Assembly (NCBI GenBank): GCA_019359315.1
Contig: JAHHHO010000026.1
Span: forward strand, 1-64,000
Direction: 5' to 3'
DNA from: Myxacorys californica WJT36-NPBG1
GTDB taxonomy: Bacteria > Cyanobacteriota > Cyanobacteriia > Leptolyngbyales > Leptolyngbyaceae
DNA: 64,000 nt
A program made the position numbers and the translations under genes. Shown piece by piece: positions 1 to 64,000 of the stretch (position 1 is its first letter; every line of letters starts with the position of its first letter). The notes beneath the pieces are model-generated. The model saw only the letters and a program-made list of their open reading frames with translations, was not told the origin of the DNA and searched no databases.

Positions 1-110
1 CCGGGTTGATAGCGTAAAAGCTCAAGCAGTTTGTCCCAGGGGCGTCGCTTAGAAGCGTTGGCGTTGACATTGCGGTTTAGGTTTAGCGTATTCAGCCCAA
101 CTTCACACAA
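1..110 (-). CDS. possible 5' part of an unidentified gene, cut by window edge
   Basis: An open frame runs leftwards off the window edge from a TTG at 110. It encodes a short Asn-rich stretch and then a basic/aromatic segment (KRRPWDKLLELLRYQP) that looks like real protein. No family is recognisable from so few residues. An ATG at 70 in another frame is an alternative. It would be divergent from the ferritin-like gene. Weak evidence. Confidence 0.25.
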   Translation of the reverse strand, partial: MCEVGLNTLNLNRNVNANASKRRPWDKLLELLRYQP

Positions 111-176
111 TTATCAACACAACCTAGTAAAGTGTTTGTCAGTCCTGTTCACGATAGATTCACCACGAATAAATTT

Positions 177-623
177 ATGAGAGACCTCGATACAGACAAG
201 GCGACACACTTGCTTAATTTGATCATGGAAGCAGAATTGGCGGGTGTTGTGCGTTACACCCATTATTCGCTGATGGTGACTGGACCAAATCGAATTCCGA
301 TCGTGCAGTTTCTCAAAGACCAAGCCAGTGAGTCGCTGATTCACGCTCAGCAAGCAGGCGAGATCTTAACTGGATTAAACGGGCATCCGAGTCTCAAAAT
401 TGCTCCCGTTGAGGAAACTCATAAGCACTCAATCTATGACATTTTGCTAGAGAGCCTGAATCACGAAGCCTCTGCCTTAACTTTGTATAAACAACTCTTA
501 GAAGTGGTAGAAGATGCCAGTATTTATCTTGAAGAATTTGCCCGGGGTATGATCGGGCAAGAAGAATTGCATGGGATGGAATTACGAAAGATGCTACGCG
601 ACTTTCAACCTAACGCAAGCTAG
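177..623 (+). CDS. ferritin-like (bacterioferritin-type) diiron protein
   Basis: A 148-residue all-helical protein of the ferritin-like superfamily, probably an iron-storage or ferroxidase protein of the cytosol. Likely metal ligands are the Glu in EAELAGVVRYTHY (about residue 18), the ESLIH segment of helix 2, the Glu of LNHEASAL in helix 3 and EELH in helix 4, which match the four-helix diiron pattern. In helix 2 the Glu-His spacing is ExxxH rather than the ExxH of classical Bfr. I recall this spacing from cyanobacterial relatives, so it is probably a subfamily trait. The ATG at 177 starts just before the conserved fold; an in-frame GTG at 132 would add 15 residues. Neither start has a good ribosome binding site. 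Confidence 0.8.
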   Translation: MRDLDTDKATHLLNLIMEAELAGVVRYTHYSLMVTGPNRIPIVQFLKDQASESLIHAQQAGEILTGLNGHPSLKIAPVEETHKHSIYDILLESLNHEASALTLYKQLLEVVEDASIYLEEFARGMIGQEELHGMELRKMLRDFQPNAS

Positions 624-628
624 TTGTG

Positions 629-1080
629 TTATCCAATGCGAGCGCCAACGCCACCAAGTTCGATCCCTAGCACACCCAAAACAGCACTACCTAGCCAATA
701 AAACTAACGCTAGGTAGGAGCTTTGCGATCGCATTAGAAGTGAAACATCTAATGCGTAAGTAGAAAACGTTGTGTATGACCCGAGAAACCCAACCGCAAA
801 AAATAAGCGAAGTTCGGGTGAAGCGATTGACTTCAGTAACGGCCATGTGATGAACAATCCTATGGCAAACGAGCCTGTGACATTAATTAAAATGTTCTGA
901 ATCGGAATCACTGCTAAACCAACGAATAGAGAAAAGTGTTAAATAATATCGAGTTAATGCGCCCGGAATTGCTCCTAAACTAATTGCTAGTGGTGCACAC
1001 AGTCCAGGATTAATTAATGCGAGCCATGCAACGGGTCCATCCACGATCGTGACTAGCTGCTGGATTAAATTTACGAGCAT
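629..1080 (-). pseudogene. crcB: crcB/fluC fluoride channel, broken by two frameshifts
   Basis: The minus strand carries a whole CrcB (Fluc fluoride exporter) gene spread over three frames. The first piece starts at 1080 and has LGAIPGALTRYYLTLFSIRW. The frame then changes near 900-915, and the second piece continues with NVTGSF and the hallmark FLGSYTTFSTYALD. A second change near 695 moves the reading to LGSAVLGVLGIELGG, ending at a stop at 629-631. Joined, the pieces give a colinear, normal-length four-helix channel subunit. Two independent indels in one gene suggest real decay or a recent inactivation; assembly or read errors are the alternative. Confidence 0.85.
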
Positions 1081-1152
1081 TCTCGACGTTTATAGAAAAT
1101 CGTCTTAATTATTCTCAACGTCATGGCAGCAGAATGCAATGTTATTTAAGTC

Positions 1153-1197
1153 AGCAGATTCAGTAGAAATTCTGAAAGAACTTCTACTGAATCTGCT
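1153..1197. terminator. 16-bp perfect inverted repeat between two minus-strand genes
   Basis: The arms AGCAGATTCAGTAGAA (1153-1168) and TTCTACTGAATCTGCT (1182-1197) are perfectly complementary with a 13-nt loop. The repeat lies downstream of the glycosyltransferase ending at 1329 and upstream of the crcB remnant. Read on the minus strand it is a very stable stem but lacks a long T-tract, so it may be a terminator or an mRNA-stabilising hairpin. Confidence 0.6.
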
Positions 1198-1328
1198 TAA
1201 TCTCAATAACCTATCAAACCTAAACCTGATTATTGGAGGAAGCGATCGACAGAACTTCTGAGCGATCGCTTGTCACACCCTCTCACTGTTATAGTGATTC
1301 AATTCAAAGTTGTATGATGTCAGTTAGA

Positions 1329-2459
1329 CTAACACTCAACTGCACTTGCAACTCTGGAGACAACTGGAGCTTCTACGAACACATCAGAAGAGCGAGAAGG
1401 TGCTCCATAGCGGGATGTCAACTGATCTGCAAACGACTGAACATAGACATTGTGGTTGTGCTGTTGCATCACAAAATCATAGCCCTTCTGAGCAAGAGCT
1501 TCAGCTTTTTCAGGCTGATTTAGTAGATCTGTGATTGCCTGTTTCATCCCATCTACATCTCCAGGATTGACACCAATAATGTATCCGCTGTCAATAACTT
1601 CTTCAACCAGTCCGGGCGTCCGTGTCATGATCACAGGTCTCCGACACGCCATTGCTTCAAACAATGTGGTTAAGCCTGCTTGGTAGTTATGATCCAGTAG
1701 ACTGATGACTACAACATCAGAGTCGCGATACAACTGACGCAGTTCATGCCAGTCGTGGTAGCGACAGACCATGTTGCTTGGCAACACTTTCGGCATATTG
1801 CGCAAAGACGCTTTTGCATCAGGAGACACGGCTGATGCTCGGACATCTATATCTAAATTGGCAACTGCCGCTGCCAACGTGTGATAGTCTCGGCTTTCTA
1901 GCCCACCGCTGCCAATAAGAGGACGTTTTTTAGGCGCTGACGGCGCTGCTGGCGTAAAAAAGCGAATATCGGTGTGCTGCTCTCGGAACAGAGAAACTCG
2001 ATCAGACGGTAACTGCAAATACTGTTGCAGAAACTCTGCTTTAAAGACGGTATTGGTCATGAACAGATCAATCCGCTGCTTCAGACCAAATAGTTTCATC
2101 GCTAATTTCGCTCTTGGTCGGTCAGGATTGTGCATGAAGACCACGAGTTTGGGCGCGTTTTGAGGATTGCAAAGGGCAGCGATCGCAAATCCAACAGTTT
2201 CTCCAATGCAGAACACTACGTCTTCACTGCCTAATTGAGCTACGAGCCGTCGTGCCAATGCCCAATCTTGAGGACGCCCAACTAATTTTGAATACGCTTT
2301 ATCGAGCAGTGAAATCGCGTCTTGACCGGGCAAGTGAATCGTTGCATTAAGAAGCTTTCCAGCATCAGTCATGCAGTGCCGTGGACGCTGGTCAGCATCT
2401 GCTTCCTGAGCAATTTTGTCGAGGTCAAACGGATGGTTTAAAACGAGATGATAACGCAC
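1329..2459 (-). CDS. GT4-type glycosyltransferase (GT-B fold)
   Basis: A 376-residue putative cytosolic glycosyltransferase, probably adding a sugar to the lipid-linked exopolysaccharide repeat. The C-terminal half has the GT4 donor-binding pattern: an EAMACRRPVIMTRTPGLVEEV segment with the E(x7)E-like element, followed by the IIGVNPGD region typical of the family. The N-terminal half is divergent, so donor and acceptor cannot be predicted. The GTG start at 2459 is supported by AAGGAG six bases upstream. It is the last gene of a minus-strand set with the flippase and the GH9 protein but is separated by 367 bases, so it may have its own promoter. Confidence 0.8.
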   Translation of the reverse strand: MRYHLVLNHPFDLDKIAQEADADQRPRHCMTDAGKLLNATIHLPGQDAISLLDKAYSKLVGRPQDWALARRLVAQLGSEDVVFCIGETVGFAIAALCNPQNAPKLVVFMHNPDRPRAKLAMKLFGLKQRIDLFMTNTVFKAEFLQQYLQLPSDRVSLFREQHTDIRFFTPAAPSAPKKRPLIGSGGLESRDYHTLAAAVANLDIDVRASAVSPDAKASLRNMPKVLPSNMVCRYHDWHELRQLYRDSDVVVISLLDHNYQAGLTTLFEAMACRRPVIMTRTPGLVEEVIDSGYIIGVNPGDVDGMKQAITDLLNQPEKAEALAQKGYDFVMQQHNHNVYVQSFADQLTSRYGAPSRSSDVFVEAPVVSRVASAVEC

Positions 2460-2826
2460 CGGATTCTCCTTTAAATGAGGATGGAATGAGATGTCTTACA
2501 AAGTCTGACTAGTCTGAGGTGAAGTGCTTCACACGAAGTCAGTACCCTAAGCTCCTGAAGCTGCTCTACGAATAGACTTGAAATTGCCTTCTGGGTACAG
2601 TGTAGTGTAAATACTGAGGACAATATTATATGTATCATCTATCACTTCATCTAGCTAAATGAAAATTTTACAGAAATCCCTGCAGAGATAAAGTTTTCGC
2701 GAATCTGAAACCAGATGTCTCCGTATAAGAGATGCAACACGTCATATGCTTCAGACAAAGCTACGCCCTAGCAGCCTGACAGATTGAGCTACTAGGGCGT
2801 AGAGAAAATTGACGAGACTTTAAGTT
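2460..2826. other. intergenic region
   Basis: No gene is supported. It contains the GTG-start ribosome binding site of the downstream glycosyltransferase and, at its right end, a strong inverted repeat (2761-2802). The middle part is AT-rich and probably holds the glycosyltransferase promoter. Confidence 0.5.
2761..2802 (-). terminator. inverted repeat after the flippase gene
   Basis: CTACGCCCTAG (2761-2771) pairs perfectly with CTAGGGCGTAG (2792-2802). It sits 25 bases beyond the stop of the flippase gene on the minus strand, the usual place for a factor-independent terminator. The T-tract is weak (CTTTG), so termination is likely but not certain. Confidence 0.55.
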
Positions 2827-4188
2827 CTAAAGAATGACATCAATGGGGGTTCCAAACCCTAAGATTTTTCTACCGACTAGCAGAATGGCAAGAAGCACTG
2901 CAAACATCGCCGTCGCTATAACATCTTGGGTTATGCAGGACAGCTTTTCTTTTTTAAGCGCAAAGAGATTCACGACATAAAGCGGAAAATCACTGAAAGC
3001 AATTACTGCAATCGCTCCTAGCGTCTGGTAAAGCGAGAATGCTATAGGTAATCCACCGACAATCGTAATAAATCGTGCCAAGTTGCTTTGAGCAGAATAC
3101 ATTGGTTTTCCAATTGCTAGTAGCGCTGGACTCGTGCTGTAAAACAAGACTGAAAACCAGATTCCACAGGCTAAAACCGGCAGCATCCAAGTGGCTTGCT
3201 GATACTGATCCCAATGCTGATTACGACCCCTATACAGTGCAACAATCAGCCAATCCCCAAAACAAACAAGCAATGCTAGAAAGCCAGCTAGCCCAATTAA
3301 TATGAGCCAACGTTTGCGTACAATTTTGTGACGCAGTTCATGACGAGGCAAATCGAGCTGATTTGCGATCGCTGGAAAAATCACTCGACTACTCAACTGT
3401 CGAATGACTTCTCGCGGGATACTGGCCAGTGTGTTTGCGATCGTATAAATTCCTAACTGCTGGAACGAGAGCAACTTTGCCAAGAGTAACCGATCGGACT
3501 GGTCTGCGACAAACATGAAGGCAGACGCGACCGCCATCCATTTGCCAAACGATCGCAGTTCCGCCAGACATTCTCGATCCCACGCTAAACGATTGGAGTA
3601 GCCCGGAATTAATAAATGGCTTCCTACTAAATTCAACACTGCACCAGATAAAGTTCCGAGCGCCAAGGAGTAAACTGAAGGACTAACCCAGCACAGCCCA
3701 ATCAAAATTGAGAACGCCAGCACCTGAAGCACCAATTCATAAATGGTTAGCCTACCCAAGTCTAAGCGACGTTGCAACGTATGAATTGCCGTTGAGGAAC
3801 ATCCATCAAGTACTGAAGAGAAGCAGACCAAAGGAATCAGGATAAACAGCCGATCATCTCCGTAGAATTTTGTAATGGGGTACGTTAACAGCAGGCTGAT
3901 CAACCAGATTTGAACCCCGCGAATGATCTGAAGTGTCCAAGCTGTATTCAGAAAGATTGGATCTTCTCCTCGCTTATTGTTAACAATGCTTTGAGAAATT
4001 CCAAAATCTGAGAACAGTTCAATTCCCATGCGTAGCGTGACTACAAATGCCATCAATCCGAAAAATTCGGGCACTAGTAAGCGCGTGAGAATCAAATTGT
4101 TGACCAGCCGCAGCGCTTGCCCTGATCCATAGCCAAGAATGGTCCAGATTGCACCCCGAACGGCGAGCTTTTTGAGAGAGGCAGCCAT
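2827..4188 (-). CDS. Wzx-type oligosaccharide flippase (MOP superfamily)
   Basis: A 453-residue polytopic membrane protein with about 12-14 hydrophobic segments. It is a polysaccharide-biosynthesis exporter of the RfbX/Wzx family, which flips lipid-linked repeat units across the plasma membrane. The N-terminus (AASLKKLAVRGAIWTILGY) and the following SGQALRLVNNLILTRLL segment match the family signature. I start it at the ATG 4188, two bases after the stop of the upstream GH9 gene; this indicates translational coupling. An upstream in-frame start at 4242 would overlap the GH9 gene by about 50 bases and is less likely. The substrate is unknown. Confidence 0.88.
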   Translation of the reverse strand: MAASLKKLAVRGAIWTILGYGSGQALRLVNNLILTRLLVPEFFGLMAFVVTLRMGIELFSDFGISQSIVNNKRGEDPIFLNTAWTLQIIRGVQIWLISLLLTYPITKFYGDDRLFILIPLVCFSSVLDGCSSTAIHTLQRRLDLGRLTIYELVLQVLAFSILIGLCWVSPSVYSLALGTLSGAVLNLVGSHLLIPGYSNRLAWDRECLAELRSFGKWMAVASAFMFVADQSDRLLLAKLLSFQQLGIYTIANTLASIPREVIRQLSSRVIFPAIANQLDLPRHELRHKIVRKRWLILIGLAGFLALLVCFGDWLIVALYRGRNQHWDQYQQATWMLPVLACGIWFSVLFYSTSPALLAIGKPMYSAQSNLARFITIVGGLPIAFSLYQTLGAIAVIAFSDFPLYVVNLFALKKEKLSCITQDVIATAMFAVLLAILLVGRKILGFGTPIDVIL

Positions 4189-4190
4189 GA

Positions 4191-6569
4191 TTAATTTGCG
4201 TTCCTTAAATTCGGAGCAGTTTGAGCAGCGAGGTAACCCCAAACATAAGCTGTGGGGGAAATTGACTGCATCACAGTGAATTCAGTTGCCATTGGGAACA
4301 GGAACACATCAAAGTAGGATTCAACGGTAGGCCAAGTGTTGGGAGCAGGAAAAATGGAAGGTTTAAGCAGTTCAATTGTCCAAAAATCGCCGTATCGAAC
4401 CGGATCATAGGGGCCATAAACTGTTATTCCCGGTGGAGGAGCTTGTCCCAACATGCGCTGATCAATGACTAGCGGATTTTGGGGGCTACGGTGTCCAAGG
4501 CCTGTTGTGTAAGTCATATTATCGGGATTCGCTCCCAACGAAAACTGACTTGCCAAAACACTTCCTTTAAGGTATTTGGGATTGTTGGTGAGATAATGGG
4601 CACGCACCATTGCAACGGCTTTAGGAGCGCCGAGTCCAGCTCCCCACCCAATCGGTTCGTAGGGATGCTGTTTTGACCACTTGAATGCTGTCGTATCAGT
4701 CAAAGCGGTCACCGCATCTGCTTCTCGGATCAGCGCATTAAACGCATTCTGTTGAACGGTGCGATCGGTTTGATTTTGAGACAACCGAGCATACAAAAAT
4801 GCAGCATCTCGCTGATTATGCTTATCCCACTCATTCGTTTCTTGCTTTGCATCTTTAAACACAGTCGTTTGTAGAAAAACTTGATGCCATTTAGAGTCTC
4901 CTGTCAATCGATATAGCTCTAGAGCCGCTATGTTTCGGGCATCGCGAACTTGCCAACGACCCGCATCTGCAGACTGCCGATCTGCATACTGAACGGCTCG
5001 GACTGCGCTCAATTGGTAGTCTTGAGCGCGTTTAGCATCTTTGAACTTAAACCAATGGGCCGCCCGGGCGGCCACACTCGCATAGAGGTAGCTTGACCAA
5101 GCATCGGGCGCATAGGCAAGCACTGTTGTCGATTCTTGCCAACTCGCTTCTCCAGTCTTTGGATCAATCTCAGATTGAATTCCCCCCCGAATCCCGCCAT
5201 CAGAAGTTTGCAACCGCTTATAGAAATCAATATTCCATAAAGCTTCATCTACAACATCTGGAATTGAATTTTTGGATTCAGGAAGATTGAGATTGACCTG
5301 ACTAAAATAGGTGGGCGCAAGTTCCTGCATTTCCAGCAGCGATCGCGAGACGTCAACATGCTGAATTCGGCGATCCCAATCACCAGCATCAAAGTAGCCC
5401 CCCCACGCATTTGGAAGTTTCTCATTTATTTTGCTTTTGGCAATCACCTTTGAGAAATCATCGGCTCCGATTCCTTGATCGACACTTGCAAGAGACTTGG
5501 TAGTCGCGTAGACTGTCGTGCCATCTTTGGGATGAAACGGACGAGGACGCTTCACACTTGTATGGGGCGGACCTAGCTCAATTCCACTACGCTGATGATA
5601 CAGTCCTCGTGCAGACACATAAAACGCTTGCTGCCAAACAGTTTGATCAATCTGAAAAGATAGGGAACAGCCAACTGTGTCAACACAAGCTCGATAACGC
5701 CCAGGAGCCTGCAACGACGTGAAATCCAGAAGATGGACATCGGTAAGGGTGTGATTGCGATTCTCTGGATCTTCGGGTTGATTGCTTGCTCTAGAGAGCT
5801 TCGTTTTACCTGTGTACACTGATCGGTTTGTCGCTTCATCAATCACCGAAAAGTTGAGTCCTTGTGGATATGTAGCTTTTCCGCCACTGCCCATCCAAGT
5901 TGATAGAAAAGCAACCTTTGCTGAGTCATTTGGATGAAAGCCCAATTGTGAAACATGAACTGCCTCACTGCGAGTGGCATTAGGTTCGTACTTGAATGAC
6001 AACCGCTCAACATTTCCACCAGAAAAATTGAGTTGATAGGTTTTGCCAGGTTTAAGCGCAGAGGGAAGCTTGAGATAGACCGTATGTGCGACTGGAAAAT
6101 CAAATTTCCACGCACCCGTTCGCGCCATGTTGGTTGGCTTGCTTTTTCTAAAAACAGCCGTAGGAGTTATGCCCGATGAATAACTCGAATCGCTTGAAGA
6201 CGTAATTTTATAGCTCGTTTGCTGATCTGCCCACTGAGGATCTAGCCGCGCACCGACAACCTGATCAAATGTACGTAGAATATTGCGCTGCGGGCCCACA
6301 AGAGAACCAATTTCTTGTCCCCTTCGGCTCACCCAGTCATCTCCAACCGGACGAGGTTGTTTCACCTGATCGCCAAACTGCTTCTGGTACGGGACTTGCT
6401 TGCCCAGAACTACTTGCCCTGAGTTGATTTGGAGTGCCAGAATATCTGGTTTCACTAAATAGGCTTGAGAAACTTTAATCTGCGGACGATCGCCTGCCAC
6501 TACGTCTGCTGAACAGCCAGCTAGCAGAACAGCAAAACTAATTGAAATTAATCGTTGCAACCCATTCAT
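4191..6569 (-). CDS. family 9 glycoside hydrolase (cellulase-like) lipoprotein
   Basis: A 792-residue secreted protein with a lipoprotein signal (lipobox LAGC about residues 16-19), an N-terminal Ig-like CelD_N domain and a C-terminal (alpha/alpha)6 GH9 domain. GH9 landmarks are FDAGDWD near residue 391 (catalytic Asp), LGANPDNMTYTTGLGHRSP near 680 and the ATEFTV segment near 762, whose Glu is the expected proton donor. It should cleave beta-1,4-glucan or a related polymer at the cell envelope. It is coupled to the flippase gene, so it probably trims, releases or edits the exported polymer rather than digesting food cellulose. The ATG at 6569 gives the signal peptide directly; a start at 6593 adds eight residues. 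Confidence 0.88.
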   Translation of the reverse strand: MNGLQRLISISFAVLLAGCSADVVAGDRPQIKVSQAYLVKPDILALQINSGQVVLGKQVPYQKQFGDQVKQPRPVGDDWVSRRGQEIGSLVGPQRNILRTFDQVVGARLDPQWADQQTSYKITSSSDSSYSSGITPTAVFRKSKPTNMARTGAWKFDFPVAHTVYLKLPSALKPGKTYQLNFSGGNVERLSFKYEPNATRSEAVHVSQLGFHPNDSAKVAFLSTWMGSGGKATYPQGLNFSVIDEATNRSVYTGKTKLSRASNQPEDPENRNHTLTDVHLLDFTSLQAPGRYRACVDTVGCSLSFQIDQTVWQQAFYVSARGLYHQRSGIELGPPHTSVKRPRPFHPKDGTTVYATTKSLASVDQGIGADDFSKVIAKSKINEKLPNAWGGYFDAGDWDRRIQHVDVSRSLLEMQELAPTYFSQVNLNLPESKNSIPDVVDEALWNIDFYKRLQTSDGGIRGGIQSEIDPKTGEASWQESTTVLAYAPDAWSSYLYASVAARAAHWFKFKDAKRAQDYQLSAVRAVQYADRQSADAGRWQVRDARNIAALELYRLTGDSKWHQVFLQTTVFKDAKQETNEWDKHNQRDAAFLYARLSQNQTDRTVQQNAFNALIREADAVTALTDTTAFKWSKQHPYEPIGWGAGLGAPKAVAMVRAHYLTNNPKYLKGSVLASQFSLGANPDNMTYTTGLGHRSPQNPLVIDQRMLGQAPPPGITVYGPYDPVRYGDFWTIELLKPSIFPAPNTWPTVESYFDVFLFPMATEFTVMQSISPTAYVWGYLAAQTAPNLRNAN

Positions 6570-7165
6570 GGCGTTTAGCTTAGCGCAAATCATTTTTCAA
6601 CACTCTGCAACAACTGCTTCGATGCATCCGTAGTCTTTTAAGAAGAATTACTATAGTTCACCTGGTTAAGTGAAGTAGCTTCGACTATTTTAGAATTTGC
6701 GCCAACTACGAGATGCACCTAAGAAGCGCTGCTAGCCTATCAAAAAAGCGCATTATTCTAGAAAAAACCAGATCAAAGTTCATCAATTTGTTACTTAGTC
6801 TTTAAAGTCTTTTAATCTCAAACATGATTCTGCGACTTATGATTGCCTTAAGTTTCAGCCATAGTTGCCCTAACGGATACATTTCCTTCGTTGGGCAGGT
6901 CAAGCTACTGTCCCTTAAGGAAGAAGTTTCAAAATTCTAGTTTTTACAATGGCAGTACTTTCCCGGAGCAGCCGAAAAGTTTGTTCTACATTTTTCAGCA
7001 TATGCGTATAGCTTACTTAGAACTAGCGTATTTTTGAATCCAAATCTTCTTCAAATCCTGACACTTAGTTAGGTAGCTAAGTTACGCAAAACCTTTCCGT
7101 TTTGCTCATTTCCAACTGACTCAGTGTGCATTGCCTTACTCCTACATTTGAGAGCGTTTTTGACG
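6570..7165. other. divergent promoter region between GH9 and a glycosyltransferase
   Basis: About 590 bases without a supported gene between two divergent transcription units. It is moderately AT-rich and contains a small dyad TTCAC-N8-GTGAA near 6657. It must hold promoters for both directions; no specific -10/-35 pair is convincing. Confidence 0.45.
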
Positions 7166-8434
7166 ATGAGCAAAAAGATTTTTATAGTTTCCCCCGTAAG
7201 TTTACGCAAGGTAAACGGGCAGTTAGGATTAGATGAACAAACGTGTGAAAAACTAGTTCGATGGACTGAAAGCTTTGAGCAAGTTGTTTTTGCATGTACT
7301 GTGTTGCCACAGCAAGTCACACCATCAAGCTCTGAGACTTGGAGAGCGATTGATGACTTGCCCTGCCGAGATCGCATTGAATTTGTACTTTTGCCCTACG
7401 CTTACCGCATTCAAGACTTCATCCGAACCTATCGCAAAACCCGACAGCTTCTTAGAGCCAAGATTCGCGAGTCTCAGTATCTTTGTTTCTCACCTTGCGT
7501 TTTAGTAGGCGATTGGTCAGGCATCGCCTGTCTAGAAGCGATGAAGCTAAATCGACCCTACGCCGTTTCGACAGATCGCGTCGAGTACCAAGTAATTTGG
7601 AGAACCCTGAATAGCTATCCACTAAAGCATCGCATCAAAGAACTTTTGCTGCTGCCTCTCATGCAGCCCTACCTAAAATTCTTGATTCAACGCAGCCGCT
7701 TGGGGCTGTTTCAGGGACAAGAATGCTATGAAGTATTTTCTCAATTCTGCAACAATGCTCACTGCGTCTATGATGTTCATACCCGAAAGGAAGACCAAAT
7801 TAGCCGCGATAGGCTGAGCAATAAAATTGATCAGCTCGTTCAGGGACAACCTCTTAAGATTGGATATGTCGGGCGAGCATCAGAGATGAAGGGCGGGCTG
7901 GACTGGATACGAGTCATTTACCGTCTTTATGAAGCGGGTGTGAAGGTCAACGCAACTTGGTTAGGTGATGGGGAGTTGTTACCCCAGATGAAACAGCTTG
8001 CAGCGGATCTTGGGATTCGAGATTGCATTCACTTTGAGGGATTTGTAGGAGATCGCCAGAAAATTCTAAAAATCTTACGCCAACAGCATCTTTTTCTCTT
8101 TTGTCACAAAACTCCAGAATCGCCGCGCTGTCTCATCGAAGCATTAGTTTCGGGATGCCCAATCGTCGGATACGACAGTTCTTATCCTAGGGGACTGGTT
8201 GCAGCACAGGGTGGAGGACTGTTTTCCCCCATAAACGACGAAGTTACGTTAACTAGACACATTATTCAGCTCAATGTCGATCGATCAAGGTTGTGCCTTC
8301 TAGTGCAAGAAGCGGCGCGAACAGGACAACGATTTGATGAAGAAACTGTGTTCCATCATCGAAGTGGCTTGATCAAGAAACATCTCCCTGCTAAACCTGA
8401 CTCAGTAATATCCATCGCTCCTTACTCCTGCTAG
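7166..8434 (+). CDS. GT4-family glycosyltransferase
   Basis: A 422-residue putative GT-B glycosyltransferase. The C-terminal half contains KIGYVGRASEMKGGLDWI, a WLGDGELLPQM segment, FEGFVGDRQKIL and CLIEALVSGCPIVGYD, the ordered GT4 motifs for nucleotide-sugar binding. The N-terminal domain is divergent. The ATG at 7166 starts the predicted first beta strand (KKIFIVSPV); a GTG at 7124 is possible but adds an unlikely leader. It precedes the polymerase-like gene by 146 bases on the same strand and likely works in the same polysaccharide pathway. Confidence 0.85.
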   Translation: MSKKIFIVSPVSLRKVNGQLGLDEQTCEKLVRWTESFEQVVFACTVLPQQVTPSSSETWRAIDDLPCRDRIEFVLLPYAYRIQDFIRTYRKTRQLLRAKIRESQYLCFSPCVLVGDWSGIACLEAMKLNRPYAVSTDRVEYQVIWRTLNSYPLKHRIKELLLLPLMQPYLKFLIQRSRLGLFQGQECYEVFSQFCNNAHCVYDVHTRKEDQISRDRLSNKIDQLVQGQPLKIGYVGRASEMKGGLDWIRVIYRLYEAGVKVNATWLGDGELLPQMKQLAADLGIRDCIHFEGFVGDRQKILKILRQQHLFLFCHKTPESPRCLIEALVSGCPIVGYDSSYPRGLVAAQGGGLFSPINDEVTLTRHIIQLNVDRSRLCLLVQEAARTGQRFDEETVFHHRSGLIKKHLPAKPDSVISIAPYSC

Positions 8435-8580
8435 ATAAAACTTTCAGTAATATCTCATCAGTAATGTTTCAGATGAATGATAGGCACGTGGAGCAGGGAG
8501 TAAAGCATCAAAACCGCCTACTCTAGATAGCAGAACTTTCAACGCTGGGAGTTCTTTTGTGAAACCACAGAATTTGTGCC

Positions 8581-9870
8581 GTGAAAAAGCTACTTGGATT
8601 TGCCGAAACCTGCTTTGTCGTTCTAGGATTCACCTTTTTTACAGGGGGTTTTGCCCTTGGCGGAACCGAAGATGGGACAGCGGGTTTAATTCCGATTGCT
8701 ATCATAACCGGAATTCGATATTTCATCTGGCTCGTGTCTAGCTTGTTGGTTATAGTGCATTGGAGAAAAGCGCTCTTCACTGCCAGCCGAGACTGGATTC
8801 TTTGGCTTGTGTTAGCACTCACTCTTGTTTCTTTTGCTTGGTCAGATTTACCAGAGTGGGTCTTCTGGAATGAGCGGGAAGTCTTACAAATGATTTCCTT
8901 TGGGCTGTACTTTGCGACTCGCTTTACCTTACGTGAGCAAGTACGGCTCCTTGCCCTATCGCTGGTAGTAGGTGGATTGGCAAGTGCGCTCTTTGCGATC
9001 GGGCTGCCTTCTGCAGGAAAACACGGTGCAGACCATCCCGGAGCATGGAAAGGAATTTATGACTACAAAAACACCTTCGGTAGCATGATGGTGTTGGGAG
9101 TAATTACCCTCTTTCTGATGCCCATTGAACGCCCAGTTGAAAGAGTCCTTAAGTGGCTTGGCTTGGCGTTCTGCACCGCGATGATTCTTCTAACTACGTC
9201 TAAGACTGCTCTTATTCTCCTGCTAGTAATAGTCGGAATGTTAGCGTTCTACCGAAGATTCCGTTGGCAAGGCAAGCTTTCCGTCGTCCTATTGGACTTG
9301 GGCGTTCTCCTGATGGGGTGCGTGGTAACTGCCCTGTTGAGTAGCTGGATGGACATCGTCAAAGGGCTAGGAAGAGACCCGACTTTAAGCGGACGAACCT
9401 TCATTTGGCAGGTTGTTGGACTGCACTTCTGGGAAAAACCCTGGTTTGGATTTGGACGCGGTGCGTTCTGGGCACCCGAAAGCCGATTTCCAAGAACAGC
9501 AGCGCTCTTCTTTGGGGACCAATATATTCCTCCCCATGCTCACAATGGCTTTATAGATACAGCGTTAGATATTGGATTAATTGGACTTGCGCTGTTTCTT
9601 ATCTGCTTTGTAGCAGCCTACCTTTGCGCTTTGCGGCGGGCTTACGCCGCAAAGCATTCTGAGGAGCTGTTCCCCTTGGCATTTCTCACGTTCTTAGCAC
9701 TCAATAATATGACCGAGAGTTATTTACTCCGGCTAAGCAACGTTTACCTGGTGTTATTTATCGCAACCACATTAACGCTCAGGCGCAGATGGCAAGTCGA
9801 TGAAGAGGAAGACCTTGAAAAGAATTTGCGTTTACCAGAATACGGAAATCTGCAGGTAAGAGAAGACTAA
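8581..9870 (+). CDS. O-antigen polymerase/ligase-like membrane protein (Wzy/WaaL type)
   Basis: A 429-residue integral membrane protein with about 11 hydrophobic segments. The large loop before the last helices carries HAHNGFIDTALDIG near residue 319, the hallmark of the Wzy_C/O-antigen ligase family. Family members polymerise or transfer lipid-linked repeat units at the periplasmic face. Together with the flippase and the Wzc-like kinase nearby it supplies the polymerase step. The start is a GTG at 8581; no in-frame ATG lies upstream. A strong terminator follows directly. Confidence 0.85.
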   Translation: MKKLLGFAETCFVVLGFTFFTGGFALGGTEDGTAGLIPIAIITGIRYFIWLVSSLLVIVHWRKALFTASRDWILWLVLALTLVSFAWSDLPEWVFWNEREVLQMISFGLYFATRFTLREQVRLLALSLVVGGLASALFAIGLPSAGKHGADHPGAWKGIYDYKNTFGSMMVLGVITLFLMPIERPVERVLKWLGLAFCTAMILLTTSKTALILLLVIVGMLAFYRRFRWQGKLSVVLLDLGVLLMGCVVTALLSSWMDIVKGLGRDPTLSGRTFIWQVVGLHFWEKPWFGFGRGAFWAPESRFPRTAALFFGDQYIPPHAHNGFIDTALDIGLIGLALFLICFVAAYLCALRRAYAAKHSEELFPLAFLTFLALNNMTESYLLRLSNVYLVLFIATTLTLRRRWQVDEEEDLEKNLRLPEYGNLQVRED

Positions 9871-9872
9871 AC

Positions 9873-9908
9873 GAAAGAAGCTGGATCTCCTTCGATCCAG
9901 CTTCTTTC
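9873..9908 (+). terminator. factor-independent terminator after the Wzy-like gene
   Basis: GAAAGAAGCTGGATC (9873-9887) pairs perfectly with GATCCAGCTTCTTTC (9894-9908), a 15-bp stem with a 6-base loop, and is followed by a T-rich stretch (ATTTCTATTTT). It begins three bases after the stop codon. It may act in both directions because a convergent gene ends at 10049. Confidence 0.9.
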
Positions 9909-10048
9909 ATTTCTATTTTCAGGATTTCTATGTCCAGTAATAGGGAGACTTGGTTAGGGATGCGGAATACCTGTCGAACGGTTAACAGTTCATTCCACTT
10001 CAACAGGTTTTCAATACACTCAATAGAATGGCAACAGTTCTGTAGAAC

Positions 10049-11323
10049 CTAAACCTGCATTTCTAATTCTTCTGATCTAGATGGGAGCGAGCCAGGCTCG
10101 GGGCGAACCGCTTCCACTTTTCCTTGAACTGCATAGATCAGAATTTGATGGAGTCGGGCAACTTCAAGATGAATGTTGAATTCTTGCTCCACTTTTTCGC
10201 GTCCTGCCTTGCCAAATCGCGATCGCGCTTCTGTATCCGTCATTAATGCTTCAATGCGATCGCCTAGGGATTCAGTATCGCCTGGCGGCACAAGATATCC
10301 ACTCACCCCGTCCTCAACGAGTTCTCCAACTCCTGCAATTCGAGTCGCAATGACGGGCACTCCAGCAGCCATCGCCTCCATTAGCACGACGGGAACACCT
10401 TCCGCAAAACTCGACATCACAAAAATATCTGTCTGCTGCATGTGCTGCCGAACCTCCGATTGAGATTGGTAGCCCACAAATCTCACGTGTTCGCTCAGCC
10501 CCAACTCCTGCGTCATTTGCTCTAATTGAACGCGATCGGGACCATCTCCTACAACTGTTAGCGCCAAATCAGCGTGAGCAGATTTTAATTTCGCCAAGCT
10601 TTCCAGCAAGATCGGCAGGCCCTTGACAACAGCAAGGCGTCCTACGTACAGTAATCTTTTTCCGGTTCCGATGTGAGAGACGACCTCAAACAGCGCCGGA
10701 TCAATGCCGCAATGAACGATGTGCATCCGATTCCATTTTTCAGCCGGAGCGAAAATCATGCCTTGACTCCGGCAATAGTGGCTAATGCAGCATACGAACA
10801 GTGATCGCTTAATTTTCTCATCAAGCCGCCACTGATACGGCTCGAAAAAGATATATGGGCCGTGCAACGTAAAGCTGTAGGTAAAGGCTCCAAGTTCTGC
10901 CGCCAACAGGGCAACAGTGCCGCTAGATGTCGCTAAATGGTTGTGGAGATGTTGAATGTGCTGAACTCGGATTTGATCTGCGAGGATGCCTGCTTCTAAA
11001 AAGTAGAACAGTTGATACAGCAACCCTTTCAAGCCCGGCTGTTGAGTAGACCAAGCAAGTTTAAGCGAACGTAGGTACCGCCTTGGTGAACTCAAAAATA
11101 GCTTGAGATGAGAGCCGACTAATTTTGGAAGCTTAGGTGGCAAAAGATAAAAGGTGCGATCGCGCTCTGCTTTTTGCTCGTCTCCCACCATGTGTTCATC
11201 ACCAGGACGCCGCACGGCAAAGGTGAACACCTCAACGCCTAATTTCCGCAGTCCGGCAACTTCTCGCTGAATGAAAGTATCCGTTGCTCTAGGGTATTCA
11301 CCCGTTAGATAGGCAATCCGCAT
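10049..11323 (-). CDS. GT4-family glycosyltransferase (colanic-acid-type)
   Basis: A 424-residue GT-B glycosyltransferase. The N-terminus MRIAYLTGEYPRATDTFIQRE is typical of WcaL-like exopolysaccharide enzymes. The C-terminal domain has LLYVGRLAVVKGLPILLES, VVGDGPDRVQLE and SSFAEGVPVVLMEAMAAG, including the E(x7)E element. It probably adds a sugar to the repeat unit at the membrane. It is the last gene of a minus-strand operon, 33 bases after the SDR gene and probably co-transcribed with it and the oxidoreductase. Confidence 0.9.
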   Translation of the reverse strand: MRIAYLTGEYPRATDTFIQREVAGLRKLGVEVFTFAVRRPGDEHMVGDEQKAERDRTFYLLPPKLPKLVGSHLKLFLSSPRRYLRSLKLAWSTQQPGLKGLLYQLFYFLEAGILADQIRVQHIQHLHNHLATSSGTVALLAAELGAFTYSFTLHGPYIFFEPYQWRLDEKIKRSLFVCCISHYCRSQGMIFAPAEKWNRMHIVHCGIDPALFEVVSHIGTGKRLLYVGRLAVVKGLPILLESLAKLKSAHADLALTVVGDGPDRVQLEQMTQELGLSEHVRFVGYQSQSEVRQHMQQTDIFVMSSFAEGVPVVLMEAMAAGVPVIATRIAGVGELVEDGVSGYLVPPGDTESLGDRIEALMTDTEARSRFGKAGREKVEQEFNIHLEVARLHQILIYAVQGKVEAVRPEPGSLPSRSEELEMQV

Positions 11324-11356
11324 GGTTATTTTGTGAAGGTTGAGAAGGCATCAAAA

Positions 11357-12394
11357 CTAGACAGGCACAGGGCTATCTTGAGGAGTTACTGTGAGTAGAT
11401 CGAGATTACTATTACTTCGCTCAAATGCTTCATCTAGTGAATACTTTGGCGTCCATTCTAGAACAGCTTTAGCGTGTGCATTCGTATATTGCAATGGTTT
11501 AAATCGAGCCTGAAGCTTTGCCGGAACAAAGATTCCAGGAAATTTTGCCTTTCCTTTTAGAAAAATTCGATTGTAGTACAACAACACCCAAGTAAAGGAG
11601 TTCATCAGTGTCCAGTTCACTGGAATCAGCTTGGCTGGAACGGTCATTTGCTTCAAGAGTTTTTTTGCAAAATCCCGCTGAGTTGGAAGATTATCGTCAA
11701 CGACATTGAGGATTTGTGCGATCGCAGCATCCTTCTCCACAGCTAAAACAATGGCTTCCGCACAGTTCTCAACGTAAGTCATGGGCATAGTTGCCCGCGC
11801 TCCAATACGCAGCCACAGCGTATCTGTTAATTCCGCACCAAGACAGGCGTTCCACAGGTAGTCCCGCCCATAAACCATACCTGGACGAATGACCGTTACC
11901 GAAGCGTTGTGCGTTTTCTCAAAATCTCGAACAAGCTGTTCTTGAAGCAACTTCGTCTGAGCATACTCATCTCGCTCCAAAGGGTGAGACTCAATCGGAG
12001 CGTTCTCGGTAACAAGAGTACCGTTCGGCATACTTACATAGTCATAAACTGAGAATGTGCTAATTGCTACCAGACGAAGTACATTTCTCTCTATCATGGC
12101 ATCTAGCAAATTTTCTGTTGCCATTACCGTTCCGGCAAATTGGGTATAAAAATCTCCAGCCTTTGCCGCAGCTAAGTGAATAACAGCATCTACGCCTTGA
12201 ACAGCATCTGCTAGCCCATCTCGACGACGGAGATCGACGCGAGCAAATTCAACAGCTGGATGATCATGCCAGGAGTAGCGGGTTACATCACCCGACGGAC
12301 GGACTACCGCACGAACTTGGTGACCGCGTCGCAATGCTTCGACAACCACGTATTGACCCAAAAATCCTGATGCGCCTGTAACTAATAGCTTCAT
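11357..12394 (-). CDS. NAD-dependent epimerase/dehydratase (extended SDR)
   Basis: A 345-residue extended short-chain dehydrogenase/reductase. The N-terminus has the Rossmann motif TGASGFLGQY, and the catalytic region shows a Ser/Thr stretch (ISTFSVYD) and a YAQTK motif (YxxxK) near residue 146. The substrate is probably a nucleotide sugar, as for other members of polysaccharide loci, but a hydroxysteroid- or flavonol-type reductase is not excluded. Its ATG overlaps the stop of the oxidoreductase gene in an ATGA, so the two are translationally coupled. Confidence 0.85.
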   Translation of the reverse strand: MKLLVTGASGFLGQYVVVEALRRGHQVRAVVRPSGDVTRYSWHDHPAVEFARVDLRRRDGLADAVQGVDAVIHLAAAKAGDFYTQFAGTVMATENLLDAMIERNVLRLVAISTFSVYDYVSMPNGTLVTENAPIESHPLERDEYAQTKLLQEQLVRDFEKTHNASVTVIRPGMVYGRDYLWNACLGAELTDTLWLRIGARATMPMTYVENCAEAIVLAVEKDAAIAQILNVVDDNLPTQRDFAKKLLKQMTVPAKLIPVNWTLMNSFTWVLLYYNRIFLKGKAKFPGIFVPAKLQARFKPLQYTNAHAKAVLEWTPKYSLDEAFERSNSNLDLLTVTPQDSPVPV

Positions 12395-13449
12395 ACCCGA
12401 TTGTCCTCTGCCAATAACGCTTCCACTAATCGACTGGTTCGATCCATATCTTCAAACGTAATTGGAGGCGGATTACCACTCTGCAAAGCCGCATACGTTA
12501 TATCGAGAAGGCGTTGCAGTCCTTCATAGGGAGTTCGTTGCATAATCTTGCGGCTGAAATTACCAATACTTGCCTTTACCAGATCAGAACCATTGATGTA
12601 ATGATTCACTAATGGAGAAAGTTGCTTTCCAGCTTTACGGGGGACAACACAGCGCAAGTAAGGTTGAAATAAGTCAGTTTGAGCATAGCCCCTCGATCCC
12701 CGCACAATCACATCAAAACATTCAGGCAGAGTATGAGCGCTAAAACGAATTCGAGCATGTTTTGCACCTCCGACTAGAACAGCATCGAGATCATCATACT
12801 TAAACAGGGTGCCGCCCCCATGATTACTCCACGCAGCGCTAATCCGATCGAACTCTACCGGTAGAAACCTTAGCGTCAGATAAACCAGGTGAGTAATTAC
12901 ATCATGAATAACCCCCGCCGGAAGCTTGTGAACCGGATTTGGAATATTTTCATCCGCAAATGCCCCGCCGCTTCGGATGTTCAACGCCATCCGAACTTCG
13001 ACTTCCTGAACGTCACCCAGCGTTCCATCTGCCACTAGTTTCTCAATCGCCAGAATTGGCTCGTTGTAGCGGTAGTTGTGATCTTCGATTAAGTAGCGAT
13101 CGCAGGACTGGGCGATCGCCCACAACTCTTTAAATTCCTCATAGGTCGGAGTGATCGGTTTCTCACAAATGACATGTGCCCCTGCCTCAAGGCAATCTTT
13201 CGCAATCCATTTGTGAGTATGTGGCGGCGTCAGAATGTGTACAACATCAGGCTTTACCTCGTTCAGCATCTGACGATAATCGGCAAACGTTGCCTGTGCC
13301 TGATAACGCTGTGCCGCATACTGGGCCGATACCTTCGAGAGATCACAGACCGCCACTAGCTGGGATCGTTCTGATGTATTAAGAAAGCTCAAGTGTTCTT
13401 TGGAGATTACTCCTGTTCCAATCACTGCCGCCTTTAATGCTGTCGCCAT
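12391..13449 (-). CDS. Gfo/Idh/MocA-family oxidoreductase
   Basis: A 352-residue NAD(P)-dependent dehydrogenase. It opens with a Rossmann motif (AAVIGTGVISKEH), has the CEKPITPTYEE signature containing the family's EKP lysine, and carries the large C-terminal alpha/beta substrate domain. Sugar-nucleotide dehydrogenases of this family sit in many polysaccharide loci, so it probably oxidises or reduces a sugar precursor here. GAAGGAG six bases before the ATG at 13449 fixes the start; 33 further upstream codons are open but unlikely to be translated. Confidence 0.88.
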   Translation of the reverse strand: MATALKAAVIGTGVISKEHLSFLNTSERSQLVAVCDLSKVSAQYAAQRYQAQATFADYRQMLNEVKPDVVHILTPPHTHKWIAKDCLEAGAHVICEKPITPTYEEFKELWAIAQSCDRYLIEDHNYRYNEPILAIEKLVADGTLGDVQEVEVRMALNIRSGGAFADENIPNPVHKLPAGVIHDVITHLVYLTLRFLPVEFDRISAAWSNHGGGTLFKYDDLDAVLVGGAKHARIRFSAHTLPECFDVIVRGSRGYAQTDLFQPYLRCVVPRKAGKQLSPLVNHYINGSDLVKASIGNFSRKIMQRTPYEGLQRLLDITYAALQSGNPPPITFEDMDRTSRLVEALLAEDNRV

Positions 13450-13507
13450 GAAAGCTCCTTCACCATCTAACAGTAGACCACTACAGTCAGCGCCAATTGT
13501 ACAAACT

Positions 13508-13535
13508 CTAAAGAAACTCATCGAGAGTTCTTTAG
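13508..13535 (-). terminator. hairpin after the GT2 pair
   Basis: CTAAAGAA (13508-13515) pairs with TTCTTTAG (13528-13535), with three further GC-containing pairs inside. It lies 35 bases beyond the stop of the GT2 gene on the minus strand and before the oxidoreductase gene, so it may end GT2 transcripts or limit read-through. Confidence 0.45.
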
Positions 13536-13569
13536 TCAAAAACAGCACTACTAGGCAATTCGTGTATTT

Positions 13570-14574
13570 TTAAGTTGCTTCTACCTTATATTCAATCAAA
13601 GTGGCTTGCTGACCACGCTGCTTTGTTATCCAGTATTTCAGTTGTCCAATTACCTCTGGCAATTTCCCAAGAACACAGAACCCAGCATACAGCCACGCGT
13701 GTTTAGGCAAGTCTCCTTGCTGAAGCCGATACTGATAAATCTTTAAAGTCAAAAGTGGATAGCCAAGCAATAGTATTAAGCTTAGCCCTGCTGTCAACCA
13801 AGCAAGCCCAATGGAGAGGAGCGGCAACCCCAGAACCCAAAGCCAACGTTTACGATTCTCACGCACCATGTAGTATTCAGGAGGCGCACCATGTAGATCT
13901 GACCAGGCTGCCATTGCCCAGCCACCGCGCATCGAGCGCCGCCACCATTGCTGAAATCGCTCCATCGCCGCATCGTGCAGGGTCATTTCTGCATCAATGC
14001 GCTGAATACGCCAACCACTTTGACGTAGGCGAACGCACATTTCTGGTTCTTCACCTGCAATCAGCCGTTCATTGTACCCTTCAACTGCCTGAATTGCGCT
14101 TACTCTCATGAGAGCATCGCCACCGCAAGCTTGAGCTTCTCCAACGGGTGTATCCCATTCCATGTCTGCAAGACGGTTGTAAATTGTGGCATCAGGAAAC
14201 CGCTCTCGTCTACGGCCACACGCGATCGCTAAACTTTCATCGGATTCAAGAGCGGCAAAAGCTAGATCAAGCCAACCTTTTACCAACTCACAATCACCAT
14301 CAATAAACTGAACATATTTCAAATCGCTGAAATGCTCCACTAGGTAGTTAAAGCCTACATTTCGCCCTCGCGCCATTGTAAATGGAACAGACATATCTAA
14401 GTTAATGACATGGACACCAATTGACTGTGCAAAATTCACACTGTCATCTGTAGAACCTGAATCAACATAAACAATAGGGACACCTTCAGGAAGCTCAACT
14501 TGTAACGATTGCAGACAGCGAACCAAACGCTTACCTTCGTTCCGACCGATCGCGACAACGCCAATATTCCTCAT
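13570..14574 (-). CDS. GT2-family glycosyltransferase, paralogue A
   Basis: A 334-residue GT-A enzyme. It starts with NIGVVAIGRNEGKRLVRCL, has IVYVDSGSTDDS, a FIDGDCEL motif (DxD equivalent) near residue 93 and ACGGDALMR followed by GEEPEMCVRLRQ, the ED-type catalytic base region. Two hydrophobic helices near residues 245-275 suggest membrane attachment. It is very similar along its whole length to the next upstream gene, so the pair arose by tandem duplication. It probably makes one linkage of the polysaccharide. Confidence 0.9.
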   Translation of the reverse strand: MRNIGVVAIGRNEGKRLVRCLQSLQVELPEGVPIVYVDSGSTDDSVNFAQSIGVHVINLDMSVPFTMARGRNVGFNYLVEHFSDLKYVQFIDGDCELVKGWLDLAFAALESDESLAIACGRRRERFPDATIYNRLADMEWDTPVGEAQACGGDALMRVSAIQAVEGYNERLIAGEEPEMCVRLRQSGWRIQRIDAEMTLHDAAMERFQQWWRRSMRGGWAMAAWSDLHGAPPEYYMVRENRKRWLWVLGLPLLSIGLAWLTAGLSLILLLGYPLLTLKIYQYRLQQGDLPKHAWLYAGFCVLGKLPEVIGQLKYWITKQRGQQATLIEYKVEAT

Positions 14575-14725
14575 AGTCCTGATGCCAAAGAGTTATATTT
14601 ATTCTCTTTAGAATTTGGAGAAAATTAACTTGTTTGTCAATGTACCTACGGTAGGAAGATCGTTTTAGCTAGGGCTATTTAGGACAAGTGGCTTTGTTGT
14701 CTGCAATCTACTAGATTATGTGGGA

Positions 14726-15781
14726 TTAACTCACTGCAACCTGAGTTTGCTCTACAGCGGTTTGAGAATCGAACCTCTCAAGAACAGGAACTTTGTATTC
14801 AATGATGGTCGCAGGTTGACCTTGCCAACGAGTGAACCAGTATTTGAGCTGCCCAATCGCTTGCGGAACCTTGGACAGGACGCAGAAAAATGCATACAGA
14901 CGAGCATGATCTGAACTGTCCCCTTGTGCCCGACGATACTGGTACACACGCAACATCAGGTATGGGTATCCAAGCAGAAGAGCAAAGCTCAAGCCATAGG
15001 TTAGCCAAGCCAAGCTAATCGCTGCGATCGGAACAGTGATTCCCCACAGCCAACCACTAAAATTTTCTCGTGTCATATACCGTTCCGCTGTTTGACCGTA
15101 CATAGCAGCCCCCTCTGCAACTGCCCATCCGCCACGAATTGAGCGTCTCCACCATTGAGTGAAGCGAGTCATCGCCATATCGTGAATTGCCATATCCGCA
15201 GCAATTCGGCGAATTTTCCAACCTCGCTGACGCAGGCGGATACACATCTCTGGTTCTTCACCACAAATCAACGCGGTATTGTATCCATCAACTTCTGTAA
15301 GAGCACTCATACGCATCATGGCGATTCCACCACAAGCATTAGCTTCTCCAACAGGCGTATTCCACTCCATGTCAGCCAGTTGATTGTAGGGAGACGCTGC
15401 CGGAAACCGTTCATGCAGCCGACCACACACTACCGCAAGATTTTCATGTTGACTTAGAACTTGACTTGCTGCACTGAGCCAGCCCTCCATCAGTTCACAA
15501 TCGCCATCTATAAATTGTATGTACTCAATAGCATTGAAGTTTTGCTTGAGAAAGTTGAATCCTGTGTTTCGTCCCCGCGCCATGGTAAAGGGAACTGACA
15601 TATCCAAGCTAACAGTGTGTATACCCAGTGAGTTCGCAAACGCTACGCTTCCATCAGTAGAACCAGAGTCAACGTAAACAACAGGTGTATTTTCTGAGAC
15701 TTGACTGACGATCGACCTCAAACAGCGAACCAAACGAGCGCCTTCATTGCGCCCAATCACGACGATTCCGATATTGCTCAT
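14726..15781 (-). CDS. GT2-family glycosyltransferase, paralogue B
   Basis: A 351-residue GT-A enzyme with the same order of motifs as its neighbour: NIGVVVIGRNEGARLVRCL is varied here to NIGIVVIGRNEGARL, then VVYVDSGSTDGS, FIDGDCEL, ACGGIAMMR and GEEPEMCIRLRQ, with a pair of hydrophobic helices towards the C-terminus. Differences are spread over the acceptor half and the C-terminal tail, which suggests the copies use different acceptors. It is the first gene of the minus-strand set; the promoter must lie in the 15.8-16.6 kb gap. Confidence 0.9.
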   Translation of the reverse strand: MSNIGIVVIGRNEGARLVRCLRSIVSQVSENTPVVYVDSGSTDGSVAFANSLGIHTVSLDMSVPFTMARGRNTGFNFLKQNFNAIEYIQFIDGDCELMEGWLSAASQVLSQHENLAVVCGRLHERFPAASPYNQLADMEWNTPVGEANACGGIAMMRMSALTEVDGYNTALICGEEPEMCIRLRQRGWKIRRIAADMAIHDMAMTRFTQWWRRSIRGGWAVAEGAAMYGQTAERYMTRENFSGWLWGITVPIAAISLAWLTYGLSFALLLGYPYLMLRVYQYRRAQGDSSDHARLYAFFCVLSKVPQAIGQLKYWFTRWQGQPATIIEYKVPVLERFDSQTAVEQTQVAVS

Positions 15782-16632
15782 GATCAGTGCAGAGTATTGT
15801 GCCTAAAGAGTGTGAAAAATCACCGTAAGACGAGTTAAAAAGATGACCCTTCTCAAATAGAAAAACTCAGGTTGGTAGACCTTTACTGCTTTTGAGAACG
15901 CACCAGCTTCAGCAGCATCCTTGTAAGAAGGGCATCAAAACATACACACAATCAAGCATTTTCAGCAGCCGTAAGGCTACGCATGAGCGGAAAAGTTGCA
16001 GATTAATTCACAATAAGAAGCACTGTATAAAGTTTTGCTTTAATATTGCTGACAAGGATCAATTGTTCTTGACAAGAATAAATCTGTGTCTCAAGCGGCA
16101 CACGTCTCACCAAAAATTTAGCGTAGCTACTCGATTACAAAATTGCCTCTATTTTATTTTTCGATAGAAAATTAATTTCATTATTTAATTAAGATGAACA
16201 AGAAAAATCTACAGTTTACTTCAGCACTGAGACAGGATCGCTGCAGCTTTTGTTGAAGGCTGCCTGTGGAGAAGGTTAAGTATCGTATTCATCCCGTCTT
16301 GCGTGAAATTACACAGAAATCACAAAAGTCAAGTTTATAAGTTGAAGTTCTTCTGTAGTTGCACTGTATAGAATTTCAGCAAATTCCTCATGGTTTAGGT
16401 AAAGATTCAGTGAAGTAACTAGGGGCTTCAGTTGACTTAACTCTAATGCCCCCCTTAAATTAAATTACATACGGAGCGGTCCTGATACAGAAAGAGACTA
16501 GGGGTTTCCTCTAATTCTTTGGAGCGTAGCACCTGAAGCAGTTTTTGAACTATAAGCGTTCTTCCGAAAGTGCTTGGTATTTCTGACCTAGTATCTGATG
16601 TAAGCCGCTGTAGAGAAGTTTGGGTAGTGGCA
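15782..16632. other. large divergent promoter region inside the polysaccharide locus
   Basis: About 850 bases separate the GT2 pair (minus) from the WecG-like gene (plus). It is AT-rich and shows no convincing gene; the open frames in it have no protein-like composition. It must contain both divergent promoters and possibly long leaders. No riboswitch or operator was recognised. Confidence 0.5.
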
Positions 16633-17505
16633 ATGCAACAAGTTCATCTCTTGAATATCAACGTTCATAATATCGCGATGATCGAGTTGCTAGATAAATT
16701 ACGGCTCGGTGGGACAGTTTTCACTCCAAACGTAGATCATTTGGTCAAGCTTCAGCACAATCAAGAGTTTTATCAAGCCTACCAAGGCGCTGACTACATG
16801 GTATGCGACAGTAAAGTTCTGATGTATGCAGCAAGGTTTTTGAAAACGCCCATTCAGGAAAAAATATCTGGTTCAGATCTGTTTCCGGCCTTCTACACCT
16901 ACTACAAGCATGAGCAGAGTGTGAAGATTTTCTTACTCGGTTCTGCTCCTGGCATTGCAGAGCGAGCAAGGCAAAAAATTAATGCGAAAGTAGGTCGCGA
17001 TATTGTTGTAGCGGCTCATTCGCCCTCATTTGGTTTTGAGACAAATGAGGAGGAATGCCAAAAGATTGTTCGGTTAATTAACGATTCTGGAGCGACTGTT
17101 TTGGCGATCGGGGTAGGTGCACCAAAGCAGGAACTTTGGCTTATGCGATATCGAGATCAACTTCATAATATCAAAACATTTCTGGCGATTGGAGCAACGA
17201 TTGATTTTGAAGCGGGAAACGTCAAGCGGTCTCCTAAGTGGATGAGCGAAGTTGGCTTAGAGTGGCTTTATCGAGTTGTTTGTGAGCCGCGCCGACTGTG
17301 GAAGCGCTATCTCATTCATGATCTTCCTTTTTTCTGGTTAATCTTGCAGCAGCGACTCAGTCTATATCGCAATCCTTGGGCCTCTGAGCATTCCTCTCGG
17401 CCTCAAGAACCGCGATCGCTGGCAAGGCGATTAGGACATCAAACAAAAAGATTCCTTAAACGTCCCTATGATGCTCTATGTAGATCCTTCAAGATCGTGG
17501 CATAG
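16633..17505 (+). CDS. WecG/TagA/CpsF-family glycosyltransferase
   Basis: A 290-residue member of GT26. It has TPNVDHLVKL near the N-terminus, CDSKVLMYAARFL and the diagnostic GVGAPKQELWL segment near residue 178. WecG/TagA enzymes transfer N-acetylmannosamine or its uronic acid to a lipid-linked acceptor at the cytoplasmic face of the membrane, so this is probably an early step in repeat-unit assembly. The basic C-terminal tail may hold it at the membrane. The ATG at 16633 precedes the conserved start; a GTG at 16570 would add 21 residues of unlikely leader. Confidence 0.88.
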   Translation: MQQVHLLNINVHNIAMIELLDKLRLGGTVFTPNVDHLVKLQHNQEFYQAYQGADYMVCDSKVLMYAARFLKTPIQEKISGSDLFPAFYTYYKHEQSVKIFLLGSAPGIAERARQKINAKVGRDIVVAAHSPSFGFETNEEECQKIVRLINDSGATVLAIGVGAPKQELWLMRYRDQLHNIKTFLAIGATIDFEAGNVKRSPKWMSEVGLEWLYRVVCEPRRLWKRYLIHDLPFFWLILQQRLSLYRNPWASEHSSRPQEPRSLARRLGHQTKRFLKRPYDALCRSFKIVA

Positions 17506-17693
17506 TTGGAGTCAGAACATTGCCTGTTTAGAGACACCACTGGAACGTCTCCATGTAAGCAGTATCTATCTTTCTATTCACTTGGACGATGACCTTCTAA
17601 CAATCTTCAGATTTCCACTTCTCAATCTCGTGTAGCCCGTTCTAATGCACCCCCCGTTCCTGAGATCCCTAACTTATAGGTGAGCGATACATT

Positions 17694-19892
17694 ATGGAGA
17701 CTAAGCGCTATTCCGAAGAGCTAGATATTCAAAACTACTGGCTGGTTTTAAAACGCCGTTGGTTAGTTACTTCTAGCGTTCTTGCAGCAACCATTGGGCT
17801 AGTGGCGTTGGCAACCTCAATGCAGAGACCCAGCTATCAAGCGAGTGGACGAGTTCTCGTTCAATCCAACCGAACAACCTCTCTAACAGGTGTGGGTGAG
17901 AAGATTGGTGCTCTAGAATCCCTCAAACGTGAGGGTAACCCTTTGGACACTCAGGCTGTTGTGGTTCAGTCATATCCAATTCTGCAGCAGGTGATCGATT
18001 CGTTGCAGCTAAAGGACAACAAAGGGCGTCCTCTTAATCCAGAGGATCTCAAGCTTAAGGTTGAGCCGGTTGTTGGTACAGATGTTCTCAAGATTGCCTA
18101 CACTGACAAAGATCCGGAGAGGGCTTCTGCCGTTGTTAACCAGGTAATGAAAGCTTACCTTAACAACAACATTGAGGAAAACCAGCAGGAGGCAGTGGCC
18201 GCAGGGCAGTACATTGATAAACAGCTACCAAGGGCTGAGGCAGAGCTAGAGCAAGCTTCAGAGGCTTTACGCCAGTTTAGAACCCGAAATCAGATTGTTG
18301 ATCTTGATAAAGAGTCATCAGCCGCGGTAACGACAATTAGTACTTTACAGGATGAATTAAATCAGGCTCGGACTCAATTAGCGGATGTTGGAACACAAGA
18401 AGCGGCTGTACAGCGCCAGTTTGGAGTCAATGCAGCACAAGCGGTAGACATTGCCTCTCTCAGCCAAAACGCAGGAGTCCAGGAGGTTCTGGCAGAATAT
18501 CAACGCGTTCAGACCAAGTTAGCTGTTGAAAAGACTCGTTTCCAAGGAAAGCATCCTGCGATCTCGGCTTTAGAAGATCAGGAAGGAAAACTGACAGGGT
18601 TGCTGCAAGAACGAGTTGCACAAGCTATGGGAACAGATGCTCCCGTGAATGTAGGCACTTTGCAGATGGGTGACATCAAGCGCAAGTTGGCAGGTGACTT
18701 TGTACAACTTCAAGTGCAGCGATTGGGGCTAGAGCGTAAGATTACGACACTTGCAGCCCTAGAATCTGGCTATCGCCAGAGAGCCGTCGCTCTACCAACC
18801 CTTGATAAGGGTGAGGGGGATCTGGAGCGCCGCTTAATTCTTGCTCAGAAAGCATATGAAAACCTTTCTAATCGTCTGCAAGAAATTCAAGTGGCTAAGA
18901 CACAGGAGGTTGGCAACGCTCGGATTATTCAACCTGCAACTGCTCCAACCAAACCAGCTAGTTCCTTGCGTCTTCTATTCTTGGCAGGTGGTGGACTAGT
19001 CGGACTGTTGCTAGGCATAGCGGCGGCGTTCTTAGTTGATGCGATCGATCGCTCACTTAAAACGGTCAAAGAAGCCGAAGAGCTTTACGGCTATACCATG
19101 CTGGGCTTAATTCCCAAGTTTGAGACGAGCGATACTCCTACAGCAGTTTCTGCCAGCGTTGATGGCGTGTCGCCTAGAGTCATCGCAATGACCTCGCCGC
19201 GTTCAATGATTCATGAAGCTTATCAAATGCTTCAAGCGAATTTGAAGTTCATTAGCTTGGACAAGAAAGTTAAAACGATTGTTGTCAGTAGTGCTGTTCC
19301 TCGTGAAGGAAAGTCAGAGGTGGCAGCAAATCTTGCAGCAATCATGGCGCAGTCTGGGCGGCGAGTGCTCCTTGTTGATGCTGACATGCGTAATCCAACT
19401 CAGCACCATTTGTGGGGATTGGTCAATACGATTGGATTGAGCAATGTGGTTGTTGATCAGAGCGAGTTAAGACATGCGGTGAAGCCCATTACCAGTAATC
19501 TTTCCGTTTTGACAGCGGGAGTCATGCCCCCCAACCCCCTTGCTTTGATTGACTCTGAAGCAATGACGGTACTGTTAGAGACCGTAGCGAAAGATTATGA
19601 CTACATTCTGTTTGACACACCGCCTCTAGCAGGAACAGCTGATGCTGCTGTTCTTGGCAAAATGTCAGATGGAGTGCTAGTCGTTGTCCGTCCAGGCGTT
19701 GCAGATTCTTCAAGCGCAACGGCAGCGAAATCTCTTCTAGCACGGTCTGAACCCAATATTCTTGGGCTGGTGGCAAACGGCGTCAATATGAAGCACGAGC
19801 CTGATAGCTACTTCTACTACAGCAGTCCTCGTGAGCAGATGTCGGAGAAGGGAGAGGCTCTTCGACTGCCAAAGTCTCTTTCAGCTCGGTAG
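17694..19892 (+). CDS. Wzc-like polysaccharide co-polymerase and tyrosine autokinase
   Basis: A 732-residue inner-membrane protein that fuses a Wzz chain-length domain to a bacterial tyrosine kinase. Transmembrane segments lie near residues 24-44 and 423-445, with a long periplasmic coiled coil between them. The cytosolic kinase has Walker A (VPREGKSE, about 533-540), Walker A' (VLLVDADMR, about 558) and Walker B (ILFDTPP, about 636). A tyrosine-containing tail (SYFYYSSPRE, about 704) is the likely autophosphorylation site. It controls polymer length and export through phosphorylation cycles. It is co-oriented with the WecG-like gene upstream. Confidence 0.93.
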   Translation: METKRYSEELDIQNYWLVLKRRWLVTSSVLAATIGLVALATSMQRPSYQASGRVLVQSNRTTSLTGVGEKIGALESLKREGNPLDTQAVVVQSYPILQQVIDSLQLKDNKGRPLNPEDLKLKVEPVVGTDVLKIAYTDKDPERASAVVNQVMKAYLNNNIEENQQEAVAAGQYIDKQLPRAEAELEQASEALRQFRTRNQIVDLDKESSAAVTTISTLQDELNQARTQLADVGTQEAAVQRQFGVNAAQAVDIASLSQNAGVQEVLAEYQRVQTKLAVEKTRFQGKHPAISALEDQEGKLTGLLQERVAQAMGTDAPVNVGTLQMGDIKRKLAGDFVQLQVQRLGLERKITTLAALESGYRQRAVALPTLDKGEGDLERRLILAQKAYENLSNRLQEIQVAKTQEVGNARIIQPATAPTKPASSLRLLFLAGGGLVGLLLGIAAAFLVDAIDRSLKTVKEAEELYGYTMLGLIPKFETSDTPTAVSASVDGVSPRVIAMTSPRSMIHEAYQMLQANLKFISLDKKVKTIVVSSAVPREGKSEVAANLAAIMAQSGRRVLLVDADMRNPTQHHLWGLVNTIGLSNVVVDQSELRHAVKPITSNLSVLTAGVMPPNPLALIDSEAMTVLLETVAKDYDYILFDTPPLAGTADAAVLGKMSDGVLVVVRPGVADSSSATAAKSLLARSEPNILGLVANGVNMKHEPDSYFYYSSPREQMSEKGEALRLPKSLSAR

Positions 19893-20132
19893 AAAGCGAA
19901 CTGCTTAACGGGAGTAGACAGGCTATTGAGCGCTGCACCAAGTCAGCGCTCTCGATTTGCTTGGGTGTAAGTGTTGTGGAAGAGCGAGTAAGGCAGCACG
20001 GCTTGAAATGTATAAAGATGACTTAAATCTGAAATTTTGCTCAGGCTAAAGTCTCATGGAATGACAGAATCTACGACCAATATGTTGTTTGCTTTAGATC
20101 CAATAGGGGTTTAGAGCTTGAGGTACCAGTCA

Positions 20133-21380
20133 ATGCTGATGAACCAGTTGATAAGTTCGTTCGTTAATTCTATTGCACTAGTTAGCACGCTAAGTTTTTT
20201 AGTTCTAAGCAGCTTTCTTCTAATCGAATGTTTTGCTGCTTTCCTACCTATTTCTAGAAGAATTGCTAAAACTCATCACCAGCAGCATCGAATTGCCGTT
20301 TTAGTACCTGCTCACAATGAAGAGGTTTGTTTGGGGTTGACCTTGGCAGATTTAGTGCCTCAACTCAAGCCTCGTGATCAAGTGGTTGTGATTGCAGACA
20401 ATTGTACTGATGCGACCGCAGAAATTGCTTGCAAAGCGGGGGCAACCGTGATTGAGCGTCACAATTTAGCTCAGGTAGGAAAAGGGTATGCTTTAGATTA
20501 TGGCTTGAGACATCTAGCTGCTGATCCACCAGATGTAGTAGTACTGATAGATGCGGATTGCCGGGTACAACCCGATACAATCGCTCAATTAACACAGGCC
20601 GCGATCGCGACAGGTCGCCCTGCACAGGCTACCTATCTAATGGAGAAACCTGCTGTTCCGAGTCCTAAAGATGCAGTGTCAGCCTTCGCCTTTACCGTAA
20701 AGAATTTGGTTCGTCCATTAGGACTCTCTCAACTCAAATTGCCGTGTTTGCTCACCGGAACCGGGATGGCATTTCCTTGGGCAGTAATTCGCTCCGTGGA
20801 TTTGGCAAATGGGCATCTGGTAGAGGACATGAAGTTAAGTTTAGATCTTACGATCACAGGCTATGCCCCTATCTATTGTCCTGAAGCGCTGGTGATCGGC
20901 AATCTTCCTCAGCAGGAACGCGCCGCTCGTAGCCAGCGTACTCGGTGGGAGCATGGGCATCTTCAAGCGATTAGGATGTACGTACCATTGCTTCTAAAAG
21001 CAGGCATTGAAAAACAGAGACCAGAAGCGTTTGCCCTTGCCTTAGAGTTGTCTATTCCTCCTCTATCGTTGTTTGTGATGGGCTGGCTTGGACTTACAAT
21101 CGCAGCTTTGGTATGGGGAACTACTTCTGCTCTATGGACGGCAGCAGAACTAATGGCAATCGCAGGCATCTGTTTATTTCTAGCCATTCTGCTAGCTTGG
21201 GCAAAATTTGGACGCGCAGATTTACCGTTAAGGCAGCTACTCTCGGTTCCATTTTATATTCTTTGGAAAATTCCTCTATATTTTAGATTCCTAGTGCAAC
21301 CACAACGGGCCTGGGTTCGTACAGAACGAGATTCAGAGGGGGCTTCAAAGCAGGGAATTGTAGAACTTTTAGATAAGTAA
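20133..21380 (+). CDS. membrane-bound GT2 glycosyltransferase
   Basis: A 415-residue protein. An N-terminal membrane helix is followed by a GT-A domain with VLVPAHNEEVCLGL, VVIADNCTDAT, LIDADCRVQP (DxD) and QRTRWEHGHL, the QxxRW motif of processive cellulose/chitin/hyaluronan-synthase-like enzymes. Several C-terminal transmembrane segments follow. It may synthesise or extend a polysaccharide backbone directly at the membrane. I chose the ATG at 20133, with GAGG about ten bases upstream, over a TTG at 20118. It follows the Wzc-like gene by 240 bases. Confidence 0.87.
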   Translation: MLMNQLISSFVNSIALVSTLSFLVLSSFLLIECFAAFLPISRRIAKTHHQQHRIAVLVPAHNEEVCLGLTLADLVPQLKPRDQVVVIADNCTDATAEIACKAGATVIERHNLAQVGKGYALDYGLRHLAADPPDVVVLIDADCRVQPDTIAQLTQAAIATGRPAQATYLMEKPAVPSPKDAVSAFAFTVKNLVRPLGLSQLKLPCLLTGTGMAFPWAVIRSVDLANGHLVEDMKLSLDLTITGYAPIYCPEALVIGNLPQQERAARSQRTRWEHGHLQAIRMYVPLLLKAGIEKQRPEAFALALELSIPPLSLFVMGWLGLTIAALVWGTTSALWTAAELMAIAGICLFLAILLAWAKFGRADLPLRQLLSVPFYILWKIPLYFRFLVQPQRAWVRTERDSEGASKQGIVELLDK

Positions 21381-21556
21381 AGCCTTTGAAAAGTGGTGTA
21401 GGAACTAAATCGTGCTGGGGCGAGTCGCAACCTTTGGAGCAACCCATCGAGAACAGGAGTGGAGATTCTATACTGAGTTAATGACCTCAATTGAGAAATC
21501 AACTCTCAGGGCTGGATGTCTTCAAGAACCAAAGCTGTTGTGATAGGACGGTTATT

Positions 21557-23215
21557 GTGAAGCGGCAAGTATTAACGTCAAAGATAAGTAAGCTCCCTTT
21601 TGTGGCATCTCTTCAGAAATTGGTTGGAGTTGCCGTTCCGCTAGGAACATGCAGTGCGATCGCGCTTGGGCTGAGCGCGCCGGGGTACGCCGCAGAACGA
21701 CTGAACCTGAAGCTGGGTCCCTTTCAGCAATCGATTCAGGTTACTGATTTAGAAACCTACGCTAAGACAGGAAAAGTTCCTTCTGCACTACAGCTTTATT
21801 CTCCATTTTTAACTTCGGATTTCCGCAAAGCGCTGACTAATCGCCTAGAACTTGATCCAAAGTCAGGCAGTCAAGTTGTCGAGGAGTTACTGAAATCGGC
21901 TTCTGGCAAACGGATATTGGATTCGATTCGCGAAGCTTCGCCGGGATTGAGTCTAGAAGACCTGCAAGCTGGATTCTGGCTAGCGGCTCGGCAGTTAAAT
22001 GGACTTGATGCAATCGGAGTCATTAAAGCGATTCCTCAAGGGACAATTACAGTCGATGTCACTCAAGCTTTGGGGGTCGCCTCCAAGCTAAATTTTTCGT
22101 ACTGGAAAAGCCAAGCCGTGAGTTCGCTGCTAGAGAAGAACCTCACCGCTAGTAATTCGGCGTTTCAATCATCGTTTGATCCGGCGGCTTCCGGTTCAGA
22201 ATCGGTTCAGCAACAAGACTTCACGTTTGAAGATAGAACGCGAAACCGTCGCCTACCCGTTGATTTATATTGGAGCGCCAACACTCAAGCTCCACTAGTG
22301 GTCATCTCACCCGGATTTGAAGCGAATCGAAAGTTTTTAGCTTATTTAGCGCGTCATTTGGCATCTCATGGGTTTACGGTTGCTGCAACCGAGCATCCCT
22401 CTAATGTTCAGAACGGGCCGTCTGCATCCTTTGACCCAGAGCGATTGATATCAGCGAAGGAATTTGTGGAGCGTCCAAAGGATATCAGCTTTTTACTAGA
22501 TGAATTTGTCAAACTCAATCAGTTTGGGGTTCTTCAAGGCAAGCTCAACACGCAGCAAGTTAGCATCATCGGTCATTCGCTTGGAGGCTATGATGCGCTT
22601 GCGCTGGCGGGAGCAGAACTACGGTTGGATGAGTTGCGCGAATTTTGTCGCACGAGTGGCGTGCTGCAACGGGTTCCTGCTGACTGGTTGCAATGTGCGG
22701 CGAGTCAACTTTCTGAGCGACAGCTTAGTTTGAGGGATCAGCGGATCAAGCAAGCGATCGCGCTCAATCCTGCGATTGGACAAATTTTTGGCAAGTCAGG
22801 ACTCCAGCAAGTGGCAACGCCAACCATGATCCTTACCAGTACCGACGATGCCCTCGCACCTGCCTTCAGTCAGCAGCTTCAACCCTTCTTGCAGCTTCCA
22901 ACGCCTAAGTATCTCATCACATCGATTGGAGCAACTCATCTTAGCGTGAGCGATCCAATTTATTTTGGGAAGGTGAGGACTCAAGGAACGATTGTAAAGG
23001 AGCGTCAAGGTCAAGATGTTGAACCCCTGCGCCGTCTATTGCAAGGAACTAGCCTAGCATTTGTCAGACAACTTACGCCTGATGCTAAAAGTTATAAACC
23101 GTTCCTGTCATCTGCTTACGCTCAATCGCTTTCAACCTCAACTCTACCGTTGCGGCTAAACAACGAGTTGCCTGCTAATTTAACTCGTTGGCTCAGTTTG
23201 GCGACCCTATTTTAG
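21557..23215 (+). CDS. secreted alpha/beta hydrolase with N-terminal DUF1400 domain
   Basis: A 552-residue exported hydrolase. A signal peptide ends near GLSAPGYAAE, a DUF1400 domain follows (about residues 35-160), and an alpha/beta hydrolase domain related to dienelactone hydrolases and platelet-activating-factor acetylhydrolases comes last. The nucleophile elbow GHSLGGYDA, a TEHP oxyanion-type segment, an Asp in STDDALAP and a His in GATHLS complete a catalytic triad. The substrate is unknown; an ester in the envelope or in the exopolysaccharide (deacetylation) would fit the position. GTG 21557 has AGGA upstream; a start at 21491 is possible. Confidence 0.82.
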   Translation: MKRQVLTSKISKLPFVASLQKLVGVAVPLGTCSAIALGLSAPGYAAERLNLKLGPFQQSIQVTDLETYAKTGKVPSALQLYSPFLTSDFRKALTNRLELDPKSGSQVVEELLKSASGKRILDSIREASPGLSLEDLQAGFWLAARQLNGLDAIGVIKAIPQGTITVDVTQALGVASKLNFSYWKSQAVSSLLEKNLTASNSAFQSSFDPAASGSESVQQQDFTFEDRTRNRRLPVDLYWSANTQAPLVVISPGFEANRKFLAYLARHLASHGFTVAATEHPSNVQNGPSASFDPERLISAKEFVERPKDISFLLDEFVKLNQFGVLQGKLNTQQVSIIGHSLGGYDALALAGAELRLDELREFCRTSGVLQRVPADWLQCAASQLSERQLSLRDQRIKQAIALNPAIGQIFGKSGLQQVATPTMILTSTDDALAPAFSQQLQPFLQLPTPKYLITSIGATHLSVSDPIYFGKVRTQGTIVKERQGQDVEPLRRLLQGTSLAFVRQLTPDAKSYKPFLSSAYAQSLSTSTLPLRLNNELPANLTRWLSLATLF

Positions 23216-23231
23216 CGAACTCCATACAAAC

Positions 23232-23265
23232 AAGAGGTGAGGAAGATCAGCTCTCCTCACCTCTT
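23232..23265. terminator. bidirectional terminator between convergent genes
   Basis: AAGAGGTGAGGA (23232-23243) pairs with TCCTCACCTCTT (23254-23265), a 12-bp perfect stem with a 10-base loop. It lies between the hydrolase (plus) and a Dps gene (minus), 17 and 30 bases from their stops, and can serve both. Confidence 0.8.
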
Positions 23266-23294
23266 CAATGGATCAAAGTGCGATCGTACTAAAC

Positions 23295-23840
23295 TTAGCC
23301 AGCTACACCAGCAGGGAAGCGGACGTCACTTGGAGGCTGTTGACCATCTGGCTGAACGGCTTGCCCTTCAACAAAGGAGCGCAGCATCCACGCCATTTCT
23401 TCGTGTTGTTCCATGATGCCAGTAAGGAAGTCTGCGGTTCCCTCATCGTGGAAATCGTCAGAGCACTGATCAATGTGTTGCCGCAAGTTGCGGATAACTT
23501 GCTCGTGGTCTTCAACTAGATTCAACACCATTTTCTGAGCAACAGGGACATCTCCACTATGCTCTTTAATAGAGGTGTACTTTAGAAAGTCTTCTGCAGT
23601 TCCGATAGGAAAGTTGCCCAAGGCTCGGATACGCTCAGCAACAGCGTCAATTGTTTCGTTCAAGATCGTGTACTGCTCTTCCCAGATTTGATGCAAAGAA
23701 CGGAATTCGGGCCCAGTAACATCCCAGTGGTACTTCTTCGTCTTAATCAGCAGAAGATTTGCATCTGCTAGATCGCGGTTGAGCAATTCGCAAACGCCTT
23801 GGCGTTGCTCATCAGATAGACCAATGTTTAGCTTACGCAT
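23295..23840 (-). CDS. dps: Dps-family ferritin, copy 1
   Basis: A 181-residue Dps (DNA-binding protein from starved cells). The inter-subunit ferroxidase site is intact: KYHWDVTGPEF with the first His, SLHQIWEEQY with the second His, and ETIDAVAERI with Asp and Glu. It should oxidise Fe(II) with H2O2 and store iron in a 12-mer, protecting DNA. It has a C-terminal Pro/Gln-rich extension (about 20 residues) that the second copy lacks. The ATG at 23840 with GGAGAA upstream is preferred to a GTG at 23849. Confidence 0.93.
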   Translation of the reverse strand: MRKLNIGLSDEQRQGVCELLNRDLADANLLLIKTKKYHWDVTGPEFRSLHQIWEEQYTILNETIDAVAERIRALGNFPIGTAEDFLKYTSIKEHSGDVPVAQKMVLNLVEDHEQVIRNLRQHIDQCSDDFHDEGTADFLTGIMEQHEEMAWMLRSFVEGQAVQPDGQQPPSDVRFPAGVAG

Positions 23841-23999
23841 TACAATCACATTCTCCAGCGCGGGTTTCTCTACCTACTTCACCAAATTTAGAGTAAAGCA
23901 GCATCAATCAAAGGGGAGAAGGATAAGACATCATCTCTTGACTCTTGGATAGATCTAACTTGAAAAGCCTGAAATTTAGAAAGTGGAGTGTTAAGGATC

Positions 24000-24653
24000 T
24001 TAGTTGACAGGACTCACTTTAGCGCGATACAAAAGTCGTTCGCCTTGCTTGTAGCCCGCGTATCTAACGCGCACTAAGTCTCCAGGATTGGCTGTGCCTC
24101 CCATCAGCTGATGCTGACGAGAATCATAAGGAAGTTCAGTTCCTACGATCGCTGTAGCTTCGATCTCCCACTGTTGGAGTAGTTGTTCAATTGGGCGCAC
24201 TAAGGGCAATAGTTTGACGGCTGGGGCTTGAGGGTTTTGTTGAGCAGCATAGGCTGCGGCTGACCATTGCAGAAGCCAAGGTTCTAGCGTTTGGATGCAT
24301 GATGCTTGAAATTCATTCCAGAGTTCTTGTTTTTGATTCTGAAGCTGAGTTTGCAAGCGTTGATACTCCTGTTGAAGATTGCGTATCTCGGATGAAGTAG
24401 CGGACGATGGATGAGCAACATTCATGCTTGGACTGAAGGTGGATAGTAGATCTGCGATCGTAACGTCCAATATTTCTCCCAACTTCATCAGAGTTTCTAG
24501 GCGCATTTGCCCAATCTGTCCTGCTCTCAAATGTTTCACCTGCTTTTGGGAGACACTCGCTTGCTGGCTCAATTGCTTAAACGAAGAAATACCCCTCACT
24601 TGCATCAATTGCCGGAGTTGAGGGGTATAGTCATAAGTCTTCGATTGATTCAT
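24000..24653 (-). CDS. HTH (XRE-type) protein fused to a GrpE-like C-terminal domain
   Basis: A 217-residue protein. Residues 1-65 form a helix-turn-helix of the Cro/CI type (QLSQQASVSQKQVKHLRAG, then LMKLGEILDVTIADLL). A coiled coil (about 85-125) and an Ala/Gln linker follow, then a beta-rich end (YDSRQHQLMGG to GERLLYRAKVSPV) that resembles the C-terminal head of the DnaK nucleotide exchange factor GrpE. It may couple DNA binding to DnaK or to protein-folding stress. It lies between two Dps genes and is transcribed in the same direction, so it may regulate them. A weak ribosome binding site precedes the ATG. Confidence 0.75.
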   Translation of the reverse strand: MNQSKTYDYTPQLRQLMQVRGISSFKQLSQQASVSQKQVKHLRAGQIGQMRLETLMKLGEILDVTIADLLSTFSPSMNVAHPSSATSSEIRNLQQEYQRLQTQLQNQKQELWNEFQASCIQTLEPWLLQWSAAAYAAQQNPQAPAVKLLPLVRPIEQLLQQWEIEATAIVGTELPYDSRQHQLMGGTANPGDLVRVRYAGYKQGERLLYRAKVSPVN

Positions 24654-24707
24654 TGAAGCTGACGGAAAAGAGTACTGTTTTCTTTTACCCTGTTCCGCTC
24701 ACCCTTT

Positions 24708-25193
24708 TTACTGTTCCAACAAACTTCTCAACATCCACGCTGTCTTTTCATGGATTTGTAGCCGTTGGGTCAGCAAATCTGCGGTTGGTTCATCGCTAGC
24801 AGAGTCCGCGATCGGAAATACAGATCTCGCAGTACGAGCAACGGCTTCTTGTCCAGCAACCAGCAGGCGAATCATATCTTCTGCTTTGGGAACACCCGGA
24901 GTTTCTTCGATGGAACTTAGTTTTACATACTCGCTGTAGGTTCCGGGAGCGGGAAAGCCAAGAGAGCGGATGCGCTCTGCAATTAAATCGACAGCTAATG
25001 CTAACTCTGTGTATTGCGTCTCAAACATGAGGTGCAGAGTTTGAAACATCGGACCTGTGACGTTCCAGTGAAAGTTATGGGTTTTCAGATACAGTGTGTA
25101 GGTATCTGCCAACAGGCGGGACAACCCTTCAGCGATTTCCTTGCGCTTCGATTCTTCGATCCCAATATCGATTGTATTCACTTGAGCAACCAT
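24708..25193 (-). CDS. dps: Dps-family ferritin, copy 2
   Basis: A 161-residue Dps protein with an intact ferroxidase site: [21 protein letters not shown] and VDLIAERI. The fold ends with the conserved [13 protein letters not shown]. It is shorter and clearly divergent from copy 1, so the two are old paralogues rather than a recent duplicate. AAGGAG seven bases before the ATG sets the start. It lies 54 bases upstream of the HTH-GrpE-like gene and may be co-transcribed with it. Confidence 0.93.
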
Positions 25194-25306
25194 TGCTTTC
25201 TCCTTATAGCGTGTATCAACCAGTCCTAGAGAATTGCCTTCCCCTTAGACAAAATATCTCAAAGTAGAAAAGTCTTAAACCGGGGATGCGTAAGAAGGGT
25301 CGTTTT

Positions 25307-25570
25307 TTAGGCTAAGTGCCGTTGAAGAACAGATTGAGGGGCACGACGCACACGACACAAAATCGTCTCTTGTCCCAACCGGCTACAGGCCTCATAGCGG
25401 TGGCATCCAGAGAAGCCGTAGTACTCACCGTCTACTTCTAGCACGTCGATCGGCTCTTGCAGTCCAACTTCTGCGATCGAGTCCATCAAGGCTGCAACTT
25501 TTGCCTGATCATTTTGTCTAAATAGAGGGCGGCGAATTTGCTTGATTGGAATCTCTTGTACTCTCACCAT
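25307..25570 (-). CDS. srxA: sulfiredoxin
   Basis: An 87-residue member of the ParB/sulfiredoxin fold with the Srx catalytic motif FSGCHRYEA (Cys56). Sulfiredoxin uses ATP to reduce the over-oxidised (sulfinic) cysteine of 2-Cys peroxiredoxins in the cytosol. The N-terminal VQEIPIKQIRRP and the QEPIDVLEVDG segment are also typical. It shares its direction with the Dps genes but is 113 bases upstream of the nearest one. The peroxiredoxin seen in this window (35.9 kb) is of the Prx5 type, so the natural substrate is probably encoded elsewhere. Confidence 0.9.
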   Translation of the reverse strand: MVRVQEIPIKQIRRPLFRQNDQAKVAALMDSIAEVGLQEPIDVLEVDGEYYGFSGCHRYEACSRLGQETILCRVRRAPQSVLQRHLA

Positions 25571-25896
25571 GGCTTCAAGTCTAAGTTGGGTTTGAATTCA
25601 GTTTTGTCTCACTTCTAAATCATACTCATTATGAGTACGAGTTGCAACCTATTGTCATAGATTCTAGATGCGTCGAGTTGTTATTTCTGGAGTAAGATCA
25701 CCTTCACGCGGGTTGCAATTACTGCCAATGCCACTATTGTATTCATGCCTAACTGCCCGGAAAACACCCAGGGATGTAGGAAAGATCTATCAGGCTCTTG
25801 CGTCAGGAGGACCCAGTGGTCTCTAACCATCAGACGCACGCTATTGCTGTACGACTTCTCGTTTTCTTTATTTGCCCTTTCTGAAAATAGCGAGGC

Positions 25897-27516
25897 TTGA
25901 CTCCCTTGTTTTGGATATCTACCCGCTTTCATCTTTTCTCTAGTATTGCCCTTGCAATCGGCTCTCTCATGGGTGACATCATTCACCCCAAACCAGCAAC
26001 CGCTCAACAAGACGTACAGCTACAAATTGGCATTGTGCAACGGTTTGGCGAAAAGCAGAAAGATACAATGCAGCTTCAAGCGGCTTCTGGCGATCGCCTA
26101 ACTCTACGGTTTGAGGTCAACGGCAAGCCCCAAGCACTGACCGCCTCTAATTTAAAGTTAGAAATTGCCAATCAGTCAATTCCTCACCCGGAACTTTACG
26201 AGCGAGTTGTGTTTAGCACTCATCGCAGCTTCGAGACGGCAGAAGACCAAGCGCAGCAGTGGAAAGCGCAGGGTATTGAGGTCGAAATGGCACAACCAAA
26301 TCGATGGGAAGTGTGGGCAAAGCGCAGTACTTACAATACGCCGCTACTTCGGCGACTGTTGGTGCAAAGTCTAGAAGCGAAAGGCGTTAAACAGGTGCGG
26401 CTTGACAGCCGAGTACTGACCTCAGTGCCTCGCGTTAGCTGGACGCTCAACGGTCGCCGCTACAGTGCAGATCGGCTGGATATCTCATCTGGTTACGGCA
26501 AGGTGTTTGTTGATCGCGATCGCGATGATGTTCCCAAGCGCCTGTATGGAGGAGCATTCCGCATTCAACCTAACGCCTACGGAAATTATTCGCTGGTGAA
26601 CTTTGTTGGATTAGAAACGTATTTGCGCGGCGTCGTGCCCAATGAGATTGGAGGATGGGCCACTCAATCCGTTCTCGAAGCGCAAGCGATACTTGCCCGA
26701 ACCTATGTATTGAGAAACTTACGTCGCTTCGTGGCAGATGACTATCAGCTTTGTGCCACCACACAATGTCAAGTTTATTTTGGCTTGGGAACAGCGGCAG
26801 ATACGACCGATCGCGCGATCGCGGCAACTCGCGGCTTAGTCCTCACCTACCAGAATGAGTTAGTCGATGCGCTCTATTCCTCAACCAGTGGCGGGGTCAC
26901 GGCCTCGTTTAACGACGTTTGGCGCGGCTGGAATCGGCCTTACTTGACGACCGTTATCGATTCAGCGAATCCCGTGTGGGATCTGAAGACTCGCAGTTTG
27001 GCAGATGAAACCAATTTCCGCGCCTTCATTGCCCAAAAGACAGGCTTCAACGAAGATAAAGCGGAGTTGTTTCGGTGGAAATATCCCAGCAGCCTTGAGC
27101 AATTGAATCTGGAGCTACACGAGTACCTGAAGAGCGTTCAGCATCCGCTGGCAAATTTTAAGACGATTCGGAATATTCAGGTCACTGAGCGATCGCACGG
27201 GGGACGGATTCTCAAAGCATCTATCACAACCGATGCAGGCGTCGTTGAACTTGCAAAAGACGATGTTCTAAATGTCTTCTCCAAACCTGCAAGCACTCTG
27301 TTTTACGTCGAACCGATGGTTGATAAAAACCGCGTGCTGAAGGGCTTCACCTTTGTGGGCGGCGGCTTTGGGCATGGAGTCGGTTTGAGCCAGATGGGAA
27401 CCTACCGTCTAGGGGCAGCAGGCTGGTCGAGTGCAAAAATTCTTAACTTCTATTTTCCTGGCACTCAGTTGCAGCCAATTAATCAATCGATCGCATTGTG
27501 GAAGGATCGTTCTTGA
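25897..27516 (+). CDS. SpoIID/LytB-domain exported protein
   Basis: A 539-residue exported protein. A hydrophobic signal ends before KPATAQQ. The first 150 residues hold a SPOR-like segment, and the SpoIID domain covers about 200-500, with YLRGVVPNEIGGW, EAQAILARTYVL, STSGGVTA and GGGFGHGVGLSQMG. SpoIID homologues are lytic transglycosylases acting on denuded peptidoglycan; in cyanobacteria they probably act in cell-wall turnover. The start is uncertain: TTG 25897 gives a full signal peptide, and an ATG at 25969 would remove much of it. Confidence 0.88.
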   Translation: MTPLFWISTRFHLFSSIALAIGSLMGDIIHPKPATAQQDVQLQIGIVQRFGEKQKDTMQLQAASGDRLTLRFEVNGKPQALTASNLKLEIANQSIPHPELYERVVFSTHRSFETAEDQAQQWKAQGIEVEMAQPNRWEVWAKRSTYNTPLLRRLLVQSLEAKGVKQVRLDSRVLTSVPRVSWTLNGRRYSADRLDISSGYGKVFVDRDRDDVPKRLYGGAFRIQPNAYGNYSLVNFVGLETYLRGVVPNEIGGWATQSVLEAQAILARTYVLRNLRRFVADDYQLCATTQCQVYFGLGTAADTTDRAIAATRGLVLTYQNELVDALYSSTSGGVTASFNDVWRGWNRPYLTTVIDSANPVWDLKTRSLADETNFRAFIAQKTGFNEDKAELFRWKYPSSLEQLNLELHEYLKSVQHPLANFKTIRNIQVTERSHGGRILKASITTDAGVVELAKDDVLNVFSKPASTLFYVEPMVDKNRVLKGFTFVGGGFGHGVGLSQMGTYRLGAAGWSSAKILNFYFPGTQLQPINQSIALWKDRS

Positions 27517-27833
27517 AGAGAGACACAAGCTTCACAACTCCAAACCTTCACAATCTCGATAACGGCTCGATAACTGAGGAAGACGGAAACTGCAAAACAC
27601 TAGGGATAAATGACTACTAGGCGGGATTTGAGCGATTTGATTTCAGTCTCCCTATCCTAAATGCAACAAAACAGAAGCACCAGAGCGGCGCTTCTGCAAC
27701 CTGCAAAAAACATAGGGGTTTTGAGAATTGCCGCTCCTTAAAATCAGAGCGGCGGCAGTAGCAAGGGGCTACTTCCATCATTGCCAAGCAGAGAGATGAG
27801 AAGCGAGAAGCCTCTCTGTTTGGTTAGAAGAAT
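27517..27833. other. convergent spacer with four consecutive stem-loops
   Basis: No protein gene. Four inverted repeats stand in a row: CAGAAGC/GCTTCTG (27672-27696), GCCGCTC/GAGCGGC (27730-27753), AGTAGC/GCTACT (27757-27773) and CAGAGAG/CTCTCTG (27789-27818). The last is placed to terminate petF; the others could terminate the SpoIID gene or belong to a structured RNA. Confidence 0.5.
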
Positions 27834-28548
<715 letters not shown>

Positions 28549-29496
28549 CTAGCAAGCTGCAAATTTATCCGTTGCCTCAATCAAAGCACTTAGGATTCCG
28601 GCTTCCATCATGGAATGTCCAGCATCAGGAACCACGATAAATTCAGCGTCAGGTAAAGCTTTATGTAAATCCCAGGCAGACGCCATTGGACAGACCACAT
28701 CGTAGCGACCTTGGATAATGACGATGGGAAGGTGACGGATACGATCGCACCCTTTTAATAACTGGTCATCTACCTCAAAAAAGCCTCGATTGGTAAAGTA
28801 GTGACACTCGATTCGCGCAAACGCTTCAGCAAAGGCATCTTCCTCAAAACGGTCTTGTAAATCAGGATCGACCAACAATCGGCTTGTACTTGCCTCCCAC
28901 ACAGACCAAGCTTTCGCGGCACGTTGACGGATTCCTGCATCGTCGCTCGTGAGCCGCTTGTAGTAAGCCGAGACTAAATTCTGTCGTTCTGCTTCAGGAA
29001 TCGGCGCAAGATATGATTCCCACGCATCAGGAAAAATCCAGCTTGCGCCTTCTTGGTAGAACCAGAGAATTTCTTTACGCCGAAGTAGAAAGATGCCGCG
29101 CAAGATTAAGCCCAAGCATCGATCGCTGTGCGTTTGAGCATAGGCCAAGGACAGAGTACTGCCCCAACTGCCGCCGAATACGACCCACTGATCAACGCCG
29201 AGATGCGATCGCAGTTTCTCAATATCGCTCACCAAATCCCATGTCGTATTCTCTCGCAGTTCGGCATGGGGCGTACTGTTGCCAGCACCACGCTGATCAA
29301 ACAAGATAATTCGCCATTGGCTCGGGTCAAAATACTGTCGGTATTCAGGAATCGTTCCACCACCTGGGCCACCATGCAGAAAGACAACCGGTTTTCCGTT
29401 CGGATTGCCTGACTGCTCGTAATAGAGGGTGTGAATCTCCGAGACGGGAAGCATCCCAGTTTGATAGGGTGCGATCGCGGGATAAAGCTTACGCAT
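28549..29496 (-). CDS. pip: prolyl aminopeptidase (proline iminopeptidase)
   Basis: A 315-residue alpha/beta hydrolase of peptidase family S33. It has the oxyanion motif HGGPGGG (about 41-47), FDQRGAGNS, the nucleophile elbow GGSWGS (Ser110), Asp in GRYDVVCP and His in DAGHSM. It removes N-terminal proline from peptides in the cytosol. Its ATG at 29496 lies just after the permease stop, which indicates coupling; an upstream in-frame start at 29547 would overlap the permease gene. Placement after a peptide-transporter permease suggests use of imported peptides. Confidence 0.93.
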   Translation of the reverse strand: MRKLYPAIAPYQTGMLPVSEIHTLYYEQSGNPNGKPVVFLHGGPGGGTIPEYRQYFDPSQWRIILFDQRGAGNSTPHAELRENTTWDLVSDIEKLRSHLGVDQWVVFGGSWGSTLSLAYAQTHSDRCLGLILRGIFLLRRKEILWFYQEGASWIFPDAWESYLAPIPEAERQNLVSAYYKRLTSDDAGIRQRAAKAWSVWEASTSRLLVDPDLQDRFEEDAFAEAFARIECHYFTNRGFFEVDDQLLKGCDRIRHLPIVIIQGRYDVVCPMASAWDLHKALPDAEFIVVPDAGHSMMEAGILSALIEATDKFAAC

Positions 29497-29500
29497 AGCA

Positions 29501-30640
29501 TTAGCGTTGCTGTAAACTGCGAGGATCGAGCGCATCGCGCAAGCCATCGCCTAGAAGATTAAATGCCAATACAGTCAGGATAATCAGCAAAGCGGGGGGC
29601 CAAATCAACCACGGTTGCAAAACTAAAATTGATGCATTTGTGGCAAGAGACAGCATGTTGCCCCACGATGGATCAGGCTGCTGAATGCCCAATCCAATTA
29701 AGCTCAGAACGGACTCCGCGACGATAAAGCTCGGTATTCTTAGCGTGGCGGAAATAATGACATACGTTGCCGTCTGAGGCAGCACATGGCGCAGAATAAT
29801 GTACAACGGCTTGCCACCCATTGCCCGTGACGCTTGCACAAATTCTTGCTCTTTAATTGACAGCACCTGACCGCGGATCACGCGTGCCAAGCTAGCCCAA
29901 CTGATAAAGGAAGTAATCAAGATAATCAGCAGAAATCGCTGAGCGCTGGACAACCCGGGTGGCAGTACGGCGGCTAAAGCAACGAGCAGATAAATGTCAG
30001 GAATCGTCATCAGCACTTCGACAAAGCGCATGAGTCCCGCATCTAGCCCGCCACCAAAATAGCCGGAAATCCCGCCTACTAGCATGCCTAGAGGGAACGA
30101 GAGCGCAATCCCGACTAAACCAATACTGAGACTAATTCTGCCGCCAAAAAGCAATCGGCTGAACTGATCCCGCGCTTGCTCATCGGTTCCAAGAAGGTTC
30201 CATCTAGCAGGGCCGATTGTGCCAAACAGGTGGAGATTGCTAGGAATACCAGGAAGAATCTCTATCTCCTCAAATCTTGGATCAGTGAGAGAAAGTTGCG
30301 TTGGCAGCGGCAGGCGCAGTTGAAGAATACGGTACGGATCGCCTTGCACAAAGAGTCGGATTGGCGATGGTTTTGAGCGATCGACAATCAGATTTCGTTC
30401 CCCCGTCTCGACGTTGATTGGGCCTTGAATAGTGGGATATGCATGGGGACCAACAAACTCGCCATTCTGATTTGTCCAGTAAATCTCGGTGGGCGGCAAG
30501 AGCGCTCCATCGATTTGAGATTCGTAGGGATCATAGGGCGCGACAAATTCAGCCCCAATCACCGCAAGATAGAACACCAGCAGAAGTAGCGCACCACAGC
30601 GGGCTAATGGATTTTTCTTGAGCTTTTGCCACCAGTTCAT
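29501..30640 (-). CDS. DppC/OppC-type peptide ABC transporter permease (orphan)
   Basis: A 379-residue permease with an N-terminal helix (about 16-34), a long periplasmic insert (about 40-145) and five C-terminal helices. The EAA loop is present (QASRAMGGKPLYIILRHVLPQ). It would form half of the channel of a dipeptide, oligopeptide or nickel importer. No second permease, binding protein or ATPase lies nearby, so the partners must be elsewhere. It is 30 bases after the AI-2E-type gene and directly before pip, probably one operon. Confidence 0.9.
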   Translation of the reverse strand: MNWWQKLKKNPLARCGALLLLVFYLAVIGAEFVAPYDPYESQIDGALLPPTEIYWTNQNGEFVGPHAYPTIQGPINVETGERNLIVDRSKPSPIRLFVQGDPYRILQLRLPLPTQLSLTDPRFEEIEILPGIPSNLHLFGTIGPARWNLLGTDEQARDQFSRLLFGGRISLSIGLVGIALSFPLGMLVGGISGYFGGGLDAGLMRFVEVLMTIPDIYLLVALAAVLPPGLSSAQRFLLIILITSFISWASLARVIRGQVLSIKEQEFVQASRAMGGKPLYIILRHVLPQTATYVIISATLRIPSFIVAESVLSLIGLGIQQPDPSWGNMLSLATNASILVLQPWLIWPPALLIILTVLAFNLLGDGLRDALDPRSLQQR

Positions 30641-30670
30641 AAGGCGTACGCGATGTGGGGTAGAGAGCGA

Positions 30671-31816
30671 TTAACGTTCTTGACCAACAACCGAAATCTT
30701 TTGGTCTTCGTCGTCTGACTCGGTTGATAAGATGGGTTCAAGGATACTATTTTCTACGATTTCCGAGAAGATCGAACCCGATTGAGGCGGCAAACTAGGA
30801 TTAAGAATGATATCTAGTATGGTTCTTATCACACTGGTTAGGGGAATCGCCAAAATCACGCCGAGCAGTCCGGCGACCCTAGCTCCAAACAGCAGCGACG
30901 CCAGAATAATCACGGGGCTTAAGCCCGTAAGATTGCCCAAAATTCGCGGCGCGATGAAATTGTCTTTGATTTGTTGCAGCGCGATCGCTGTCCCCAACAC
31001 TTGAAGTGCCAACCACCAGTCAATAAACGCGACGACAACACACACCGTCGCAATGCCCAGCGTCGCTCCCACAAAGGGAATAACTTCTAGGACACCAATG
31101 AACACGGCAAATACGAGGAAGAACGGCACCCTAAGCCACCAGAACGCAACCGATAGCGTCGTTGCCATAAATAGCCCTAACAGCAGTTGCCCCGAGGCAA
31201 ATCGCTGTAAGCTATCCCGCAGGGAGGCTGTAAGACTGTCTCGAATCGGGTCAGAGAAGATGCTGGTTAGCCCATTCCAAAGTTTGCCGCCATCGAGTAC
31301 AAAATAGAACGAAATCACCAGAATCAAAATTAAGTCCAGCACCCAGTTGAACGTACCAACGACTAATCCGATTCCAGTTGATGCGATCGCCTGTACCTGC
31401 CCTTGAACCTGAGCTGAAAGCTGCTGTTCTAAAAACGACAGATCAATCCCTAATCGCCGCGAGTCGCTCCAATCTTGGAGGTCGGTTAACTGCTGCTGGC
31501 CCGATCCAATCAGGTTGGGTAGATTCGTAATCAGCTGTTGAGCTTGGTGAAGAATGGGCGGCGCGATCGTCAGCCCAGCGACAACCAACGCCACTCCGGC
31601 AAGAAGATAGACGATCGCGGCGGCAAGCGGTCTTGGAAGAACTTGCTGCAACCGCACTACAGGGTAGTTCAACACAAACGCGACTAGCCCCGCCGTTACC
31701 AGAACGCTGAGTAATTCGCCAAAATAGGTAAGCGCGTTCAGCGTCAACCAACCCGTGACGAGAATCAGCAGCCAGGTAATGAGAAACTGTTGAATTGGAG
31801 AGAAAAAACGATCCAT
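30671..31816 (-). CDS. AI-2E-family transporter (PerM/TqsA type)
   Basis: A 381-residue membrane protein of the AI-2E exporter family (UPF0118). It has two N-terminal helices, a further helix pair before a periplasmic domain rich in Gln (QQLITNLPNLIGSGQQQL), and a C-terminal group with the conserved GVLEVIPFVGATLG and QQIKDNFIAPRILG segments. Members export small molecules or act as ion antiporters; the substrate here is unknown. A polar, acidic C-terminal tail (about 40 residues) is specific to this protein. It is the likely first gene of the minus-strand unit with the permease and pip. Confidence 0.9.
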   Translation of the reverse strand: MDRFFSPIQQFLITWLLILVTGWLTLNALTYFGELLSVLVTAGLVAFVLNYPVVRLQQVLPRPLAAAIVYLLAGVALVVAGLTIAPPILHQAQQLITNLPNLIGSGQQQLTDLQDWSDSRRLGIDLSFLEQQLSAQVQGQVQAIASTGIGLVVGTFNWVLDLILILVISFYFVLDGGKLWNGLTSIFSDPIRDSLTASLRDSLQRFASGQLLLGLFMATTLSVAFWWLRVPFFLVFAVFIGVLEVIPFVGATLGIATVCVVVAFIDWWLALQVLGTAIALQQIKDNFIAPRILGNLTGLSPVIILASLLFGARVAGLLGVILAIPLTSVIRTILDIILNPSLPPQSGSIFSEIVENSILEPILSTESDDEDQKISVVGQER

Positions 31817-31918
31817 AATTAAAGACTGAACGAGGATCGAGAGCCAAATTTGTCTTTACATCCTATCGCTTTTGCGTTCGATGAAATGGTGACGCGTTCT
31901 CGAACCCAGTGCTGCTCT

Positions 31919-32755
31919 CTAGTCGTCCAATGGTTCGTGTTCAACCACAAACACATTCGAGTACAAATTTGCAACAATTTGTTTACCCTGCTGGGTCAAC
32001 GATAAGTAGTACAGCGCGTCTTTAATGTAGGGATAAACGCCATGCCAGTAGAACTTTGGATAGTTTTTGCGTAAATCTCCCGGATGACGATAGCCTAACG
32101 CCCTATTTACGCCTGTCTCTTCAAATTCATAGTAGAGCGCACTGATCTTTTTTAGGTAACGTGGATCGCTGAGTTGCCCAATCAAATCGGACGCCCGAAT
32201 CAGACCCGGATAGTGGGTGGTGTTCTGATGGTCTTCGGCAGCTGGAACCGGAAACCGAGTCAGTTCAATGTTATATTTCACCACTTCAGCATCGATCAGC
32301 TTATGCCCGCCAAAGCGCTCATCCACAAACAGTTTGGCGCGATCAACATGGTAGGGCGTGAGAGCCGCATCCGAAGATCCGGGAGGCAGCGACACCATTT
32401 TGCGATCGCGCCCGGTGGCATACATTCCCTTTTGATCTTGACGACATACTCCTTTGACATAGCCAATGTCATGACAGACCAGCGCAATCACAAAGTGCAG
32501 CCAATCTTCACATGACACTCCTCCTTCCCGAATATGTCGTCCTCGAAGGATTTCTTGTCCGACCAGCGTTACTAAGATGGAATGCTCTACGTTGTGATAG
32601 AGGGCATCGCTGTTAGCAATATTTTCCATTGCCATCGATCCAACCCAGCCAATAATGTCTTCATAATCGGACTTCCAGCCACCGTATGTACGGTGATAGC
32701 CTTCTTTGAGTTTGCAGACAAAATCGTCGATTAGAAGCTCGGTTGCGTTAAACAT
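31919..32755 (-). CDS. HD-domain metalloprotein (cyanobacterial Npun_R2479-like)
   Basis: A 278-residue HD-superfamily phosphohydrolase-like protein. The metal ligands are visible as YHNVEHS (His) and LVCHDIGYVKG (the HD pair), followed by AKLFVDERFGGHKL and a later Asp in IRASDLIGQL. The family is widespread in cyanobacteria and has no established substrate; a nucleotide phosphatase or phosphodiesterase is possible. The ATG at 32755 (MFNATELLIDDF) matches the usual family start; a start at 32785 adds ten residues. It lies 102 bases upstream of the AI-2E-type gene. Confidence 0.8.
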   Translation of the reverse strand: MFNATELLIDDFVCKLKEGYHRTYGGWKSDYEDIIGWVGSMAMENIANSDALYHNVEHSILVTLVGQEILRGRHIREGGVSCEDWLHFVIALVCHDIGYVKGVCRQDQKGMYATGRDRKMVSLPPGSSDAALTPYHVDRAKLFVDERFGGHKLIDAEVVKYNIELTRFPVPAAEDHQNTTHYPGLIRASDLIGQLSDPRYLKKISALYYEFEETGVNRALGYRHPGDLRKNYPKFYWHGVYPYIKDALYYLSLTQQGKQIVANLYSNVFVVEHEPLDD

Positions 32756-33249
32756 GGGGGCGCTCAAAAGTTGCAATGCAGGCAATTTGACTTATTTTTC
32801 CCCAAATTTTCAAAAATTCTTGCTCACAAAGATCCTTGCTCAAAATAGGGAACAGCCCAAGCAGGAGATTGAGTATCTGTAATTCCAAAAGGGGCAGGGC
32901 CACAGATTCAGGAAATTCGCGTTTAGGAAGGACAGTGCATGGAAGCGGGACCAGCGATCGCCACTTTGGACGTTTCAGTAAGGGGTTTTCTTAAACCTAG
33001 AAGCCCCTTTCCCAGAGAGAGAACATGAACCTATTCTCTTGTCCCCTTTAATTTGTTTTAGAAATAAATCCTTATAGAGTTATTCTCTAATGAGGATTTT
33101 TAATTGTGAATTTGCCTTACTTGATATTTTAATTTTAAGAAAGTATTAAGTTTAAGTATGAGACCGCTTTTAAGGCCAATAGAGTTTGATGAGCGGTTGT
33201 AAACTCTCTGCTCTGTTCTATCTAAAAGTCGCTATAATACTTGTCACAT
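32756..33249. other. intergenic region before tRNA-Gly
   Basis: About 490 bases with no supported protein gene. It holds the upstream region of the HD gene (minus) and of tRNA-Gly (plus), and a GC-rich dyad around AAGGGG and CCCCTTT near 32980-33012 that could be a small terminator. Confidence 0.4.
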
Positions 33250-33320
33250 GCGGGTATAGTTTAGTGGCAAAATGAGACCTTCCCAAGGTTTAGTTGCGGG
33301 TTCGATTCCCGCTACCCGCT
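33250..33320 (+). tRNA. tRNA-Gly (anticodon CCC)
   Basis: A 71-nt tRNA with acceptor GCGGGTA pairing TACCCGC, anticodon loop TTCCCAA (anticodon CCC) and T-arm GCGGG-TTCGATT-CCCGC. The 3' CCA is not encoded. A strong hairpin terminator follows seven bases later. Confidence 0.95.
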
Positions 33321-33326
33321 TCGTCA

Positions 33327-33362
33327 AACAAGCCTCCTGATAACAGTATCAGGAGGCTTGTT
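33327..33362 (+). terminator. terminator after tRNA-Gly
   Basis: AACAAGCCTCCTGATA (33327-33342) pairs perfectly with TATCAGGAGGCTTGTT (33347-33362), a 16-bp stem with a 4-base loop. It directly follows the tRNA and could also serve the convergent DUF4114 gene. Confidence 0.85.
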
Positions 33363-33423
33363 GCATATCCAATAATTGTAGAGAACGTATTCCACAGCGA
33401 TTACCGACTATGACTGAACGCTC

Positions 33424-34593
33424 TTAAACGTTCTCAAATGTGATGGTTATGACCGCATCGTTAAAGTCGAGATCGCCACCAGCATACAGATCCTCAATAC
33501 TAAAGCTAGTACTTCCGGCGGCAGTTGTACCTGCGCCAATAAAGTGATCAAACTGATCTGCGTTTGCAGCGACGAAGTTGGAGTAGATATTGGGATTTTT
33601 GCCATTGAGGGCGTCATCTACTGTTGCATCCGCAATCAGATAGGTCGCGTAGACTCCACCTCCCGTCAGATCTGCCGCTACATCTCCCGCTCTCGCGCTA
33701 AAGGTAACGCCATCTGCCTGCGATCGCCGGACGATTGCCAAACCATAGCCTGCATCTCCTGGCTTATAGGACGTTCCATCACTCGGATCGATTACTGTTC
33801 CAAGCGCGTCTTCGATGCGGTACAAGCCCACCGTATTGTTGTAGTTAGCTGTGATGCTCTGGGTATTGATCAAGCTTCTAACCTGACCCGTGCGATCGCG
33901 CAGATCAAGCACTTGGTCTTGGGGTGCAGCAGGCAAATTAATGGGCGGAGTCTCAAATGTCGCTGTCAAAATCGCATCGTTAAAGTCGAGATCGCCGCCG
34001 CCAAACAGATCCTCCACCACGATTTTGCCATCTTCGGTTGTGCGCCAATGGTCAAACCCACCGTCCGAGTTAGCTGCCGTGAAGTTGAAGTAAGCGTTTA
34101 CGTCACCCCCTTGCAGAACGCTCTCGGCAGTATTGTTGGCAACGATATAGGGCGCATAGAGCGCTCCCCCTTGAAGCGCAACCGGGACATTTCCTGCCCT
34201 TGGATCAAACGTAATGCCATCACCAGCGGTTTGCGATCGCCGCACGGCTGCCTGACTGTATCCAGCATCCCCAGGCGCATAAGAGGTTCCACTGCTTGGA
34301 TCGATGACTGTACCTAGAGTATCCTCCACTCGGTAAATACCGACGGTGTTGTTGTAATCTGCAGTAATGGTCGTGGTATTAAAGAGTCCTCGAACGAGTC
34401 CCGTTAAAGATCGCAGGTCAAACACTTGGTCTTGAGGAGCGGCAGGAAGGCTTGCGCTTGATGCACCGCTGGGAGGGGTTGGAGGCGGGGTAAGGGGCCT
34501 GGGAGTTGTATCTAATACGGTAGTCTGATTTTGAAGAATGTCGGTGGTTAGGCCCGCAGATGACGAGCTAGAAATGGATTCACCCATAACCAT
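33424..34593 (-). CDS. double DUF4114-domain protein
   Basis: A 389-residue acidic protein of two tandem copies (about 50-220 and 225-389) of a DUF4114-containing unit. Each begins with LPAAPQDQV(F/L)DLR, contains TVIDPS-GTSY-PGDAGY and ends with GGGDLDFNDA or AGGDLDFNDA, the DUF4114 signature, probably a Ca-binding loop. The N-terminus is Ser/Pro-rich with no signal peptide; such proteins are often exported surface or adhesion proteins. CAGGGAG eight bases before the ATG at 34593 sets the start. An intact antisense frame of 257 codons in the same region is a coding shadow. Confidence 0.85.
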   Translation of the reverse strand: MVMGESISSSSSAGLTTDILQNQTTVLDTTPRPLTPPPTPPSGASSASLPAAPQDQVFDLRSLTGLVRGLFNTTTITADYNNTVGIYRVEDTLGTVIDPSSGTSYAPGDAGYSQAAVRRSQTAGDGITFDPRAGNVPVALQGGALYAPYIVANNTAESVLQGGDVNAYFNFTAANSDGGFDHWRTTEDGKIVVEDLFGGGDLDFNDAILTATFETPPINLPAAPQDQVLDLRDRTGQVRSLINTQSITANYNNTVGLYRIEDALGTVIDPSDGTSYKPGDAGYGLAIVRRSQADGVTFSARAGDVAADLTGGGVYATYLIADATVDDALNGKNPNIYSNFVAANADQFDHFIGAGTTAAGSTSFSIEDLYAGGDLDFNDAVITITFENV

Positions 34594-35331
34594 GGTGATA
34601 ACTCCCTGAGAAATGTACAACAGTCTTTGTCTTCTACGTGCAATATCAAAGATCGGTCGCTCATTGCACCAGCAGTGCGACCGGATTCACCCTTAATAGA
34701 TAGTAAATCAAACGAAAGCTAAAATAATTTTGTACAACGTAAAAATACTGAATTAAGAAATAAAAATTGCTACATAAATAATTTCTTCAATACGGAAAAC
34801 TTCATTAAAGGAAGCGCTAAAAAAACTCAGTATCACAGTGAAAATAAGCAATACACAATAATGAACTGAATCCAAACATCTTTGTTTCATTGAGCACAAA
34901 GATAATTAATTATAAAAATTTTTAACTGAATTAATGAATACAGATTAATTCTACATAATGTTCACATTTCACGTATCGCATTTCACTTAGATGAGTGATG
35001 TTTACACTAAGGGCAAAGTTGTAATCAATACTCAGTTTTTGCTGCTTAACGAAACGCTTAGAATCATTGTTTTGGTTCTCTTGAGACACACTATGGTGTC
35101 ACCTTCAGCTATCTAGAAATCTATAATTAATCAATCTAAAACTGTTTAGCGATAAGCAAATCAACTAAAAGATGCCACTATCAGATCAGTCGGTAAGGGC
35201 ATGAAGTGTCCTTACGACCTGTCGCGCTAATGAACAGAGTTGCTATTAAATCAGCGATCGCTTCAAAATGGCAAACGTATCTAAACTTATACGAGAAGTG
35301 AAGCTGAGAAAAATAGCGTTACTGCGATCGC
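34594..35331. other. AT-rich leader/promoter region of the DUF4114 gene
   Basis: About 740 bases without a supported gene between two minus-strand genes. The sequence is markedly AT-rich compared with its surroundings. It probably holds a long leader and promoter for the DUF4114 gene. No repeat array or structured RNA was recognised. Confidence 0.45.
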
Positions 35332-35823
35332 TTAGGAATTACCGTTATTTTTCGGTCGATTTAAGGCTCTACACTTCTCCTGAGCCGCTTCAAACGCTTC
35401 GAGATAAGCTTTACCACCCAACATGACATCGCCATAGTACTCATAAGGCATGGAGCCATAGATCGGGAGCGGATCGTCTTCAGGATAATCTTCCTTTGCT
35501 TCCTCGATCGCTGCTTTCAACTTCTTGGCAGTTAGCTGTTGTGCCGCAAAATAATAAAGTTCTTCCGGCTTGCGATTTAAGGAAGAAAAACTTGGATCAA
35601 TAATGCGTGTCGTTTCTGTACCGTTCTGAGACTCGCTAAGTTCTAACCAGCTATGCTCAATGGGTTTATGAGGCGCACCTGCAAACACCAAAAAACCTTG
35701 AACATATTGTGCGCCTTCGACTAGCGCAACTGCCTTTGCAGTATTCTCAAAACTGGCTTTCGCTTTGCTTTTGAGACGATTTGCAATCTCAATTGATCGC
35801 TCAGCATCCAACAACTTGTCCAT
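35332..35823 (-). CDS. conserved-looking protein of unknown function
   Basis: A 163-residue soluble protein with no signal peptide or membrane helix. A central segment HSWLEL...TTRIIDPSF resembles the His and Asp strands of transglutaminase-like folds, but no catalytic Cys is evident in the N-terminal helix region (the only Cys is near the C-terminus). I do not recognise the family. Regular secondary structure and normal codon use support a real gene. It stands alone between the DUF4114 gene and the peroxiredoxin. Confidence 0.65.
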   Translation of the reverse strand: MDKLLDAERSIEIANRLKSKAKASFENTAKAVALVEGAQYVQGFLVFAGAPHKPIEHSWLELSESQNGTETTRIIDPSFSSLNRKPEELYYFAAQQLTAKKLKAAIEEAKEDYPEDDPLPIYGSMPYEYYGDVMLGGKAYLEAFEAAQEKCRALNRPKNNGNS

Positions 35824-35871
35824 TACAGAAAATTATTTTTGGCACTATCCTATCCATTGTAGGGATGAATC

Positions 35872-35909
35872 CGTAATTCGTAATCAGAATTATCCAATTA
35901 CGAATTACG
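35872..35909. repeat. perfect inverted repeat of the CGTAATTCGTAAT type
   Basis: CGTAATTCGTAAT (35872-35884) pairs with ATTACGAATTACG (35897-35909) with a 12-base loop. It lies between two minus-strand genes, 13 bases from the peroxiredoxin stop. It may act as a terminator, and its sequence resembles a related repeat at 54646-54684. Confidence 0.7.
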
Positions 35910-35922
35910 AACGAATGAACCA

Positions 35923-36654
35923 TTACGCAGCAAAGTACGAGGCGACGGCTTCCGATCCGCCGATTAATTTGCCATCGATGAACACTTGAGGAACGGTGGT
36001 TGCACCTGTCATCGCTTTTAGCGATCGCAAGGTGACGTTCTGACCCAGCACAATTTCTTCGTAATCCAAGCCGTTCTCGCTCAGCGTCTGCTTCGCGTTG
36101 GCACAGAACGGACAGCCTACTTTCGTAAACAGCGATACGGTTTTGGGCTTTTCTGCATGAGCGTTGATGTAGTTCAACATCGTGTCTGCATCAGATACTT
36201 TGAACGGATCGCCCGGTTCATCGGGTTCGATAAACATCTTTTCAATCGTGCCATCTTTCACCAGCATCGAGTAGCGCCACGATCGCTTACCAAATCCTAG
36301 ATCCGTCTTGTCAACGAGCATTCCCATGCCTTCGGTAAACTCGCCATTCCCATCGGGAAGTAGCCGAATATGATCAGCGCGCTGATCTTTTGCCCATTCG
36401 TTCATCACAAACGTATCATTAACAGAAATGCAAACGATCTCATCAACACCATTGTCCTTAAACACTTTTGCAAGATCGTTGTATCCAGGAACATGAGTTG
36501 AAGAACACGTTGGCGTAAATGCTCCAGGCAATGCGAAAACGACTACAGTTTTACCAGCAAAAATATCGTCAGTGGTGATGTTGACCCACTGATTATTTTC
36601 ACGGGCGCGAAAGGTAACGCTAGGAACTTTTTGCCCTTCTCGATTGGCAAGCAT
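35923..36654 (-). CDS. peroxiredoxin 5-glutaredoxin hybrid
   Basis: A 243-residue fusion. Residues 1-165 are a Prx5-type peroxiredoxin with the peroxidatic Cys50 in [15 protein letters not shown]. Residues 170-243 are a glutaredoxin with CPFC (181-184), TVPQVFIDG and GGSEA. Such hybrids reduce H2O2 and alkyl hydroperoxides in the cytosol using glutathione through their own Grx domain. The length matches other bacterial hybrids. AGGAGA nine bases before the ATG supports the start. It is a single-gene unit. Confidence 0.95.
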
Positions 36655-36822
36655 AAATGAGTCTCCTGTTAATTAAACCCTCTAAGCGTATTCGGAACGA
36701 GTACGAGTTGTCAACTAAGAACTTTCTAGCGCTTACAAAGCAACTTCTTTGAGCATCGCGTGCTAATTGCACAGACTTCGGCACTCTCTATGACATTCTT
36801 TGAAATAGTAAATGCTTCTTGA

Positions 36823-37767
36823 TTAGTCGTCTAACGCTGCAAACGCATACTTATTTTCAGGCCGCTCAACTTTTGTAGCGGCTGTCAGTTTCTGAAGAAA
36901 TTCTTCTGCTAACGTTGAAAATGCTTTTGCCCCTGCCGTTCCTGGGTTGCTCAGCACAACAGGCGTGAAGGCATCAACTGCCCTTGCAACATTGACATCT
37001 ACTGGAATGCGTGTCTTGAATAATTTCGCTTCGCTGAAATCTTCATTGAGCCGCTTCATCACTTGCCCATGATAGCGGCTTGAGAACAGGTTGCCAGAGA
37101 GCGTAAACGCAATGCCTAAAAGCTCGATCGCTAAGGGTCCTGCTTCTGTCCGATGAAGCTCTCTTAACTTTGAAATCCGGCGTTCTAAAAGCTGGATTCC
37201 GATGAGCGACAGCGGCTCTGGGCGAGCTGGAATAAAATAGAAATCGCTGGCTAATAATCCGCTTCGAGTAATGAGGTTATACCCAGGAGCGCAATCTAAA
37301 ATGATCAGGTCGTAGTCTTTGACGATCGGTTGCAAGAGCTTACGAATCAAATTCTTCTCAAAATCGTTCCACACTTGCTCAAAGTCTGCAACTCCTGTCT
37401 GAACGGCAGTCCGGTGCAGCATGTCAGAGACGAGAAACTCATCGTATAGCTCAATATCTCCTGGCAACAAATCTAAGCCTTTGACGTTAGAGATATAGGC
37501 ACGAATCGCTTCGGGTACAACCGTTGGCAATTCTTTGTCAGATAAAATTGCTCGTTTGACTAAGTTTCTTAAGGTACGTTTGTCACCACGAACTTTAGCG
37601 AAATCAGCAGGCGTCATGAGGCTCAGTGTTGCGCTGATTTGAGTATCTAGATCAACAATGAGAACGCGCTTTTGGTGATGCTTGGCAAGGCAAGTAGCAA
37701 GATTGACCGTCAGCGTGGTTTTGCCAACACCGCCTTTCATGTTTGCAGTTGCGATGATGTGAGCCAT
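36823..37767 (-). CDS. ParA-family ATPase (stand-alone)
   Basis: A 314-residue P-loop ATPase of the ParA/MinD (deviant Walker) class. It has the signature NMKGGVGKTTLTVN, Walker A' VLIVDLDTQ and Walker B YDLIILDCAPGYN. ParA ATPases dimerise on DNA and move plasmids, chromosomes or protein cargo with a ParB-like activator. No ParB of its own lies downstream; the ParB-like protein on the other side of the divergent region may serve it. AGGAGG nine bases before the ATG sets the start. The upstream region has TATA-like elements in both directions. Confidence 0.9.
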   Translation of the reverse strand: MAHIIATANMKGGVGKTTLTVNLATCLAKHHQKRVLIVDLDTQISATLSLMTPADFAKVRGDKRTLRNLVKRAILSDKELPTVVPEAIRAYISNVKGLDLLPGDIELYDEFLVSDMLHRTAVQTGVADFEQVWNDFEKNLIRKLLQPIVKDYDLIILDCAPGYNLITRSGLLASDFYFIPARPEPLSLIGIQLLERRISKLRELHRTEAGPLAIELLGIAFTLSGNLFSSRYHGQVMKRLNEDFSEAKLFKTRIPVDVNVARAVDAFTPVVLSNPGTAGAKAFSTLAEEFLQKLTAATKVERPENKYAFAALDD

Positions 37768-38210
37768 GCGTTGCGCCTCCTGAGTCGTGATGCCTCTCCG
37801 AACGAGACTATATCATCTGGCACATCATAATATGAATTTGCAACCCAAGGTGAGAAAGGCATTTGAATTAAATAGCATTTTCTAAAAATAAAAATAGTTA
37901 TTTTTTAAGGAGAGCTAACTATGTTCAAGCTTTCGCTTTCGACGTCTCGACCAATAGCTACGGATCTTACATACTTAGCTATGACTACCGAGCGATCGCG
38001 ACTCGCTTTGTGAGTGAACGATAAAGCTTTCTCTACAGAATTAAAGCTTTTCCCAAAACTCATCCCTCTCTTGTAGAACCACTGAACCTTCAACGTCGAT
38101 CAAGCAAGACAAGTGAGAAAGTAGTGCGCTTGATATCGCTAAATCATTCCTCTGAAGTGGCGCTTTTCGCTGATCTCGGCTCTCGCTCGATGCATCTCTA
38201 ATACCCTCCT
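37768..38210. other. divergent region of the ParA / nuclease-ParA locus
   Basis: About 440 bases. The ParA-side half has TATAT and TATTAT elements consistent with promoters. The middle holds an AT-rich tract and a ribosome binding site with a tiny open frame (37921-38013). A longer antisense frame (37905-38093, 62 codons, TTG start) overlaps it. Centromere-like (parS) repeats were looked for and not found. Confidence 0.45.
37921..38013 (+). CDS. possible 30-residue small protein or leader peptide
   Basis: An ATG at 37921 follows AAGGAG by eight bases and an AT-rich promoter-like tract, the best ribosome binding site in the gap. It opens a 30-codon frame (MFKLSLSTSRPIATDLTYLA and ten more residues). 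The peptide resembles no family I know. It lies about 200 bases upstream of the nuclease-ParA fusion and could be a leader or small regulator, or chance. The antisense strand is also open in this region. Confidence 0.3.
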   Translation: MFKLSLSTSRPIATDLTYLAMTTERSRLAL

Positions 38211-39740
38211 GTGACCGCTATGCCAGTTTCAGCAAATCCTGCTCGATTTAAGTTTTTAGGTTCTATCACTCTCAGTAGCAGTGAGTCAGATGTCGAACAC
38301 AAAGTCATCATTCCGCTTCTACAAGCTCTCGGCTATCACGATGGGGACTGGAAAACGCAGGTAACGATCGGCAAAGTCAAGCTAGATTTTTTGGTACAGT
38401 CGCATCCTTCCACGCTTCATGCTTTGCCGTACTTAGTGATTGAAGCAAAATCTCCTAGAAAAGATCTCTCTCGAAATCTTTGGCAGTTGAAGAGCTACTT
38501 GCGGGAAACGGGCGCAGCGTTGGGGTTATTAACGAACGGCTATCAGTTTCACTTGCTCTATCACTATGATGGAGAAATTAGCGCGATCGCTTCATATTCT
38601 AAAGAAACGCTGATCGAAAATTTTTCGTTGTTCTACATACTCTGCAGTAAAGAAACTTGCCTAAAATTTGGTGATGCGATTCATCAAAGTCAGCAGCAAG
38701 TTCACTCTAATTTTCTAAGTCACATTGCAACTGCTTTTGAGAACCAAGACATGTTTGAACTATTTAAAAGAAGAAATCCTTCTGGCGCAGCAGTTAGCCC
38801 AGAGCGTAACTTTAAAGAAACCACACCCGCCAGATCTCCGATCGAGCGAGAGACCGCATCTCCATCTAGCGATCGTGTGCAAAGGAAAGGCATGGTGATC
38901 ACGGTCTTCAACAACAAGGGTGGCGTTGGTAAAACGACAATGACGATTAACCTTGCTGCCGCTCTAAGCAAGCTAGGTAAACGGGTTCTTTTGATTGACG
39001 TTGACGCACAAGCAAATTTGACAATGGGGTTAGGAATTGATCCTCTAGAAGATGTTGAGGATCAGGGCAAAAAAGATATTGTTCATCTATTAACTGAGTC
39101 GAGAACTCTTCTACCTAGTACGATCATCTCCAAGACTTGGGGAGATGTTGAATTAGATATTGTTCCCTCTAATATTCGCCTGATTAAGGAAGAAGCTTTT
39201 CTGATTCAGGCGGTAGACGGTGAATATGCTCTAAGAAAAAAACTAAGAGATTATCGACACGACTATGACTATATATTTATTGACCCGCCTCCATCTTTCG
39301 GCAAATTCAACGAGATTGCTTTGATGGCAGCCTCAGCGATTTTGATTCCGACTCAATTAGCTCCCTATCCAATTCGGGCACTGGAATTTGTGATTGGCAG
39401 AGCGATAGAAGTGCAGCGAGATAATCCTCTACCAATATTGGGGATTGCCGTCAGTATGTACGACAAAAAAGTGAAAATTTTACATCGACAAATGGCTGAA
39501 AAAATCAAAGAGATTGTAAGGGGTTTTCCTACTTATGGAAATATTGGTTTGTTTCCTGAAGAAACCTGGATACCCCAACTTAAAATTGTGTCTTCTATAC
39601 CTGAAAAAGGCTATCCGCTTTGCTATGCAGAGTTTGATTCTTCTTTAATCAGAGCAGATAAGGAAGCCGCTCAAGATGCGTTTAATTGCTACTTGAAAAT
39701 GGCTCAACATTTGGTACTACTAATGGAACAAGGAAACTAA
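38211..39740 (+). CDS. fusion of type I restriction-like nuclease domain to ParA ATPase
   Basis: A 509-residue two-domain protein. Residues 15-185 match the HSDR_N domain of type I restriction endonucleases. The PD-(D/E)XK residues appear in order: Glu29 (DVEHK), Asp59 (KLDFLV), Glu78-x-Lys80 (VIEAK) and the following Gln92 helix (WQLKSYL). A polar linker (190-226) leads to a complete ParA ATPase: KGGVGKTT (236-243), LIDVDAQ (261-267) and FIDPPPS (356-362). All catalytic residues are kept, so both parts should be active. It lies three bases before the ParB-like gene. GTG 38211 or ATG 38220 could start it. The function is unknown; see findings. Confidence 0.9.
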   Translation: MTAMPVSANPARFKFLGSITLSSSESDVEHKVIIPLLQALGYHDGDWKTQVTIGKVKLDFLVQSHPSTLHALPYLVIEAKSPRKDLSRNLWQLKSYLRETGAALGLLTNGYQFHLLYHYDGEISAIASYSKETLIENFSLFYILCSKETCLKFGDAIHQSQQQVHSNFLSHIATAFENQDMFELFKRRNPSGAAVSPERNFKETTPARSPIERETASPSSDRVQRKGMVITVFNNKGGVGKTTMTINLAAALSKLGKRVLLIDVDAQANLTMGLGIDPLEDVEDQGKKDIVHLLTESRTLLPSTIISKTWGDVELDIVPSNIRLIKEEAFLIQAVDGEYALRKKLRDYRHDYDYIFIDPPPSFGKFNEIALMAASAILIPTQLAPYPIRALEFVIGRAIEVQRDNPLPILGIAVSMYDKKVKILHRQMAEKIKEIVRGFPTYGNIGLFPEETWIPQLKIVSSIPEKGYPLCYAEFDSSLIRADKEAAQDAFNCYLKMAQHLVLLMEQGN

Positions 39741-39743
39741 TCT

Positions 39744-40535
39744 ATGGATTTTACTAGGCGACAACAACAGATTATTGATAGGTTACGTCCGAAACCTGTT
39801 CATCATGGTCAATTGGAAACGATATTGATCGCTGTTCCAAATTTAAGCCCTGAAGATATTTCACCTGAGCGATGGCAAGTTCTCAAAGATAGCCTTGTCC
39901 AAGAAGGTAGCAATTTGATTCCTCTAGTTGTGCGTCGCACTGAAGCTTACGCCGATGAAGACTATGAGGTCATTTATGGAGCAGATTGGTGTCTGGTTGC
40001 GAGAGAACTAGACATTGCGAGATTATGGGTTTGGGTGTTTGATCTCGATGATGAACAGGCTGCTGTTACTAGGTTAGAGATGGAGTTGTTACTCGGTAAT
40101 TCGGCAATTTCCACATCGTCGCCTGACGAAATTCAGCAGTTAAGTACTTTGATACAACGATCGGAGCAGTCGCTTGATAGGAAGATACGCCAACAATTTA
40201 ACAGTTTGTTGCAACACCTAGAGCAGTCATTTGAGGAAAGAATTACTCAGCAGATAGATGTCTTGTTTGAGCGTCTAGAGCAATCACTTGAGCAGAAGAT
40301 TAGTCACCATTCTGAGACAGTGAATAGCGCGATCGCCGAACTCAAGCAAACTTTTACCGAACAGAGTAGTTCTCGCCGAAAAGTAGCAACATCGAGCGAG
40401 AGTCGATATAGCAAAATGAAAGTTGCTGAGCTTCGACAGCTTGCTAAGGAACGTCAGTTAAACCCACCTTCACGCCTACTCAAGCAGGAACTCATCGATT
40501 TGCTAGATAACGCTGATCAATCCCTGGTTAGCTAA
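39744..40535 (+). CDS. ParB-like, coiled-coil, SAP/Rho-N-like domain protein
   Basis: A 263-residue three-part protein. Residues 20-110 resemble the ParB N-terminal domain (NLIPLVVRRTE, YEVIYGADW, WVFDLDDEQA), but the usual GERR motif reads GADW, so CTP/nuclease-type chemistry may be lost. Residues 120-205 form a coiled coil with a repeating LEQSLxxKI pattern. Residues 223-258 (KMKVAELRQLAKERQL, then KQELIDLL) look like a SAP or Rho-N nucleic-acid-binding motif. It begins three bases after the fusion gene and should be its partner. No classical ParB DNA-binding HTH is visible. Confidence 0.82.
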   Translation: MDFTRRQQQIIDRLRPKPVHHGQLETILIAVPNLSPEDISPERWQVLKDSLVQEGSNLIPLVVRRTEAYADEDYEVIYGADWCLVARELDIARLWVWVFDLDDEQAAVTRLEMELLLGNSAISTSSPDEIQQLSTLIQRSEQSLDRKIRQQFNSLLQHLEQSFEERITQQIDVLFERLEQSLEQKISHHSETVNSAIAELKQTFTEQSSSRRKVATSSESRYSKMKVAELRQLAKERQLNPPSRLLKQELIDLLDNADQSLVS

Positions 40536-40603
40536 GCAGAGTGTTAGGCTGAAGGAAGATAGTTTGGGTCATTGACCTGACTATTTTTCAATTCATTCTT
40601 TTG

Positions 40604-42268
40604 ATGATGCAATTGGTGACTTCACTTCCTCTCTCTGATGAACAGTTATTATTTACACCTGCGACTCCTCAAGCAGATGCAATTCCGCTTATTTTCGCAT
40701 TTCCTAATGAATATACCGTTGGCATCACGAGCTTAGGTTTTCAGGTCGTTTGGGCAACGTTGGCATCGCGACCTGATTTAGAAGTCAGCCGATTGTTTAC
40801 GGATGGTCATGAGCCGCTACCTTCACACCCTGAAATTCTCGGCTTCTCGATGTCGTGGGAACTGGATTACGTCAATATTTTAGGACTGTTAGAATCGTTA
40901 AACGTTCCGATTCGGAGCCAAAATCGCACGTCCGCTCATCCCCTCGTGTTTGGTGGCGGCCCTGTTCTCACTGCCAATCCCGAACCTTATGCAGACTTCT
41001 TTGACGTATTTCTGCTCGGCGATGGTGAAATTTTGCTCAATGCTTTCATCACTGCGTATCAAGAGGTTCGCCACGCCGATCGCAACACACAGCTCCGACA
41101 TCTCGCGCAAGTCCCAGGCATCTACGTTCCGAGTTTGTATGAAGTGACGTATGTAAGTTCAGAGGGCGCGATCGCAGCCATCCATCCCATCGACAGCACG
41201 ATCCCCGCACGAGTCGAAAAGCAAACCTATCGCGGCAATACCTTATCGACCTCTACCGTAGTGACCGAGAGAGCGGCGTGGGAAAACATCTTTATGGTGG
41301 AAGTTGTTCGCAGTTGCCCTGAAATGTGTCGCTTCTGCCTCGCCAGCTATCTTACTCTGCCGTTTCGGATTGCCGATGTAGAAGACTCGCTTATGCCCGC
41401 GATCGCACGAGGATTAGAAGTCACCAATCGGCTCGGACTCCTCGGAGCTTCGGTGACTCAACATCCAGAATTTGAGACGCTGCTAGACTACCTCAACGCC
41501 CCAAAATATGACGACGTACGAATTAGTCTTGCCTCAGTTCGTACCAACACCGTGACGGAGAAATTAGCGAAAACGCTAGTCAAACACGATTCAAAATCGA
41601 TCACGATCGCAGTGGAAAGCGGCAGCGCTCGCTTACGCCAAATTATCAATAAAAAACTGACTACTGACGAAATTATTCAAGCCGGAATTAACGCAAAGGC
41701 AGGCGGTTTGAGCAGCGTCAAATTATATGGAATGGTCGGCATTCCGGGCGAGGAATCTGAAGACCTCGATCACACCGTCAAGATGATGCGAGATCTGAAG
41801 AAAGCCGCTCCTGGCTTGCGGCTCACGCTTGGATGTAGCACCTTTGTGCCGAAAGCACATACCCCGTTTCAATGGTTTGGCGTTAACTCAAAAGCCGAAA
41901 AACGGCTCCAGTTCTTGCAGAAAAACCTGCGATCGCAAGGCATTGACTTTCGCCCTGAAAGCTACAACTGGTCAGTTATTCAGGCATTATTATCTCGTGG
42001 CGATCGTCGCCTTTCTCGCCTGCTCGAACTCACTCGCCACTATGGAGATTCTTTAGGCAGTTATCGTCGCGCCTTTAAAGAATTGCGGGGCCACCTTCCT
42101 GACTTAGAGTTTTATGTCCATCAGAATTGGTCACTAGATCAAGTCTTGCCTTGGAGCCATCTGCAAGGTGCATTACCTCCAGCCACCCTAGAAAAACATT
42201 TGCAAGGTGCGATCGCGCTGTTTCCTCAGCCTCCGCAGGAACTAGCCGTCGCCCAGCCTGTTGGGTAG
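40604..42268 (+). CDS. B12-binding-domain radical SAM protein
   Basis: A 554-residue radical SAM enzyme. An N-terminal cobalamin-binding-like domain (about 30-170, with GGGPVLTANPEPY and FLLGDGE) precedes the SAM barrel. The cluster motif is Cys238-x3-Cys242-x2-Cys245 (SCPEMCRFC), with a later GMVGIPGE strand. Relatives are annotated as methyltransferases or TIGR03960-type proteins of unknown substrate. The sequence ATG/TTG at 40601-40607 offers three tandem starts; I use 40604. It follows the ParB-like gene by about 70 bases but need not belong to that system. Confidence 0.85.
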   Translation: MMQLVTSLPLSDEQLLFTPATPQADAIPLIFAFPNEYTVGITSLGFQVVWATLASRPDLEVSRLFTDGHEPLPSHPEILGFSMSWELDYVNILGLLESLNVPIRSQNRTSAHPLVFGGGPVLTANPEPYADFFDVFLLGDGEILLNAFITAYQEVRHADRNTQLRHLAQVPGIYVPSLYEVTYVSSEGAIAAIHPIDSTIPARVEKQTYRGNTLSTSTVVTERAAWENIFMVEVVRSCPEMCRFCLASYLTLPFRIADVEDSLMPAIARGLEVTNRLGLLGASVTQHPEFETLLDYLNAPKYDDVRISLASVRTNTVTEKLAKTLVKHDSKSITIAVESGSARLRQIINKKLTTDEIIQAGINAKAGGLSSVKLYGMVGIPGEESEDLDHTVKMMRDLKKAAPGLRLTLGCSTFVPKAHTPFQWFGVNSKAEKRLQFLQKNLRSQGIDFRPESYNWSVIQALLSRGDRRLSRLLELTRHYGDSLGSYRRAFKELRGHLPDLEFYVHQNWSLDQVLPWSHLQGALPPATLEKHLQGAIALFPQPPQELAVAQPVG

Positions 42269-42287
42269 ACCCGTTAGGCCGATAGAT

Positions 42288-42845
42288 TTAGATAGAGTCA
42301 GACTGCCCCATCGATTCCCACCAGCGATTCAACGGAAAATAGACAACGGGTGCCCACAAACTGCTGAGAATGGCTGAACTGAGGGCAACAAACTGATGAT
42401 ACGTCCAGATTTCTAGCAGCGATCGCCCGCCCTCAAAACTAAACTGAATCGCTATTATCGTCTCCGCTACCACCGCCATGCCAAACACAATCAGTGCCAC
42501 CGAAATAAAGTCCTCCTGTACATAGCGCTGTTTCTGCAGTCGAGCCGTAACAGCACCGACGATCGCTAAACTAATTGCATGAGTGGGAAATGGAGCCGTC
42601 ATCGCATCTTGTAGCAAACCGAGAACCAGCCCTGCGATCGCGCCCTGCCAGAGCGTACGCTTCACACTCCACGCCACCACCCAAATTAATAACCAATTTG
42701 GACTAATGCCAGCTAATTCCATTCCAGGCAATCGAGCTGGCAAAATCAGCAAACACAGAAACACAGAACCAGCCGTAACTCCCCAATTGATAAATGGGCG
42801 AGAAGCAGGATACTGCTCGATAAAGTTATCTAACGCCTGGCTCAT
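42288..42845 (-). CDS. mreD: rod shape-determining protein MreD
   Basis: A 185-residue membrane protein with five to six hydrophobic segments and the conserved SPNWLLIWVVAWSVKR and GLVLGLLQDAM segments of MreD. It is an inner-membrane part of the elongasome that links MreB to peptidoglycan synthases. Its ATG overlaps the mreC stop as ATGA, so it is the last, coupled gene of the mreBCD order. Confidence 0.9.
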   Translation of the reverse strand: MSQALDNFIEQYPASRPFINWGVTAGSVFLCLLILPARLPGMELAGISPNWLLIWVVAWSVKRTLWQGAIAGLVLGLLQDAMTAPFPTHAISLAIVGAVTARLQKQRYVQEDFISVALIVFGMAVVAETIIAIQFSFEGGRSLLEIWTYHQFVALSSAILSSLWAPVVYFPLNRWWESMGQSDSI

Positions 42846-43675
42846 GGTGCTGTAGGGGAGGGGGTAGAAGACTCTTCTGGGGTAGGAGAAGCAGGCACAT
42901 CGCTAGGCGCAGGAGCAGGCAACGACTCCGCTTCACCAGGCGACTTCGGATAAACGATCGCCCATTCTAGAGCGCCGATTGGCGCTGACAGTTCGATCAC
43001 TGCCTCCGGCGCTGGGCTTTTTGCCGTATCAACGGATTCAATACGCCCTACCGGAAGCCCAGACGGAAATCGGCCACTGAGCGAAGAAGTCGTTACTACA
43101 TCGCCGCGACGTACATCCGGATTCTTCTCATAAAACTCGATCACCGCCCGATTTCCCAAATTTCCCCGCATCGATCCCATCGCTCGACTGCGACTAATCA
43201 TGACGCCAACGCGACTGGTTGGGTCACTGAGCAACAGCACGCGGCTGGTACGGGCGGTCACACTGGTCACGCGCCCCACAACCCCACCCGGACTCCGAAC
43301 AACGCTTCCCGTCTCAACCCCATCTTGAGCGCCTCGCCCCAAGCTGATCTGCTGCCACCAATGATCTGCACTCCGCCCAATCACTGGAGCCGTAATGCCT
43401 TTCGCTTTAGCAGACTGCGCAAATCCGAGAAGCTCTTCTAGGCGCTGATTTTTACTCTCAAGCTCAATTAATCGCTCCTGGAGCTCTAGCATCTCAGGAT
43501 TAGAGGATTGGGCTGGAGGAGCAGGTTTTGATAAAAAGGGGCGGGTCAACCATTGATAGGTTTCTAGCACCACCCCTCCGTGGGTTTGCCGAATCAACAA
43601 TGCCGTTCCTATAGCAACACTTGTCAAAGTGGCTTGGATGCCATACCGATCCCACCAACGGCGCAGTGCAAACAT
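42842..43675 (-). CDS. mreC: rod shape-determining protein MreC
   Basis: A 277-residue protein with an N-terminal transmembrane helix (about 15-33), a coiled coil (about 58-80) and two beta-barrel subdomains (GAQDGVETGSVV, LSDPTSRVGVMISRS, SGRFPSGLPVGRI). It is periplasmic and scaffolds the cell-elongation machinery. The C-terminal tail of about 30 residues is Pro/Ser-rich and apparently disordered. It lies between mreB (117 bases upstream) and mreD (overlapping). Confidence 0.93.
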   Translation of the reverse strand: MFALRRWWDRYGIQATLTSVAIGTALLIRQTHGGVVLETYQWLTRPFLSKPAPPAQSSNPEMLELQERLIELESKNQRLEELLGFAQSAKAKGITAPVIGRSADHWWQQISLGRGAQDGVETGSVVRSPGGVVGRVTSVTARTSRVLLLSDPTSRVGVMISRSRAMGSMRGNLGNRAVIEFYEKNPDVRRGDVVTTSSLSGRFPSGLPVGRIESVDTAKSPAPEAVIELSAPIGALEWAIVYPKSPGEAESLPAPAPSDVPASPTPEESSTPSPTAP

Positions 43676-43791
43676 GCGAATTTCTCGTTCTTTGGCTGGT
43701 TAACGTTCACAAAAGTATAGCTCCGAATTGTCAGAGCCTTAGCACAATTTCCTCAGTTCCAGCATGGAGATCGGGAAAGTGTAGCAGATTT

Positions 43792-44841
43792 TTATCGGGG
43801 TGGACGAGTGCTGAACACTCGCTCTAGCTGCTTAAAGTTTTCTAGGACGCGACCTGTACCCAAAACGACGCAGCTTAACGGATCAGCCGCGACGTGAACC
43901 ACGATTCCAGTTTCGTGACTAATGAGGGTATCAATGCCTTTGAGCAATGCGCCGCCCCCCGCCAGCATGATACCGCGATCGATGATGTCTGCCGCTAATT
44001 CGGGAGGCGTCCGCTCTAGCGTCCGCTTCACCGCATCGATAATCACAGATAGCGGCTCTGACATACTTTCGCGAATCTCGGGACTTTTGATTGTGACGGT
44101 TCGAGGTAGGCCAGACAGGAGGTGCAAGCCTCGCACTTCCATCAGAGAATCGTCATCAAACGTACCAGGGTAAGCTGATCCAACTTGAATTTTGATTTCT
44201 TCTGCCGTCCGTTCCCCAATCACCAGGTTGTGGACTTTCTTCATGTATTGAACGATCGCATCGGTCAGTTCATCTCCGGCGACGCGAACCGATTCACTCA
44301 GAACCGTGCCTTGCAAACTGAGAACGGCAACTTCAGTCGTGCCGCCACCGATATCGATAATCATGTTTCCAGTCGGTTCTGCGACTGGAAGCCCTGCCCC
44401 GATCGCGGCGGCCACAGGTTCATCAATCAAATACACCTCGCGAGCACCGGCCTGAGACGCGGCTTCCATGACCGCTCGCCGCTCCACTCCAGTAACACCG
44501 CTCGGAATTCCAATCACGATGCGGGGCGAGACGAGGGCTTTGCCTTCATTCACTCGCTGGATAAAATGCTTCAGCATTAGTTCAGCTGTATCAAAATCTG
44601 CGATAACACCATCCCGCAAAGGGCGCAGAGCGATAACGTTGCCAGGAGTTCGTCCTAGCATTCTTTTCGCGTCTTCTCCAACTGCCAACGGAATTCTGTC
44701 ATTAGCGTCCATCGCCACTACGGAGGGTTCTTGCAAGACGATGCCTTTACCGGATACGTAGACTAGTGTATTTGCAGTACCGAGATCGATACCCATGTCC
44801 CGTGATAGGGAAAAGCGGGAGAAGCCACTGAAAAGACCCAC
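43792..44841 (-). CDS. mreB: rod shape-determining protein MreB
   Basis: A 349-residue bacterial actin. The phosphate-1 motif DMGIDLGTANTLVY, phosphate-2 DIGGGTTEVAVLS and the adenosine motif LAGGGALLKG are present. It forms membrane-bound filaments that guide lateral wall synthesis. The start is a GTG at 44841 (MGLFSGFSRFS); the sequence between this and DMGID is a short amphipathic membrane-binding segment. It is the first gene of mreBCD, divergent from ssb. Confidence 0.96.
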   Translation of the reverse strand: MGLFSGFSRFSLSRDMGIDLGTANTLVYVSGKGIVLQEPSVVAMDANDRIPLAVGEDAKRMLGRTPGNVIALRPLRDGVIADFDTAELMLKHFIQRVNEGKALVSPRIVIGIPSGVTGVERRAVMEAASQAGAREVYLIDEPVAAAIGAGLPVAEPTGNMIIDIGGGTTEVAVLSLQGTVLSESVRVAGDELTDAIVQYMKKVHNLVIGERTAEEIKIQVGSAYPGTFDDDSLMEVRGLHLLSGLPRTVTIKSPEIRESMSEPLSVIIDAVKRTLERTPPELAADIIDRGIMLAGGGALLKGIDTLISHETGIVVHVAADPLSCVVLGTGRVLENFKQLERVFSTRPPR

Positions 44842-45212
44842 TAGTTTCTATGCCTCTTAAAAATGCTACGGATTTGCTCGGACGAAAGTGCAGCTTTTAG
44901 CACTGGCGCTAGTCGATGTGGATTTTATTACAGTTTAGGGGCATAGTCCAGTCAATGGTGAGAATTGTTGAAGCACTCAGTCAAAAAGGCGACGGGAAAG
45001 GCTGAGTAGAAGGCAGAATCATTTTGTGTTCTTTGATTACTAATTGGGCATTAAGCGATAGGACGATCGCAGGTTAAGCAGGTTAATAAGTAGGTTAGTT
45101 AAGTACAAATCTCACGGCAGTAGTGTAACCTTAGATGCTTCTCTTCAATTCATCAGGTAGGGATTGATTAAATTAAAATAGAAGCAGACAGACAAAGTAC
45201 TAGTGAACTACT
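44842..45212. other. divergent mreB / ssb promoter region
   Basis: A 371-base region between two divergent core genes. No gene or structured RNA is evident. It should hold the promoters of both. AT-rich tracts near 45100-45190 precede ssb. Confidence 0.45.
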
Positions 45213-45581
45213 ATGAGCTTAAACGTCGTGACATTGGTGGGACGGGTTGGCGGCGATCCGGACGTAAAGTATTTTGAGTCGGGCAGTGTCAAATGTCGGC
45301 TGACGTTGGCCGTGAACCGTCAGACGCGCAACAGCGACCAGCCCGATTGGTTTAATCTGGAATTGTGGGGCAAGCAGGCGGACGTAGCCGCAAACTATGT
45401 TCGTAAAGGCAGTTTGATTGGCGTCAAGGGATCACTGAAGTTTGATTCGTGGGTCGATCGCAATACAGGGGCAAACCGAACCTCTCCGATCGTCGTGGTC
45501 GATCGGCTGCAATTGCTTGGATCAAAGCGTGACTCTGAAGGCGGTGGCTCGGATGCTGCCTCGTATGAAGAGGACTTTTAA
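45213..45581 (+). CDS. ssb: single-stranded DNA-binding protein (SSB)
   Basis: A 122-residue OB-fold protein. It begins MSLNVVTLVGRVGGDPDVKY, has the DNA-contacting WFNLELWGKQADVAANYV segment and ends in an acidic tail (ASYEEDF) that should recruit partner proteins. It binds ssDNA in replication and repair. It is shorter than the enterobacterial SSB but has the usual cyanobacterial length. Confidence 0.92.
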   Translation: MSLNVVTLVGRVGGDPDVKYFESGSVKCRLTLAVNRQTRNSDQPDWFNLELWGKQADVAANYVRKGSLIGVKGSLKFDSWVDRNTGANRTSPIVVVDRLQLLGSKRDSEGGGSDAASYEEDF

Positions 45582-45681
45582 TTCAGCCGCGATCGCGCCA
45601 AAGTTTAGCGCGATCGCACGACTATGAAGCGAACGGGATTTGACGTACATCAAATCCCAAATCCGAGCTTCAGTCATTGAA

Positions 45682-46458
45682 CTAGTAATTGAACTGCAAT
45701 GTCACTGATCCTTCGACTCGCTGTTCACCCCCAACAACGGGTGTAGAGGCATCTGCCGCGCTGAGCTTCGCAAACCGTTCTGCTTGCACCGGAATGGGGG
45801 GAGGCGGCGATGCCGCATTAATTTGAACGCTGACGATCTCTTTTTTCGTCAGATTAAGGGCGCTGAAAACGGCGTCTGCTTGGGATTGGGCGTCTTGTGT
45901 TGCTTTACGGAGCGCTTGTTTTTGGGCCGCCGCGATCGCATCGTCTGCTGCCACAAAACTTACGCCATCAATGCGGCTCGCGCCTGCTTTCACGGCGTCA
46001 TCTAGCAAGGTTCCGGCAGTTTCGGTCGGCACTCGGAAACTGACAATATTGGACGCCGAATAACCCGTCAGCTTTTGAGTATTATTGGCATAGCTGTAGA
46101 CTGGACTGAGATTAATTCCAGTGGTTTCGAGTTTATCGACTCTGCGAGATCGCAGCAGCGTCACCACTGCATTCGAGCGCCGCGCAGCTTCTTGCTGAAC
46201 CTCATTGGCAGTTTTACCTTGAGCCTCAACTCCTAGCCGAACCTGAGCCAACGTGGTTTGGATATCCTCAAATCCTTTTCCTGTAACGGTTAGGGTTTTC
46301 ATTGCTTTTTCTTGCGCGATCGCAGGATTGACCAGTGCAGGACTCAGTATTGTAAGTCCCACCATTCCAAGCGCGAACGGTACAGCCTTAAAACGATTCC
46401 ACCGGGTCGATTGTGTCAGATTTCTCTGTGTCAAATTTCTCTGTGTCAGACTCATCAT
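45682..46458 (-). CDS. SIMPL-domain (DUF541) exported protein
   Basis: A 258-residue protein. A signal peptide (cleaved near NPAIAQEKA) is followed by a SIMPL/DUF541 domain with LTVTGKGFEDIQTTLAQV, SNIVSFRVP and GSVTLQFNY. The domain is of unknown biochemical role, probably an oligomeric envelope protein. The first 15 codons contain a direct repeat (LTQRNLTQRNLTQ), from a 15-bp tandem DNA repeat. Two tandem ATG codons start the gene. Confidence 0.85.
   Translation of the reverse strand: MMSLTQRNLTQRNLTQSTRWNRFKAVPFALGMVGLTILSPALVNPAIAQEKAMKTLTVTGKGFEDIQTTLAQVRLGVEAQGKTANEVQQEAARRSNAVVTLLRSRRVDKLETTGINLSPVYSYANNTQKLTGYSASNIVSFRVPTETAGTLLDDAVKAGASRIDGVSFVAADDAIAAAQKQALRKATQDAQSQADAVFSALNLTKKEIVSVQINAASPPPPIPVQAERFAKLSAADASTPVVGGEQRVEGSVTLQFNY
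46412..46450. repeat. 15-bp tandem repeat in the SIMPL gene N-terminus
   Basis: TGTGTCAGATTTCTC (46412-46426) is followed by TGTGTCAAATTTCTC (46427-46441) and a partial third copy (46442-46450). The unit is five codons long, so copy changes keep the frame. Confidence 0.8.
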
Positions 46459-46648
46459 CTTTTGGACTCCTCACAGGGATTGGATAGGATTGGATGATAT
46501 TACTGTGGCACTGAATCCGTTTGATCGTGTCCTTGGTTACACTTTTCGCAACTTTGGATGTTTGCCGTAATCCAGTAATCCAAAAATGATTCAGAAGATT
46601 TGACAGATACCGTATGATACAAACCTGTTACTCTCAGGGGAGATAATC

Positions 46649-47314
46649 ATGCAACGACTTCGCTCTGGATTGCGCTCTGGATTGCTTGTAGGTTGCCTTA
46701 GCACAATGATGTGGAGTTTGGCAGAGCCAATCGCGACCTTCACCTCACCGTCTCCCGCCGCCGCACAGTTATTCAACAGCCCTCTCGATCAACTTCCGGT
46801 AGAACAACGAGTTGCGCTCAGAAAGGGTCAACCGTTGGTGACAGGCGAAAAGGGTCGGTACATGGCGAGAGTGCTGATTCCAACCTCGTCGGACATTGCT
46901 TGGTCCGTTTTAACCGATTACGGCAACCTATCAAAATTCATGCCAAACGTGGCATCGAGCAAAATTTTATCGGTCAATGGAAATCAGAAAGTCGTAGAGC
47001 AGATCGATGCTCGTCAGGTGTTTCTGCTCAGTATAAAATCTCGAATTCGGTCGGCAATCACCGAGCAAGCAAAGAGCCGAATTGATTTTCGGCAAGTCGA
47101 TGGCGATCTGCAAAGTCTACAAGGCTATTGGAAAATTGAGCCGATCGCACCCTATGCTGGGGCGAAGCCGACTCAAGTTTTGATTACTCAAGTCATCGAA
47201 GCGCAACCCAACTCCGCAACGCCAAAAGGCATTTTCTACAGTCTCTTTAAGGAATCTCTAGGCGAATCGATGAGCGCGATCGGGAAAGAAGCAGTGCGCA
47301 GAGGTCGCTCATAG
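46649..47314 (+). CDS. exported SRPBCC/START-like domain protein
   Basis: A 221-residue protein with a signal peptide (cleavage likely after SPAAA) and a START/Bet-v1-like (SRPBCC, polyketide cyclase) domain. The fold is recognisable from TSSDIAWSVLTDYGNLSKFMP and the later ITQVIEAQPNS and LGESMSAI helix. It probably binds a hydrophobic ligand in the periplasm or thylakoid lumen. GGGGAG eight bases before the ATG supports the start. A perfect 12-bp tandem repeat lies in its signal-peptide coding part. Confidence 0.8.
   Translation: MQRLRSGLRSGLLVGCLSTMMWSLAEPIATFTSPSPAAAQLFNSPLDQLPVEQRVALRKGQPLVTGEKGRYMARVLIPTSSDIAWSVLTDYGNLSKFMPNVASSKILSVNGNQKVVEQIDARQVFLLSIKSRIRSAITEQAKSRIDFRQVDGDLQSLQGYWKIEPIAPYAGAKPTQVLITQVIEAQPNSATPKGIFYSLFKESLGESMSAIGKEAVRRGRS
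46661..46684. repeat. 12-bp tandem repeat in the SRPBCC gene signal peptide
   Basis: CGCTCTGGATTG occurs twice in a row (46661-46672 and 46673-46684), giving the repeated RSGL in the N-terminus. The unit is a multiple of three. Confidence 0.85.
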
Positions 47315-47345
47315 ACCCTATTTCATAATTTCATAAATGTCTTCA

Positions 47346-48353
47346 TCAGCGTCGTTGAGGAGTCCCCCAAATCGGTAATTGATTCACCTGCTGTAGCGTT
47401 AGTTCAACGTGAGTCATTTGACTATTTGACACGGGTGCAAGTCCGAAGTAGCCTTGCTCGCCATCATGCTCGTGAGGACCGATCGTTCGCACGTTATAGC
47501 GTCCTTGCCACTTTGCCTGATTGAAGGGTGATCCCACAGTAATTCCCCAACGCGAGGGAAATATCCAGGCGCTAAGGTCTTCAATCCAATCTTGACTGCC
47601 TTGCAAATGATGAATCTGGTCAGGCGATTCAAATCCAACCTTTCCTCCAAAGTCTCCGCCGACCGACACGACAACCAGTTGAGGGTTGAGCCACTGCTTG
47701 AGATAAGACGCGGCACCCAACGCGACTTGGGCACCGCCGCTCGTACCAACTAGAATGACCTTGAGCGGTTGATCCGACTTTGGGGGAATGGGATGGGCGG
47801 CATTCATCCGATCGACAACCGCGATCGCAATACCTTGGTTATACACTTGACCGTAGCGCTCGTCAGCAGAAATCGCAAACCGCCACAAATTGCGGATCTT
47901 AATCAACACATCCGCATTTTTGAGCCATCCATCTGCTTGTTCGATCGCCGTCCAGACAGGAGCCAAAGTACGTTGTCCTCCTAGACTGGTGTTGCTGGCA
48001 GAATAGGGAAACACATCAGGCACAGCGACACAATTGGGGTGTTGCCGCGTCAGTTGATTCAGAAAAAACTCTTCGCCAGCGGTGAGTTGGTTTGCAGAGT
48101 AATCACCCACCCCTGGAAGATAAACAATATAACAATCAATCTTTGCTGCTGATGAAGGTTTGAGCAGCGTGCGTCCATTGGCTTGCCGTTTCGTTTCTCG
48201 CAGCCCAAGCGGCTCAGTGCTTTGGCTAAGCCACCAAGTCAGCGTTCCAACCGGGGCAAGGACGCCCCACACCAGTAGAATTCCTCCTCCCATTAGTAGA
48301 AGTCTGAGCGTACCGCCTTGTAACCATTGAAGTGAACGGGTCAGCCATCGCAT
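47346..48353 (-). CDS. membrane-anchored alpha/beta hydrolase-like protein
   Basis: A 335-residue protein with an N-terminal transmembrane helix (about 15-38) and an alpha/beta hydrolase-like domain. GTSGGAQVAL resembles a nucleophile elbow with Ser, and VYLPGVGDYSANQL resembles the oxyanion region. A candidate acid and histidine lie in later loops, so catalysis is plausible but not proven. I know of no assigned substrate. AAGGA before the ATG at 48353 is preferred to an in-frame start 24 codons upstream. Confidence 0.7.
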   Translation of the reverse strand: MRWLTRSLQWLQGGTLRLLLMGGGILLVWGVLAPVGTLTWWLSQSTEPLGLRETKRQANGRTLLKPSSAAKIDCYIVYLPGVGDYSANQLTAGEEFFLNQLTRQHPNCVAVPDVFPYSASNTSLGGQRTLAPVWTAIEQADGWLKNADVLIKIRNLWRFAISADERYGQVYNQGIAIAVVDRMNAAHPIPPKSDQPLKVILVGTSGGAQVALGAASYLKQWLNPQLVVVSVGGDFGGKVGFESPDQIHHLQGSQDWIEDLSAWIFPSRWGITVGSPFNQAKWQGRYNVRTIGPHEHDGEQGYFGLAPVSNSQMTHVELTLQQVNQLPIWGTPQRR

Positions 48354-48471
48354 ATTCCATGATCCTTGGAAAGAATCGATTCTTACGTAAAAAGAAACAC
48401 AAAGACACTGCGTACCATCATACAATCAGGCTTGCAGACTCAGTTCCATCGTTCAGAAGGCAGCAAGTTCC

Positions 48472-49032
48472 ATGAGTCAATTGTCAAAACCCAGTTTATG
48501 GACGACATTGCGCTATGCACTAGCGCTCAATGGCAATTTCTACGAGAATGCTCGGAACACACCTAGAAACCGTCGAATTGCGTTGACGATTGTGTTGATG
48601 GCAGCATTCTCACATCTATTAGGTAGTACAGCAATTTTATTAATCAATCGCGCTACACTTCCTGTGCTGCTGTTAGCACTATTGCTCGATGGGTTAAGCG
48701 TTGTTTGTGGCTATTTTTTTTGGACATTCGCCGTGTGGAAAGTTGGGCAATGGCTCAAGCCCATTGATCCTACCTATCGAGAGCTACTGAGCCCGATTGG
48801 ATTCGCGTATGCCCCGCAAGTCTTAAACTTTCTTACCTTAGTTCCATTATTAGGACGACCGATTGAGTTAATTCTGTCAATCTGGAGTTTGTTAGCAGTG
48901 ATTGTGGCCGTGAGACAGGGACTCGACATTGGAACTCGCCGAGCAGCGCTTATTAGTGTGGTTGGATGGTTGCCGCTGCAAACAGCAATTGGCTTTGTGC
49001 AGGTATTGGAGCAGAAACTCGTTCAATCCTAA
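48472..49032 (+). CDS. YIP1-family-like membrane protein
   Basis: A 186-residue protein with about five transmembrane helices. The pattern (LWTTLRYALALNGNFYENARN, then helices and PIGFAYAPQVLNFL) fits the YIP1/Yip1-related family of bacterial membrane proteins of unknown role. It is a single gene on the plus strand, 118 bases before the M48-like gene and possibly co-transcribed with it. Confidence 0.7.
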   Translation: MSQLSKPSLWTTLRYALALNGNFYENARNTPRNRRIALTIVLMAAFSHLLGSTAILLINRATLPVLLLALLLDGLSVVCGYFFWTFAVWKVGQWLKPIDPTYRELLSPIGFAYAPQVLNFLTLVPLLGRPIELILSIWSLLAVIVAVRQGLDIGTRRAALISVVGWLPLQTAIGFVQVLEQKLVQS

Positions 49033-49149
49033 CTTGCTCCCCGATCGACTAAATAGCGATCGGGTCATTTGAAAGCTCCTGTTCAAAAAATATACAACCT
49101 ACGCAGAGTTTCGCGGGTATCCTGAAAGCGCTGTGTCTAAAAGTACCTT

Positions 49150-51501
49150 ATGCAAGCGTTTCCAGATCCGGCGTCTGATGCCTCTGTTTTGGAGACAGGA
49201 CTTACGGCAGTTAAACAAGAGGACTATCAGGGCGCGATCGCAGCCCTAGAGCAGTACTTAACCTCTACTGTTGAAAAAGATACTCCCAATAGCATCAAAG
49301 CTCAGATGGGATTGATCGTGGCATATTCGCGCCAGGATCGGATCGGGGATGCGATCGCGCTCTGTCAACCTCTCCACAACAGCCAAAATCGCAAGGTGCA
49401 AGATTGGGCAACTCGGATGCTAACCGAGTTGAGCAGCCAAGCTAAGCCGATCGAAACAGGATTCACTCTCCTAGAGGCTGTGCCCAAAGCCCCCCGACGC
49501 ACTTTTGAACTGTCCTCTAACCATTCTCCCCAACGCCAATCTTCCCAACGCAGCCCCAAGATGACTGCGGCTCAAACTGAGACTCTTTCTTCAAGCACTC
49601 TTTCTTCAAGCAAGATACCCCTAACCCTCAAAACGCTTCCCTCTTCTAGTCCTTCATCACATTCCACGCCCCACAACACTCATCTTTGGCGCAACGCTGG
49701 GCGCTCCCAACGCTGGCAACCGTTAACTAAACTAAGCCCTGCTCGGCTGCAATGGGCAGAAATGGGTACGATCGCAGCCTTACTCTTGCTCATCTGCGGT
49801 TTATTTGCTTCAACTAGCGCCGTTCAAGTCCTGTGGCTGCGCTTTGCAACGAAGCATCTCAAGTGGTCAGCCTTTATTCCTCCAATCTCGACGCCATTTT
49901 GGTTCATTGTTCTGGCATTAGTGGGACTTTTCATCGCGTCGCCGTGGATTCTGGATGCTCTTCTCAAGTATTTGTACGGAATGCGATCGCTCTCGACGGC
50001 CTCTCTCGCCAAATACAGCGCTGAAACTCATCGATTGCTTCCTCGCTTTTCTCAACAGCACCATATTTCGCTACCCACCTTAGGACTCTTGCCAACGGAA
50101 GCACCTTTAGCGTTTACCTATGGTTCTCATCCCAAAATGGCACGAATTGTGGTCAGCCAAGGCTTGCTAGACCAGTTAGAAGACGATGAGATCGCGGCAG
50201 TCTACGCGGGTGAGCTTGCCCATATTGCCAACTGGAGTTTTGCTCTCATGTCGCTTGTTGCGGTTGTGATCCAGCTTCCCTACGTGCTGTACTGGCAAGC
50301 AGCAAGGCTTAGCGATTGGATGCAGCAGCGTGCCCGCCTTGGGCAGAAAGAGAATCAGTGGATTGCTCTGCTATTAAAGGGTGGAGCGACGGTCATTGCG
50401 ATCGCGTCCACAACCAGCTACGGCATTTTTCGTCTGTTACGTTGGTCAGGGCTATGGCTTGCTAAAGCGCGAATTCGATATAGCGATCGCGCCGCCTGTA
50501 ATCTCACTGGCAACCCAAACGGGCTAGCGCGAGCCGTCTTGAAAATTGCGATCGCAACCACTCAAACCATTCAACAGCACAGGCAAACAGATTATCTACT
50601 TGAAGGATTTGAATTATTGTCGCCCATCGGCTACCGCAATGCGCTACACATCGGCAGTGTGACGGATCAAACCGCATTGAAACCGCGGCTGCTCTGGGAT
50701 CAAATCAATCCCGATCGACACTGGTTAGCTCTTAATAATTCGCATTCACTCATGGGTGAGCGCTGCCAGCAGTTAATGCATTACGCCAACTACTGGCAGC
50801 TAGAACCGGAAGTAGAGCTAGAACCCTCTCCTGAGCTAATAAGAAGCAAAATTTGGCTGCAAGGTGCGCCGCTTTGGGGAGTTGGAATTGGAGGTGCGAT
50901 CGCGCTTTTGCTCTGGCTAACTGCTCATCTTGCGTATCGCTTAGGGCATCAACAGCTCAACTGGTTAGCCACCGACTACAGGCTGTTTTTCAGTTTTACG
51001 CTCATGGGCTTTGGTATTGGCACAATTCTGCGCTTCAACTCATTTTTTCCAGACCTCCACTCTGTCGAAGGATCTGCTCAGGCATCAGAACAAACCGCCC
51101 TTTTGCCACTGATCATCCAACCTGACGCGGCTCCGGTCGATAGTCATCCGATTCGGCTAACCGGAACCTTACTGGGACGAACCGGAGTTGGAAATGCGTT
51201 AGCACAAGATTTACTCTTGCAAACCTCAGACGGGTTGATTTCACTGCATTATCTGTCTCAACTGGGTGCAATTGGAAATTTGCTGCCACAACCGACTCGT
51301 CCTCAAGATCTGATTCAGCGATCGGTTGTAGTTACAGGTTGGTTTCGCCGAGGCGCAACACCTTGGGTTGATGTAGCCACGATTAGATCTGAAAAAAAGG
51401 GCAGATCTGAAAGGGGACAGAGTTGTCGGAGCGGTCATCAAAGTTGGTCTGCCCTTCTCGCGGCGATCGCAACCTTAATCGGCGTTCTTCTCATCCTATA
51501 G
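49150..51501 (+). CDS. TPR plus M48-like membrane pseudoprotease
   Basis: A 783-residue protein. Residues 1-110 look like TPR repeats. A long Ser/Pro-rich linker (115-190) leads to a polytopic M48 (HtpX/CAAX-protease-like) region (200-580) and a C-terminal OB-like soluble segment with a final helix. Where M48 enzymes have HExxH, this reads Gly354-Glu-Leu-Ala-His358 (AGELAH). The usual third zinc ligand is also gone (RIRYSDRAA instead of an E-x3-D pattern). It keeps the fold but probably not zinc proteolysis. The intact paralogue at 58.5 kb gives a control. Confidence 0.78.
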   Translation: MQAFPDPASDASVLETGLTAVKQEDYQGAIAALEQYLTSTVEKDTPNSIKAQMGLIVAYSRQDRIGDAIALCQPLHNSQNRKVQDWATRMLTELSSQAKPIETGFTLLEAVPKAPRRTFELSSNHSPQRQSSQRSPKMTAAQTETLSSSTLSSSKIPLTLKTLPSSSPSSHSTPHNTHLWRNAGRSQRWQPLTKLSPARLQWAEMGTIAALLLLICGLFASTSAVQVLWLRFATKHLKWSAFIPPISTPFWFIVLALVGLFIASPWILDALLKYLYGMRSLSTASLAKYSAETHRLLPRFSQQHHISLPTLGLLPTEAPLAFTYGSHPKMARIVVSQGLLDQLEDDEIAAVYAGELAHIANWSFALMSLVAVVIQLPYVLYWQAARLSDWMQQRARLGQKENQWIALLLKGGATVIAIASTTSYGIFRLLRWSGLWLAKARIRYSDRAACNLTGNPNGLARAVLKIAIATTQTIQQHRQTDYLLEGFELLSPIGYRNALHIGSVTDQTALKPRLLWDQINPDRHWLALNNSHSLMGERCQQLMHYANYWQLEPEVELEPSPELIRSKIWLQGAPLWGVGIGGAIALLLWLTAHLAYRLGHQQLNWLATDYRLFFSFTLMGFGIGTILRFNSFFPDLHSVEGSAQASEQTALLPLIIQPDAAPVDSHPIRLTGTLLGRTGVGNALAQDLLLQTSDGLISLHYLSQLGAIGNLLPQPTRPQDLIQRSVVVTGWFRRGATPWVDVATIRSEKKGRSERGQSCRSGHQSWSALLAAIATLIGVLLIL

Positions 51502-51549
51502 GGGCATCTTCATGAACAATAGTTGCGATTGTGCAGCTAAAAATATAAC

Positions 51550-51707
51550 ATTTCTTTACAGAAGTCTGATACTCCGGGCATGGCTCAGTTCAGTAGTGTC
51601 CTTAGCGATTGAGTTCGCGGATACAGTCTTGATCTCAAGACTTCGGTATCAGAATCTCCTCCCAACACAGCAAATTTACCAGTCGCTTTTTCTGCGGCTG
51701 GTTTTTA
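51550..51707 (+). ncRNA. candidate small RNA with three stems and a terminator
   Basis: TATAAC at 51544 could be a -10 box. A long dyad GATACT/AGTGTC (51568-51600) is followed by a strong hairpin GATAC-AGTCTTG-loop-CAAGACT-TCG-GTATC (51620-51650), a single-stranded stretch with CTCCTCCCAACAC, and a terminator stem ACCAGTCGC/GCGGCTGGT (51678-51702) followed by TTTTATT. The order hairpin, CTCCTC linker, terminator resembles cyanobacterial Yfr1, but the exact Yfr1 motif is not present. Evidence is structural only. Confidence 0.5.
51678..51707 (+). terminator. factor-independent terminator of the candidate sRNA
   Basis: ACCAGTCGC (51678-51686) pairs with GCGGCTGGT (51694-51702) with one G-U pair, followed by TTTTATT. 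It is about 175 bases beyond the M48-like stop, so it may also end that transcript. Confidence 0.75.
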
Positions 51708-52198
51708 TTGACAGATAACGGTAAGTGATCGCTTTAATACAACTTCTTTGTAACCTAGTTGTTTTGTAGCCCATTGAGAGATTTATTTTGAGTAGGAACT
51801 CTAAATCCGAATGGTATTCTATGCTCTTGGGCGGAAATCCGTTTTCAAATCTGTTTTGCAGTAAGTCCGCGTGATACCTTTAGAAGTGGCATGAATATCC
51901 TGGGGACGCGATCTGTATGGGAATGCAGAACCGCAATCCTCCAGTAGTGACCAAACACTCAGATAGTCCCGCTTTACATTTACCTATTTCCGGTTTCTAG
52001 ATGAAGCGACGTGAGATAGTGACTAAGCGGCTTTATTCAAATCGACTATGTGTGCTGTTGCGGTTGGCGAGAGGAGGAAGTTCGTGATAACGAGGTCTAC
52101 CTAGTCTATCCTCAGCCAATAGCAAGGAAGTGTTATTATCCAACGCGGCTCATTGGGTCGGCGCAGTGTATTAGGATCAAGGTCTGGAGGTGTTGCGT

Positions 52199-52672
52199 AT
52201 GTCAGTTCGGTTATATGTGGGCAATTTGCCCGAAGATCTCACTAAACAAGAATTAGAAACGGTATTTGCAGATGCGGGTGAAGGCGTAACAGCAAAAATC
52301 ATCACAGATCGCAAAACTGGTAAATGTCGCGGATTCGGGTTTGTCACTGTTAAAAGTGATGAGCAAGCCGATGAAGTCATTGAGAAATACAATGGCACCA
52401 CGATCAAGGAGAACGCGATCAAGATTGAAAAGGCGTTGCCTCGTGCCAAAGGTGAAGCTGAAGGCGCTCCTGCTGAAGGAGCAGCGCCTGCCAGCAGTAC
52501 AGCATCTGGCGGTAAGCGCAAAAGCAACAACACGGCTAATGCAAATGCCAATAACAATAAGTCCCGCCGTAGCGGTGCGCCTGAGTCAGACTCCGTACAG
52601 CCCGATCCTCGTTGGGCACAAGATCTTGAGAAGCTAAAGCAGCTTTTAGCCGCCCAAACCAGCAATTCTTAA
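52199..52672 (+). CDS. RRM-type RNA-binding protein (Rbp)
   Basis: A 157-residue protein with a single RNA-recognition motif (1-82): RNP2 LYVGNL and RNP1 KCRGFGFVTV. A low-complexity tail (Ala/Gly/Asn-rich) and a short amphipathic end (RWAQDLEKLKQLLAAQ) follow. Cyanobacterial Rbps are often cold-induced or bind mRNAs near thylakoid membranes. GGAGG eight bases before the ATG at 52199 sets the start; the long leader may carry cold-shock control. A terminator follows. Confidence 0.92.
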   Translation: MSVRLYVGNLPEDLTKQELETVFADAGEGVTAKIITDRKTGKCRGFGFVTVKSDEQADEVIEKYNGTTIKENAIKIEKALPRAKGEAEGAPAEGAAPASSTASGGKRKSNNTANANANNNKSRRSGAPESDSVQPDPRWAQDLEKLKQLLAAQTSNS

Positions 52673-52754
52673 CGAGCAATGTCTTACCCTAATGGCTAAG
52701 AGTTGTTGACTTCATTGCCAGGTTTCAAGCGACTACTTTAAGCGCTTATTTTGA

Positions 52755-52806
52755 AACACCTACTAACCTTGAGGGTGAATTTTTCATTCCGAGGTTAGTG
52801 GGTGTT
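52755..52806 (+). terminator. terminator after the RNA-binding-protein gene
   Basis: AACACCTACTAACCT (52755-52769) pairs with AGGTTAGTGGGTGTT (52792-52806) with one G-U pair, and TATT follows. It lies 82 bases after the stop codon. Confidence 0.75.
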
Positions 52807-52901
52807 TATTGCATCGGTTAAAATATTTGCGGAAACTGCTGAAGTGCAGAGCCTGCTAAGAGGGGCATTCTGAAGCCTGCTAGTCTATATCAACGCAGGC
52901 G

Positions 52902-54251
52902 ATGAATCGGCTCAGTCAGGAAGCATTTAACATTCTTCAAATCGAGATTCAGACTCACATGAGTCGGGATTTAGCATGGCAAGTTCAGCGAGAAATTGTG
53001 CTTCGACGCTTAGAGAAGTTGACGCTTCAAGAGGGCACTCCCCTTGGTCATGCCGACCTTCGAGATGCGATCGTTGATCTACTCCCTGACTTTAAAGAGA
53101 AAGCTATTCGAGCTGCCGCGATCGCGAATCGCCCGCCTTCGTCCCGTTGGACAGGAATAAAGCTTGGCATTCCGTTCAAAGTCCGATTAGCGCTGATGGC
53201 GTTAGGCACGACGATCGGTGGAGTCTTGATCGCCAATCTGCCGATTCCAGCCATTCGGTTTCCGGTGGCTCAAGCGGCTCCTTTTCTGCTGACACCGAGC
53301 TATGTCAGTATGGACCATCACTATCGTCGGGCGATCACACTGGTAGAGCAAGCCGATCAGTTGGTCAATCAATCCACCGCGTTTGAGGATTTGGAGTTGG
53401 GCAGCACCAAAGTAAAGGACGCTCAACAACATTTAGATGCCTTGCCAGTCTGGTTTTTGGGGCAGTATCCAACGGCATACTGTCAGTGGTCTAACTGTTA
53501 CTGGCGGTTCACCCAAGATGAGTTTCGAGCAGCTCGCCAAGACGTAGCACGCATGGAGGCAACGCTGTTTCAAGAACACAATGCTCGCACCGAGTTAGTC
53601 AAGGCAGAACAGGCATTAGCAGACGCTAAGCAAGCCTTGCAGCAGGCGAAAGGAGCAGAGCGACGTAAAACGATTTCTGAATGGCAAGGGGCGATCGATA
53701 GCCTGGAGCAAATTCCATCCCAAACGTTAGCAGGTCGAATGGCTCAAGAAAAGCTGGTCGTTGCGAAGCGCGACTTTGAGCAAACAACCGGAGCAGAAGT
53801 TGCACATACGCTTTCGACAAATCTCATTGGAGCGGCAAAGCAATTTGCAACGGCTGCTCAGCATCCAGACCAAAAGCCGCCTCATGATGTGGGTCAACTT
53901 CGAGCCATTGAAGACTTATGGGAAGAGGCGATCGCGCCCCTAATTAAAATTTCTGAACGTGATGCCGATTATCCTGAGGCTCAAAAACTATTGGTGACTT
54001 ACAAAAAAGCGCGGGCGTACGTCAAAATTCAACTTCAAGCGGAGGAAGAATCTACTCGCGCTTATGGTAAAGCTCAGCAGTTAACGCAGCAATTGATGAC
54101 AAACGCAGAAAATCCGTTCACGATGAATCGCGCTCAAGTTTCTAGCCGATTGCAGACGATCATCCAAGAGCTTGAAAAGGTAAAACAAGGTACAACACCC
54201 TACACCGATGCACAAACACTCATAGAATCTGCCAAAAAACGGCTGAATTAG
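52902..54251 (+). CDS. membrane-anchored coiled-coil protein of unknown function
   Basis: A 449-residue protein. Residues 1-85 are a cytosolic helical part, about 95-118 form a transmembrane helix, and the rest is a long helical, probably extracytoplasmic, region with coiled coils (about 225-275 and 330-449) and a Trp/Cys-rich patch (CQWSNCYW). I do not recognise the family. Helix and Gln/Ala-rich repeats suggest a structural or scaffold role. It stands alone upstream of ndhO. Confidence 0.75.
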   Translation: MNRLSQEAFNILQIEIQTHMSRDLAWQVQREIVLRRLEKLTLQEGTPLGHADLRDAIVDLLPDFKEKAIRAAAIANRPPSSRWTGIKLGIPFKVRLALMALGTTIGGVLIANLPIPAIRFPVAQAAPFLLTPSYVSMDHHYRRAITLVEQADQLVNQSTAFEDLELGSTKVKDAQQHLDALPVWFLGQYPTAYCQWSNCYWRFTQDEFRAARQDVARMEATLFQEHNARTELVKAEQALADAKQALQQAKGAERRKTISEWQGAIDSLEQIPSQTLAGRMAQEKLVVAKRDFEQTTGAEVAHTLSTNLIGAAKQFATAAQHPDQKPPHDVGQLRAIEDLWEEAIAPLIKISERDADYPEAQKLLVTYKKARAYVKIQLQAEEESTRAYGKAQQLTQQLMTNAENPFTMNRAQVSSRLQTIIQELEKVKQGTTPYTDAQTLIESAKKRLN

Positions 54252-54305
54252 CGGACGACAACCGCCTAAAATGCTATGTAACGAAATGCAATGCGTGAGG
54301 TAGCC

Positions 54306-54524
54306 ATGGCAGTTAAGAAAGGCGATATGGTTCGAGTGGTGCGGGAAAAGCTAGAAAACAGTTTAGAAGCGCAAGCGAGCGACCCCCGCTTTCCGTCCTA
54401 CATTTTTGAGACTCAAGGCGAAGTAATCGAAACCAAAGGCGACTATGCCTTTGTCAAGTTCGGCATCGTTCCGACACCCAATGTTTGGCTCAAATTCGAT
54501 CAGCTTGAACCGTTTAAAAAATAA
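54306..54524 (+). CDS. ndhO: NAD(P)H-quinone oxidoreductase subunit O
   Basis: A 72-residue hydrophilic protein specific to cyanobacterial and chloroplast NDH-1. [40 protein letters not shown] and [10 protein letters not shown] match the subunit closely. It binds the membrane-facing side of the complex that oxidises ferredoxin in cyclic electron flow. GAGGT before the ATG at 54306 supports this start over one five codons upstream. Confidence 0.95.
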
Positions 54525-54645
54525 GGAGCACTTGCAGCGATCGCATTCTCCCTACGATCGCCTCTTTCTGAACAATCGTTAAATCACTCCAGCGAAAATG
54601 CTCACCCTCTATATCAGGACGTTAAACTTGCGTTAGATACCCAAA

Positions 54646-54684
54646 TTCGTAGTTTGTGAAGCCTTCACGCTCCCAAACTACGAA
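54646..54684. repeat. dispersed-repeat-like hairpin in front of mdh
   Basis: TTCGTAGTTTG (54646-54656) pairs with CAAACTACGAA (54674-54684), and an inner GTGAA/TTCAC pair extends it. It lies 17 bases before the mdh start codon and resembles the repeat at 35872-35909. It may influence mdh translation or be a remnant of a small mobile repeat. Confidence 0.6.
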
Positions 54685-54700
54685 CTACGCAGTACAACTT

Positions 54701-55654
54701 ATGGCATCTTGTACACAGGTCCAAGTAACCGTGATTGGTGCAGGCAATGTTGGCAGTTCGCTCGCTCAGCGCATTGCCGAAAAAGATTTAGCGGATGTAG
54801 TTTTGCTCGATGTGGTGAGCGGGCGTCCTCAAGGACTAGCGTTAGATTTGATCGAAGCGCGAGGCATCGAACGACACAATCGAAAAATCAGTGGAACGAT
54901 AGATTACACAGACACTGCCAATTCAAGCGTAGTGGTAATTACCGCTGGATTGCCGCGTAAGCCCGGTCTCAGTCGCGATGACTTGCTGCTCACCAATGCC
55001 AAGATTGTGCGAGACACGGTGAGAGGTGCGATCGCGCACTCTCCCGACGCTGTGTTTGTGATCGTCACGAATCCCCTAGACGTGATGACCTATCTCGCTT
55101 GGAAAACCAGCGGTCTTCCCGCTCATCAAGTCATGGGCATGGCAGGCGTTCTCGATTCTGCTCGATTTCAAACCTTTATCGCAATGGAGCTGAATGTGTC
55201 TGCCGCTGATGTCCACGCGACGGTTTTGGGTGGACACGGCGATCTGATGGTTCCTTTACCTCGCTATTCCACCGTTGGCGGCATTCCTATCACAGAACTA
55301 ATGGATCAAGCGACGCTCGATCGTTTAATCGATCGCACCCGGAATGGTGGGGCAGAAATCGTTGAGTTGATGCAGACCGGAAGCGCCTTTTTTGCACCTG
55401 CATCCTCTGCGGCCCTGATGGTAGAAGCCATTCTTCACAATCAATCCCGTCTGCTGCCCGTCGCGGCTTACCTGCAAGGAGAATACGGTCTAAACGATGT
55501 CTTCATCGGCGTTCCGTGTCGAATTGGTTGTCAAGGCATTGAAAACATTCTGGAGATGCCGCTTACAGAGTCAGAACGAGAGGCACTGCATCGCTCGGCT
55601 CAATCCGTACGGCAGAACGTCGATCGGGCACTGGAATTGTTAGGAAACACCTAA
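54701..55654 (+). CDS. mdh: malate dehydrogenase
   Basis: A 317-residue NAD-dependent dehydrogenase of the lactate/malate family. It has a Rossmann motif (VIGAGNVGSSLA), the mobile-loop arginines in GLPRKPGLSRDDLL, the NPLDVMTYLAWK segment, and the catalytic His in VLGGHGDLMVP. It interconverts malate and oxaloacetate in the cytosol. The Arg at the mobile loop and NPLD favour malate over lactate. The ATG at 54701 starts the conserved region; a GTG at 54656 lies inside the hairpin region. Confidence 0.93.
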   Translation: MASCTQVQVTVIGAGNVGSSLAQRIAEKDLADVVLLDVVSGRPQGLALDLIEARGIERHNRKISGTIDYTDTANSSVVVITAGLPRKPGLSRDDLLLTNAKIVRDTVRGAIAHSPDAVFVIVTNPLDVMTYLAWKTSGLPAHQVMGMAGVLDSARFQTFIAMELNVSAADVHATVLGGHGDLMVPLPRYSTVGGIPITELMDQATLDRLIDRTRNGGAEIVELMQTGSAFFAPASSAALMVEAILHNQSRLLPVAAYLQGEYGLNDVFIGVPCRIGCQGIENILEMPLTESEREALHRSAQSVRQNVDRALELLGNT

Positions 55655-55750
55655 AAACTTTTCTCAGGTCTTCTCCTAAGAAGGAGTTGCGATCAGGCGC
55701 AACAAGGCACACTAAAGCTGATCAAGCTATTTTCAATAGTACACCCAACC

Positions 55751-56428
55751 ATGAGAAGACAGTGGATCGGTTGTCTGATTGGTTTATTGGGCATTACAAC
55801 GGTAAGCTACACCTACTCGCTAGTTGCCGCCACTCCAGAAGAAATGCTGCGTCGCCCGTTTGCCTGTCCTGACCAGCCCAGTGTTGCCGCAAAAAACTTT
55901 CAAGTCCTCAGCGTCCGAAAGTGGGAAAAAGGAATCGTTGCGCTTTACCGTGGAGCCTGTCCAACTCAGGAAAAAGGATTTGCCAGTGAGCCGAGAACTG
56001 ACAAATCAGTTCTCAGTTACCGCGTGGTGAAACGGGCGGGGGCAGAATGGCAAGCGATCGGAAGCGGCAATCATTGGAGTGATGAGTCTCGATCGACTTC
56101 AGAGTTGATTGACTACGGCGTTGGCAAAACCTCGGAGAATGGGAATCAATCGTCAGAACGTCGTGCCGCAAACCAGTACGCCGTCTTTTTTGGACAAGTG
56201 CTTTCGCCAAAGGTCTCTGCGATCGAGGTGACGTTTAACAATGGCAAGATTCTAAGAGATAGTACTACTGATGGTCTATTTCTACTCGTGTCGTCGGGCG
56301 CAACCCAAGTCTGCGATGTGCGCGTTTTAGGGGCTGACAATCAGATTTTGCAGCGAGATGAAATTGACTTTCCAAACTCTGAAGCAGCCCAAAGTGACAC
56401 TTGTCAACCGATTTCGGGGCGCTTGTAA
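55751..56428 (+). CDS. exported protein of unknown function
   Basis: A 225-residue protein with a signal peptide (about residues 1-27, cleaved near VAATPEE). The mature part is beta-rich with a few Cys (FACPDQP, GACPTQ, CDVRVLG) that could form disulphides. No known domain is recognised. It is plus-strand and lies about 95 bases after mdh. Confidence 0.7.
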   Translation: MRRQWIGCLIGLLGITTVSYTYSLVAATPEEMLRRPFACPDQPSVAAKNFQVLSVRKWEKGIVALYRGACPTQEKGFASEPRTDKSVLSYRVVKRAGAEWQAIGSGNHWSDESRSTSELIDYGVGKTSENGNQSSERRAANQYAVFFGQVLSPKVSAIEVTFNNGKILRDSTTDGLFLLVSSGATQVCDVRVLGADNQILQRDEIDFPNSEAAQSDTCQPISGRL

Positions 56429-56611
56429 GCTCATATCAGTCTGCTATTTGCTAGAAGAAACACGCAGCTTAAGTTATCTACTCAAACTTTTCACTATCTA
56501 CCAATGATTAAACTTTCTATACAAAAAGGCGACCCCCCATAAGTAGAACCCTAACAGTTCTTAAGGAAGCCGCTCTATTTTCAACTAGTCATTCAGAGAT
56601 TTACTCTTGAA

Positions 56612-56695
56612 TGCGGAACCCGGGACTTGAACCCGGAAGTCCTTGCGAACACTAGAACCTGAATCTAGCGCGTCTACCAATTCCGCCAGTCCCGC
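56612..56695 (-). tRNA. tRNA-Leu (anticodon CAG)
   Basis: An 84-nt class II tRNA on the minus strand: acceptor GCGGGAC pairing GTTCCGC, D-arm GGCGGAATTGGTAGACGC, anticodon loop TTCAGGT (anticodon CAG), a long variable arm (TGTTCGCAAGGAC) and T-arm CCGGGTTCAAGTCCCGG. CCA is not encoded. It is antisense to the surrounding plus-strand genes. Confidence 0.95.
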
Positions 56696-56884
56696 TTGAA
56701 CGCTTTACGCATCAGAATCTCCTACTATGCTTTATGTCAGCCAGTTTGTCAAGGGTTACTCCCCTCAAGTTCTAAAGCAAGCACCTCTCACCTTAGAAAG
56801 GGTATTTGATTGCTGCCAACTGATAGTCTGGACATCTGCCAAGTTTCCGGTAGAATCAAAACCAAATTTAAAGTTGTTGTAAGA

Positions 56885-58300
56885 ATGTTGACCCAGGAGG
56901 ACGGACCCATTACTTCGGCGATTAGCTTATCTCATTCTCATTCTTCATCTGAAGAAGATAGTCCTGTGCTTCAAATTTGGGGTAAAACGCCTCTCAAAGG
57001 GCAAGTTACCATTAGTGGCGCGAAGAACTCAGCACTCGTGCTACTAGCAGGGTCTTTGCTTTGCTCCGGGACCTGCCGATTGCGAAATGTTCCTTCTCTT
57101 GTAGACGTTTCGCGCATTTGTGAAATTTTGGTGGCGTTGGGTGTGAAAGTCACTCGCCAAGATAATGCCCTCGTCCTCAATGCGGCTGATTTAACTAGCT
57201 CCAAGGCTCCTTACGAGTTAGTGAGTCAGTTGCGAGCAAGTTTCTTTGTAACAGGTCCATTGTTGGCGCGTCTAGGAGTGGCACGAGTACCATTACCCGG
57301 CGGCTGCTCGATTGGCGATCGCCCTGTCGATCTTCACGTTAAGGGTCTGCAAGCCCTGGGCGCGGAAGTTCAAATTGAGCATGGCATGGTGAATGCCTAT
57401 GTTCGCGGCGGACGCAAGCGGCTGACGGGCGCACGTATCTATCTCGACTTCCCCAGCGTTGGGGCAACCGAAAATATCATGATGGCGGCGACGCTTGCTG
57501 AGGGTGAAACCATCATCGAGAATGCAGCACAGGAGCCAGAAGTCGTTGATTTAGCAAACTTCTGTCGAGCCATGGGCGCACGCATTCGCGGCGATGGCAC
57601 AAATCGGATTGTGATCGACGGCGTTCCAACGCTCCACGAAGCTGATTATATGGTGGTTCCTGATCGCATCGAAGCAGGCACATTTCTGATTGCTGGAGCG
57701 ATCACACGATCGGAAATTATGCTCTCACCCGTTGTTCCCGATCATCTAATGGCCGTGATTGCCAAACTGAAGGAAATTGGCATCAGCGTCGTGTCAGACG
57801 CTCCAAATCAACTGCGAGTTATCCCCTCTGCTTCCCATACTGGAACCGATATTGAAACGCTTCCCTTCCCTGGGTTTCCCACCGATATGCAAGCCCCGTT
57901 TATGTCCTTGCTGACCTTGGCAGAGGGAAATTCAATGGTATCAGAGACACTGTTTGAGAATCGTCTTCAGCATGTGGCAGAACTGAACCGGATGGGAGCT
58001 GATATCAAGATGAAGGGCAACATTGCGATCGTTCGAGGGGTTGCAAAACTTTCTGGTGCGCCTGTCTTAGCAACTGATTTGCGGGCTTCGGCAGCACTTG
58101 TTGTGGCAGGCTTAGCCGCAGAAGGCATGACGACAATTCAAGGGTTACACCACCTCGATCGCGGCTATGAACATCTTGAAGACAAGCTGCGCGGCTTAGG
58201 AGCCAAACTACAACGGGTTCAGGATACTTCCGCTCCAGTCCTTGAGAGTTTAGCAGCACCAACGATCGTATCTTCTGCTCCGATTCAATCCGCAACCTAG
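56885..58300 (+). CDS. murA: UDP-N-acetylglucosamine 1-carboxyvinyltransferase
   Basis: A 471-residue EPSP-synthase-fold enzyme. It adds enolpyruvate from PEP to UDP-GlcNAc, the first committed step of peptidoglycan synthesis, in the cytosol. [19 protein letters not shown] gives the PEP-binding Lys and Asn, and [17 protein letters not shown] carries the active-site Cys141. A variable, Ser/His-rich start of about 30 residues precedes the fold. The ATG at 56885 is preferred to an upstream start at 56810. Confidence 0.95.
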
Positions 58301-58317
58301 TCCTTCGTCAGACTAGG
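58296..58317 (+). terminator. hairpin at the end of murA
   Basis: CCTAGTC (58296-58302) pairs with GACTAGG (58311-58317). The stem includes the murA stop codon. A T-run (TTTTTT) lies 25 bases downstream, so it may be part of the terminator. Confidence 0.45.
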
Positions 58318-58507
58318 CATGAGGGATCAAGTAGATCCTGATTTTTTCATCATCCTTCATCCCTCGCTTCAAAACTGACAGACTACTAGGCCCAGACTGG
58401 TAGACCCAAGCTGGGAGTGTTGCGTTTGCTTGCTCGTGCAAGCCGTAACTCTCCCTTTCTGGTTTCCTTCTCGCTATACTGAGCGGTAAGGTTGTCTACG
58501 GTTGAGT

Positions 58508-59380
58508 ATGTCTTTCCCAAAGTCTCTTTTGATTGGTTTAAAGGCGGATCAGTTTCGTCACCCCTTAGATTTAGAGGCAACAAACTCGCTCAAACAGTTG
58601 CCTGGATTAGATCTGATTATCCGAAATCTGTTAGGACCTGTAGCGGAACAGTTTTTTTATCTAGAAAATATTGCTTCAAGCATTTTAGTGGGAGAACAAC
58701 AGCTTCCTTGGCTGCACAAGCTGTTGATCGAAGCCTGTCGGGTGCTGGACTTAGAACCGCCTCAACTGTACGTTCGTCAGCATCCGGTTCCCAATGCCTA
58801 TACGTTTGCAATGCGGGGTAAGCAACCCTTCATTGTGATGCACACCTCCTTGATCGAGCTGCTGACTCCTGAAGAAATTCAAGCGGTAGTTGCGCATGAA
58901 CTAGGACATTTGAAATGTGATCACGGCGTTTATCTGACTCTGGCAAACATTCTCGTCTTGGCGGCAGGTCAGTTGCCGGGCGGAACGCTGATCACTCAAG
59001 GATTGCAAACTCAGATCATGACGTGGGTAAGATGTGCAGAATTCACCTGCGATCGCGCCGCGCTGCTCGCCACCCAAGATCCAAGAATCATGATGTCGGT
59101 GCTGATGAAACTCACAGGAGGCTCGCCCTCGCTTGTGGGCCAACTCAACCTAGACGCTTTTATTAATCAAGCTCGCGCCTACGACGAGGTCAGCAAAACT
59201 GAAATCGGAGACATGCTGAAGCAACTGCAAACCGCGCAACTGAGCCATCCGGTTCCGGTGCTGCGGGCAAGAGAAATTGATGATTGGGCGCGATCGCAAA
59301 ACTATCAAAGCTTGCTTCAAACGCGCTCTATGGGTTATGATAGTAAAGCGCAATCCAAGGGCGGATGGCGAAACTGGTAG
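58508..59380 (+). CDS. M48-family zinc metalloprotease (HtpX-like)
   Basis: A 290-residue protease. His130-Glu131-x2-His134 (VVAHELGHLKCDHG) binds and activates zinc, and the third ligand is the Glu of RCAEFTCDRAA. A hydrophobic stretch (ILVLAAGQLPGG) separates them. M48 proteases remove damaged membrane proteins or process chaperone substrates. The ATG at 58508 precedes SFPKSLLIG. The stop codon lies inside the D-arm of a tRNA-Leu gene, so its last seven codons are also tRNA sequence. Confidence 0.9.
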   Translation: MSFPKSLLIGLKADQFRHPLDLEATNSLKQLPGLDLIIRNLLGPVAEQFFYLENIASSILVGEQQLPWLHKLLIEACRVLDLEPPQLYVRQHPVPNAYTFAMRGKQPFIVMHTSLIELLTPEEIQAVVAHELGHLKCDHGVYLTLANILVLAAGQLPGGTLITQGLQTQIMTWVRCAEFTCDRAALLATQDPRIMMSVLMKLTGGSPSLVGQLNLDAFINQARAYDEVSKTEIGDMLKQLQTAQLSHPVPVLRAREIDDWARSQNYQSLLQTRSMGYDSKAQSKGGWRNW

Positions 59381-59440
59381 ACGCACCACACTCAAAATGT
59401 GGCACCGAAAGGTATGGGAGTTCGATTCTCCCTCCGCCCA
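59359..59440 (+). tRNA. tRNA-Leu (anticodon CAA)
   Basis: An 82-nt class II tRNA: acceptor GGGCGGA pairing TCCGCCC, D-arm GGCGAAACTGGTAGACGC, anticodon loop CTCAAAA (anticodon CAA), a variable arm (CACCGAAAGGTAT) and T-arm GGGAG-TTCGATT-CTCCC. CCA is not encoded. Its first 22 bases overlap the end of the M48 gene on the same strand. Confidence 0.95.
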
Positions 59441-59463
59441 TTTCAACTAGAGGAGAGTTATAT

Positions 59464-59658
59464 ATGGCTCGACAGCTAAAGCGATGGGAATCTCCCCGCC
59501 ACGAAGGGCGAAACGATAAAGGTCGCGGCGGTTCTGCCAGGCAACGCCAGCTGAAGAAACGCACTCAGGCACTCCGCCGAAAACTTCAAAACGGCTCCAC
59601 ACCGAATCAACAGGGGAAAGAGAATTTAACTCTTTCCCCTAATTTTTTGGCGGCATGA
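59464..59658 (+). CDS. small basic protein of 64 residues
   Basis: GAGGAG nine bases before an ATG opens a 64-codon frame. The first 45 residues are strongly basic (RQLKRW, RHEGRNDKGRGG, RQRQLKKRTQALRRKL), like small RNA- or ribosome-binding proteins. I do not recognise the family. The last 20 codons run through a perfect 11-bp hairpin with a T-run, so the true 3' end may be a recent change. It follows tRNA-Leu by 23 bases and may be co-transcribed with it. Confidence 0.65.
   Translation: MARQLKRWESPRHEGRNDKGRGGSARQRQLKKRTQALRRKLQNGSTPNQQGKENLTLSPNFLAA
59612..59650 (+). terminator. terminator inside the 3' end of the small basic gene
   Basis: AGGGGAAAGAG (59612-59622) pairs perfectly with CTCTTTCCCCT (59630-59640), with a 7-base loop and AATTTTTT after it. 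The overlapping reading frame continues to a stop at 59656-59658. Confidence 0.8.
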
Positions 59659-59719
59659 GAAAAGTATTGTCAGATTCACGTTACAGTGATTCAGTTAACA
59701 TTCCCAAGATTGTTTGATC

Positions 59720-60049
59720 GTGGATTATGAAACCGCGTGCCGCTTACTGATCGATCAAAGCGACGATAATCTAAACGCTGATACGTTTCTGGCTCGGTTG
59801 CGTCAGGACAAGTCCCCCGTTCCTGGTCAAGTCACTTCGATACTGCTGGCGTTAAAGGTGGTGTCTGAAGGATTGAAGGGACAAACCCACATTGATCGCA
59901 ACCTTGCGAATGCCTTGTTTCTCCTCTCTAGTGAAGGTAGACGCTTATTTGATGCTGGACTGCGCAGAAGTTTAGACTGTCCGCCATTGTTGAATGAAGA
60001 CCTCGAACGAATTGCGATCGCTGTTAAAACGATTTTCTCTGGAGTTTGA
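59720..60049 (+). CDS. conserved cyanobacterial protein of unknown function
   Basis: A 109-residue helical protein. I recall relatives in many cyanobacteria with the same ends (DYETACRLL at the start and LLNEDLERIAIAVKTIFSG at the end), sometimes mislabelled as dethiobiotin synthetase although too short and without a P-loop. PVPGQVTSILLALKVV is the most conserved-looking segment. GTG 59720 gives the typical start; a TTG at 59714 is two codons upstream. Confidence 0.75.
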   Translation: MDYETACRLLIDQSDDNLNADTFLARLRQDKSPVPGQVTSILLALKVVSEGLKGQTHIDRNLANALFLLSSEGRRLFDAGLRRSLDCPPLLNEDLERIAIAVKTIFSGV

Positions 60050-60097
60050 TGCCACGAGCCAAGATAACATTCCCAGTTGAAGTGAAATAAAGAACCG

Positions 60098-60131
60098 CTC
60101 TGATCGCAACTCTACGCGATCGCGATCAGAG
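60098..60131 (+). terminator. hairpin with HIP1 element in its loop
   Basis: CTCTGATCGC (60098-60107) pairs with GCGATCAGAG (60122-60131). The loop and second arm contain a HIP1-like GCGATCGCGATC run. It lies 49 bases after the stop of the preceding gene. Confidence 0.6.
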
Positions 60132-60227
60132 GAGTCTTCTAAATGAAGCCATTAGCCTGCATTTAGAGCTGCATTAATAGATAGAGAAGTGCAAACTGTT
60201 TTAGCTAGATTATCGCTACACCTCTCA

Positions 60228-60638
60228 TCATCGACCTTGCACAAATCGAATTAGCGCCACCACAATCCAACCCAAGATGGCATACACCACCATTGCAATC
60301 AAGACGTTGACATCAAAAATATTAGCGGCATCGCCGGATGTTGGGCTAACAAACAAAGTCGAGAATGGCGCAACAAACGGAGCAGAAAGATCGTAGATCA
60401 CCTGTGCAAAGGAGTTTCCGCTATTTGCTCCAGTCACGCGCAGCAAAAAGCGCAGTCCAAGCAGAATCTCTAGCAATCCGACTAGTAAACAAACGCCGTT
60501 GATGAGCCAAATTAAGGAAGAGTTGCGTCGAGCCAATTCTAACCGACGCTCTTCCTGCCGGAGCCGAAACGCCTCTTCTTCACGCTGAAGCCCTCGCTGA
60601 CGAGCAAGGTTATCTGGGTCATAGGGGTCGCGGCTCAT
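60228..60638 (-). CDS. YggT-family membrane protein
   Basis: A 136-residue protein. A charged N-terminal part (about 1-40, rich in Arg/Glu, probably helical) precedes three to four membrane helices with LLEILLGLRFLLRVTGANSGN and LSAPFVAPFSTLF, the YggT hallmark. Family members affect cell or chloroplast division and membrane-protein placement. GGAGAA before the ATG supports the start. Confidence 0.88.
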   Translation of the reverse strand: MSRDPYDPDNLARQRGLQREEEAFRLRQEERRLELARRNSSLIWLINGVCLLVGLLEILLGLRFLLRVTGANSGNSFAQVIYDLSAPFVAPFSTLFVSPTSGDAANIFDVNVLIAMVVYAILGWIVVALIRFVQGR

Positions 60639-60816
60639 AAATCGTTCTCCACTTTATAATTTTAGATAGGAATCATCTCTGTAGTTGATGGAGGGATGAG
60701 ACTTTTTATTACATGCTATACGGATATCCGAAAAAGGATCTCTTTGCCAATTGACCCATAGGAGGAGGCAAAGACGTGCTGCTCTATCTTTCGGTAGAGC
60801 GCTCGCTAAAGGGAAG

Positions 60817-60852
60817 TTGCATTGAAGAATACTTTGTAGTACTTCAATGCAA
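60817..60852. repeat. 11-bp inverted repeat upstream of yggT
   Basis: TTGCATTGAAG (60817-60827) pairs with CTTCAATGCAA (60842-60852) around a 14-base loop. It lies between yggT (minus) and the apc terminator, and could be part of the yggT leader. Confidence 0.55.
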
Positions 60853-60871
60853 AAAATTCTAAACACAAAAA

Positions 60872-60893
60872 AGGAGGTCAATTACGACCTCCT
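60872..60893 (-). terminator. terminator of the apc operon
   Basis: AGGAGGTC and GACCTCCT form an 8-bp GC-rich stem with a 6-base loop; on the minus strand it is followed by TTTTTT. It lies 55 bases beyond the apcC stop. Confidence 0.85.
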
Positions 60894-60947
60894 GCCAATG
60901 CTCAGAGTTAGCAAAATTAAATGGCTTGACTAGCCTATCTTCACAAG

Positions 60948-61151
60948 CTATGCAAGACCTGTATTTGCTCCAGGTCTACCCGTTGCTAATTCAACCTTGA
61001 CGATCTTGCCGCCCATTTTCTGAATTCGCTGCTGCTCCCTAAACCAGTTTTCGTAAGGAACCAATTTGGTAAAAAACGTATTCTGCAATTCCCGCTGGGT
61101 GCGGATGCGGGTCTGGCTAGGAACGCACGCAGTAACCTTGAACATTCTCAT
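60948..61151 (-). CDS. apcC: phycobilisome core linker, 7.8 kDa
   Basis: A 67-residue small core linker. MRMFKVTACVPSQTRIRTQ, TKLVPYENWFREQQRIQKM and the GGKIVKVELATG end match ApcC along its whole length. It caps allophycocyanin trimers in the phycobilisome core. AGGAGA precedes the ATG. It lies 365 bases downstream of apcB, unusually far for one operon, with two hairpins between. Confidence 0.96.
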   Translation of the reverse strand: MRMFKVTACVPSQTRIRTQRELQNTFFTKLVPYENWFREQQRIQKMGGKIVKVELATGRPGANTGLA

Positions 61152-61516
61152 GGATCTTCTTCTCTCCTGAAGTAGGCTAAAACGGGGATGAGGGGTGCTT
61201 TACGGCAACACTTTGAAGGGAAGGTTGAGGGATGAACACCACTCAACTGCCCAATAGATGAAAATTAGAAAATTCTGAAAAATAATTGTCGAGATCACAC
61301 TGCTGAGAGTGACTTAACAAATCTCAAAACAATTACACAATTGTTTGTTTGGTTAAACCAAATTCTTGTTTAAAAGGTTGGAAGTCAAGAGTCAACTTTA
61401 AATCGCTAAAACTAAAAATCCTACAAATTAGGTCAATCAGCCTTTGACGATTTAATATTCACTCCGGACTTCCAAACCCTTAGAGAACGCTAATTGCTAA
61501 CTGCAAGTAGCCTTCA
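61152..61516. other. apcB-apcC spacer with two tandem dyads
   Basis: No gene in 365 bases. AAACAATT/AATTGTTT (61327-61346) and TTTGGTT/AACCAAA (61348-61362) stand side by side. They may attenuate read-through from apcAB into apcC or stabilise the apcAB message; a separate apcC promoter may also lie here. Confidence 0.5.
61327..61362 (-). promoter_or_regulatory. tandem hairpins between apcB and apcC
   Basis: Two adjacent perfect dyads (8 bp with a 4-base loop, and 7 bp with a 1-base centre). They are AT-rich, so weak as terminators but suitable as processing or stabilising elements in the apc transcript. Confidence 0.4.
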
Positions 61517-62002
61517 TTAGCTCAAGCCAGAGCAGATATAGTCGAAGTAAACGCCCATTTCCTTACCGGCATCAGCACCAACCAAGCCAGAAGTCACTTC
61601 TTTCATCGCTTGGATCGACTGAACAGTAGCTGCAATGGGTACACCCAAGGAGTTGTAGGTTTCCTTCAAGCCGTTGAGAACGCGCTCATCGAGAATGGAA
61701 GGATCGCCCGCCAACATTGCATAGGTGGAGTAGCGGAGGTAGTAGTCGAGGTCGCGGATGCAAGCTGCATAGCGACGGGTGGTGTACATGTTGCCGCCGG
61801 GACGAGTAATGTCCGAGTACAACAAGGACTTCGCAACTGCTTCCTTGACGATCGCGGCAGCGTTAGCGCTAATGCTGGTAGCTGCACGAACGCGCAGTTC
61901 GCCCGTTGCAAAGTAGCCCTTAAGCTTTTCGAGAGCGGAAGAATCCAGGTACTTACCCTGAACGTCAGAAGTGTTGATTACAGAAGTAATTGCGTCTTGC
62001 AT
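61517..62002 (-). CDS. apcB: allophycocyanin beta subunit
   Basis: A 161-residue phycobiliprotein. Cys81 ([16 protein letters not shown]) binds phycocyanobilin, and Asn71 (GGNMYTT) is the residue methylated in beta subunits. It pairs with ApcA to form trimers of the phycobilisome core and passes energy to the photosystems. It starts 68 bases after apcA ends, with a GGGA-type ribosome binding site. Confidence 0.97.
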
Positions 62003-62070
62003 GTCTAAATTCCCGTAAGTCGCGTAATAGTGATCAAAAGAATCCGGTTAACAGCAGTGGCATAGGCCAA

Positions 62071-62556
62071 TTACTGCATTGCACCGATTACATAGTCAAA
62101 GTAAGCACCAGCTTCAGACGCGTCTTCACCAGACAAGAGAGAAGCGGCAACGTTCTTCATTGCGCGAACGCCTTCTGCAACAGCAGGAATCGGGGTTCCC
62201 AAGGAGTTGTACATTTCCTTGACGCCCACGATACCGATTTCTTCGATCGGGGTTACATCGCCGGAAACGACTCCGTAGGTGACCAAACGCAGATAGTAGT
62301 CGAGGTCACGCAAGCAGGTTGCGGTCATTTCTTCGCCATAAGCGTTACCGCCGGGGGAAACCACATCGGGGCGCTTTTGGAACAGTTGGTCGCCAGCTTG
62401 CTTAACGATGCGCTCGCGAGAGTCGGTCAAGGTCTGAGCGATGCGTAGGCGTCTTTCACCCGTGGTGACAAAGCCTTTGATCCGATCCAATTCACCGGGG
62501 CTGAGATAGCGAGCCTCAGCGTCAGCGTTCACGATTGACTTCGTGACAATACTCAT
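62071..62556 (-). CDS. apcA: allophycocyanin alpha subunit
   Basis: A 161-residue phycobiliprotein with the chromophore-binding Cys81 ([15 protein letters not shown]) and the usual [18 protein letters not shown] start. It forms the alpha half of core trimers. GGAGGA eight bases before the ATG is a strong site. It is the first gene of the apc cluster; its promoter lies in the 62.56-62.94 kb gap. Confidence 0.97.
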
Positions 62557-62944
62557 TGATGGATTCCTCCGAAAGAATGTAACCGACTGTGTTTAAACGG
62601 GAGTTCCCCAAATGGCTGGTTAAGTCTATTTACTGAGAGCCACCCCTATTTCCTGAGAATCCAGTCAACAGGTTTTGGTCCGGAAATACTTAACATATTG
62701 CCTGACACCCCTTCCTGGTGATCTTGGCTATGCAAGCGTTTCAACTTAACTACCTTCCGCAATCATTCTGCGGCATTTTGTTCACCTTCCTCGTCGTTCC
62801 GCAACATTTTTTAATGATTTTCCTCAGCATTGAGGTAGAGGGGGATCTTTCTTTGTGGAGAGGTTGTTACACGGTTGAATTCGCTATGGTTTTGGGCTAG
62901 TTGAGCTTACGAAGCATTCAAAGCTAGCCGGTTTAAAGTCCGCT
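62557..62944. other. apcA promoter and leader region
   Basis: About 390 bases with no supported gene. On the minus strand it runs towards apcA and should hold the strong, light-regulated apc promoter and a long leader. TATGTTAA (near 62690) is a possible -10. A small dyad CCTCA/TGAGG lies near 62832. Confidence 0.45.
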
Positions 62945-64000
62945 CTAGATTTCAAAATAATCTACGACTACTTGAGCGATCGTAGAATTTCCATCTTTAG
63001 CAAGCGGCGCTGATTGACGAGGCGGGTTCATCGGTTGAGTTAGAAAATCCCAGTTTCCTTTGAAGAAGTCATCGGGCGTAATGATTTGGTGAGCAGCATA
63101 ATTTTGAATGCCTTCAAGCAAAATTGGAGCTTCGGCAAATCCTTCACGAGTGAGGCTGATGATCGGCACATCAAAGCGGCAGGCTTCCGAGAAGGTGCTG
63201 TAGCCAGGCTTGGAGATGAGACGACCCGACAAGGGCATGAAATCGATCGGACGATAAAAGCGATCGTCAATTTTGATTAAATTTGAAAAGTCTGGAGCCG
63301 ACAGATCGAAACAGATAAACGTCCAGTCAGGAAAGTGCTGAACATTCTCATAGGGAATGCGATCGAGTCCTAACCCGCCAAACGTCATCAGCACGATGTT
63401 TTCTTTCGGCGTTTCTTCTAACCCAAATTTGGATTTTAGTTCAGCTGCATCCACGCGCGGATTAACCCCCGTTAAACCAACATCTTCAACAGAGGGAAAA
63501 GCGCTCATCGCTTCGTGGAAGGGCATTCTGAACAAGCGATCGCACTGACTAAAACATTCGCCAATCCAATCCGACATTTCAACAAATTCGCCGCCCCAAT
63601 CGCGGTAGATGAAGTCCCAGCCAAAGTTGCCCATCATCCATCCTGGGACGCCTGCGGCTTTTGCCATCGGAGCCGCTAAGGGCGGAATGTCGCCTAGGAC
63701 AAGACCAACGCGGTTTTGTTTAAGAAACGTCACTTCGGACGCAATCAGCGATCGCTGTTGGTCTCGAATTTGTTTTAACCTGGTCAGCGTGGCGGGTTTG
63801 TCCATCGTGAGACTATCGCTTTGCACCACGCCAACATCAAACCCGCGAGGACGATGAATGAAGTCGCCGGGAAGGTAAGCTTCGAGAACCGAGCGAGGGG
63901 CAGTGGTTGCCAGAATTAGAACCATGTCTGGGGCAAGCCGTTGGATTTCAGCCGCGATCGCGGCGGCACGAGTTGCATGACCGAAACCGTGGTTTGTGAT
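62945..64000 (-). CDS. glycosyltransferase-like protein, 5' end beyond the window
   Basis: A 351-codon stretch, open to the right edge. The first visible residues are ITNHGFGHATRAAAIAAEIQ, the glycine-rich start of GT-B/GT28-like enzymes, so only a few N-terminal residues are missing. The later part has LMTFGGLGLDRI, KPGYSTFSEACRFDVPII and REGFAEAPIL, a nucleotide-sugar-binding pattern like that of MurG/UDP-glycosyltransferases. An internal ATG at 63925 is not the start. The donor and acceptor are unknown. Confidence 0.75.
   Translation of the reverse strand: MTNHGFGHATRAAAIAAEIQRLAPDMVLILATTAPRSVLEAYLPGDFIHRPRGFDVGVVQSDSLTMDKPATLTRLKQIRDQQRSLIASEVTFLKQNRVGLVLGDIPPLAAPMAKAAGVPGWMMGNFGWDFIYRDWGGEFVEMSDWIGECFSQCDRLFRMPFHEAMSAFPSVEDVGLTGVNPRVDAAELKSKFGLEETPKENIVLMTFGGLGLDRIPYENVQHFPDWTFICFDLSAPDFSNLIKIDDRFYRPIDFMPLSGRLISKPGYSTFSEACRFDVPIISLTREGFAEAPILLEGIQNYAAHQIITPDDFFKGNWDFLTQPMNPPRQSAPLAKDGNSTIAQVVVDYFEI

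What the first reader, a model, noticed from the sequence alone, without database searches (positions are those of the whole stretch)
38211..40535. Nuclease-ParA fusion with a ParB-like/SAP partner: candidate undescribed defence or DNA-partition system
One protein joins a complete type I restriction-like nuclease (Glu29, Asp59, Glu78-x-Lys80 and the Gln92 helix all kept) to a complete ParA ATPase (KGGVGKT, LIDVDAQ, FIDPPPS). Three bases later comes a ParB-like protein whose GERR motif is lost and whose DNA-binding end is replaced by a coiled coil and a SAP/Rho-N-like motif. ParA enzymes place cargo along DNA; here the cargo carries its own DNA-cutting domain. Possible roles are plasmid or phage exclusion, partition coupled to cutting of unsegregated DNA, or DNA repair placement. 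That these parts form one machine is inference from their operon.
Basis: partly seen in the sequence, partly recalled or inferred. Interest (0 to 1): 0.9.

Follow-up and report, generated by a model that had tools for sequence, protein, structure and literature searches.

The report
Nuclease-armed ParA with ParB-like partner
Many cyanobacteria carry a two-gene cassette, on chromosomes and on some plasmids, in which a DNA-partition motor (ParA) is fused to a restriction-type DNA-cutting domain and followed by a rebuilt ParB-like partner; it looks like an unnamed relative of plasmid-partition systems that may cut DNA as well as handle it.

Summary
Window 38211-39740 (+) is one ORF joining an HSDR_N_2-type PD-(D/E)XK domain to a complete ParA ATPase. 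Three bases later, 39744-40535 encodes a ParB-like N-domain (structure match to ParB, Z 14), a long helix and a SAP/Rho_N-like end; both GERR arginines are absent in 36 of 36 lineage-I relatives. It is not a one-off: two profiles hit 84 of 386 genomes of the phylum (fusions, nuclease-less and broken copies together). In 38 of 41 named lineage-I loci the fusion and B stand together. D59, E78 and K80 are invariant (38/38). Six loci have ParA+B without a nuclease. Neighbours are mostly housekeeping genes and no defence family recurs, though single neighbours match defence models. Six distinct cyanobacterial plasmids carry it; on one of 12.6 kb it is the only annotated ParA-type ATPase. I found no description in the papers searched. 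Best reading: a nuclease-armed variant of a ParA/ParB DNA-maintenance module, shared between plasmids and chromosomes, probably acting in replicon maintenance or competition.

The parts
38211..39740 (+). Gene A: nuclease-ParA fusion, 509 aa (GTG 38211; alternative ATG 38220)
   Evidence: (AlphaFold2 mean pLDDT 85)
38259..38615 (+). HSDR_N_2-type PD-(D/E)XK domain, residues 17-135; E25, E29, D59, E78-x-K80, Q92
   Evidence: HSDR_N_2 at E<=0.01 in 38 of 38
38886..39737 (+). ParA ATPase domain, residues 226-509; KGGVGKT, LIDVDAQ, FIDPPPS
   Evidence: Soj/ParA structures, best Z 34.4, rmsd 1.8, 251 aligned
39744..40535 (+). Gene B: ParB-like N-domain, long helix, SAP/Rho_N-like end, 263 aa
39798..40103 (+). 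ParB/Srx-fold N-domain of B, residues 19-120; GERR replaced by GADW
40122..40385 (+). Long helix (coiled coil) of B, residues 127-214
40395..40532 (+). SAP/Rho_N-like C-terminal domain of B, residues 218-263
36823..37767 (-). Stand-alone second ParA (ParA2), divergent from gene A; recurrent neighbour, membership of the system uncertain
37768..38210 (.). Intergenic region between ParA2 and gene A; no clear centromere-like repeat array found

Best explanation
A and B form a two-gene DNA-maintenance module of ParA/ParB type that carries its own nuclease. Shown: gene order, domains, conserved active-site residues, and presence on plasmids and chromosomes of cyanobacteria. Inferred: ATP-bound A dimerises on DNA through its ParA domain and so concentrates the PD-(D/E)XK domain on DNA. 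B binds DNA through its SAP/Rho_N or helix-hairpin-helix end and touches A through its ParB-like domain and coiled coil, stimulating its ATPase. B of lineage I has lost the GERR arginines, so it is probably not a normal CTP clamp. The ATPase cycle thereby decides where and when the nuclease may cut. Likely purpose: keeping or choosing replicons, either by partition of the carrier DNA with cutting of competing or wrongly placed DNA, or, in chromosomal copies, by destabilising incoming plasmids. The module was probably exchanged between plasmids and chromosomes; some copies lost the nuclease and kept the ParA-B core.
For: Two-gene unit: 38 of 41 named loci with fusion plus B; 35 of 38 in other lineages. 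Nuclease kept under constraint: D59/E78/K80 38/38 each; in 44 N-termini of other lineages (at least one duplicate pair) E 44, K 43, D 42; dN .115 against .207 for ParA, dS 1.7 and 3.1, in one comparison with genus sister G288. ParA domain closest to Soj/ParA structures. B N-domain has the ParB fold. Among 36 B proteins Rho_N matches 13, HHH_3 5, SAP 3 at E<=0.01. ParA+B without nuclease in 6 loci, so ParA+B looks like the core. Plasmid copies: pLBA, ABRG53g (only annotated ParA-type ATPase on 12.6 kb), pPg_01, and three different versions on three plasmids of Nostoc UHCC 0870.
Against: No biochemical or genetic datum. No centromere-like site recognised beside the gene. The three Nostoc plasmids also carry ParM and/or other ParA/ParB genes and pPg_01 a second AAA ATPase nearby, so the module need not be their partition system. 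Patchy distribution and several broken copies show that it is dispensable. One row (L197) lacks the catalytic Lys. Some fusions have no B in the flank held (L017; L173, L187, L191). In two nuclease-less loci (L084, L086) B reads GDRE, keeping one GERR Arg, so loss of the CTP site is not family-wide.
Confidence: 0.45

Rival explanations
1. A plain partition or positioning system in which the PD-(D/E)XK-fold domain binds DNA (for example an operator or centromere) without cutting it, taking the place of the N-terminal DNA-binding domain of long plasmid ParA proteins (that comparison recalled).
For: Plasmid-borne copies; nuclease-less ParA+B pairs exist; B keeps the ParB fold.
Against: Catalytic D, E and K are kept beyond what DNA binding alone should need (38/38 each; 42, 44 and 43 of 44).
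Confidence: 0.2
2. A defence system against phages or plasmids: B recognises foreign or replicating DNA, ParA loads on it, the nuclease cuts.
For: Type I restriction-type nuclease domain; patchy presence (84 of 386 genomes) with broken copies; several unlike versions in one strain. Single neighbours match PADLOC models strongly, e.g. HEC-01A (E 4e-151), AbiU (3e-129), SspH (2e-52), DolB (8e-33).
Against: No PADLOC model fits A or B; no PADLOC family matches more than 1 of 111 neighbours (no control set); the commonest neighbour families are housekeeping ones; nuclease-less copies persist.
Confidence: 0.22
3. A chromosome-maintenance device: ParA and B place a nuclease for recombination, repair or decatenation in cells with many chromosome copies.
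For: Present in single-contig genomes such as G011, G089, G099, G245, so on the chromosome there; SAP/HhH-type ends resemble DNA-binding modules of repair proteins (resemblance recalled).
Against: 302 of 386 genomes gave no hit at the cut-offs used; broken copies occur; also carried by plasmids.
Confidence: 0.1

Closest known systems
ParABS chromosome/plasmid partition systems (Soj/Spo0J, ParA/ParB)
   Same: ParA domain complete and closest to Soj structures; partner encoded directly downstream and built on the ParB N-domain fold; also found on plasmids.
   Different: Nuclease fused to ParA; partner of lineage I lacks the GERR arginines and has a long helix plus SAP/Rho_N or HhH end where ParB has its HTH (HTH place recalled); no parS-like site recognised.
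Type I restriction endonuclease subunit HsdR, N-terminal nuclease domain (HSDR_N_2/HSDR_N)
   Same: Same nuclease family by Pfam in 38 of 38 proteins at E<=0.01, with D...E-x-K and, in lineage I, Gln.
   Different: No SF2 helicase motor; the motor domain is a ParA ATPase.
PadC and other ParB-CTPase-fold proteins outside canonical parAB (PMC12704722; passages seen)
   Same: ParB fold in another architecture; PadC is a structural match (6ryk, Z 11.6).
   Different: The passages seen name HNH, UPF0020, methyltransferase, CBS and DUF3850 fusions, and say that only the DUF3850 fusion regularly has a parA neighbour; this nuclease-ParA neighbour is not among them.
McdA/McdB carboxysome positioning in cyanobacteria (PMC6328274, passages seen)
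   Same: ParA-type ATPase plus a partner in cyanobacteria; McdA structures match the ParA domain (Z 30.1).
   Different: McdB has no ParB similarity (paper); B here does. A carries a nuclease.
Osa, a ParB/Srx-family plasmid fertility-inhibition factor (Maindola et al. 2014, cited in PMC12839542 and PMC10853773; itself not read)
   Same: ParB/Srx-type protein in plasmid conflict; weak structural match (4ovb, Z 4.9).
   Different: Here the nuclease is a separate PD-(D/E)XK domain on the ParA partner.

Membership tests
ParABS partition system | ParA with deviant Walker A (KGGxxKT) | tested here: met
   K236-K241 38/38, T242 37/38 with one Ser; Soj/ParA structures, Z up to 34.4
ParABS partition system | Partner with ParB CTPase-fold N-domain | tested here: met
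   Foldseek E 5.2e-6 to Noc; Z 14.0 to ParB; hhalign with one canonical plasmid ParB over 75 columns, probability 92
ParABS partition system | GERR nucleotide motif in the partner | tested here: not met
   Arg absent at both positions in 36 of 36 lineage-I proteins and 18 of 18 of the mixed alignment; two nuclease-less loci of lineage II read GDRE
ParABS partition system | HTH parS-reading domain in the partner | tested here: not met
   Predicted structure goes from the ParB fold to one long helix and then a SAP-like domain; no HTH family among the Pfam hits listed for window B
ParABS partition system | parS/centromere site near the genes | tested here: inconclusive
   No conserved repeat or palindrome array seen; sites elsewhere were not sought
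ParABS partition system | Stabilises its replicon | not testable with these tools
   Needs a plasmid-loss assay
Type I restriction HsdR | HSDR_N-type PD-(D/E)XK nuclease domain | tested here: met
Type I restriction HsdR | SF2 helicase motor in the same protein | tested here: not met
   No SF2 helicase family in window A; ParA instead
Type I restriction HsdR | HsdM and HsdS genes alongside | tested here: not met
   None among the six proteins of window 35335-42265 scanned
Known anti-phage defence system (PADLOC-DB 2.0.0) | Match to a system's protein models | tested here: not met
   Hits are partial or weak: PDC-M28B over 42 residues of the P-loop (E 7e-8), DrmMI and mad2 over 45-75 residues (E 3e-4, 6e-4); B: LeoA over its coiled coil (E 3e-5)
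Known anti-phage defence system (PADLOC-DB 2.0.0) | Location in defence islands | tested here: inconclusive
   At E<=1e-10, 41 PADLOC families match among 111 neighbours of 20 loci, each one protein only, some strongly (HEC-01A, AbiU, SspH); no control set run
McdAB carboxysome positioning | Partner without ParB similarity | tested here: not met
   B has the ParB fold; McdB described as lacking it (PMC6328274)

The most novel reading that the evidence does not exclude
A partition-type machine that cuts: ParA cycling, triggered by B, licenses a built-in restriction nuclease, so DNA not held or not recognised by the module (competing plasmids, unsegregated or incoming replicons) is destroyed while the carrier replicon is kept. 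Chromosomal copies would be domesticated versions giving incompatibility-type immunity to plasmids.
Probability: 0.25. Interest if true: 0.85.

Novelty: new variant of a known kind. Interest (0 to 1): 0.64.

Why it matters
ParA ATPases are known as positioners of cargo. A widespread, conserved fusion of a ParA to an apparently intact restriction-type nuclease, with a rebuilt ParB as partner, would join DNA segregation to DNA destruction in one two-gene unit. Most genomes of the phylum sample gave no canonical ParB hit (61 of 386 had one), and cyanobacteria often keep several coexisting plasmids (PMC10899382, passages), so how they keep or reject replicons is an open question that this module makes testable. 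It could also matter for transforming cyanobacteria.

Tried and rejected
Tried and negative. Viral contigs: the nuclease profile gave 12 HSDR_N loci, none with a ParA motif in the ORF (one, L047, cut by the contig end); single-protein scans with pLBA A and window A found no relative. Phage records: 148 matched window A, none over 80% of the query; none matched the pLBA nuclease part. Centromere search upstream of A: k-mers shared between loci lay mostly around the start codon of related loci, and GCGATCGC recurs at varying places; no array. Promoter/terminator scan: 3 promoter-like sites (shuffles 4.7) and 3 terminator-like (shuffles 2.1, sd 1.4). PDB sequence search with B: the 60 of 345 hits shown are mostly coiled-coil or viral-stalk look-alikes; with the nuclease profile: one designed protein (E 1e-6) and BpuSI (E 0.07).

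Rejected. 'Chance or frame artefact': the architecture recurs in many genomes. 'Two genes misjoined in one assembly': 38 named records show the same ORF. 'Replacement of canonical ParB': module genomes have canonical ParB more often, not less (29 of 67 against 32 of 319), though genome size and plasmid content confound this.

Caveats. Only lineage I was searched over the whole genome collection (two peptide patterns); lineages II-IV outside the phylum were tested only in plasmid and phage records. 'No nuclease gene beside' the six nuclease-less pairs and the B genes were judged by eye. The ParA tree has long branches and unsettled bootstraps; I use it only to say that nuclease-less ParAs fall among fusions. 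dN/dS is one pair with large dS. The neighbour census dropped 9 of 120 chosen proteins (8 ParA-type, 1 B fragment) and has no control.
Full report
WHAT IS THERE. The window lies in a 5.97-Mb genome in 128 contigs. Its named relatives (41 loci) are all titled as cyanobacteria, nearest Myxacorys almedinensis. Gene A, 38211-39740 (+), is one ORF of 509 codons; gene B, 39744-40535 (+), follows after three bases. A has an HSDR_N_2 domain (25.9 bits, cut-off 25) and a ParA-type ATPase (AAA_31 E 1.5e-44). AlphaFold2 with a 38-row alignment gives mean pLDDT 85; the nuclease part shows helix 25-39, strands 47-53, 56-62 and 75-79, helix 90-100, strand 104-108, with D59 in the second strand and E78/K80 at the end of the third; residues 188-224 have pLDDT under 50. 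The ParA part matches Soj/ParA structures (best Z 34.4, rmsd 1.8, 251 aligned). The nuclease part was not searched alone, so its fold rests on Pfam (at E<=0.01 HSDR_N_2 in 38 of 38, HSDR_N in 29, PDDEXK_3 in 10) and on the residues.

GENE B. By sequence alone window B is only weakly ParB-like (ParB_N E 0.011), but 19 of 36 members of A6 reach E<=0.01. The model (pLDDT 86) matches ParB and Noc at about residues 19-120 (Z 14.0, rmsd 2.1, 93 aligned) and, at Z 6-7, SAP/Rho N-terminal domains at 218-263. Between them is one long helix, 127-214. At the two Arg positions of GERR the 36 proteins have D or E (30, 6) and W, L, I or V (31, 2, 2, 1). The B genes of the nuclease-less loci L084 and L086 read GDRE and so keep one Arg. 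C-termini vary: Rho_N in 13, HHH_3 in 5, SAP in 3 of 36 at E<=0.01. In other lineages a 'LKCGITKGKKLDALK'-like block, which I read as hairpin-like, and a Rho_N end occur in the same protein.

HOW WIDESPREAD. A profile of 20 relatives (A1) hits 67 of 386 genomes of the phylum at E<=1e-60; 48 of the listed matches run through both domains in one stretch (my count). A profile of five divergent members (A8) hits 45 of 386 at E<=1e-45. The union is 84 of 386, 28 with both; it includes nuclease-less and broken copies. The 386 are a sample drawn evenly from the phylum. Lineage names are mine: I (window type) and II are separated in the ParA tree; III (pLBA, ABRG53g, Nostoc unnamed10) and IV (Nostoc unnamed9, contig C96 of this genome) are two starred groups joined in one weaker group (long branches). 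Two small single-contig genomes (G165, G308; 1.7-1.8 Mb) also have a fusion plus B (L184, L185). Over the species-genome collection, two lineage-I peptide patterns gave 198 stretches and 41 relatives.

THE UNIT. Of those 41 loci, 38 have nuclease and ParA in one ORF with B downstream on the same strand; L125 has ParA+B without nuclease, L156 has no intact fusion ORF, L157 ends at the contig end. Of 40 loci taken for lineages III/IV (L164 and L165 repeat sequences already in hand), 38 gave a fusion ORF (L188 without its first part) and 35 of these a B-like ORF; L187 and L191 have none in the flank held, and L173 none in its short flank. In lineage I, L017 has A without B. ParA+B pairs without a nuclease gene beside them are L083, L084, L085, L086, L090 and L125, whose upstream gene reads as a tRNA synthetase. 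In the ParA tree nuclease-less ParAs fall among the fusions more than once, which suggests loss of the nuclease. Broken copies include L088, L089, L093, L094, L095, L096 and L036's B.

CONSTRAINT. D59, E78, K80 are 38/38 in lineage I and invariant in the 20-row alignment of lineages I and II. In 44 N-termini of lineages III/IV (one duplicate pair and several near-copies) the equivalent E is 44, K 43, D 42. Between this genome and its genus sister, dN is .115 for the nuclease.207 for ParA.337 for the linker.124 and .44 for the two halves of B; dS is 1.69, 3.1, saturated, 1.10, 1.19. In this one pair the nuclease is the slowest part of A, and the helix and end of B the fastest part of the operon.

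SURROUNDINGS. In the window A-B lies between a radical-SAM gene with the mre genes on one side and ParA2 with a peroxiredoxin-glutaredoxin gene on the other (mre naming recalled from the translations). In 20 other loci with about 10 kb each side the neighbours are mostly glycosyltransferases, tRNA synthetases, desaturases and other housekeeping types (part of whose output was cut, and 79). Among 111 of 120 nearest neighbours (9 ParA-type or B pieces left out by me), 41 PADLOC families match at E<=1e-10, each a single protein; the strongest are HEC-01A (4e-151), AbiU (3e-129) and SspH (2e-52). So single defence-type neighbours exist, none recurs, and I ran no control. ParA2 is in 97 of 386 genomes; I found it within 2 kb of the module in 19, divergent in 18. 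ParA2 and the module occur together more often than by chance (48 of 67 against 49 of 319), but shared ancestry and genome size are not controlled.

PLASMIDS. The nuclease part of pLBA's ATPase has relatives in six plasmid records and that of C96 in two, one shared: six distinct plasmids, pLBA (two strain records; it carries a terminase gene), Nostoc sp. UHCC 0870 unnamed4, unnamed9 and unnamed10, Pseudanabaena ABRG53g and pPg_01. On ABRG53g (12.6 kb, CyRepA1-family replication gene) A+B is the only annotated ParA-type ATPase; on pLBA A is the only ORF that the A1 profile hits. The three Nostoc plasmids also have ParM and/or other ParA/ParB genes; pPg_01 has a second AAA ATPase nearby, and only 16.5 kb of it was seen. 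Genome G042 has one copy identical by eye to the unnamed10 protein, two more at the coordinates of unnamed9 and unnamed4, and a chromosomal lineage-II copy with a broken B.

MECHANISM. Shown: gene order, domains, residues, distribution. Inferred from the families: ATP-dependent DNA binding of A through ParA, stimulation by B, DNA contact of B by its SAP/HhH end, cutting by the PD-(D/E)XK site. The nuclease-less pairs show that ParA+B can persist alone; the constraint on the nuclease suggests that where present it is used. I therefore favour a DNA-maintenance or competition role with a real nuclease (0.45) over silent-nuclease partition (0.2), phage/plasmid defence proper (0.22) and repair (0.1).

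LITERATURE. Full-text searches (two returned no paper) and passages of PMC12704722, PMC6328274, PMC1913061, PMC12839542, PMC10853773, PMC7159879, PMC10899382 and PMC5379612 showed no description of a nuclease-ParA fusion. No paper was read whole, and only open-licence papers are held, so this is not proof of absence.

VERDICT. A real, conserved, apparently unnamed architecture; new variant of the ParA/ParB kind; interest 0.64.

Noticed in passing
L162 (own genome contig C96), 979-2322 and 2319-3002: The same genome holds a second, divergent fusion+B operon (447 and 227 aa), lineage IV, on a 14-kb contig with housekeeping-type genes.
   Followed up: yes
window 36823-37767 (-): Stand-alone ParA2 divergent from gene A; beside the module in 19 of 67 module genomes, but in 97 of 386 genomes overall.
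   Followed up: partly
L159, L160, L163: One Nostoc strain carries three different versions of the module on three plasmids that share parts of their annotated gene order and also have ParM and/or other ParA/ParB genes.
   Followed up: partly
L184, L185: Fusion+B in two small (1.7-1.8 Mb) single-contig genomes; the B protein there is about 312 aa with repeated blocks and a SAP-like end.
   Followed up: partly
L039-L050: Viral contigs carry HSDR_N-type proteins of about 350 aa without ParA, similar between contigs.
   Followed up: no
L093, 4790-5494: A copy in G060 in which most of ParA is missing while nuclease, Walker A and B remain, closely joined.
   Followed up: no
window 33424-34620 (-): 398-aa protein with two similar halves (GGDLDFNDA in each), function not examined.
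   Followed up: no
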